Shown in pieces: positions 1 to 32,228 of a stretch of DNA of 32,228 bases. Under the pieces are notes generated by a model, which ran no database searches, was not told the origin of the DNA, and worked only from the letters and a program-made list of their open reading frames with translations. Made by a program: the position numbers and the translations under genes. This DNA comes from Desulfitobacteriaceae bacterium. GTDB lineage: Bacteria > Bacillota > Dehalobacteriia > Dehalobacteriales > Dehalobacteriaceae. The first letter of the stretch is position 1; every line of letters starts with the position of its first letter. Location of the stretch: positions 1 through 32,228 of the forward strand of contig JAQVXR010000008.1 in the NCBI GenBank assembly GCA_028709045.1, written 5' to 3'.

Positions 1-678
1 ACAGGAGAGCAGGCTTTGGAAATTGCCGAAGCGCTGGTGCGCAGCGGGGCAATTGATGTGGTTGTAATTGACTCGGTAGCGGCACTGGTTCCCCGGGCAG
101 AGTTAGAAGGGGAAATGGGAGATGCTCATGTTGGGTTGCAAGCCCGTCTCATGTCCCAGGCTCTGCGTAAACTAACAGGCTGTATCGGCAAATCCCACAC
201 TACAGCTATTTTCATCAACCAGATCAGAGAAAAGGTCGGAGTGATGTTTGGTAATCCGGAAACAACTCCAGGAGGCCGTGCACTGAAATTTTATTCTTCA
301 GTTCGCATGGAAGTCCGGCGTACGGAAACATTAAAACAAGGTTCAACGATGATTGGTAACAGAACAAGGGTTAAAATTGTCAAGAATAAAGTAGCGCCTC
401 CCTTTAAACAGGCAGATTTTGATATTATGTATGGAGAAGGGATATCTAAAGAAGGTAACATTCTTGATATTGGGACGGAAATGAGTATTGTTAATAAAAG
501 CGGTGCATGGTATTCATACGGGGATGAAAGAATCGGACAGGGCAGGGAAAATTCTAAAGAGTTTTTAAAGAATCACCCGGATTTGGCCGAAGAAATTGAA
601 AAACGGATTCGGGAAGCATCCCAAACTGTTAATATGTTAAGTTTAGGTTCTTCCGGCACCCAGTCTGAAGATGAATAA
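1..678 (+). CDS. recA: Recombinase RecA, 3' part (5' end outside window)
   Basis: RecA is the ATP-dependent strand-exchange protein of homologous recombination and the co-protease that triggers LexA self-cleavage. The frame is open from base 1 and reads [12 protein letters not shown], which aligns to about residue 113 of typical RecA, so the Walker A region lies upstream of the window. Visible family blocks include the Walker B region ([12 protein letters not shown]), the L1/L2 DNA-binding loop segment ([22 protein letters not shown]), [11 protein letters not shown], and the C-terminal [14 protein letters not shown] block followed by a short acidic tail. The first in-frame start-like codon (TTG at 16) lies inside the conserved core and is not the real start. 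The stop overlaps the recX start by 8 bp, so the two genes are probably co-transcribed. LexA and a LexA-controlled gene lie at the other end of the window. Confidence 0.97.
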
Positions 679-1156
679 AGAAAAAAAGGGGAAAGCCGTC
701 GTCTCTGCCTTAAGGCTTTTAAAGTACCGGCCTCGATCCCGGGAAGAGTTACGGAAGGCTTTGGATTCCAGGGGCTTTTCTGAAGAGGAAATAAATAGTA
801 CAATATGTTATTTGGAAGACCTTGGTTATATTAATGATGTTAAATTTATGGAAAGTTGGTGTTATTTCCGGCGGGAGGTATCGCCCCGAGGAAGATGGCT
901 GGTGAAAAGAGAACTTTTATCTAAAGGAATTTCCTCGGAGAGTCTGGAAAAATATTTTGATCGTTTTTACCCTCCGGAGGTAGAAGAAGCATATCTGCGC
1001 GCATTAATTGCGCAGCAAACGGCAAAAGCTAATCTGCAAGATAATAAAGATCCGGGGGAAAACCGGAAAAGATTAACGTTAAAGCTTTATCGAAAAGGGT
1101 TTGATCGTTGGCTGGTCCATCAGCTTTCAGAGGAAGCAAAAGAGCAAATTACTTGA
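671..1156 (+). CDS. recX: Regulatory protein RecX
   Basis: RecX binds RecA filaments and modulates their activity. The 161-aa product has the three-helix repeat character of the family: an N-terminal [19 protein letters not shown] block, then [29 protein letters not shown], which is the most recognisable RecX signature. Length is typical of a short RecX. The ATG at 671 lies within the last codons of recA, giving an 8-bp overlap that suggests translational coupling. The recA-recX pair is a common arrangement. The stop codon overlaps the -35 element of the promoter for the downstream RNA gene. Confidence 0.93.
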
Positions 1157-1181
1157 CATTAATGGCAAAAAAGAATAAAAT
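1153..1181 (+). promoter_or_regulatory. SigA-type promoter of the RNA gene downstream of recX
   Basis: TTGACA at 1153-1158 and TAAAAT at 1176-1181 are separated by exactly 17 bp. The first is a perfect -35 and the second is one base from the -10 consensus. Transcription should begin near 1188. No open reading frame with a Shine-Dalgarno site follows, so the promoter most plausibly drives the structured RNA at about 1188-1406. Confidence 0.75.
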
Positions 1182-1187
1182 ATCCTT

Positions 1188-1406
1188 GCTGAAACAAGGA
1201 TTAGAATATGATGCCATTTGCGGGTTTTATATATTTGTACGGAAGCATTAGTAATGTGTCTTAACCGATTAACGGAGTAGCCATATACCCTTTCTGTTTA
1301 AATATAATTTGGTTAGCTGTGGAGGTCAAATGCTGTAGTTTGGTCCCAGCTCCTGCATGTATACATCCATATTCTAAAAGAACCGGGTTTCCGCTCGGTT
1401 TTTTTT
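1188..1406 (+). ncRNA. Structured RNA gene, candidate 6S RNA (ssrS-like)
   Basis: This interval has its own strong promoter and a Rho-independent terminator, with no convincing coding frame. Hand pairing gives one long irregular rod. The closing stem pairs 1203-1213 with 1364-1375, with one bulged C. Large unpaired stretches follow on both sides (about 1214-1237 and 1338-1363). Further helices pair 1244-1249 with 1329-1334, 1261-1266 with 1311-1316, about 1269-1273 with 1296-1301, and 1274-1279 with 1286-1290, capped by a 6-nt loop. A rod of about 173 nt with a central bubble is the architecture of 6S RNA, which mimics an open promoter and binds the RNA polymerase housekeeping holoenzyme. The fold and length fit, but I cannot confirm family membership from sequence alone. 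A different clostridial small RNA is the alternative. Confidence 0.55.
1381..1406 (+). terminator. Rho-independent terminator of the 6S-like RNA
   Basis: A 7-bp stem (1381-1387 with 1394-1400, one G-U pair) closes a 6-nt loop and runs directly into eight T residues (1399-1406). It ends the RNA started at 1153-1181 and separates it from rny. Confidence 0.85.
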
Positions 1407-1407
1407 A

Positions 1408-1444
1408 TTATCAGGCTGAAAATATCGCTTGCCGTTCCTGATAA
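1408..1444 (+). repeat. Inverted repeat in the rny leader
   Basis: TTATCAGG at 1408-1415 is perfectly complementary to CCTGATAA at 1437-1444, with a 21-nt spacer. It lies between the 6S-like terminator and the rny ribosome-binding site. It could be a 5'-UTR hairpin or an operator. No T run follows, so it is not a second terminator. The only promoter-like string for rny (TTGCAA at 1453) has a poor -10, and I do not call it. Confidence 0.4.
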
Positions 1445-1510
1445 CTTAGTCCTTGCAATTATCTAAAAAATTTATTTAAAACTAATTTTGTTATGCTAGG
1501 AGGTGAAAAG

Positions 1511-3046
1511 GTGTTATATTATGTTATTGATATTTTAGTTGGCTTAATAATTGGTTTCGGAATTGGGTACTTTTTAAGAAAATCATTGGCTGAGGCCAAG
1601 ATAAAGTCTGCAGAGGAAGCAGCTCAAAAGATTATTGAAGAAGCCCGGAAAGATGCAGAAGCTAAAAAACGGGAAGCTTTAATTGAAGCAAAAGAAGAAA
1701 TTCACAAAATACGTTTTGAGGCAGAAAGAGAGAATAAAGACAGGCGAAACGAATTGACTCGCCTTGAACGGAGGCTTCTCCAGAAAGAAGAAACCCTTGA
1801 CCGGAAAAACGATGCCATGGAAAGAAAAGAAGAGTCCTTTAGTAAAAAGGACCAGGAAATTGAATCCCGTCTGCAAAAAATATCTGAGTTGCAGGAAAAA
1901 AAGGTGGCCGAACTGGAACGTTTATCCGGAATAACCTCAGAAGAAGCCAAACAAATTTTACTAACTAATGTTGAAGAAGAAATTAAACATGAGACTGCTA
2001 TTCTAATTAAAGAAATTGAAACCAGAGCAAAGGAAGAAGCAGACAAAAGGGCAAAAGAAGTAGTTACACAGGCCATTCAAAGGGTTGCTGCCGATCATGT
2101 AGCGGAAACCACAGTGTCCGTTGTTACTTTACCTAACGATGAGATGAAAGGGCGAATTATCGGCAGGGAAGGTCGCAACATCAGAACTTTGGAAACTCTG
2201 ACGGGGATAGATTTAATTATTGATGATACTCCGGAAGCGGTAATCCTATCCGGGTTTGATCCTGTTCGACGAGAAGTTGCCAGGGTAGCATTGGAGAAGT
2301 TAATACTGGATGGCAGGATTCACCCGGCGCGAATTGAAGAAATGGTTGAAAAAGCACGAAAAGAGGTTGACCAGCGCATTCGCGAAGAGGGTGAACAAGC
2401 AACATTTGATACAGGTGTCCATGGCCTCCATCCCGAGCTGGTGAGATTTTTAGGAAGATTGCGTTTCAGAACAAGCTATGGGCAAAATGTCTTAAATCAT
2501 TCTATTGAAGTGTCTCATCTGGCAGGGGTAATGGCATCTGAGCTAGGTGTTGATGTTCCGCTGGCGAAAAGGGCAGGACTACTTCATGACATTGGTAAGG
2601 CGGTTGATCATGAAGTAGAAGGTCCTCATGTTACCCTAGGGGCAGATTTAGCAAAAAAATACCGTGAGTCTGCCGAAGTGGTACATGCTATCGCTGCTCA
2701 TCACGGAGATATTGAAACGAGAACAATTGAAGCTGCTCTTGTGCAAGCTGCAGATGCCATTTCGGCAGCAAGACCGGGAGCAAGGCGAGAAACTTTAGAG
2801 TCTTATATTAAGCGCCTGGAAAAACTGGAGGAGATCGCCGATGCTTTTGACGGAGTAGAAAAGGCTTTCGCAATTCAGGCAGGACGGGAAATTCGGATTA
2901 TGGTCAAACCTGATAGAATCGATGATGTTACTTCCGTAAGATTGGCACGTGATATCGTGAAAAGAATTGAAGGAGAACTGGAATATCCGGGCCAAATTAA
3001 AGTTGTCGTGATTAGAGAAACCCGGGCTGTTGATTATGCTAAATAA
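1511..3046 (+). CDS. rny: Ribonuclease Y
   Basis: RNase Y is the membrane-anchored endoribonuclease that initiates mRNA decay and processing in many Firmicutes. The 511-aa product has an N-terminal transmembrane helix (about residues 2-22), a long highly charged coiled coil (about 25-190), a KH RNA-binding domain with the [10 protein letters not shown] signature (about residue 214), and an HD domain with [11 protein letters not shown] and the metal-binding GLLHDIGKA motif (about residue 358). I chose the GTG at 1511 because AGGAGGTG lies at 1499-1506 with ideal spacing. An in-frame ATG at 1493 sits upstream of that site and has none of its own. A RicA/YmcA-like protein, the known RNase Y specificity partner in B. 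subtilis, is encoded at 16364 in this window. Confidence 0.96.
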
Positions 3047-3168
3047 ATCTTTTTAGTGTGAAACGCCCAAATGATGAGTTGGGTTATGGTTTTAAATTAT
3101 GAACTGAAGATTTCTTATATCGATTAAGAAGGAAATATTGGACTGCTAGCTATCTAAATTGATTGAAA

Positions 3169-3283
3169 AGTATCGAAAAATGAAGGAGGGTCATTAAGTT
3201 CTCGAGTGGGAGCAACTCGTAGGTCTTAAAAGATTCTCCTTTAATTTTTAAACATGTTAAAAACCGAAAAATTTCTCGATACT
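3169..3283 (+). ncRNA. Structured three-way-junction leader between rny and the 190-aa gene
   Basis: Four nested or adjacent complementary blocks are visible. An 8-bp outer stem pairs AGTATCGA (3169-3176) with TCGATACT (3276-3283), continued after one mismatch by 4 bp (3178-3181 with 3271-3274). Arm 1 is AAGGAG (3183-3188) with CTCCTT (3236-3241) and contains an inner hairpin CGAGT (3203-3207) with ACTCG (3215-3219). Arm 2 is TTTTTAA (3245-3251) with TTAAAAA (3257-3263). Arm 1 buries a GGAGGG Shine-Dalgarno-like string. There is no terminator T run. A cis-acting leader or small RNA is the likely meaning, but no known riboswitch class was recognised. Confidence 0.5.
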
Positions 3284-3320
3284 GGTAAACCGGATAAAAG
3301 AATGCTTTCGTACCATAATA

Positions 3321-3344
3321 TAACGGGATAATTAGTTCTCGTTA
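3321..3344 (+). promoter_or_regulatory. Hairpin just upstream of the 190-aa gene
   Basis: TAACGGGA (3321-3328) pairs with TCTCGTTA (3337-3344), 8 bp with one G-U pair and an 8-nt loop. It ends a few bases before the weak AGGA ribosome-binding site at 3349-3352. It may form part of the same leader as 3169-3283. The rest of the 316-bp gap after rny (3047-3168) shows nothing I can interpret. Confidence 0.4.
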
Positions 3345-3362
3345 AAGCAGGAATTTTTAAAG

Positions 3363-3935
3363 GTGATGCAGAACAAGAATAAAGTTTTTGCTCGAATAAA
3401 AAGGTGGTGCTCTGAGTTGTCGCTTAAGTATAAAAATGGGGATGATGTGTCCGATAGTGTGGGGTTGTTAATTTCTATTCTTGTTCGTTACCCGGAAATT
3501 GGGACCATTAATTTTGATCCCCAATCCCACGAGTTAAAACTTACTTTTATTGTTGCCGGTACTTTTAATGAATTGGAAATCAATAGTTTTACGAAACAGT
3601 TAACGGATTCTGTCAAAGTATATCACCAGTTGGAAAAGATTAAAGCAAAAAAGCTGGCTATAGAATGGCAGACCAGCGATAATTATACTATTATTGATAT
3701 GAAGCGAGACGTTGATTCCCTGAACCGGAAAGAACTATCTTTTATTATTGAACTTTTCGGTATCCATTTTAACCAAACTTTGATTGCAGAAGTTAATGAC
3801 GATATTTGGGAAGAAGATATTGTCGCACAGGACGAACTTATTGGAAATATGCTGGAAAACATGAAGAATGGAATGCCTGATAAGAAACTGATTGCTTATC
3901 GTGAGGAAGGTAAAGTCCTGGTTTTTAATAAATAA
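3363..3935 (+). CDS. Conserved-context hypothetical protein, 190 aa
   Basis: I do not recognise this family. The product is a soluble alpha/beta-type protein without signal peptide or membrane segment. It has a basic N-terminus (KVFARIKRWCSELSLKYK), a hydrophobic strand-rich middle (HELKLTFIVAG), and a charged C-terminal half rich in Asp and Glu around residues 145-160. The GTG at 3363 is followed directly by an ATG at 3366. AGGA at 3349-3352 gives about 10-13 nt spacing, so either start is possible and translation initiation looks weak. It sits between rny and ymdB, which are adjacent in B. subtilis, and is followed by ymdB after only 11-26 bp. A role linked to RNase Y or YmdB is suggested only by position. 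Confidence 0.75.
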   Translation: MMQNKNKVFARIKRWCSELSLKYKNGDDVSDSVGLLISILVRYPEIGTINFDPQSHELKLTFIVAGTFNELEINSFTKQLTDSVKVYHQLEKIKAKKLAIEWQTSDNYTIIDMKRDVDSLNRKELSFIIELFGIHFNQTLIAEVNDDIWEEDIVAQDELIGNMLENMKNGMPDKKLIAYREEGKVLVFNK

Positions 3936-3961
3936 ACTTAAAGAAGATGGTGAGGATTTCT

Positions 3962-4747
3962 TTGCGTATTTTATTTATCGGAGATATTGTGGGAAAGCCG
4001 GGCCGGGCTATTATCGAACGTCAACTTGCCGTCCTGCAGGAGGAGTATAATATAGATTTTACCATTGCCAACGGGGAAAATGCCGCAGGTGGAAATGGTA
4101 TAAACAGAAAAGTATTTCAGGAACTAAGTAATTACGGCATTGATGTCATTACTATGGGAAACCATGTATGGGATAAAAAAGAGATTTTTGACATTATTGA
4201 CACTGAAAAACGCCTTCTGCGTCCTGCAAATTACCCGAAAGGAAGTCCAGGTGTCGGATGGAACATTTACTCCATCGGCAAAGAAACGAAAATTGCCGTA
4301 GTAAATTTGGCTGGTCGAATATACCTTCCCCCCTTGGACTGTCCTTTCCAGGCAGCCGACGCAATACTTCAACAGATTAAATCGGTTACTTCTGTCATCA
4401 TAGTTGATTTTCATGCAGAGGCTTCCTCGGAAAAAATTGCCATGGGTTGGTATTTAGACGGCAGGGTCAGTGCCGTTATCGGAACCCATACTCACGTCCA
4501 AACCGGAGATGATCGTTTGTTAAAGAGGGGAACGGCTTATATTACAGATGTGGGTATGACAGGCCCGAGGGATTCTGTTTTGGGAGTTGATAAAGACCTG
4601 ATCATTAAAAAGTTTACAACCCAATTGCCGGTCCGATTTGAAGTTGCTTCCGGTGATATTCAATTAAATGGAGTTGTTTTGGATGTTGCCGATAATGGAA
4701 AAACTTTTGGTATTCAGAGGATTCAGTCTATAATGGAGTGTTTTTGA
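3962..4747 (+). CDS. ymdB: YmdB family metallophosphoesterase (2',3'-cAMP phosphodiesterase type)
   Basis: YmdB proteins are dinuclear metal phosphodiesterases. The B. subtilis member hydrolyses 2',3'-cyclic AMP and influences biofilm and motility decisions. Visible ligand motifs are GDIVGKPGR near the N-terminus, NGENAAGGNG, the GNHVWDKKE block, VDFHAEASSEK, and GTHTHVQTGDDR followed by the YITDVGMTGP block. I prefer the TTG at 3962: GGTGAGG at 3949-3955 is well placed for it, and it gives the usual N-terminus MRILFIGDIVGKPGR. The upstream in-frame ATG at 3947 lacks a ribosome-binding site. The resulting 261 aa matches the family. It follows the 190-aa gene closely and precedes spoVS, as in B. 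subtilis. Confidence 0.93.
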   Translation: MRILFIGDIVGKPGRAIIERQLAVLQEEYNIDFTIANGENAAGGNGINRKVFQELSNYGIDVITMGNHVWDKKEIFDIIDTEKRLLRPANYPKGSPGVGWNIYSIGKETKIAVVNLAGRIYLPPLDCPFQAADAILQQIKSVTSVIIVDFHAEASSEKIAMGWYLDGRVSAVIGTHTHVQTGDDRLLKRGTAYITDVGMTGPRDSVLGVDKDLIIKKFTTQLPVRFEVASGDIQLNGVVLDVADNGKTFGIQRIQSIMECF

Positions 4748-4765
4748 AAGATATGTGAATTTTTA

Positions 4766-4797
4766 TAAAAAAGCCATTTTGCAAAAGGATTTTTTTA
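4766..4797 (+). terminator. Possible AU-rich terminator of ymdB
   Basis: TAAAAAAG (4766-4773) pairs with the T-rich 4790-4797, followed inward by a C-G pair and an inner TTTTGCAAAA palindrome. The stem is almost all A-U, so it is a weak terminator at best. Its right arm overlaps the proposed SigH -35 of spoVS. Confidence 0.35.
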
Positions 4798-4812
4798 TAC
4801 CTCCGCGAATAT
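4786..4812 (+). promoter_or_regulatory. SigH-like promoter of spoVS
   Basis: AGGATTT at 4786-4792 and GAATAT at 4807-4812 are separated by 14 bp. The B. subtilis spoVG SigH promoter has AGGATTT with the same 14-bp spacing to GAAT, and spoVS is SigH-dependent in B. subtilis. The start point would be near 4820, about 35 nt before the ribosome-binding site (AAGGAGG, 4854-4860). Confidence 0.6.
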
Positions 4813-4867
4813 ATTAAAAATGTAAGGGGATGCAATAATAATCGATCAAGTTAAGGAGGTATAATTC

Positions 4868-5128
4868 ATGGAAGTGTTGAAAGTTTCAGCTAAATCCAGC
4901 CCAAATTCTGTAGCCGGGGCATTAGCTGGAGTCCTGAGGGAACGTGGTGGAGCGGAAATGCAGGCTATCGGGGCGGGAGCTTTAAACCAGGCTGTAAAAG
5001 CAGTAGCGATTGCCCGCGGATTCGTTGCTCCAAGCGGTGTGGATCTTATTTGTATTCCGGCATTTACAGACATTATAATCGATGGTGAGCAAAGGACAGC
5101 CATCAAATTGATTGTTGAACCCCGCTGA
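4868..5128 (+). CDS. spoVS: Stage V sporulation protein S
   Basis: SpoVS is a small Alba-like protein needed for spore coat assembly and progress beyond stage V; its biochemical role is poorly defined. The 86-aa length equals that of B. subtilis SpoVS. The sequence carries the highly conserved blocks VLKVSAKSSPNSVAGALAG, GAGALNQAVKAVAIARGFVAP and FTDIIIDGEQRTAIKLIVEP. AAGGAGG at 4854-4860 precedes the ATG with 7-nt spacing. It is flanked by its own SigH-like promoter and a strong terminator, so it is probably monocistronic. Confidence 0.97.
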   Translation: MEVLKVSAKSSPNSVAGALAGVLRERGGAEMQAIGAGALNQAVKAVAIARGFVAPSGVDLICIPAFTDIIIDGEQRTAIKLIVEPR

Positions 5129-5191
5129 GTTTTCTGCTGCTTGTTATTACATAATAGGGGAATTATTAATTTTATAGGGTTTATTCTTAGT

Positions 5192-5241
5192 AAAAATTTT
5201 CCAATAGTAAGCGTTGTTGTGTTTACTATTGGAAAATTTTT
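5192..5241 (+). terminator. Terminator of spoVS, perfect 19-bp stem
   Basis: Bases 5192-5210 are an exact reverse complement of 5223-5241, with a 12-nt loop. The right arm ends in TTTTT and the left begins AAAAA, so the structure could stop transcription from either direction. It insulates spoVS from the dipeptidase operon. Confidence 0.85.
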
Positions 5242-5247
5242 ATCTAG

Positions 5248-5265
5248 GCAATAATGAATTATTGC
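5248..5265 (+). repeat. 18-bp palindrome before the dipeptidase ribosome-binding site
   Basis: GCAATAAT (5248-5255) and ATTATTGC (5258-5265) flank a 2-bp centre. The tiny spacer is more like an operator half-site pair than an RNA hairpin. It ends 6 bp before the GGAGGGG site of the dipeptidase. No recognised regulator matches it. Confidence 0.4.
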
Positions 5266-5283
5266 TGGTAGGAGGGGAAAGAG

Positions 5284-6222
5284 ATAATAGTTATTGATGC
5301 TCATTGTGACACAATCTTGAAGGCAGCCGGTGAGGAAGGGTTATTTGATCTAGGAGAAAGAGCACATTTGGATATTAAACGATTATTAGGTAATGTTGAT
5401 TTACAGATTTTTGCCGTTTTTGTCAGTCCTCGCTATCGTCCTTTCCATGTGTTGTATCAAGGCCTTCAGTTAATAGAAAAGTTTCATCAAGAAATAGAAA
5501 AGAATAAGAAATATATTAATCTTGTCTTGACTAAGAAAGATTTATCTGCCATTGGGGATGGAACTAAAGCCGCTGCTCTTTTGGCTGTAGAAGGTGGAGA
5601 TATTCTAGCTGGAGATATTAATATTCTCAGGCTGTTATATCGTTTAGGGGTGCGCAGCATCTGCCTGACATGGAATAATCGGAATGAAATTGCTGACGGA
5701 GCTTTAGATTGCTGCTCAGGAGGGGGCTTGACAAATTTCGGCTTAGAAGTAGTAAAAGAAATGAACCAGCTGGGCATGGTTGTAGACTTATCCCATATTT
5801 CGGAAAGAGGATTTTGGACAGCTTTGGAAAATGCTCAAGCGCCTTTGATGGTTTCTCATGCCAATTGTCGAAAACTTCAAAACCATAAGCGTAATCTTTC
5901 AGATAATCAGATTAAAGCGTTGGCACAGAAAAATGGAGTGATGGGGATAACTTTTGTGCCGGATTTTCTCAGCGGGGATCAAGCCGGCATAGAAGATGTG
6001 TTGAAACATATTGATTATGTTTCTTCTTTGGTAGGCCCGGATTATGTTGGCCTGGGTTCTGATTTTGACGGCACCGATCATCTTCCTGTGGGATTGGAGG
6101 ATGTTTGCCGAATTCCTCAAATTGCGGAGTCCCTTTTGAAATGGGGATACAGTATGACAGATGTTGAAAAAATAATGGGAAAAAATTTTTTGCGTTTGTT
6201 TCAACATGTAATCTCGGATTGA
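5284..6222 (+). CDS. Membrane-dipeptidase-family peptidase (M19), apparent non-AUG start
   Basis: M19 enzymes are binuclear zinc peptidases cleaving dipeptides. Visible motifs are IDAHCDT (HxD metal ligands) at the extreme N-terminus, LLAVEGGD (bridging Glu), VVDLSHIS and MVSHANCRK (His ligands), and GLGSDFDG (Asp). The HxD motif lies upstream of the first ATG/GTG/TTG-class codon (TTG at 5317), so that codon cannot be the true start of a functional enzyme. A TAG at 5269 limits the frame. GGAGGGG at 5271-5277 points to AUA at 5284 or 5287, or AUU at 5293. I list 5284 because its 6-nt spacing is best. A point mutation or sequencing error turning ATG into ATA is the alternative. The stop overlaps the in-frame upstream extension of the next gene, so they form one operon. 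Confidence 0.88.
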   Translation: MIVIDAHCDTILKAAGEEGLFDLGERAHLDIKRLLGNVDLQIFAVFVSPRYRPFHVLYQGLQLIEKFHQEIEKNKKYINLVLTKKDLSAIGDGTKAAALLAVEGGDILAGDINILRLLYRLGVRSICLTWNNRNEIADGALDCCSGGGLTNFGLEVVKEMNQLGMVVDLSHISERGFWTALENAQAPLMVSHANCRKLQNHKRNLSDNQIKALAQKNGVMGITFVPDFLSGDQAGIEDVLKHIDYVSSLVGPDYVGLGSDFDGTDHLPVGLEDVCRIPQIAESLLKWGYSMTDVEKIMGKNFLRLFQHVISD

Positions 6223-6254
6223 TCTATCAACTATCTAAAAGGGAAGGTGATAGC

Positions 6255-7088
6255 GTGCCAGGCTATGATTTGCATGTTCATACAACGGCTTCTGATGGTG
6301 TTCTAAACGGTGAAGAAGTTATTCAACTTGCGATAAAGTTGGGGCTTGAGGGTATCGCTATCACTGACCACGATACGATAGAAGGCTTGGATGAGGGGAT
6401 TGAAATAGGGGAAAAGTATCAACTCCCTGTCATTCCAGGCATTGAACTGAGTACTCAGTATCAAAATACAGAAATACATATTCTGGGATACTATTTTGAC
6501 TATCATCTTTCCTGGGTAACCGACAAACTCCATTATCTCCAGGATGCTAGGGTTGCCCGGATAGGAAAGATGGTTGATAAACTACAGAAATTGGGTTATG
6601 ATGTTGAAAAAGATGAGGTGTTGTCTTTATCAGGCAGTGGTTCGGTCGGCAGACCTCACCTGGCATATTTACTCCTAAAAAAAGGTCATATTTCTTCGGT
6701 GCAGGAAGCTTTTCAACGGTTAATCGGAAGAGGCTGTCCTGCCTATGTCAGACGTGAGAAACTGACTCCAAAAGAAGCAGTTGCTTTTATTTCCCGGGCT
6801 GGGGGTGTTCCTGTACTGGCTCATCCCGGGCTTACTAAAACCGACCATTTAATTTACAATCTAAAAAAACAAGGATTAAAAGGGTTGGAAGTATATCATC
6901 CCGATCATGGGGTGGTTGATGAGAAAAGATATTGTTCTTTGGCGGACAAATTAGGCTTAGTGGCAACGGGCGGGTCAGATTTTCATGGAAGTAATAAAGA
7001 TATGAGCAGGTTTTCCCTGGGCGGAAAAATTGTTTCTGCCACGGTGGTAAACAATCTGCGTCAATTAGCAACATGGGGGAAGGTATAG
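6255..7088 (+). CDS. PHP domain phosphoesterase (TrpH/YciV-like)
   Basis: The PHP domain holds a trinuclear metal centre. TrpH-type members hydrolyse 3',5'-nucleoside bisphosphates and can trim RNA 5' ends. Visible motifs are DLHVHTTASDG at the N-terminus, GIAITDHDTIEG, PGIELSTQY, HILGYYFD, VPVLAHPG and GGSDFHGSNKD, which together supply the expected His and Asp ligands. The GTG at 6255 is preceded by GAAGGTGA. A longer frame begins at a TTG at 6219 overlapping the previous stop but has no ribosome-binding site. The length of 277 aa is typical. It abuts the downstream aminotransferase with no gap. Confidence 0.9.
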   Translation: MPGYDLHVHTTASDGVLNGEEVIQLAIKLGLEGIAITDHDTIEGLDEGIEIGEKYQLPVIPGIELSTQYQNTEIHILGYYFDYHLSWVTDKLHYLQDARVARIGKMVDKLQKLGYDVEKDEVLSLSGSGSVGRPHLAYLLLKKGHISSVQEAFQRLIGRGCPAYVRREKLTPKEAVAFISRAGGVPVLAHPGLTKTDHLIYNLKKQGLKGLEVYHPDHGVVDEKRYCSLADKLGLVATGGSDFHGSNKDMSRFSLGGKIVSATVVNNLRQLATWGKV

Positions 7089-8258
7089 ATGAAAGTATCT
7101 GAGAGGTTAACCAGTTTACCGACGGGAATTTTTTCCGAAATAGATCAAATAGTCCAAGCTCAAGCCGCGAAAGGGATGGATATTATTAATCTCAGTGTAG
7201 GAAGCCCTGATCGAGGGCCAGCTCCTCATATCGTTAATGCCCTGTCTGATGCGGTTTGCGATGGAGCGAAATATGGGTATGCCCTTTCAGAAGGTATGCC
7301 CGGCTTTAAAAAGGCTGTAACCGAATGGTATTATAATCGTTTTAATGTATCTTTAGATCCGGAAAAAGAAGTGCTTAGTTTAATGGGCTCGCAAGATGGG
7401 TTGAGCCATATTTTCTTGGCATTTTTAAATCCTGGGGATTTAGCTCTGATCCCTGATCCGGGATATCCGGTTTATTCAGCCGGCGTATTAATTGCAGGCG
7501 GGGAAATATTTTATATGCCGCTTCTCAAGGAAAATCGGTTTCTCCCGGATTTCGAGGCAATACCACAGGACGTTGCCCGCAAAGCAAAAATAATGGTATT
7601 AAATTATCCCAGTAATCCGGTTACCGCCGTAGCCGACATGGATTTTTTTTCTCGTGCGGTTAGCTTTGCTAAGAAATATGATATTATTATCTGTCATGAT
7701 GTTGCCTATTCCGAGCTTTCCTTTGACGGTTACAAGCCGCCCAGCTTTTTGGAAACGCGGGGGGGGAAAGAAGTGGGAGTGGAATTTCACTCCCTATCAA
7801 AAACCTATAATATGGCCGGATGTCGAATTGCTTTTATCACGGGGAACAGCAAAGTTATCGATGCCCTAAGACGTCTTAAGTCAAATATTGACTATGGTAT
7901 TTTTCAACCTGTACAAATTGCTGGTATTGCAGCTTTGACAGGGAGTCAAGATTATGTGCGTGAAACAGCCCAAATTTATCAGATGCGGCGAGATGCTATG
8001 CTGGACAATTTGGCAAATGGCGGGTGGAAAATTCCAAAACCAAAAGCCACCATGTTTGTCTGGGCTCCCCTGCCCTCGCAGTACAAAGATTCCAAAGCAT
8101 TTACCATCGAACTGCTGGAAAAGACCGGTGTGGTAGTTACCCCTGGGATTGCTTTTGGCAGATTAGGTGAAGGATATGTGCGCATTGCCCTTGTTTGTGA
8201 GAAAGAGCGCTTAGATGAGGCTGCCAAGAGAATTATCTCTGCCGGTATTTGCGGCTAA
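7089..8258 (+). CDS. Class I/II PLP-dependent aminotransferase, LL-diaminopimelate aminotransferase-like
   Basis: The 389-aa product is a fold-type I aminotransferase. It shows the N-terminal INLSVGSPD block, the substrate/cofactor segment NYPSNPVTAVAD, DVAYSELSFDG, and the Schiff-base lysine in SLSKTYNMAGCR (Lys238), followed by the C-terminal VRIALV arginine block. The pattern after the lysine (TYNMAGCRIAF) is common in proteins annotated as LL-diaminopimelate aminotransferase or alanine/aspartate transaminase, so the substrate is uncertain. The start codon follows the PHP stop directly. Its grouping with a dipeptidase would suit cell-wall peptide or amino-acid recycling, but that is inference. 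Confidence 0.88.
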   Translation: MKVSERLTSLPTGIFSEIDQIVQAQAAKGMDIINLSVGSPDRGPAPHIVNALSDAVCDGAKYGYALSEGMPGFKKAVTEWYYNRFNVSLDPEKEVLSLMGSQDGLSHIFLAFLNPGDLALIPDPGYPVYSAGVLIAGGEIFYMPLLKENRFLPDFEAIPQDVARKAKIMVLNYPSNPVTAVADMDFFSRAVSFAKKYDIIICHDVAYSELSFDGYKPPSFLETRGGKEVGVEFHSLSKTYNMAGCRIAFITGNSKVIDALRRLKSNIDYGIFQPVQIAGIAALTGSQDYVRETAQIYQMRRDAMLDNLANGGWKIPKPKATMFVWAPLPSQYKDSKAFTIELLEKTGVVVTPGIAFGRLGEGYVRIALVCEKERLDEAAKRIISAGICG

Positions 8259-8348
8259 GAGGGTTAATCCACAGGTGCTTTTCATTACTAAAGGCCATTC
8301 TTTCCGAATATAATATTTACGAGGAGAGCGCTTGCGGGAGGGATAAGA

Positions 8349-8603
8349 ATGGCGAGTGATTACCAGATAATGAAAATTAGAATTGAGGAACTGGAACAAA
8401 GGGTAGAACATTTAAGAGTAAGCCGCCGTGTATTGATGAATCTGGTAGAGAAACTGGAAAAGGAAAAAAATTGTGCGATGACCAAGTTGGAGAAGGAAAA
8501 TCGAAAACTCCAGCGACATAATGCCTTTTATGCCCAGACATTATTGATAAAAAACCGGAGGATAATGGAACTGGAAGAACAAATGCAATCCAAACTGTCC
8601 TGA
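8349..8603 (+). CDS. Small coiled-coil protein, 84 aa, unknown function
   Basis: GGGAGGG lies about 8 nt before the ATG, so the gene is probably translated. Nearly the whole product (about residues 8-80) is an uninterrupted charged helix with leucines at heptad spacing (IRIEELEQRVEHLRVSRRVL, then LVEKLEKEK and LEKENRKLQRH). This predicts a parallel or antiparallel coiled coil. There is no membrane segment, signal or catalytic motif. It has its own terminator and a TATAAT-like string at 8309, but no good -35. I do not recognise a family. Confidence 0.7.
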   Translation: MASDYQIMKIRIEELEQRVEHLRVSRRVLMNLVEKLEKEKNCAMTKLEKENRKLQRHNAFYAQTLLIKNRRIMELEEQMQSKLS

Positions 8604-8643
8604 CAGGTTACCTTCAAAAAGGGGAGAAATTATATTGATATAT

Positions 8644-8668
8644 CCTCAGCTCGAAGGCTGAGGTTTTT
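8644..8668 (+). terminator. Terminator after the coiled-coil gene
   Basis: CCTCAGC (8644-8650) pairs perfectly with GCTGAGG (8657-8663) around a 6-nt loop, followed by TTTTT. It separates the coiled-coil gene from cobS. Confidence 0.85.
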
Positions 8669-8715
8669 AGTTTTATAATAGTAACAACTTTTTTGGCATT
8701 AAGGAAGTGACACTT

Positions 8716-9498
8716 ATGTGTAGAAGTATGATAATTGCCCTAACATTTCTCACCAGAATTCCTATAAAGATAAATTTTACATACGATGAAAAGGATCTGG
8801 GGAGGACTTCCCGCTATTTCCCTCTGGTTGGACTAATTATTGGTCTTTTGGTGGCTGGGGTGGCATATGTTTTTGGCGGGATTGACCGGCAGCTTGGTGC
8901 GGTAGCCGCCATTCTTACCGGAGTAATCCTCACCGGAGGTCTGCACTTAGATGGTTTTATGGATACGGCTGACGGGATATTTTCTGCCAGAAAACGGGAT
9001 AAAATGCTGGAGATTATGAAGGACAGCCGGGTGGGAGCCCATGGGGTGACGGCTGCTATCAGCATTTTTTTGATAAAGTTTGTTTCTTATCAAATGGTTT
9101 TGGAAAGTTTAGAAGCTTTCTGGGTTATTCCCATGGCATTTATTATCTCCAGATGGACGATGGTTTTTGCCATTTTGTATTTTCCCGGTGCCCGTAAGCA
9201 AGGTTTGGGTCAAATTTTCATTGAAAACCGGTGCCGGTGGGATTTCCCGTTGGCTACCTTTTTTGTTTTTATCCCAGTTATACTTTACTGTTATTGGTTG
9301 ACGCTGATTCCTTTAGTGTTAACCATGTTGGTCTGTTGGCTTGTATGTCGTTCCCTGGTAAAAATTTTAGGCGGATTAACCGGAGACACATACGGTGCTT
9401 TGGCGGAGCTTTCGGAAACGGTATTTATCCTGTTGTTCATGGTAATAAAAATTATGTATCCTTTGACTGAAAACATTCTTTTATCAATATTTGGTTAA
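8716..9498 (+). CDS. cobS: Adenosylcobinamide-GDP ribazoletransferase (cobalamin synthase)
   Basis: CobS is the integral membrane enzyme that joins adenosylcobinamide-GDP with alpha-ribazole in the last steps of cobalamin assembly. The product is highly hydrophobic with about six membrane segments and carries the signature blocks GGLHLDGFMDTADG, MKDSRVGAHG, SRW and GGLTGDTYGA. ATG 8716 has AAGGA at 8701-8705. The in-frame GTG at 8707 is too close to that site. It is a lone cobalamin gene here, and I saw no cobalamin riboswitch in the 112 bp upstream. This suggests either salvage or a pathway split over several loci. Confidence 0.93.
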   Translation: MCRSMIIALTFLTRIPIKINFTYDEKDLGRTSRYFPLVGLIIGLLVAGVAYVFGGIDRQLGAVAAILTGVILTGGLHLDGFMDTADGIFSARKRDKMLEIMKDSRVGAHGVTAAISIFLIKFVSYQMVLESLEAFWVIPMAFIISRWTMVFAILYFPGARKQGLGQIFIENRCRWDFPLATFFVFIPVILYCYWLTLIPLVLTMLVCWLVCRSLVKILGGLTGDTYGALAELSETVFILLFMVIKIMYPLTENILLSIFG

Positions 9499-9537
9499 AC
9501 TAGTAAAGAAGCCTTGTTCAAATTGGAGTGATCTTCT

Positions 9538-9927
9538 TTGATTCTGCGCCTCTTACCTTTATTTATATTTGTTCCTGTTTTGGAATTGTATCTAATTATT
9601 CTTCTTGGCCAAAGAGCAGGTTTTTTTAATACTTTTTTATTTATTGTATTTGCGGGGATTGTTGGTATCTTTCTTGTCAAACAGCAAGGATTGGAGACGC
9701 TTCGCCGACTTAGATCAAGTATTGCCCAAGGACAGGTTCCGGGTAATGAAGTTTTGGACGGTTGCTTAATATTAATAGGTTCGGCACTGCTTCTTACCCC
9801 GGGCATTTTAACTGATATTGGCGGTTTTACTTTGTTGGTTCCCTGGACAAGGAGGTTTTGGCGTGAGAGCTTAAAGGTGCGGGTTTATTCCTGGATTAAG
9901 AATGGAAAGATAAAAATTTTATATTAA
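9538..9927 (+). CDS. fxsA: FxsA family membrane protein
   Basis: FxsA proteins are small inner-membrane proteins. The E. coli member, when overproduced, relieves phage T7 exclusion by the F plasmid; its normal role is unknown. The 129-aa product has an N-terminal hydrophobic segment with the family's FVPVLELYLI motif, a second segment (TFLFIVFAGIVGIFLV) followed by the KQQGLETLRRL helix, and the LLLTPGILTDIGG motif before a third hydrophobic stretch. The TTG at 9538 has GGAG about 8 nt upstream. It follows cobS by 39 bp and may be co-transcribed with it. Confidence 0.88.
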   Translation: MILRLLPLFIFVPVLELYLIILLGQRAGFFNTFLFIVFAGIVGIFLVKQQGLETLRRLRSSIAQGQVPGNEVLDGCLILIGSALLLTPGILTDIGGFTLLVPWTRRFWRESLKVRVYSWIKNGKIKILY

Positions 9928-11463
<1,536 letters not shown>

Positions 11464-11801
11464 TAAACGGTTTATTATATTCAGATGGAGTTTTTATTCC
11501 ATTTGACGGTTAGAAATCGTTATCCAGGAACTGTTAGCTATCGGATAAAATTCCAGATGATTCCAAATTTAATGGCAAACTGACTGAAATTAATCAGGAT
11601 TGAGTATATCTAAAAATAGATAAAAAAAATTTTAAAAATATTGTAATAATAGAAGGGAATTTGATAGTTGGTATCGAAGATATATTGTGAAATAATGTAC
11701 TTTTTTGCTACGATAGGGGTTGATGGGTACTGTTAAGTTATATTATTTAATTTTAGTTTTAGATAGATTAAAAATTGGACAAGTAATTGAGGAGGATTAT
11801 T
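11464..11801 (+). other. 338-bp AT-rich intergenic region guaB-codY
   Basis: No coding frame is visible. A 17-bp palindrome overlaps the guaB stop (11461-11477). A hairpin pairs 11482-11489 with 11498-11505 but has no T run, so guaB has no clear intrinsic terminator. A tentative codY promoter is TTGGTA (11668-11673) with an extended AATAAT (11691-11696) at 17-bp spacing. The rest is low-complexity A/T. Confidence 0.5.
11668..11696 (+). promoter_or_regulatory. Tentative codY promoter
   Basis: TTGGTA at 11668-11673 is 17 bp from AATAAT at 11691-11696, which is preceded by TGA (an extended -10). The match is moderate (4/6 and 5/6) in a very AT-rich region, so chance is a real alternative. Confidence 0.35.
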
Positions 11802-12593
11802 TTGAAAACGCTGTTGGAAAAAACGAGGGACATTAACAAGTTGATTCAAAAATCTGCCGGAAATCCCATTAGTTTTGAGGGAATGGCACAAATTCTGAGA
11901 GACAATGTTGAGTCTAATGTGTATCTAATAGGTCGCAAAGGCAAAGTATTAGGGTACGCATTTTTAGATAACTACCATTGTCCTACGATGGATGAGATTG
12001 TAACGGAAGAAATGCGTTTCCCGGCTGATTATAATGAAAATCTTTTAAAGACTGGTGAAACAAGGGCTAATATAGACAGGATGGGTCTTTGTGCATTTCT
12101 CCCTGACCGCAAGTGCCTTTTAGAAAATAAATTCACCACATTTGTTCCGGTTATTGGCGGGGGGGAACGGTTAGGTACGTTGATGCTATCCAAGCCGGGT
12201 GAATTTGACAGTGGAGATTTGATCCTAGCAGAATACGGGGCAACTGTGATTGGTATGGAAATTCTCCGCTCCAAAGCAGAAAAAATCGAAGAGATTGCCA
12301 GGCAGAAAGCTGCCGTGAGCATTGCTTTTGATACTCTCTCCTACTCGGAATTGGAAGCAGTAGATCACATCTTTAAGGAATTAGGGGATAGCCAAGGACT
12401 TTTGGTAGCAAGTAAAATTGCCGATAAAGTTGGCATTACCCGTTCAGTTATTGTTAATGCTTTGAGAAAGCTGGAAAGTGCCGGGGTGGTTGAAGTCCGT
12501 TCTTTAGGAATGAAAGGTACTTACATCCGGGTATTAAACGATTATTTGTTAGAAGAACTGGAAAGAATTCAAGCTTCTCACGGGAGAATTTAA
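11802..12593 (+). CDS. codY: GTP- and branched-chain-amino-acid-sensing transcriptional regulator CodY
   Basis: CodY represses stationary-phase and nitrogen-use genes when GTP and isoleucine/valine are plentiful. The 263-aa product has the N-terminal GAF sensor (including [11 protein letters not shown] and the very conserved [13 protein letters not shown] and [17 protein letters not shown]) and the C-terminal winged helix ([37 protein letters not shown]). I chose the TTG at 11802 because GAGGAGG at 11789-11795 fits it. An in-frame start candidate at 11787 lies upstream of that site. B. subtilis CodY is 259 aa. Here codY is beside guaB rather than with hslVU. It ends in a strong terminator. 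Confidence 0.97.
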
Positions 12594-12594
12594 T

Positions 12595-12622
12595 AAAAGC
12601 AGCCATTATGGCTGCTTTTTTT
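12595..12622 (+). terminator. Terminator of codY
   Basis: AAAAGCAGCC (12595-12604) and GGCTGCTTTT around a 5-nt loop form a strong stem followed by T7. It starts one base after the codY stop codon. Confidence 0.9.
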
Positions 12623-12729
12623 CATAGAATTATGAATATGGTTATATTTAATGATTGCACCTTCCTGTTTAATAAGTTAAATTAATAGTAAGGATACTTT
12701 TCAGGAGGGAAAGAAGGTGTCTTAAACCG

Positions 12730-14013
12730 GTGAAACACTTGTATTGGAAAATTGGGGCGGTTCTTTTAATCATTTTAGCCTGTGTAGGAGGTTATATGTT
12801 TTTCGGAGGAAATCTTGCCCCTCAGGATATTCCAGAGGACAATGAAGATGATTGGATTAGAGGAGCAGGCCGGATCAATATTCTTCTCTTAGGAACTGAT
12901 TCGGATATGGGGAACGAATCGAGAACTGATACGATTATTTTAGCGAGTGTCGACACTGAGCAAAAAAAGTTAAGTATTTTGTCGATTCCTCGCGATACAA
13001 GGGTTAATATTCCAGGTTATGGAGATAATAGAATTAATGCCGCTAACCAAATAGGCGGGGTGGAATTAGTAAAAGAGACGATCTCTGAACTTTTAAAAGT
13101 ACCTATTGACTATTATGTGCTCACTAATTTTGATGGGTTTATCGGTATCATAGATATTTTAGGCGGCGTTGAAATTGATGTAGAGCAAAATATGAAATGC
13201 CGTGTCTACGATGGTGTTATTAATTTGGAAAAAGGCATCCAGCGTTTGGATGGAGAAAAAGCTCTTCAGTATGTTCGCTTTCGTTATGATAAATTAGGTG
13301 ATATTTCCCGCACACAAAGACAACAGAAGTTTCTTGTTGCCTTAGCAAAGGAAATGATGCAGGCGAAAAATGTTGTGAAACTCCCTGCTTTGATTCCACA
13401 AATACAGAAGACGGTGGAAACGGATTTAACATTGCCTCAGCTGCTTGGTTTGGCTAGAGACGGTAACAACTATGATCTAGATAATATTACTGTTCAGACC
13501 TTGCCTGGCAACTTTGCCACTATTAATGGAGGAAGTTACTGGGTTGTTGATATGGATAAAACTCCGGAAGTGGTTCTCAGTGTTTTTGCTGGGCAGAATG
13601 AAAATATTATTGATGAGAGCATCCAGGTAGTGAAAACGGAAAAACCGAAACCACCGAAAAAACCGCTGGAGGATGCTAAAGCGGAACAGCCGGATGATAA
13701 TGACAGCATTATTCCGGAAGGAGGATCGGCTCCTGATAACAGTGATCTTCCGGGTGAAGAAGGATTACAGGAAGAGGACATTTCGGATAATCCGCCAAAT
13801 GACGGGGAACCGGAAGATGGACCGACTGAGACTCCACCGGATAATAATACTCCGGAGCCTCCGCCAAACGATGACGAGGCGGAAGATAAATCACCTGATG
13901 CTCCCTCTGAAGATGGTGACCCAACAGAACAGAATGGATCTGACGGTGATGATAATACTTCAGGGGGAACACAAAAAAAACCGGGTGGGAATACGGACCA
14001 GGTAAGCAGTTAA
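12730..14013 (+). CDS. LytR-CpsA-Psr (LCP) family protein with acidic proline-rich tail
   Basis: LCP enzymes transfer undecaprenyl-linked glycopolymers such as wall teichoic acids to peptidoglycan outside the membrane. The 427-aa product has a short basic start, one membrane anchor (about residues 6-26), and an LCP catalytic domain with NILLLGTDSD, SRTDTIILASVD, LSILSIPRDTRVNIPGYGDNR and the YVLTNFDGF/ILGGVEIDV blocks, which contain the Arg and Asp residues contacting the pyrophosphate. After about residue 300 comes a roughly 125-residue tail made mostly of D, E, P, N, G and S, probably disordered and wall-facing. The GTG at 12730 lies 20 bp after AGGAGGG and 13 bp after a GAAGG, so initiation spacing is long. 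A GTG at 12717 is closed by a stop after one codon. Confidence 0.92.
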   Translation: MKHLYWKIGAVLLIILACVGGYMFFGGNLAPQDIPEDNEDDWIRGAGRINILLLGTDSDMGNESRTDTIILASVDTEQKKLSILSIPRDTRVNIPGYGDNRINAANQIGGVELVKETISELLKVPIDYYVLTNFDGFIGIIDILGGVEIDVEQNMKCRVYDGVINLEKGIQRLDGEKALQYVRFRYDKLGDISRTQRQQKFLVALAKEMMQAKNVVKLPALIPQIQKTVETDLTLPQLLGLARDGNNYDLDNITVQTLPGNFATINGGSYWVVDMDKTPEVVLSVFAGQNENIIDESIQVVKTEKPKPPKKPLEDAKAEQPDDNDSIIPEGGSAPDNSDLPGEEGLQEEDISDNPPNDGEPEDGPTETPPDNNTPEPPPNDDEAEDKSPDAPSEDGDPTEQNGSDGDDNTSGGTQKKPGGNTDQVSS

Positions 14014-14108
14014 CTATTTAGTCGGTTTTATAATATTTCAATATGGGGAAGGAATATGAAAAGCCCTGGCGAAATAGTGATTTATAAAATGATACTGGAG
14101 GTATGCCC

Positions 14109-14546
14109 ATGCTATTCAGACAATGTGCAGGCGGGATTGTATTCTATTATGACAAAGTATTTTTACTCAAAAATGAAAAAAACGAATGGGTATTTCCAAA
14201 GGGTGTTATCAGAAATGGAGCTTATGCTCATGATGTGGCCATTAAGAGGGTAAAGGAAGAAACCGGGTTGGATGCTGCCATCATAGCTCCGGTAGGTGAA
14301 ACAAGCTATGAGTTTTATTCTTTGACGAGGCATGAACCTGTGTGCAACCAGATTACATGGTTTCTTATGGAAGCTCAGACCGACAAGTACCATCTACCAA
14401 AAGAGCAGAATTTTTCCGACGGAGGATTTTTTAACATTATTGAGGCACTAAGCAGAGTAACTTACAGTCAGGATAAATCATTGTTAAATATTGCTTACCG
14501 AAAATGGAAAGAAATTGAACGAGAGAATCATATAGTCAATAAATAG
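14109..14546 (+). CDS. Nudix hydrolase family protein with degenerate Nudix box
   Basis: The fold is Nudix-like: CAGGIVFYYDKVFLLKN, then WVFPKG and a Nudix-box segment ending VKEETGL. Aligned to GX5EX7REUXEEXGU, the box reads Gly32, then Ala38 in place of the first Glu, and Lys46-Arg47 in place of the Arg-Glu pair, while Glu50-Glu51 and Gly53 are kept. MutT-type enzymes use the replaced Glu of that pair as a metal ligand, so activity may be altered or lost. I chose ATG 14109 because GGAGG at 14097-14101 gives 7-nt spacing. The in-frame ATG at 14103 is only 1 nt from it. The product is 145 aa and ends just before a strong terminator. Confidence 0.82.
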   Translation: MLFRQCAGGIVFYYDKVFLLKNEKNEWVFPKGVIRNGAYAHDVAIKRVKEETGLDAAIIAPVGETSYEFYSLTRHEPVCNQITWFLMEAQTDKYHLPKEQNFSDGGFFNIIEALSRVTYSQDKSLLNIAYRKWKEIERENHIVNK

Positions 14547-14553
14547 ACATGGG

Positions 14554-14581
14554 AAAGAGAGTTGATCTGAACTCTCTTTTT
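14554..14581 (+). terminator. Terminator of the Nudix gene
   Basis: AAAGAGAGTT (14554-14563) pairs with AACTCTCTTT (14570-14579) around GATCTG, ending in a T5 run. Confidence 0.88.
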
Positions 14582-14670
14582 CTTTACCAGGGCAGGATTT
14601 CTCCTTTTTTTAAGTGTGGTTTTATTTGTCCGCCGGGGCATAATAAACAAATAAGAGGGGGTGTTTGTCC

Positions 14671-14853
14671 ATGGTACAGAAACTCAGGTTAAAAAAGGGA
14701 TATGCTCTAAACCAGCAGTCGAAAGTAGCAGCGCGGAGTTTTCTTATGGGAATAGCAGAAAACCCGGAAGGAATTTCGGCTGAACGGGAAAAGTTTATTC
14801 ACGGCATGAAAACGGATAGTCATAAAGTTCTTCCGCCTAACAAAAGTGAGTAA
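14671..14853 (+). CDS. Small basic hypothetical protein, 60 aa
   Basis: The frame has a GAGGGGG ribosome-binding site at 14654-14660, its own strong terminator, and no competing frame, so it is probably a real gene. ATG 14671 is preferred over the in-frame TTG at 14665. The product is soluble, basic at the start (QKLRLKKGYALNQQSKVAAR) and has a central LMGIAENPEGISAEREKF segment. No membrane segment, cysteine pair or known motif is visible, and I do not recognise the family. An 8-bp inverted repeat (TTATTTGT 14622-14629, ACAAATAA 14647-14654) lies just upstream and touches the ribosome-binding site. Confidence 0.6.
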   Translation: MVQKLRLKKGYALNQQSKVAARSFLMGIAENPEGISAEREKFIHGMKTDSHKVLPPNKSE

Positions 14854-14862
14854 AGATTCTCA

Positions 14863-14913
14863 AAAAACAGGCCGCTGGGTAATCTTGCTTTAGTCTAGGC
14901 GCGGCCTGTTTTT
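14863..14913 (+). terminator. Terminator after the 60-aa gene
   Basis: AAAAACAGGCCGC (14863-14875) is exactly complementary to GCGGCCTGTTTTT (14901-14913), 13 bp with a 25-nt loop, ending in T5. The A5/T5 flanks mean it could work in both directions. Confidence 0.88.
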
Positions 14914-14992
14914 ATTAAGCGTATCAAAAATGTTGAATGCATTCGGTTACCGTTAATCCGGACATTGGAAAGTAGTAAAGTCATGTCCATTG

Positions 14993-15001
14993 TGATATAA
15001 T
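14993..15001 (+). promoter_or_regulatory. Extended -10 promoter of miaB
   Basis: TG-A-TATAAT at 14993-15001 is a consensus extended -10. No good -35 is found at 16-18 bp. It lies 33 bp before the miaB start and downstream of a terminator, so a promoter is expected here. Confidence 0.45.
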
Positions 15002-15033
15002 TACCATGATTTGCTTTTAGCGGGAGGATCCCA

Positions 15034-16350
15034 TTGAAATATTTAGTAAAAACTTTTGGCTGTCAGATGAATGAACATGATTCTGAAATACTGGCAGGAA
15101 TGATGGAACAAATCGGATATGAACAGGTGGAACGTCCTGAGGATGCTGATGCGATTATCATTAACACCTGTTGCGTCCGGGAAAGTGCGGAAAACCGGAT
15201 TATAGGATATATCGGTAACCTGAAAAAATTAAAGGAACAAAACCCAGGCCTCATCATTACAGTTTCCGGGTGCATGCTTCAGCAACCCGGTGCTGCTGAG
15301 AAACTTATCAAAAGAGCACCATTCGTTGATTTGGTTTTAGGCACACACAATATCCACCGGCTGCCGCAATTGATTAGCGAAAGACAAGGTGGAAATGAGT
15401 CGCTAATAGAAGTGGCGGAAACTGAAGGGGATATCCAGGAAGAATTACCGGTTAAAAGACAGGGGAATATTAAGGCTCAGGTTACTATCATGTATGGGTG
15501 CAATAATTTTTGCTCATACTGTATCGTACCTTTTGTTCGGGGACGGGAAAGAAGCAGAAAACCGGAAGCGATTGAAAAGGAAATAAAATGTTTGGGGGCT
15601 GAGGGCTTTAAGGAAGTGCTTCTCCTTGGCCAAAACGTAAATTCTTATGGCCTTGATTTTACCGAGGCTTTTGATTTTGCCGATTTATTAGAACGTGTGG
15701 ATAGGAATCCCGACATTGAGAGGATTCGCTACATGACATCCCACCCCCGTGATTTCACTCAAAAACTAGTGGATACCATCAGCAAATCACAAAAGGTATG
15801 TGAGCATTTTCATCTGCCTATTCAAGCAGGAAGCAACCGGATTTTAAAACAAATGAATCGAGGTTATTCACGGGAAATGTATTTTGAGCTGGTGGAAAGC
15901 ATTAGGGAAAAGGTGCCCAAGGCCAGTATCACAACAGATATCATTGTGGGTTTTCCCGGGGAAACGGATGATGATTTTGCCGATACTTTGGATGTGATAA
16001 AAAGAGTACGCTTTGATGCGGCCTATACATTTCTCTATTCACGCAGGTCCGGTACTCCGGCGGCAAAAATGTCGGAACAAGTTCCGGCAGAGGAGAAAAA
16101 AAGGCGGCTCCAGATTTTAATGGATTTGGAGAATTCTATCAGCAGGGAAATCAACGAAAAACTTGTAGGCACCAGGGAAGAAGTATTGGTTGAAGGAACC
16201 AGTAAAACGAAAGATATTATGTTCTCCGGTCGGACCAGAACTAATAAAATCGTTATTTTTCCCGGAAATGAAAGTATGATCGGGAAACTGGTTAATGTCA
16301 ATATTATGAGTGCCAAAACATGGCATCTCGAGGGTCAAATTATTAAATAA
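15034..16350 (+). CDS. miaB: tRNA-2-methylthio-N6-dimethylallyladenosine synthase MiaB
   Basis: MiaB is a radical-SAM methylthiotransferase that adds the 2-methylthio group to i6A37 of tRNAs reading UNN codons. The N-terminal domain carries Cys10, Cys46 and Cys80 (FGCQMNEHD, NTCCVRE, SGCMLQQ) for one iron-sulfur cluster. Cys156, Cys160 and Cys163 (YGCNNFCSYC) bind the radical-SAM cluster. A C-terminal TRAM domain contacts tRNA. The TTG at 15034 has GGGAGG at 15022-15027 with good spacing. The substrate-making enzyme MiaA is encoded at 24371, so both steps of ms2i6A synthesis are in this window. Confidence 0.96.
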   Translation: MKYLVKTFGCQMNEHDSEILAGMMEQIGYEQVERPEDADAIIINTCCVRESAENRIIGYIGNLKKLKEQNPGLIITVSGCMLQQPGAAEKLIKRAPFVDLVLGTHNIHRLPQLISERQGGNESLIEVAETEGDIQEELPVKRQGNIKAQVTIMYGCNNFCSYCIVPFVRGRERSRKPEAIEKEIKCLGAEGFKEVLLLGQNVNSYGLDFTEAFDFADLLERVDRNPDIERIRYMTSHPRDFTQKLVDTISKSQKVCEHFHLPIQAGSNRILKQMNRGYSREMYFELVESIREKVPKASITTDIIVGFPGETDDDFADTLDVIKRVRFDAAYTFLYSRRSGTPAAKMSEQVPAEEKKRRLQILMDLENSISREINEKLVGTREEVLVEGTSKTKDIMFSGRTRTNKIVIFPGNESMIGKLVNVNIMSAKTWHLEGQIIK

Positions 16351-16363
16351 CGGAGGTCAAAAC

Positions 16364-16732
16364 ATGAGTGTCTTAGAAAAGGCGAAGGAATTGGCGGATG
16401 CCTTAACAGTATCACCGGAGTTAAATGACATGCGGGAAAAGGAAAAGCTGGTGAAAGCGGACAGTGAAGCCAGTCAATTAATGGACAAGATCAGCGCTCG
16501 GCAGATGGAGTTATACCAATTGCAGACGGAGGGTAAGGAGCCTTCCCCGGAGTTGATGGAAATGCTGCGCGGGCTCCAGGAAGAAATGGAAAGAAACAAT
16601 AAAGTTATGGACTATTTAGGAGCCCAAGAAAAAATGGGTAAAATACTTCAGGAAGTAAACAAAATGATCTCAGAAGCCCTTTCCGGCGGGTCCTGCGAAG
16701 AGAATGATTGCTCCCATTGCGCCGGGTGTTAA
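16364..16732 (+). CDS. YlbF/YmcA (RicA-like) family protein with C-terminal cysteine cluster
   Basis: In B. subtilis, RicA (YmcA) lies directly after miaB and before mutS, as here. It joins YlbF and YaaT in the Ric or Y-complex, which carries [4Fe-4S] clusters and guides RNase Y mRNA maturation. The 122-aa product is mostly helical (SVLEKAKELADAL; KVMDYLGAQEKMGKILQEVN). It ends in a Cys111-x4-Cys116-x2-Cys119-x2-Cys122 tail, suitable for an iron-sulfur cluster or metal. ATG 16364 has GGAGG at 16352-16356; upstream in-frame codons overlap miaB. Whether it is the YmcA or the YlbF member cannot be settled, because a cysteine-rich tail is more typical of YlbF. Position favours RicA. Confidence 0.85.
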   Translation: MSVLEKAKELADALTVSPELNDMREKEKLVKADSEASQLMDKISARQMELYQLQTEGKEPSPELMEMLRGLQEEMERNNKVMDYLGAQEKMGKILQEVNKMISEALSGGSCEENDCSHCAGC

Positions 16733-16743
16733 AAAAGCATACC

Positions 16744-16772
16744 AAAGCTCCTGATAAAATCAGGGGCTTTTT
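16744..16772 (+). terminator. Terminator of miaB-ricA
   Basis: AAAGCTCCTGAT (16744-16755) pairs with ATCAGGGGCTTT (16759-16770), 12 bp with one G-U pair and a 3-nt loop, ending in T5. It isolates miaB-ricA from the mutS operon. Confidence 0.85.
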
Positions 16773-16838
16773 GCTTTTATACGAATAACCTAAGGAAACC
16801 AGGCTAAAACGTGATGCCTTTAATTCCCTGGATTTTCA

Positions 16839-16847
16839 TGGTATAAT
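16839..16847 (+). promoter_or_regulatory. Extended -10 promoter of the mutS operon
   Basis: TG-G-TATAAT at 16839-16847 is a consensus extended -10, with only a weak -35 (TTTAAT, 17-bp spacing). It lies 27 bp before the mutS start, leaving a short leader with AAGGAGG. Confidence 0.5.
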
Positions 16848-16874
16848 TTTTTTAAGGAGTAAGGAGGAAAAGAC

Positions 16875-19508
16875 ATGGCAGATCTGACACCGATGATGAA
16901 ACAGTATCAAAGAATTAAGTCTAACCATAAGGACGCCATTCTTTTTTTCCGTTTGGGCGATTTTTACGAAATGTTTTTGGATGATGCTGTTATTGCATCC
17001 CGGGATTTGGAAATTACCTTGACTTCCCGAGATGGAGGAAACGGCAAGAAAATTCCCATGTGCGGCATTCCATATCACGCTGTAGATGGATACCTGGCAA
17101 AACTGATTTCAAAGGGTCACAAAGTGGCCATCTGTGAGCAGGTGGAAGACCCGAAATCAGCTAAAGGAATCGTGAAGCGGGAGGTCATCCGTATTGTAAC
17201 TCCCGGTACGGTGCTGGAAAGCAATTTGCTTAACGAAAAGAAACAAAATTATCTGCTTGCCATATGCCGGGGAGAAAAAGTTTATGGTTTGGCTTACACT
17301 GATATTTCCACAGGAGAATTTTATGCAACAGAAATATCGGGATCGGATCTAGATGCAAAACTTTTTGATGAAACAGGACGAATTAATCCGGCCGAGTGTA
17401 TTTTACCGGCAGCTATTTACCATGAAGAGACCCTCAGAAGCAAACTGGAAGTAACGGCGGAAGGGACGATCAGCAGCAAAGTGCCGGATGAGTATTTTCA
17501 GCTAAAAAAAGCAACAAATCTTATCGAAAAGCATTTTAAGATTACTTCCCTTGATGCGTTGGGACTAAGGGAACTGCCTCTTGCCACCTGTGCTGTAGGG
17601 GCGATTTTACAATTTTTGATAGAAACGCAAAAAAAGGATCTTCAGTATCTTGATCAATTAAAAATATACTCTCCGGCTTCCTTTATGATGATTGACAGCA
17701 CCACCAGGCGCAATTTGGAATTGACTGCAACCATCAGAGGGGGCCAAAGAAAAGGTTCCCTCATGTGGGTTTGTGATCAGACGGTGACTGCTTTAGGAGG
17801 ACGCCTGTTAAGAGAATGGCTGGAAAAACCTCTTTTGGATATTTCGGAAATATCCTTCAGGTTGGACGGGGTGGAGGAACTTACTAATAACGTTTTTATT
17901 CGGGAAGACCTGCGTACCTTACTAAAAAAGGTTTATGATATGGAAAGGCTGATTGGAAGAATTGCCTACGGCAGTGCCAATCCCCGAGATCTGATTGCTC
18001 TAAAAACTTCTGTTTCTGTAGTGCCGGAAGTGTTCCAGCTGGGGAAAAAATTAATGAGTCCCCTCTTTCAAAGAATGTTTGCTAACTTTGATGTTTTAGA
18101 TGATATCTACATATTGATCGATCAGGCGATTAATGATGATCCGCCTGTTTCTCTCAGAGAAGGAGGCATCATTAAGGAAGGCTATGATGAGGAGGTGGAC
18201 GAGCTTCGCTCAATTACCTCCGGCGGCAAGAAATGGATCGCCGGCCTTGAGTCTAAGGAAAAGGCTGCTACCGGCATTAAATCATTGAAAGTAGGCTTTA
18301 ATAAAGTCTTCGGCTATTATATTGAAGTAACAAACGCTAATTTAAACGCTGTTCCTGATAACTATATTCGCAAACAAACTTTGGCAAACGCGGAACGATA
18401 TATCACGGAAGAATTAAAAGAATGGGAAAATAAGATTCTCGGGGCCAGTGAAAAACTTACGTCTCGGGAGTATGAACTTTTTTGCTATGCGCGCAACCAA
18501 ATCACCCTTTCTACGGCACGTATTCGCCGGGTGGCCGCTATTATTGCTCGGCTTGATGTATTGCTTTCTTTTGCTCAAGTAGCCTTGGAAAATGGTTATT
18601 GTAAGCCTGAGGTGAATGCCGGGGATGTGATTCATATTGTGGACGGACGGCATCCGGTTGTGGAGCAGATTGCCGGAAGTGGCGACTACGTCCCCAATGA
18701 TACATATCTTGATAATAAGGAGCATCAGGTTTGCTTGTTAACAGGCCCCAATATGGCAGGGAAGTCGACATACATGCGTCAGGTTGCGCTTACTGTTTTG
18801 ATGGCGCAAATTGGCTGTTTTGTTCCGGCGACCAGTGCAGTAATTGGTATTGTTGATAGAATTTTCACCAGAGTAGGTGCAGCAGATGACCTAGCCGGAG
18901 GGCAAAGCACATTCATGGTGGAAATGTGTGAAACCGCTAATATTTTACGCAACGCCACCAGGAAAAGCCTGGTGATATTAGATGAGATCGGTCGGGGTAC
19001 CAGCACATATGATGGGATGAGCATCGCCTGGGCTGTTGCGGAATACCTCTTAAAACCTGAGGTTGGGGCAAAAACATTGTTTGCCACCCATTATCACGAA
19101 CTTACTGCCTTAGCAGATAAGTTTTCCCAGGTAAAAAATTATACAGTTGCAGTGCGGGAAAAAGAAGGGGGAATAATTTTCTTAAGAAAAATAATCCCCG
19201 GAGGAACTGACAAAAGCTATGGTATTCAGGTAGCCAGACTGGCCGGTCTGCCGGAGGAAGTACTTGTACGAGCCAAAGAAATTTTGACCGGATTGGAAGG
19301 AGAAGAAAAAATGCCCAAAAGGATTGAGCCACCGAAAGATCGGGAAACGCCTGTTCAGTTGGCTGTCTTTTCTCCTAATCCACCCAAGCACCCCCTGGCT
19401 GCAGAACTAGAGATGCTTGATTTAAACAACCTTACTCCCCTGGATGCTTTGATTAAACTAAACCAATGGCAGCGGAAATTAAAAAAACTGGCGGGTGAAG
19501 GAAAGTGA
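16875..19508 (+). CDS. mutS: DNA mismatch repair protein MutS
   Basis: MutS recognises mispairs and small loops and, when ATP-bound, recruits MutL. The 877-aa product has the mismatch-reading Phe-Tyr-Glu motif (residues 30-32), connector and lever domains, and the ABC-type ATPase with Walker A GPNMAGKST (about residue 623), Walker B LVILDEIGRGTSTYDG and the FATHYHEL switch. It is a MutS1-type protein by domain order. The stop overlaps the next start (GTGA), so it is co-transcribed with the two unrelated-looking genes before mutL. Confidence 0.98.
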   Translation: MADLTPMMKQYQRIKSNHKDAILFFRLGDFYEMFLDDAVIASRDLEITLTSRDGGNGKKIPMCGIPYHAVDGYLAKLISKGHKVAICEQVEDPKSAKGIVKREVIRIVTPGTVLESNLLNEKKQNYLLAICRGEKVYGLAYTDISTGEFYATEISGSDLDAKLFDETGRINPAECILPAAIYHEETLRSKLEVTAEGTISSKVPDEYFQLKKATNLIEKHFKITSLDALGLRELPLATCAVGAILQFLIETQKKDLQYLDQLKIYSPASFMMIDSTTRRNLELTATIRGGQRKGSLMWVCDQTVTALGGRLLREWLEKPLLDISEISFRLDGVEELTNNVFIREDLRTLLKKVYDMERLIGRIAYGSANPRDLIALKTSVSVVPEVFQLGKKLMSPLFQRMFANFDVLDDIYILIDQAINDDPPVSLREGGIIKEGYDEEVDELRSITSGGKKWIAGLESKEKAATGIKSLKVGFNKVFGYYIEVTNANLNAVPDNYIRKQTLANAERYITEELKEWENKILGASEKLTSREYELFCYARNQITLSTARIRRVAAIIARLDVLLSFAQVALENGYCKPEVNAGDVIHIVDGRHPVVEQIAGSGDYVPNDTYLDNKEHQVCLLTGPNMAGKSTYMRQVALTVLMAQIGCFVPATSAVIGIVDRIFTRVGAADDLAGGQSTFMVEMCETANILRNATRKSLVILDEIGRGTSTYDGMSIAWAVAEYLLKPEVGAKTLFATHYHELTALADKFSQVKNYTVAVREKEGGIIFLRKIIPGGTDKSYGIQVARLAGLPEEVLVRAKEILTGLEGEEKMPKRIEPPKDRETPVQLAVFSPNPPKHPLAAELEMLDLNNLTPLDALIKLNQWQRKLKKLAGEGK

Positions 19509-21163
19509 TTTTTGGAATCGATGTTGGCGGAACATATACGGACGCGGTTGCCATGGACGGGGCAAAAGTAGCACATTGGTTCAAAACCCCGACCACTATA
19601 AATATGCTCCGGTGTCTGGGCGAGGCGATGGAACGGCTTGAAAAAATAGAACCGGTTTCCCGCTGGGAAAGGCTGGTTATCAGTACCACGATGCTGACAA
19701 ATATTGTTGCCCAGCAAAGGTATGAAAATGTTGGATTGATGTTGATTCCCGGTCCGGGTATCAATCCGGGAATTTTAGATTATCCTACGGAAACTGCTAT
19801 TTTATCCGGGGCAATGAATTATCGAGGCTTTGAAATTGCTCCCCTGGACGAAGAAGAAGTGAAAGAGAAGGCACAATTTTTTTATAAAAAAGGATATCGC
19901 CACTTGGCTTTGGTAGGTAAATTCTCCGGGCGAAACGGAGAGCACGAAGAACAAGCGGCTGATTGGATCAAAGAAATTTGTCCTGATATGGAAATTACCT
20001 TAGGACACAGAGTATCTGGCTATTTGAACTATCCTCGCCGCCTGGTTACCACCTGGCTCACTGCTGCCACCCAAAAAGCTTACCGGGAATTTATTTTCGG
20101 GGTGGAAAATGTTTTAACTAAATACGGTATATCCTGCCCGGTATACATTATGAAGGCAGACGGTGGTGTGATTCCCATCAATGGGGTCGAAAGTTCTCCT
20201 ACAGCCACAGTTTATTCAGGCCCTGCAGCCAGTACGGTAGGCGCTACTGCTTTATTGGCAGGGAATGAATCTGCTGTAGTGATGGACGTAGGTGGCTCCA
20301 CAACTGATCTATCCCTGATTCTATCAGGGATGCCTTTGCTGGCGACCAATGGAATGAAAATAGCCAACTATCTGACCCAAATCAAGGGGTTGGCGTTAAA
20401 ATCAGTGGCAGCCGGGGGCGATGCCCCGGTGGAAATGAGGGGAACTCAGCCATTCCTTTTAGAAGAAAGAAGAGGGGAAGCAGTGTGCTTTGGTGGAACA
20501 TACCCTACTTTGACAGATGCTTTAAATATTTTGGATGGAGTACCGGGCAAAAATCAAGGAGCATCTTTGGAAGCATTCATTAAAACTTTCTCCTTAAGGG
20601 AGAGCCAGGTACCACTCTTTGGCGAAGAAGTAATTGCTCAGGCTGTTAATAAAATTGCCGGAGAAATTAAAAAAATGATTACAGAATGGCAGGATGAGCC
20701 TGCATACCGGGTGTGGGAAGTGCTGCAAAAGGAGCCTCTATTCCCCAACACTTTGACGGGTATCGGCGGTGCTGCCCCCGGTCTGACACAACGAGTCGCC
20801 AAAGCATTAGGGATGAAACCTTATTTGCCTCCTTTTGCCGGAGTTGCTAACGCCATTGGCTGTGCTGTGGCCAAACCGTCAATGAGCTTAAAGCTACATA
20901 TTGATACCGGCCAAAATTTGCTCTCATTGGATGACGGTTTACAGAAAGAGTACCGGGGTTCCGGAAAAGAAGAAGAGGCTATAAAACTTGCTAAAACTTT
21001 TTTAGTGCAACGTGCCCATAGTCTCGGAATTCAAATTGACCAACCTGATGTGGAAATTGTTAACAGTGAAATATTTAGTATGATCCGCGGATATTACCGT
21101 TCCGGATATATTATTGATACAGAAGTGCAGATAAAACCGGGCCTTTTTACCCGGGTAAATTAA
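19505..21163 (+). CDS. Hydantoinase/oxoprolinase-family protein (short)
   Basis: The family comprises ATP-dependent amidohydrolases of the ASKHA fold, such as N-methylhydantoinase A and 5-oxoprolinase. Two phosphate-binding signatures are visible: GIDVGGTYTDAV at residue 4 and VMDVGGSTTDLS at about residue 259. Between them lies SPTATVYSGPAASTVGATAL, typical of HyuA, and GGAAPGLTQRVAKALG occurs near residue 420. At 552 aa it is shorter than most HyuA proteins (about 680-720), so the substrate cannot be named. The GTG start overlaps the mutS stop by 3 bp. The following gene is an HDAC-like amidohydrolase, so two amide-bond hydrolase families sit together inside the mutS-mutL operon. Confidence 0.88.
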   Translation: MIFGIDVGGTYTDAVAMDGAKVAHWFKTPTTINMLRCLGEAMERLEKIEPVSRWERLVISTTMLTNIVAQQRYENVGLMLIPGPGINPGILDYPTETAILSGAMNYRGFEIAPLDEEEVKEKAQFFYKKGYRHLALVGKFSGRNGEHEEQAADWIKEICPDMEITLGHRVSGYLNYPRRLVTTWLTAATQKAYREFIFGVENVLTKYGISCPVYIMKADGGVIPINGVESSPTATVYSGPAASTVGATALLAGNESAVVMDVGGSTTDLSLILSGMPLLATNGMKIANYLTQIKGLALKSVAAGGDAPVEMRGTQPFLLEERRGEAVCFGGTYPTLTDALNILDGVPGKNQGASLEAFIKTFSLRESQVPLFGEEVIAQAVNKIAGEIKKMITEWQDEPAYRVWEVLQKEPLFPNTLTGIGGAAPGLTQRVAKALGMKPYLPPFAGVANAIGCAVAKPSMSLKLHIDTGQNLLSLDDGLQKEYRGSGKEEEAIKLAKTFLVQRAHSLGIQIDQPDVEIVNSEIFSMIRGYYRSGYIIDTEVQIKPGLFTRVN

Positions 21164-21216
21164 AAAATATTTTATAAATTGCCAAAGAAACCTGTATGAT
21201 TGAGAGGGAAACCGAT

Positions 21217-22578
21217 ATGCAAAAACCTACAGGATTAGTTTTTTTCCCGGCATTTGACTGGAGCATTTCACCAACTCACCCGGAACGCCAGGAAAGACTT
21301 TTATATACCCGGGACCAGCTTTTTGAAGAAGGTATTATGGACCTTCCCCAGATTAAAGAATATCGCGCCCAAACTACCGGGTTGGAGCACATTTACCGAA
21401 CACATATTTGCGTTCCCGACGTATCTGCTCAAATTACCGATGCTCACCTGATTGCAGTGGGCAGTATGCTCCGGGTAGCGGATGCCTTCTTTCAGGGGGA
21501 AGTAAGAAACGGCTTTGTTATGGTCCGGCCTCCGGGACATCATGCCATGTGGGTGAGCCATGGTAACCGGGGTTTTTGCAATATTAATAATGAAGCAATC
21601 CTTGTTGATTACCTCCGGTGTAAGTATGGAGTGAAAAAAGTTGCCATTGTTGATACTGATGTGCATCATGGGGACGGGACACAAGATATTTTTTGGCATG
21701 ATCCGGATGTCCTTTGCATCTCTTTTCATCAAGACGGGCGCACTCTTTTCCCAGGTACAGGTTTTCTTCATGATTTAGGCGGGCCTAACGCTTACGCTAA
21801 GACCATTAATATTCCTTTACTGCCTGGGACAACGGACCGGGAAGTACTGATGGTTTTAGATAATCTGATTTTGCCAATACTGGAAGATTTTCAACCGGAC
21901 ATTGTGATAAATTCAGCCGGTCAGGATAATCATTATACCGACCCTTTGGCAAGCCTAAATATGACTGCCGGCGGTTATGCCCTGCTTAATGAAAAATTGT
22001 CCCCCAATCTTGCTGTGCTTGAGGGAGGTTATGCTGTGGAAACAGCTCTTCCCTATGTCAACACGGCCATTACATTGGCCATGGCAGGACTTGATTATTC
22101 TTTTGTCCGGGAGCCGAATTTACCCGTATTTAGAAAAGATCCGGAGCTTTTTAATTATACGAAAGATATAATCTCCCAACTACTTCAAATTTGGAAGGGA
22201 CGCAAAAAAGCAGACTTAATACATATATTTGGGCGAGAAAAAGTTTACACGCGCAGTAAAAATATTTATTATGATACAGATGGTTTCCGGGAACAACAGG
22301 AGGAAAGTATTTATCGCTGTACTGACTGCTCCGGTTATGTCAAAGTGGTTTCCCACGCTTTGCAAGGTGATTTCCTTCACCATGTATTTGCCATTCGCAC
22401 TCCCTTTCATGCTTGCCCCCGCTGCCGGAAACTGGCGGCTGAGGACTTTAACCGGGCAGTGGATGAGGGTAAATTTACCCAATACTGCTGGCAGGATCAG
22501 GCGGGGCGGAAATTTCACCTGGTAGATAAAAACGGTGTCCGGGTAATTGACATAGGAGTAAAAAATGAGAGAGATTAA
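21217..22578 (+). CDS. Histone-deacetylase-superfamily amidohydrolase with C-terminal zinc-ribbon-like tail
   Basis: Bacterial members of this zinc hydrolase superfamily include acetylpolyamine amidohydrolases and AcuC. The catalytic pattern is complete: the double His in RPPGHHA, zinc ligands in VDTDVHHGDGTQD, the Asp ligand in SAGQDNHYTDPLA, and the catalytic Tyr in LEGGYAVE. After the domain (about 300 residues) comes a roughly 150-residue extension with Cys368-x2-Cys371 and Cys400-x2-Cys403, spaced like a zinc ribbon. ATG 21217 is preferred because GAGAGGGA lies 7 nt upstream. The in-frame ATG at 21196 lacks a ribosome-binding site. Its last 14 bp overlap the start of mutL. The substrate is unknown. 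Confidence 0.9.
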   Translation: MQKPTGLVFFPAFDWSISPTHPERQERLLYTRDQLFEEGIMDLPQIKEYRAQTTGLEHIYRTHICVPDVSAQITDAHLIAVGSMLRVADAFFQGEVRNGFVMVRPPGHHAMWVSHGNRGFCNINNEAILVDYLRCKYGVKKVAIVDTDVHHGDGTQDIFWHDPDVLCISFHQDGRTLFPGTGFLHDLGGPNAYAKTINIPLLPGTTDREVLMVLDNLILPILEDFQPDIVINSAGQDNHYTDPLASLNMTAGGYALLNEKLSPNLAVLEGGYAVETALPYVNTAITLAMAGLDYSFVREPNLPVFRKDPELFNYTKDIISQLLQIWKGRKKADLIHIFGREKVYTRSKNIYYDTDGFREQQEESIYRCTDCSGYVKVVSHALQGDFLHHVFAIRTPFHACPRCRKLAAEDFNRAVDEGKFTQYCWQDQAGRKFHLVDKNGVRVIDIGVKNERD

Positions 22579-24337
22579 AGTTTTAGATCCCCAAACGGCA
22601 AATCAAATAGCTGCCGGGGAAGTGGTGGAGCGTCCCGTTTCTGTTGTTAAAGAATTAGTGGAAAACTCCATTGATGCCGGGGCAACAAGAATAAAAATAT
22701 CTATTCGAGAAGGCGGTCTCAAGCTGATTCAAGTTGGAGATAACGGGTGTGGCATGACAGTTTCCGACATGCTGATGGCACCTAAACGTCATGCCACGAG
22801 CAAAATTGAAAACGCAGAAGATTTAAACAGCCTGCATACTCTAGGATTTCGTGGGGAAGCTCTACCATCTATTGCTGCTGTATCTAAGCTCTCGGTAACG
22901 TCTAGGCTGGGGGAAAGCGCCGTCGGTTGGCAGGTGGTAATAGAAAATGGGACGATAAATGAACCGGTAGAAACCGGATGCCCTTCCGGAACGATTGTGA
23001 GAGCAGAGAGTCTCTTTTACAACACTCCGGCCAGGAAGAAATTTTTAAAGTCGGCTGCCACGGAATTAGGCCATGCCTCAGATATGATTGGCCGGATGAT
23101 TTTATCCCATCCGGATATTGCCTTTGAACTGGAACACGAGGAGAAAAATATATTAAAGTCACCGGGAAACGGTGATTTGGCCCAGGCAATTTTTGCCGTC
23201 TACGGGGGAGACATCACCCGTAAAATGAAAAAAATAAGCTATCATGGTGAGGAGAAAATAATCGGCTTTGTATCCAGTCCGGAGCTTACCAGGTCTACCC
23301 GTCACTACTATAATTTTTTTGTCAACGGCAGGTTTGTGCGCAGTCCGGAATTAGCTGCCATTTTAGAAGAGGCTTTTTATACTCGGATTCCTGCCAAAAG
23401 ATATCCTGTCGCTGTGATCCATTTTACCCTTGATCCGGAAACATTTGATGTCAATGTCCATCCGGCCAAGCTGGAAATAAAGTTTCGAAATCTTCCCGCT
23501 TTAAAAAGTTCTTTTATACAAGCGTTGGATGATATTTTTCGACGGCCGGCTGATGTGATTCCGGGAGTTACCCTGCCATTTACGGCGCCAAAAACCCAAC
23601 CGATACAGAGGGGAAAAGATTACCCTGACCAAGAAATTTATCAAGAGAAGTTTCAATTAGTCAGCGAGGAACCTGTTTATCCACAGAAAATGGAAGTATT
23701 ACCATCAAGAGAATCTGAACAGGTGAGAAAACAGGAAGCGGAAAAACAACAGGTTTTCTCTAATATGAAAGTCCTCGGCCAGTTGGAAGGCACTTATATT
23801 TTGGCATCCAGCCCGGAGGGGATCTATATTATCGACCAGCATGCCGCCCATGAGCGAATTCGTTTTGATAAAATTAAAAAGGCTTTTTGTGCTCAGCCAT
23901 CCGAGACAGAATATTTGGCTGTTCCCGGGGTAATTGAACTAACCCCTCAGCAGGCGCTCTGGTTGATCAATAATATTGTGACAATTAAAGATCTCGGATT
24001 TATTTTAGAGCATTTCGGAGAGAATACTTTTCTTTTGCGCGGAGTTCCTCGGTGGAACAGTGGGGGAAATTCCGAGGAATTATTATTAGCAATTGTGGAA
24101 AAACTAGGAAATGATGATTCTGAGCAATTGCAAATGGACCGGTTGGTGGAAGAAGAGCTTTTTACCATGGCCTGCAAAAGTGCCGTAAAAGCAAACCGGC
24201 ACCTAACGGAGGCAGATATCGGCTATCTTTTGACCCAGCTGGAACTGAGCAATAACCCATATAGCTGTCCTCATGGAAGACCGGTTTTAATAAAAATAAC
24301 CCGGAAAGAAATTGAAAAAAGATTTATGCGGAGCTAA
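22565..24337 (+). CDS. mutL: DNA mismatch repair protein MutL
   Basis: MutL links MutS to strand removal. The N-terminal GHKL ATPase shows IAAGEVVERPVSVVKELVEN and the DNGCGM motif, followed by LGFRGEAL and NVHPAKLE. The C-terminal domain has DQHAAHERIRFD (residues 424-435), ACKSAVKA and CPHGRP, the metal site of endonuclease-type MutL found in bacteria without MutH. The consensus DQHAX2EX4E is kept except that the last Glu is Asp435, a conservative change. The ATG overlaps the HDAC-like gene by 14 bp, with AGGAG just upstream. The length of 590 aa is typical. Confidence 0.97.
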   Translation: MREIKVLDPQTANQIAAGEVVERPVSVVKELVENSIDAGATRIKISIREGGLKLIQVGDNGCGMTVSDMLMAPKRHATSKIENAEDLNSLHTLGFRGEALPSIAAVSKLSVTSRLGESAVGWQVVIENGTINEPVETGCPSGTIVRAESLFYNTPARKKFLKSAATELGHASDMIGRMILSHPDIAFELEHEEKNILKSPGNGDLAQAIFAVYGGDITRKMKKISYHGEEKIIGFVSSPELTRSTRHYYNFFVNGRFVRSPELAAILEEAFYTRIPAKRYPVAVIHFTLDPETFDVNVHPAKLEIKFRNLPALKSSFIQALDDIFRRPADVIPGVTLPFTAPKTQPIQRGKDYPDQEIYQEKFQLVSEEPVYPQKMEVLPSRESEQVRKQEAEKQQVFSNMKVLGQLEGTYILASSPEGIYIIDQHAAHERIRFDKIKKAFCAQPSETEYLAVPGVIELTPQQALWLINNIVTIKDLGFILEHFGENTFLLRGVPRWNSGGNSEELLLAIVEKLGNDDSEQLQMDRLVEEELFTMACKSAVKANRHLTEADIGYLLTQLELSNNPYSCPHGRPVLIKITRKEIEKRFMRS

Positions 24338-24370
24338 ATTTAAACTTAAAATCAATTGGAGGAAGGTGGG

Positions 24371-25342
24371 ATGATCGAGAAAGAAAAAGTGGCTGTAATC
24401 GTCGGCCCAACAGCGGTGGGAAAAACTGCAGTGTCTATTCGGACAGCTGATATTCTAGGTGCGGAGATTATCTCCGGAGATTCTATGCAGGTCTACCGAG
24501 GTATGGACATCGGTACGGCAAAAATTCTGGAAGAGGAGATGTATGCTCCGTCAGGTAAAAAAATACCACATCACATGATTGATATTGTCGATCCGGATGA
24601 AGCTTATAGTGCAGCCGACTTTCAAGAAATGGTGCGCAAAACCATCAGCGCGTTAAATAAAGAAGGAAAGCTTCCTCTTATTGTAGGGGGCACAGGCCTT
24701 TATATTAATGCCGTTCTTGATCTATATAATTTTACCGAAATGGATATTGACGAAAAATATCGTCAAGAAAAATGGGAAGAAGCAGAGAAATACGGCTCAC
24801 ACTTTTTGCACAAGGAACTGGCCGATATCGATCAAGAAGCGGCAGAGAGAATTCATCCTCATGACACCAAGCGGATTATCCGAGCGCTGGAAATCTATCA
24901 CCAGACCAAAAGGACGGTATCCGAATTACAGGAAGGTTCAGGTGAGAGTAACCCGGTATATCAGGTTGTTCTGGTAGGCCTATTTATGGAACGGGATTTA
25001 CTCTACCAACGTATCAATCAGCGGGTTGATAAAATGATAGATTCCGGTTTGATTGATGAGGTAAAAAATCTATTAGAAAAAGGCTACTATCCCCGCCTTA
25101 ATTCTATGCAGGGTTTAGGTTACCGGCAGGTGGCTGCTTATTTAAACGGGATATTGACAAAGAACGAGGCAATAAATCTTATTAAAAGAGATACCAGGCG
25201 TTTTGCTAAAAGGCAGTTTACATGGTTTAAAAGGGATGAGAGAATTAAATGGTTTAACATGGAACAATATGAAAATGAAGACCAATGTGCCCGAGAAATT
25301 GCCGATTATATTGGCAGGAGTCTGGTAATCGCTGTAGAATAA
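24371..25342 (+). CDS. miaA: tRNA dimethylallyltransferase MiaA
   Basis: MiaA transfers a dimethylallyl group to A37 of tRNAs, making the substrate of MiaB. The P-loop GPTAVGKT is near residue 12, followed by [34 protein letters not shown] and [10 protein letters not shown]. Start ATG 24371 follows a long GGAGGAAGGTGG site. The in-frame TTG at 24356 lies upstream of that site and is not used. The length of 323 aa is typical. mutL-miaA-hfq is a common gene order. Confidence 0.97.
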
Positions 25343-25371
25343 TACATAAACCAAAATATGGAGGGAAACCA

Positions 25372-25608
25372 ATGACAAAACCTTCTTTTAATTTACAGGA
25401 CTTTTTTTTAAACCAGGTGCGAAAAGAAAACACCCCGGTAACTATATTTCTGGTCAACGGGTTTCAGATTAGAGGAGTGGTTAAGGGATTTGATAATTTT
25501 ACCGTGGTAATGGATGTTGAGGGAAAGCAGCAGATGGTTTATAAACACGCAATATCAACCATCATGCCCGGAAGACCGGTTAATCTGATGATGGAAAAAA
25601 CGGAATAG
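25372..25608 (+). CDS. hfq: RNA chaperone Hfq
   Basis: Hfq forms a hexameric Sm-like ring that binds small RNAs and mRNAs. The 78-aa product has [12 protein letters not shown] (helix 1), the Sm1 region [26 protein letters not shown] and the Sm2 signature YKHAIST. The ATG at 25372 is preceded by GGAGGG. The frame extends upstream into the end of miaA, but that part has no ribosome-binding site. A small hairpin (25609-25614 with 25625-25630) and then a strong terminator follow. Confidence 0.97.
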
Positions 25609-25643
25609 GTTCTCGTTAGACCAAGAGAACAAAATCCATAGGT

Positions 25644-25678
25644 AAAAAAAGACATGGCTAATTGTTATGTCTTTTTTT
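25644..25678 (+). terminator. Terminator of the mutS-hfq operon
   Basis: AAAAAAAGACAT (25644-25655) is exactly complementary to ATGTCTTTTTTT (25667-25678), 12 bp around an 11-nt loop. The A7/T7 arms could act in both directions. Confidence 0.9.
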
Positions 25679-25781
25679 AATTTAATCTAATAGCATCTCC
25701 CTGTTTTGACAATTTGTGCACAAGAAAAAGGAATCACAATATAATGATAATAGTATTCCTTCTTTTGGGAGGTGCCAGGGA

Positions 25782-26714
25782 ATGATCCGGTTTCCCTTTA
25801 AATCTGTTGGAGCTAAAATGGAAGCAAATTTTCGCCGGGAAAGCTCGGAAGAAACCGTCGGTACACAGCGCGAAGAACAGGACGCTAAAGCACGCATTAA
25901 AGAAATTCATAAAGAGCTTAATGAACTGATCGGTTTGCAAAGTGTCAAAAAAATGATTCTGGAAGTGCAGGCTTTTGTGGATATTCAAAAACGCCGGACT
26001 CAGGAAAAGCTTGCCGCAGAGCCAACGGTGCTTCATGCTGTTTTTAAAGGCAACCCTGGTACCGGGAAAACGACGGTAGCGCGAATTGTCGCCAAACTTT
26101 TCAAAGAGGTAGGGGTGCTGCAAAAAGGACACCTGGTTGAAGTGGAACGAGCAGATTTGGTGGGAGAGTACATCGGTCATACTGCTCAGAAAACCAGGGA
26201 ACAAATAAAAAAAGCATTAGGAGGCGTGCTTTTTATCGACGAAGCATATTCCCTGGCTCGAGGCGGGGAAAAAGATTTTGGCAAGGAAGCTATTGATGTA
26301 ATGGTCAAAGCAATGGAGGATAATAAAGATAACTTAATTATTATCTTGGCTGGATATAAGGATGAGATGGATTGGTTTCTTTGCTCTAATCCCGGGCTTC
26401 GTTCCAGATTTCCCCTTCATATTGAGTTTCCTGATTACCGGCCGGAAGAATTATATAGTATTGCTTACTTAATGTATAAAGCCCGCCAGTACCGGTTGAG
26501 TGATGAGGCAAGGGGTACTTTAGAAAGAATAATTAAAAGGAAGGTTCTTTTAGGCCATGAATTTAGCGGCAATGCCCGTTTAGTGCGAAACCTGGTAGAA
26601 AGTTCACTGCGTACCCAGGCTGTGAGATTAGTTACCAAACAACATATTACCCGGGAGGATTTAATGTTGATTCAGCCTATTGATCTTTTGGATGCAGCCA
26701 GGCGTAGCCAATAG
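25782..26714 (+). CDS. spoVK: Stage V sporulation protein K, CbxX/CfxQ-type AAA ATPase
   Basis: SpoVK is an AAA+ ATPase made in the mother cell and needed for spore maturation; its substrate is not known. The product shows KELNELIGLQSVKKMI, Walker A GNPGTGKTT (residue 90), VERADLVGEYIGHTA, Walker B VLFIDEAYSL, the sensor region LIIILAGYKDEM and the arginine-finger region NPGLRSRFP. ATG 25782 has GGGAGGTG at 25767-25774 with 7-nt spacing. The in-frame codons upstream would add a low-quality tail. The length is 310 aa. No clear SigE or SigK promoter could be read upstream, although a TATAAT-like string is at 25740. Confidence 0.92.
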   Translation: MIRFPFKSVGAKMEANFRRESSEETVGTQREEQDAKARIKEIHKELNELIGLQSVKKMILEVQAFVDIQKRRTQEKLAAEPTVLHAVFKGNPGTGKTTVARIVAKLFKEVGVLQKGHLVEVERADLVGEYIGHTAQKTREQIKKALGGVLFIDEAYSLARGGEKDFGKEAIDVMVKAMEDNKDNLIIILAGYKDEMDWFLCSNPGLRSRFPLHIEFPDYRPEELYSIAYLMYKARQYRLSDEARGTLERIIKRKVLLGHEFSGNARLVRNLVESSLRTQAVRLVTKQHITREDLMLIQPIDLLDAARRSQ

Positions 26715-26727
26715 ATCAATATTTCTT

Positions 26728-26807
26728 TCCGTTGCCAAAAGCAGGTTTAGTCGTTATACTTTGGTTGGTGGACTTTCCATCGAGAAGTGCTGAATATTGG
26801 CAACGGA
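26728..26807 (+). repeat. Inverted repeat linking the ynbB -35 with its ribosome-binding site
   Basis: TCCGTTGCCAA (26728-26738) is an exact reverse complement of TTGGCAACGGA (26797-26807). With two flanking G-U pairs and a C-G pair the RNA stem becomes 14 bp (26725-26738 with 26797-26810) and buries the GGAGGG site at 26805-26810. The left arm contains the -35 TTGCCA. Transcripts from upstream would carry both arms, while those from the local promoter carry only the right one. Confidence 0.6.
26732..26760 (+). promoter_or_regulatory. Promoter of the ynbB-type gene
   Basis: TTGCCA (26732-26737) and TATACT (26755-26760), each 5/6 to consensus, have exactly 17 bp between them. The start would be near 26767, where a small hairpin begins (GGTGGA 26767-26772 with TCCATC 26776-26781). 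Confidence 0.55.
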
Positions 26808-26814
26808 GGGTTGC

Positions 26815-28047
26815 ATGATGAATTTAGACAGTTTGGTACGGCAGGCGGAAGAAACTGCTGCCCGGTGCCAAAAAAAAATTGATGAAACCGTTAGGTTTAA
26901 TTTACATAAAGTGCTTTCTGCCTTTCAAAATAATAGGGTAGGGGAGCTGCACCTTGGCACTACCTCTGGGTACGGATACAATGACTTAGGGCGGACTGTT
27001 TTAGAAAAAATATATGCCGAGGTCTTTGGTGCTGAAGATGCTTTGGTGCGCCAGCAAATAATTTCGGGAACCCATGCCATTACACTTGCTCTTTTTGGTA
27101 ATCTCCTTCCACAGGACGAACTGCTGGCAGTGGGAAAGCCATATGACACATTACAGACGATAATTGGCACAGAAAAGAAAGAACCGGGCACATTGAGAGA
27201 GATGGGAGTGTTATACCGGGAAATCCCTGTGGATCACGAAATTGATGTAGAGAAAGTTGCTGAAGCCGTCCGACCGGAAACCAAAATAGTGAGTATTCAG
27301 CGTTCCAAGGGATACGCCTGGCGCCCGTCGGTAACGATTAATAAGATCGGAGAAATTGCCCGGGCAGTGAAAAGGAAAAATGGGCAAGCAATAATCTTTG
27401 TCGATAATTGTTATGGTGAATTTGTGGAGGAAAAAGAACCCCTCCAGGTTGGGGCAGATCTTATTGCCGGATCGTTGATCAAGAATCCCGGTGGAGGCAT
27501 TGCACCGGGGGGCGGATATATTGCCGGGCGCCGAGAATTGGTGGAACGGGCGGCATTTAGACTTACTGCACCGGGACTTGGCAAGGAAATCGGGCCGAGC
27601 CTGGAAAATAACCGGCTGTTTTTGCAAGGGCTATTTCTTGCCCCTCATGTAGTTGGTGAAGCTCTTTGGGGAGCAGTCTTTACGGCAGCATTGTTTGCAG
27701 GAATGAAATATGAAGTATTACCGGAACCGGAAGCATATCGGTCTGATATCGTCCAAGCTATCAAGTTTAAAGAAAGAGAAAGGGTCTTAGAGTTCTGCCG
27801 CGGAATTCAACGTTATTCCCCGGTAGATTCCCATGTGCGGCCGGAGCCCTGGGACATGCCCGGCTACGATCATCAGGTGATTATGGCAGCCGGAGCATTT
27901 GTACAGGGTTCATCTATTGAACTCAGCGCCGATGCACCGATGCGCGAGCCTTATATCGTCTATTTCCAGGGAGGCATCAGTCGGCATCATGTTTTACTGG
28001 CAGTGACAGAAACAGTTAAAAATATGTTGGCTGCCGGATTGCTATAG
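26815..28047 (+). CDS. YnbB/methionine-gamma-lyase-like PLP protein ("aluminium resistance" family)
   Basis: The protein belongs to a fold-type I PLP family related to Cys/Met metabolism enzymes. It is often annotated as aluminium resistance or methionine gamma-lyase family, but its reaction is not established. Visible blocks are HLGTTSGYGYNDLGR, VRQQIISGTHAI, SIQRSKGYAWRPS, IIFVDNCYGEFVE, and AGSLIKNPGGGIAPGGGYIAG, which holds the probable Schiff-base lysine. Two adjacent ATGs (26815, 26818) follow GGAGGG; the second has the better spacing. B. subtilis has the order spoVK-hflX-ynbB-glnR-glnA; here hflX and glnR are missing. The leader can hide its ribosome-binding site. Confidence 0.9.
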   Translation: MMNLDSLVRQAEETAARCQKKIDETVRFNLHKVLSAFQNNRVGELHLGTTSGYGYNDLGRTVLEKIYAEVFGAEDALVRQQIISGTHAITLALFGNLLPQDELLAVGKPYDTLQTIIGTEKKEPGTLREMGVLYREIPVDHEIDVEKVAEAVRPETKIVSIQRSKGYAWRPSVTINKIGEIARAVKRKNGQAIIFVDNCYGEFVEEKEPLQVGADLIAGSLIKNPGGGIAPGGGYIAGRRELVERAAFRLTAPGLGKEIGPSLENNRLFLQGLFLAPHVVGEALWGAVFTAALFAGMKYEVLPEPEAYRSDIVQAIKFKERERVLEFCRGIQRYSPVDSHVRPEPWDMPGYDHQVIMAAGAFVQGSSIELSADAPMREPYIVYFQGGISRHHVLLAVTETVKNMLAAGLL

Positions 28048-28057
28048 AGAGATTCTA

Positions 28058-28087
28058 TTGAAATTAACTACCTGATTATGATAACAT
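28058..28087 (+). promoter_or_regulatory. Weak candidate glnA promoter
   Basis: TTGAAA (28058-28063) and TAACAT (28082-28087) are spaced 18 bp. No GlnR/TnrA box (TGTNAN7TNACA) is visible. A small hairpin (28099-28104 with 28116-28121) lies just before the ribosome-binding site. Confidence 0.25.
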
Positions 28088-28138
28088 TGTGATGGGACTT
28101 TTTACCTGAGAAGGCAAAAAGAGAGGGGAATGAGGGGC

Positions 28139-29470
28139 ATGGATAAATATACCAAAGAAGATATACTGGAACAGGCAATAGAACAAAACGTGAGTTTTGT
28201 CAGGCTACAATTCACTGATATATTTGGGGTACTAAAGAATGTCTCTATCACGGTGGGACAACTGGAAAAGGCCTTAAACGGGGAACTGATTTTTGACGGT
28301 TCATCTATAGAGGGATTTGTGCGGATAGAAGAATCAGATATGTACCTAAAGCCGGACCTATCTACCTTTATTATTTTACCCTGGAGGCCAAAAGAAGGAG
28401 CAGTTGCTCGAATGATTTGTGATGTTTATAACGCAGATCACACACCTTATTCCGGCTGCCCTCGCGTTAACCTTAAAAGAGTGCTGGCGGAAGCTGCTGA
28501 GATGGGATATACCGTCAACGTAGGTCCGGAAGCGGAATTTTTCCTGTTCACATTAGATGATAATGGGAACCCCACCACCAATACCCAGGACAATGCCGGA
28601 TATTTTGACCTGACACCTGTTGATTTTGGTGAAACTGCTCGGCGGGATATGGTTCTCACCCTACAAGATATGGGGTGCGAAGTAGAAGGATCTCACCATG
28701 AATTGGCTCCCGGTCAACACGAAATTGATTTTGCCTATGATGATGCCCTGAATACTGCCGATAAAATTGTCACCTTTAAATTTGTTGTCAGAACTATTGC
28801 CCAGCGACATGGCCTTCATGCTACTTTTATGCCCAAGCCTATAACCGGGATGGCCGGATCAGGTATGCACATTAACATATCATTATTCAAGGACGGAAAT
28901 AATATTTTCTATGATAGTAAAGAACCACGACAGTTGAGCCAGGTAGCCAGGTTTTTTATCGGGGGAGTATTAGAGCATGCACCTGCCTATACGGCGGTGA
29001 CTAATCCCACGGTGAACAGCTATAAAAGGCTTTTATCCGGTTATGAGGCACCTATTCACGTAGCTTGGTCAGAAAAAAACAGGAGTCCCCTGATTCGTAT
29101 TCCTGCAAATAGGGGAAGGGAGACGAGAATTGAACTAAGAAGCCCCGACCCAACCTGCAACCCTTACCTGGCATTGGCAGCAATTATTAAGTCGGGGCTG
29201 GATGGAATAAAAAATAAAATCGCTCCGCCGGAACCTATTAATATGAATGTATATGACCTTGACTCAAAAGAACTTGAGCGACTGGGAATTAAACGCCTGC
29301 CTTTTGACCTTAAAGACGCATTGGATAAATTGGCTGCTGACAAACTGATTTCCGGTGCCTTGGGAGAACACATATGCCGGCGATTCGTAGAGGCAAAGAG
29401 AATTGAGTTGAATAATTACTGTATGGAGGTTCATCCCTGGGAATTAGCGGAGTATTTAAATAAGTTTTAG
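28139..29470 (+). CDS. glnA: Glutamine synthetase type I (alpha subgroup)
   Basis: GlnA makes glutamine from glutamate, ammonia and ATP and forms a dodecamer. Clear family blocks are FDGSSIEGFVRIEESDMYL, GPEAEFFLF, EVEGSHHELAPGQHEIDF, HATFMPKP, GSGMHINISL, NPTVNSYKRL, the NRSPLIRIPA active site, and the C-terminal VHPWELAEYL. The length of 443 aa and the absence of the adenylylation-loop extension match GSI-alpha, which is feedback-controlled rather than adenylylated. Start 28139 is chosen over the in-frame ATG at 28130, since GAGAGGGG (28121-28128) is too close to 28130. No glnR neighbour is present. The stop lies only 7 bp from the convergent lexA stop. Confidence 0.97.
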   Translation: MDKYTKEDILEQAIEQNVSFVRLQFTDIFGVLKNVSITVGQLEKALNGELIFDGSSIEGFVRIEESDMYLKPDLSTFIILPWRPKEGAVARMICDVYNADHTPYSGCPRVNLKRVLAEAAEMGYTVNVGPEAEFFLFTLDDNGNPTTNTQDNAGYFDLTPVDFGETARRDMVLTLQDMGCEVEGSHHELAPGQHEIDFAYDDALNTADKIVTFKFVVRTIAQRHGLHATFMPKPITGMAGSGMHINISLFKDGNNIFYDSKEPRQLSQVARFFIGGVLEHAPAYTAVTNPTVNSYKRLLSGYEAPIHVAWSEKNRSPLIRIPANRGRETRIELRSPDPTCNPYLALAAIIKSGLDGIKNKIAPPEPINMNVYDLDSKELERLGIKRLPFDLKDALDKLAADKLISGALGEHICRRFVEAKRIELNNYCMEVHPWELAEYLNKF

Positions 29471-29477
29471 TGCATTT

Positions 29478-30098
29478 TTAATGGATCCTGCGAAAGACAC
29501 CGATCACTTTACCCAGTATCTGGACATCTTTAACAATAATAGGCTCCATCGACTTGTTTTCCGGTTGCAGGCGTATAAAGCCCTTTTCCCGGAAAAAACG
29601 TTTGACGGTTGCTTCATCTTCCAAGAGGGCTACGACAATGTCCCCGTTGTTTGCCGTTCCTATTTTCTCCACTAGAATATAGTCCCCATCCAGAATGCCG
29701 GCCTCAATCATACTTTCTCCGGAAACAGTTAGAATGAAAAGATCGTTTTTTGACCGGGTAAAATCATGGGGTAGAGGAAAGGTGTCCTCGATGTTTTCTA
29801 CCGCTAAAATAGGCTGACCGGCGGTAACTTTCCCGACAATCGGCACATCTACCATTTCCTTACTAAATCTGGAGGACCAGGAGCCGTCGGTTACTTCGAT
29901 TGCCCGGGGCTTGGTAGGATCCCGGCGCAGATAACCTTTTTGCTCTAAGGTTGAAAGATGGGCATGTACCGTGGAACTGGAACTAAGGCCAACCGCCTGC
30001 CCTATTTCTCGAACCGATGGGGGATACCCCTTTTCATTTATTTTCTGTTTTATATAGCTGAGAATTTGTTTTTGACGAGGTGATAGGTCTTCGTACAC
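29478..30098 (-). CDS. lexA: SOS transcriptional repressor LexA
   Basis: LexA represses the SOS regulon and cuts itself when RecA filaments form. The 206-aa product has the N-terminal winged helix ([31 protein letters not shown]), the Ala93-Gly94 cleavage site in VTAGQP, the catalytic Ser129 in SGESM and Lys166 in ATVKRFF. The GTG start has AGGAGG 7 nt upstream. Its promoter overlaps a LexA box, so it is self-regulated. It converges on glnA and diverges from a YneA-like gene, as lexA/yneA do in B. subtilis. Confidence 0.97.
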
Positions 30099-30132
30099 GA
30101 AAAATACCTCCTAACTAATACTTTCTTAGCAA

Positions 30133-30161
30133 ATTATAACATATGTATAAAAAAATATCAA
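30133..30161 (-). promoter_or_regulatory. Promoter of lexA
   Basis: On the minus strand TTGATA (30161-30156) and TATAAT (30138-30133) are 17 bp apart, with TGT before the -10 (extended). The -35 shares bases with the LexA box at 30159-30172. Confidence 0.75.
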
Positions 30162-30172
30162 ACAACTGTTCG
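30159..30172 (-). promoter_or_regulatory. LexA box of lexA
   Basis: The minus strand reads CGAACAGTTGTTTG, close to the Bacillus consensus CGAACRNRYGTTYC with two deviations. It overlaps the lexA -35, giving direct autorepression. Confidence 0.65.
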
Positions 30173-30180
30173 AAAAATTA

Positions 30181-30209
30181 TTGACTCCGTACATTTGTTC
30201 TAGTATAAT
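30181..30209 (+). promoter_or_regulatory. Promoter of the yneA-like gene
   Basis: TTGACT (30181-30186) and a perfect TATAAT (30204-30209) have a 17-bp spacer that contains a LexA box. This is one of the strongest promoters in the window and should be silent unless LexA is removed. Confidence 0.85.
30188..30201 (+). promoter_or_regulatory. LexA box in the promoter spacer
   Basis: CGTACATTTGTTCT differs from the symmetric core GAAC-N4-GTTC at one position. It lies between the -35 and -10 of the yneA-like gene. Confidence 0.6.
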
Positions 30210-30216
30210 GCAATTA

Positions 30217-30230
30217 AGAACAAGCGTTCG
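30217..30230 (+). promoter_or_regulatory. LexA box downstream of the yneA-like start point
   Basis: AGAACAAGCGTTCG contains a perfect GAAC-N4-GTTC core. It spans the transcription start region and abuts the GGAGGTG ribosome-binding site. Confidence 0.8.
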
Positions 30231-30240
30231 GAGGTGCTTT

Positions 30241-30540
30241 ATGAAAAGAAGGTATAAAATCAAGATTAGACTGCTGATGATAATAACAGTATTTTTGCTG
30301 GGATTTAGTATCACATGGGGTTTTGCCAATAATGTCAAAGCGGAAAATGAAATTGGGGGTAACAATACGAATTTAGTCGAGGTAGTGATCCAAAGCGGCG
30401 ATACATTATGGGATATTGCAGAAAGTTATTGTCCGCAAACTGATACCCGTAAAGTGGTCCATAAGATACGCAAATTAAACGACCTGGCAACGGCAAATAT
30501 CATGCCTGGCCAGATCATCAAGATACCGACTATGGATTAA
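30241..30540 (+). CDS. yneA: YneA-like SOS-induced cell division inhibitor (LysM protein)
   Basis: YneA of B. subtilis is a short membrane-anchored LysM protein that delays division during the SOS response and is divergent from lexA. This 99-aa product has a basic start, one hydrophobic helix (about residues 10-29, RLLMIITVFLLGFSITWGFA), a short polar linker and one C-terminal LysM domain (VVIQSGDTLWDIAESY ... IMPGQIIKIP), facing the wall. GGAGGTG precedes the ATG by 4 nt. Promoter and LexA boxes match SOS control. The partners yneB and ynzC do not follow. Another LysM envelope protein is possible, but context makes YneA most likely. Confidence 0.88.
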   Translation: MKRRYKIKIRLLMIITVFLLGFSITWGFANNVKAENEIGGNNTNLVEVVIQSGDTLWDIAESYCPQTDTRKVVHKIRKLNDLATANIMPGQIIKIPTMD

Positions 30541-30605
30541 ATTAAGGGTCTGAAATTAACTTAGCTGTACTAAGAAAAGGCTATAATAAAAAAGCCGAAG
30601 TCTAA

Positions 30606-30656
30606 AAGGTCCAATCTAGCTGCGCAGGGAAGAGGAAAGCGAGCCGATTGGGCCTT
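30606..30656 (-). terminator. Stable hairpin with purine-only loop, possible terminator of the minus-strand gene
   Basis: On the plus strand, bases 30606-30616 pair with 30646-30656 (11 bp, one G-U). Inside, 30619-30625 pair with 30639-30644 with one bulge. The 13-nt loop (30626-30638) is all A and G on the plus strand. Read on the minus strand the stem is followed by TTTT, so it may terminate the gene at 30767-32228. No other intrinsic terminator for either flanking gene is evident in 30541-30766; a further stem (AGGGAG/CTCCCT around 30718-30743) lacks a T run. Confidence 0.4.
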
Positions 30657-30766
30657 ATACTTTCATAAATAAAACTTCCGATAATAGTAATTATGTAAAC
30701 TAAATTTTTCGATGTTAGGGAGAGTTCTTCCGGACCCTCCCTTCAGAGATATAAAAAGGATTTAAA

Positions 30767-32228
30767 TTATTGAATTTTAGCACCAATTACCTCTGTTAAA
30801 ATAGATCTTAGGCTTATAATTTCCATGTCGTTTATAGTTGCGCTACTTGGAGCCAGTTTATAACTTGTGTAAACCTTATTTTTGAAATTATTATCAAACG
30901 AAGCAAATTTATCGTTGTTATTAATTTTCACTAGTGTTTCGAAATCTTCTATATCAGTTACAATATCGTTCTCCGAAACTTCAATATCATAGCAGACAAA
31001 CTTATATATATGTCTGAATGGATGATTAATCTTCTTATGTAACGTTCCTTTTAACTCAATATATTTAGGTGCCCCTTGATATTCAATTACAAAATCAATC
31101 CCTTTAGTAGTGTCATAATCTAAAAGTTTAAACGGAAACAAATTTGGGTATTGAGCAATTATGTTTACTAACAGTACCAAAGTCTCAGACTCGGAATATC
31201 CAACTTTACGTTTGGTAGGTTCCATTAAAATTACTCCGGTAGGTAAAATAATGCTCTTTCTCTTCTTTACACTCCTAAATCTTTCTTTTAAGTTTCTTTC
31301 ATCTTCATCAATTGACGAAAGAGTATTTTCCATTTTTTCTATTTCAGTTCTTTCTTTAATTGCATCTAATATTTTTTTACTAGAAAAAATATCATTAACC
31401 TTTCGTTTTAAGATTTCAATTATCTCGATATTTGAATTATTAATGGACCCTCGATTTGCTGTTAATTCAAGGTCATCACAGTCAATAAAAGCTTGAATAA
31501 ATGAATAAGTACCTTTGCCGCCTTCTATCCAGTCATCTATTTTTTGGACAGGTATGCCACTTTTACATGCCCATAAGCCATATCTTTCGCTATCAGTATG
31601 AGTAATATCCGATCTCTTCCTTCCTCTTCTTGTTAATAGGATATCATATCGCCTTTTTGTTTCATATCCTTCAATGCTAATAACAAAGTTAAAATTGATA
31701 TTGTTTGAACAAGCAACCACTTCTTTGAAATTACGGCTATAAAATTCATAGTAAGCTTTATTACTACTAATCTTTTTGGCATAAGCTTTCATTTTAGTAT
31801 CTGTGTATCGCTGCTCAGGAAAATAATGTCCAAAAGATATAACTTCATACTCATTATTGTCAATAGTTTCAAATATTGGTATTGGATCTATGGCTTTTTT
31901 TCCCGAAAATTCATTTTTGAAACTCGTCATATTTAATCCATTTAAATAAAGTTTTATATTTCTATTCTTTAAGTCGTTATCAAATAGTGTTCTTATTGTT
32001 CCAAATACAGTAAACCATTTACTATAATCTCTAATACATTTGTGGTTCAGCTTAAACTGTGTATGCTGTGTTTTAAAATGTCTATGTCCAATGATCCTTA
32101 CATAAAAGCCCTGTTTCCATTCATTTGGGAGTTCGATACCTAAAGAATAGGGATCTTTGAAATCTGAGTAACGAATTGTGCCGTTTGTATCTATTTGACC
32201 AATAGGATTTAAAACCTCAACCGCCCAG
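30767..32228 (-). CDS. Large accessory protein, GHKL-ATPase-associated region plus PD-(D/E)XK-like nuclease domain (N-terminus outside window)
   Basis: The minus-strand frame is open from its stop at 30767 to the right edge (486 codons visible). The first visible Met (codon at 31930) is internal, because coding sequence continues for 99 codons upstream without a stop. The upstream part includes KWFTVFGTI. Further on, FIDCDDLELTANRGS resembles the post-ATPase region of GHKL/Hsp90-like ATPases, whose nucleotide site would lie outside the window. A charged helix (31355-31250) leads to a C-terminal domain with GIDFVIEY then YIELKG: Asp at 31094-31096, Glu at 31055-31057, Lys at 31049-31051, the D...ExK pattern of PD-(D/E)XK nucleases. 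The gene is much richer in A/T than its neighbours and breaks the conserved synteny, suggesting horizontal gain. A phage-defence or restriction role is inference only. Confidence 0.7.
   Translation of the reverse strand, partial: WAVEVLNPIGQIDTNGTIRYSDFKDPYSLGIELPNEWKQGFYVRIIGHRHFKTQHTQFKLNHKCIRDYSKWFTVFGTIRTLFDNDLKNRNIKLYLNGLNMTSFKNEFSGKKAIDPIPIFETIDNNEYEVISFGHYFPEQRYTDTKMKAYAKKISSNKAYYEFYSRNFKEVVACSNNINFNFVISIEGYETKRRYDILLTRRGRKRSDITHTDSERYGLWACKSGIPVQKIDDWIEGGKGTYSFIQAFIDCDDLELTANRGSINNSNIEIIEILKRKVNDIFSSKKILDAIKERTEIEKMENTLSSIDEDERNLKERFRSVKKRKSIILPTGVILMEPTKRKVGYSESETLVLLVNIIAQYPNLFPFKLLDYDTTKGIDFVIEYQGAPKYIELKGTLHKKINHPFRHIYKFVCYDIEVSENDIVTDIEDFETLVKINNNDKFASFDNNFKNKVYTSYKLAPSSATINDMEIISLRSILTEVIGAKIQ

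Follow-up and report, generated by a model that had tools for sequence, protein, structure and literature searches.

A 5'-truncated gene joining a GHKL/Hsp90-like ATPase middle part to a PD-(D/E)XK-like nuclease belongs to a sporadic family of putative ATP-gated defence proteins

The window analyzed here, 32,228 nucleotides from a Desulfitobacteriaceae bacterium, is an entire contig (C173) of a 2.8 Mb assembly in 305 contigs. A 5'-truncated gene occupies positions 30767-32227 on the minus strand, with a reading frame that stays open to the contig end. Its visible product comprises 486 amino acids and has its first internal methionine at residue 100, in agreement with the sequence-only reading that the gene is larger than this Met suggests. 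Judging from the alignment offset (G40 of the fragment corresponds to G161 of the full-length Breznakibacter homologue, L045), about 121 N-terminal residues lie off-contig, and a search of the other contigs of the same genome did not recover them. The low GC content noted earlier was evident (30.6% versus 42.5% for window positions 1-30540, GC3 24%), and the gene ranks among the lowest-GC 1.46-kb stretches of the window. Because full-length homologues (25–58% identity) occur in many phyla, the frame represents more than a chance opening.

An AlphaFold model of the fragment (pLDDT 88.7) delimited its domains, all encoded on the minus strand. A post-Bergerat transducer or middle domain (S5/Hsp90-M-like, about residues 40-265; 31433..32110), which Foldseek matched to Hsp90 middle domains and MORC3, contains the WFTVFGT segment (residues 71-77; 31997-32017) and the TANRGS motif (residues 256-261), whose TANR portion with R259 lies at 31451..31462. 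A long helical linker (residues 284-321; 31265..31378) joins the ATPase part to a C-terminal PD-(D/E)XK-like nuclease domain (residues 324-486; 30770..31258), assigned from conservation and a modeled E-alpha/beta-beta-beta topology. The predicted nuclease site consists of a first acidic residue, E346 (31190..31192), a putative catalytic aspartate, D378, in a G-I-D context (31094..31096), and an ExK motif, E391-L-K393 (31049..31057).

Searches with the window fragment against Pfam, PADLOC, NCBIfam, and the PDB returned no match, nor did single-sequence scans of genome contigs and IMG/VR or of phage records. The family was found only via a match on the mobilizable Caballeronia plasmid pSBC2-5, followed by an alignment scan. 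The plasmid protein, a 561-aa 'ATP-binding protein', shares 28% identity over 83% of the fragment (E 1e-48) and carries HATPase_c_3 at its N-terminus (Pfam); further members came from two haloarchaeal plasmids. Scanning 85,000 genomes with the alignment yielded 42 loci, which are spread over many phyla of bacteria, with haloarchaea and one Methanofastidiosia archaeon also represented. The proteins nearest to that of the window were from Breznakibacter (58% identity), a Sumerlaeota metagenome-assembled genome (MAG) (L034, 54%), and a Bacteroidota MAG (L033, 53%), and a Desulfosporosinus homologue was 41% identical. One genome (G336) holds a homologous gene broken into two same-strand pieces about 1.4-1.8 Mb apart (L072:3478-4110 and L073:4715-5800), and the two junctions, when compared, had no sequence in common.

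The relatives indicate what the truncated end of the window protein is likely to encode. Full-length relatives match HATPase_c_3/HATPase_c (Pfam), and the N, G1, and G2 boxes of the Bergerat fold, the motif for which the sequence-only reading had recommended looking, were each found in 46-47 of 47; the corresponding region of the window protein lies off-contig. Its missing part is thus predicted to be a GHKL/Bergerat ATPase, as in the Breznakibacter, Bacteroidota, and Sumerlaeota proteins. The AlphaFold model of the Breznakibacter protein (pLDDT 88.6) retrieved MORC3/MORC4, Hsp90, and TopoVI-B in Foldseek (E about 1e-8 to 4e-11). Foldseek searches against viral structures gave Hsp90-like and weak PD-(D/E)XK matches only. 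Profile alignment of the family with HtpG (HHalign probability 88%, p 3.3e-6) placed 'DLxLTANRGSI' on the Hsp90 'DxxLNxSREML' loop and R259 on the Hsp90 catalytic-loop arginine, which contacts the ATP gamma-phosphate. Given this alignment and the invariance of R259 in 51/51 members, TANRGS is most likely a nucleotide-sensing loop, in which R259 would act as the gamma-phosphate sensor. The family has in common with MORC and Hsp90/HtpG a Bergerat fold and a middle domain with a catalytic-loop arginine, but carries a nuclease in place of the MORC CW domain or the Hsp90 chaperone C-terminus. Assignment to MORC itself was rejected, the GhXhhpXXRhl motif of the S5 domain occurring in 0/51 members.

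The C-terminal half is probably a PD-(D/E)XK-like nuclease, judging by its E-D-ExK set of residues. In the fragment model, the long helix is followed by a helix-strand-strand-strand arrangement in which E346 lies at the helix start and D378 and E391-x-K393 in successive strands. Among non-haloarchaeal members, E346 and D378 are invariant in 37/37, and E391, K393, N401, and H402 in the 36/36 with residues at these positions. The pairing of a GHKL-type ATPase with such a nuclease in one polypeptide, proposed from the window alone, is thus borne out by the Bergerat domain of the relatives and the invariant E-D-ExK residues. TANRGS, WFTVFGT, and D...ExK are all present as reported, and the catalytic set is corrected to E346, D378, and E391-x-K393. 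The modeled secondary structure would fit an alpha-beta-beta-beta core with clustered Asp, Glu, and Lys: the predicted hairpin 377-383/386-396 sets D378 opposite E391, in a register inferred from the modeled strands, but no fold match to a known nuclease appeared among the Foldseek matches listed. The domain likewise had no significant Pfam or PDB match. By profile it is nearest to NOV_C/DUF3883, found in NO VEIN and sacsin-like proteins and presented in the literature as a new REase domain (PMC3710099). The two have a GxD...Y-[IV]-E-x-K layout in common and align in register (HHalign p 0.001; reversed controls 0.04-0.09), but the Breznakibacter protein reached PF13020 at E 0.076 and 13.5 bits, below the Pfam cut-off of 22.1, and the downstream region differs, the family having N-H-[SP]-F and C-W/Y-D.

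Among known systems, the closest functional parallel is VcSduA of Vibrio cholerae, in which GHKL and PD-(D/E)XK domains are likewise combined in one protein; its restriction of phage in Escherichia coli needs both the ATPase Glu and the nuclease Lys (PMC12137116). With VcSduA/paraMORC3 (Shedu type I-D; PMC12137116, PMC2292703) the window family has in common an N-terminal GHKL domain, a middle domain, a C-terminal E-D-ExK site, a stand-alone gene, and a sporadic distribution. Sequence similarity does not follow this architecture. The family has no SduA_C/DUF4263 (PF14082) match, and SduA_C aligned with its nuclease out of register (HHalign p 0.14). Comparison with the C-termini of three proteins (L057-L059), called paraMORC3-like by inference from their GHKL and IELKRP layout, gave p about 0.38 (0.14-0.39 across both comparisons). 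On the Shedu/paraMORC3 side, family alignment was confined to the GHKL part, with VcSduA itself outside the comparison. Shedu membership by sequence was rejected on the DUF4263 result. Kinship with the catalogued single-gene GHKL defence families (Shedu/VcSduA, MORC, MzaB) finds no backing in sequence. Since the three paraMORC3-like proteins also lack a PF14082 match (as does L061, discussed below) and VcSduA lay outside the comparison, the nuclease halves of the family and of paraMORC3/VcSduA may have a very distant common origin. The best reading is that the family would work like VcSduA/paraMORC3 yet is separate by sequence.

We hypothesize that the product of the window gene is a stand-alone DNA nuclease, gated by ATP and directed against incoming DNA, either phage or mobile elements, a reading that we regard as probable and that would place the protein in defence. 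The N-terminal GHKL domain would bind ATP and dimerize the protein as a clamp, as the family suggests, and the Hsp90/MORC-like middle domain would use R259, in the TANRGS loop, to sense the nucleotide once bound. The long helix could then relay clamp closure to the paired C-terminal nucleases, whose E346, D378, E391, and K393 would cut the trapped DNA; choice of target, with a trigger that tells foreign DNA from the cell's own, and protection against phage are proposed by analogy with VcSduA. An ATP-closed dimeric clamp that activates paired nucleases is likewise modeled on VcSduA. Counted against the ATP-gated nuclease are the position of the Bergerat half off-contig and its absence from the rest of the genome, a nuclease that matches neither Pfam nor the PDB, and the lack in the family of a fixed methylase partner that could spare the host genome. 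A defence role, as the sequence-only reading had it, is plausible by genomic context and by analogy with VcSduA.

Unlikely, though better placed than the other alternatives, is a restriction enzyme of type II or IV that itself recognizes a DNA sequence or modification, with the GHKL domain as an assembly switch and a methylase encoded elsewhere, as for BbrUII/HgiDII (NF050001). These enzymes also place a GHKL ATPase before an ExK nuclease in one chain, an order seen in L061-type proteins, and NF050001 matched the ATPase half of P0002 (E 2e-8, 33 bits) and of haloarchaeal members (E 4e-12), with no match to the Breznakibacter protein. The similarity is, however, confined to the GHKL domain and reaches 33-45 bits against a cut-off of 550, and membership was rejected on this basis, P0002 scoring 33 bits. 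Nor do bacterial members keep any conserved neighbour or partner gene, and neither a methylase nor an antitoxin-like small gene is retained beside them. A full BbrUII/HgiDII-family GHKL restriction enzyme (L061:64-2028, NF050001 760 bits) was observed in a genome of the window's phylum.

The distribution of the family bears on a second, quite improbable alternative, a housekeeping ATPase-nuclease for DNA repair or chromosome structure, similar to MutL or TopoVI and without a part in defence. Its fold is common to MutL and TopoVI-B, and the window gene lies near lexA. True homologues were nonetheless detected in 0/100 relatives and in 3/399 sampled genomes of the window's phylum, the window's own not counted, and the family tree mixes phyla with strong support. 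Gene GC was below that of the flanks in 27/28 loci (median −7.8 points, Wilcoxon p=5e-6). Together with plasmid and viral-contig copies, these results support horizontal acquisition of the window gene, as had been surmised from its composition and position. A link to DNA damage and SOS control, also raised earlier, finds no such support: the gene is convergent with a LysM/yneA-like gene, its own promoter lies off-contig, and the LexA boxes stand between lexA and yneA, leaving the gene outside the LexA-controlled pair. These are two LexA-box-like sites at window positions 30159-30172 and 30217-30230, one of them a perfect match. The least probable alternative, a toxin-like or abortive nuclease that degrades the cell's own genome upon infection, draws on the textbook frequency of ATPase-gated nuclease effectors in abortive systems but is opposed by the missing antitoxin-like small gene and by the analogue VcSduA, which protects at all multiplicities of infection (MOIs) without host death (PMC12137116).

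Several members lie within mobile elements or near defence genes, with plasmids, phage contigs, integrative elements, and R-M clusters all represented among the bacterial loci. One element (L074) carries integrase, ArdC-N, and OLD-TOPRIM genes adjoining the family member, and a member in an IMG/VR contig adjoins an integrase gene. In a DUF499 cluster of a spirochaete (L019:2917-15836), the member is flanked by the DUF1156 methylase gene and the PLD-helicase gene. AbiD, MzaA, and TIR-like genes were added by a PADLOC neighbour tally, which is descriptive, was made without a control set, and places known defence genes near only some members.

The haloarchaeal members form a branch in which the predicted nuclease site has been lost. 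In all 14, E346, E391, K393, N401, and H402 are changed, as is D378 in 13/14, whereas R259, K222, and W219 are kept. Joint loss of the site residues, with residues of the ATPase part retained, is what one would expect if these residues formed an active site. Nearly all of these members lie directly after genes for TGT-family and DUF6884 proteins, and the haloarchaeal TGT genes reach DpdA models only weakly. Helicase and PLD genes that match DpdJ and DpdK best are found close to some of the copies. The three-gene unit, in the order DUF6884, TGT-family transglycosylase, and GHKL protein, was observed at L004:6284-9548, L005:6751-9548, L035-L044, L046, and L047. This organization makes the haloarchaeal unit a candidate for a divergent, Dpd-like system of 7-deazaguanine DNA modification, to which the clamp may have been recruited. 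A broader and more speculative proposal, which we consider possible but doubtful, is that the family constitutes an unrecognized single-gene defence system in which an ATP clamp of the Hsp90 type serves as a DNA-recognition module that can be reused, driving a nuclease in bacteria and, with a dead nuclease and a DpdA-like transglycosylase, modifying DNA in haloarchaea.

The family provides a second, sequence-distinct group of GHKL-nuclease proteins beside VcSduA, with a clear predicted active site, and addresses the question of how an Hsp90-like clamp chooses what to cut. A full-length member is present in a cultured strain, Breznakibacter xylanolyticus DSM 6779 (L045). Combined with the naturally nuclease-dead branch tied to DNA modification, this makes the role of the clamp in target choice directly testable. 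A further member was observed in an IMG/VR contig (L076:9938-11671) directly after a gene for a 1452-aa tail-like protein; this phage-borne copy possibly serves inter-phage competition.
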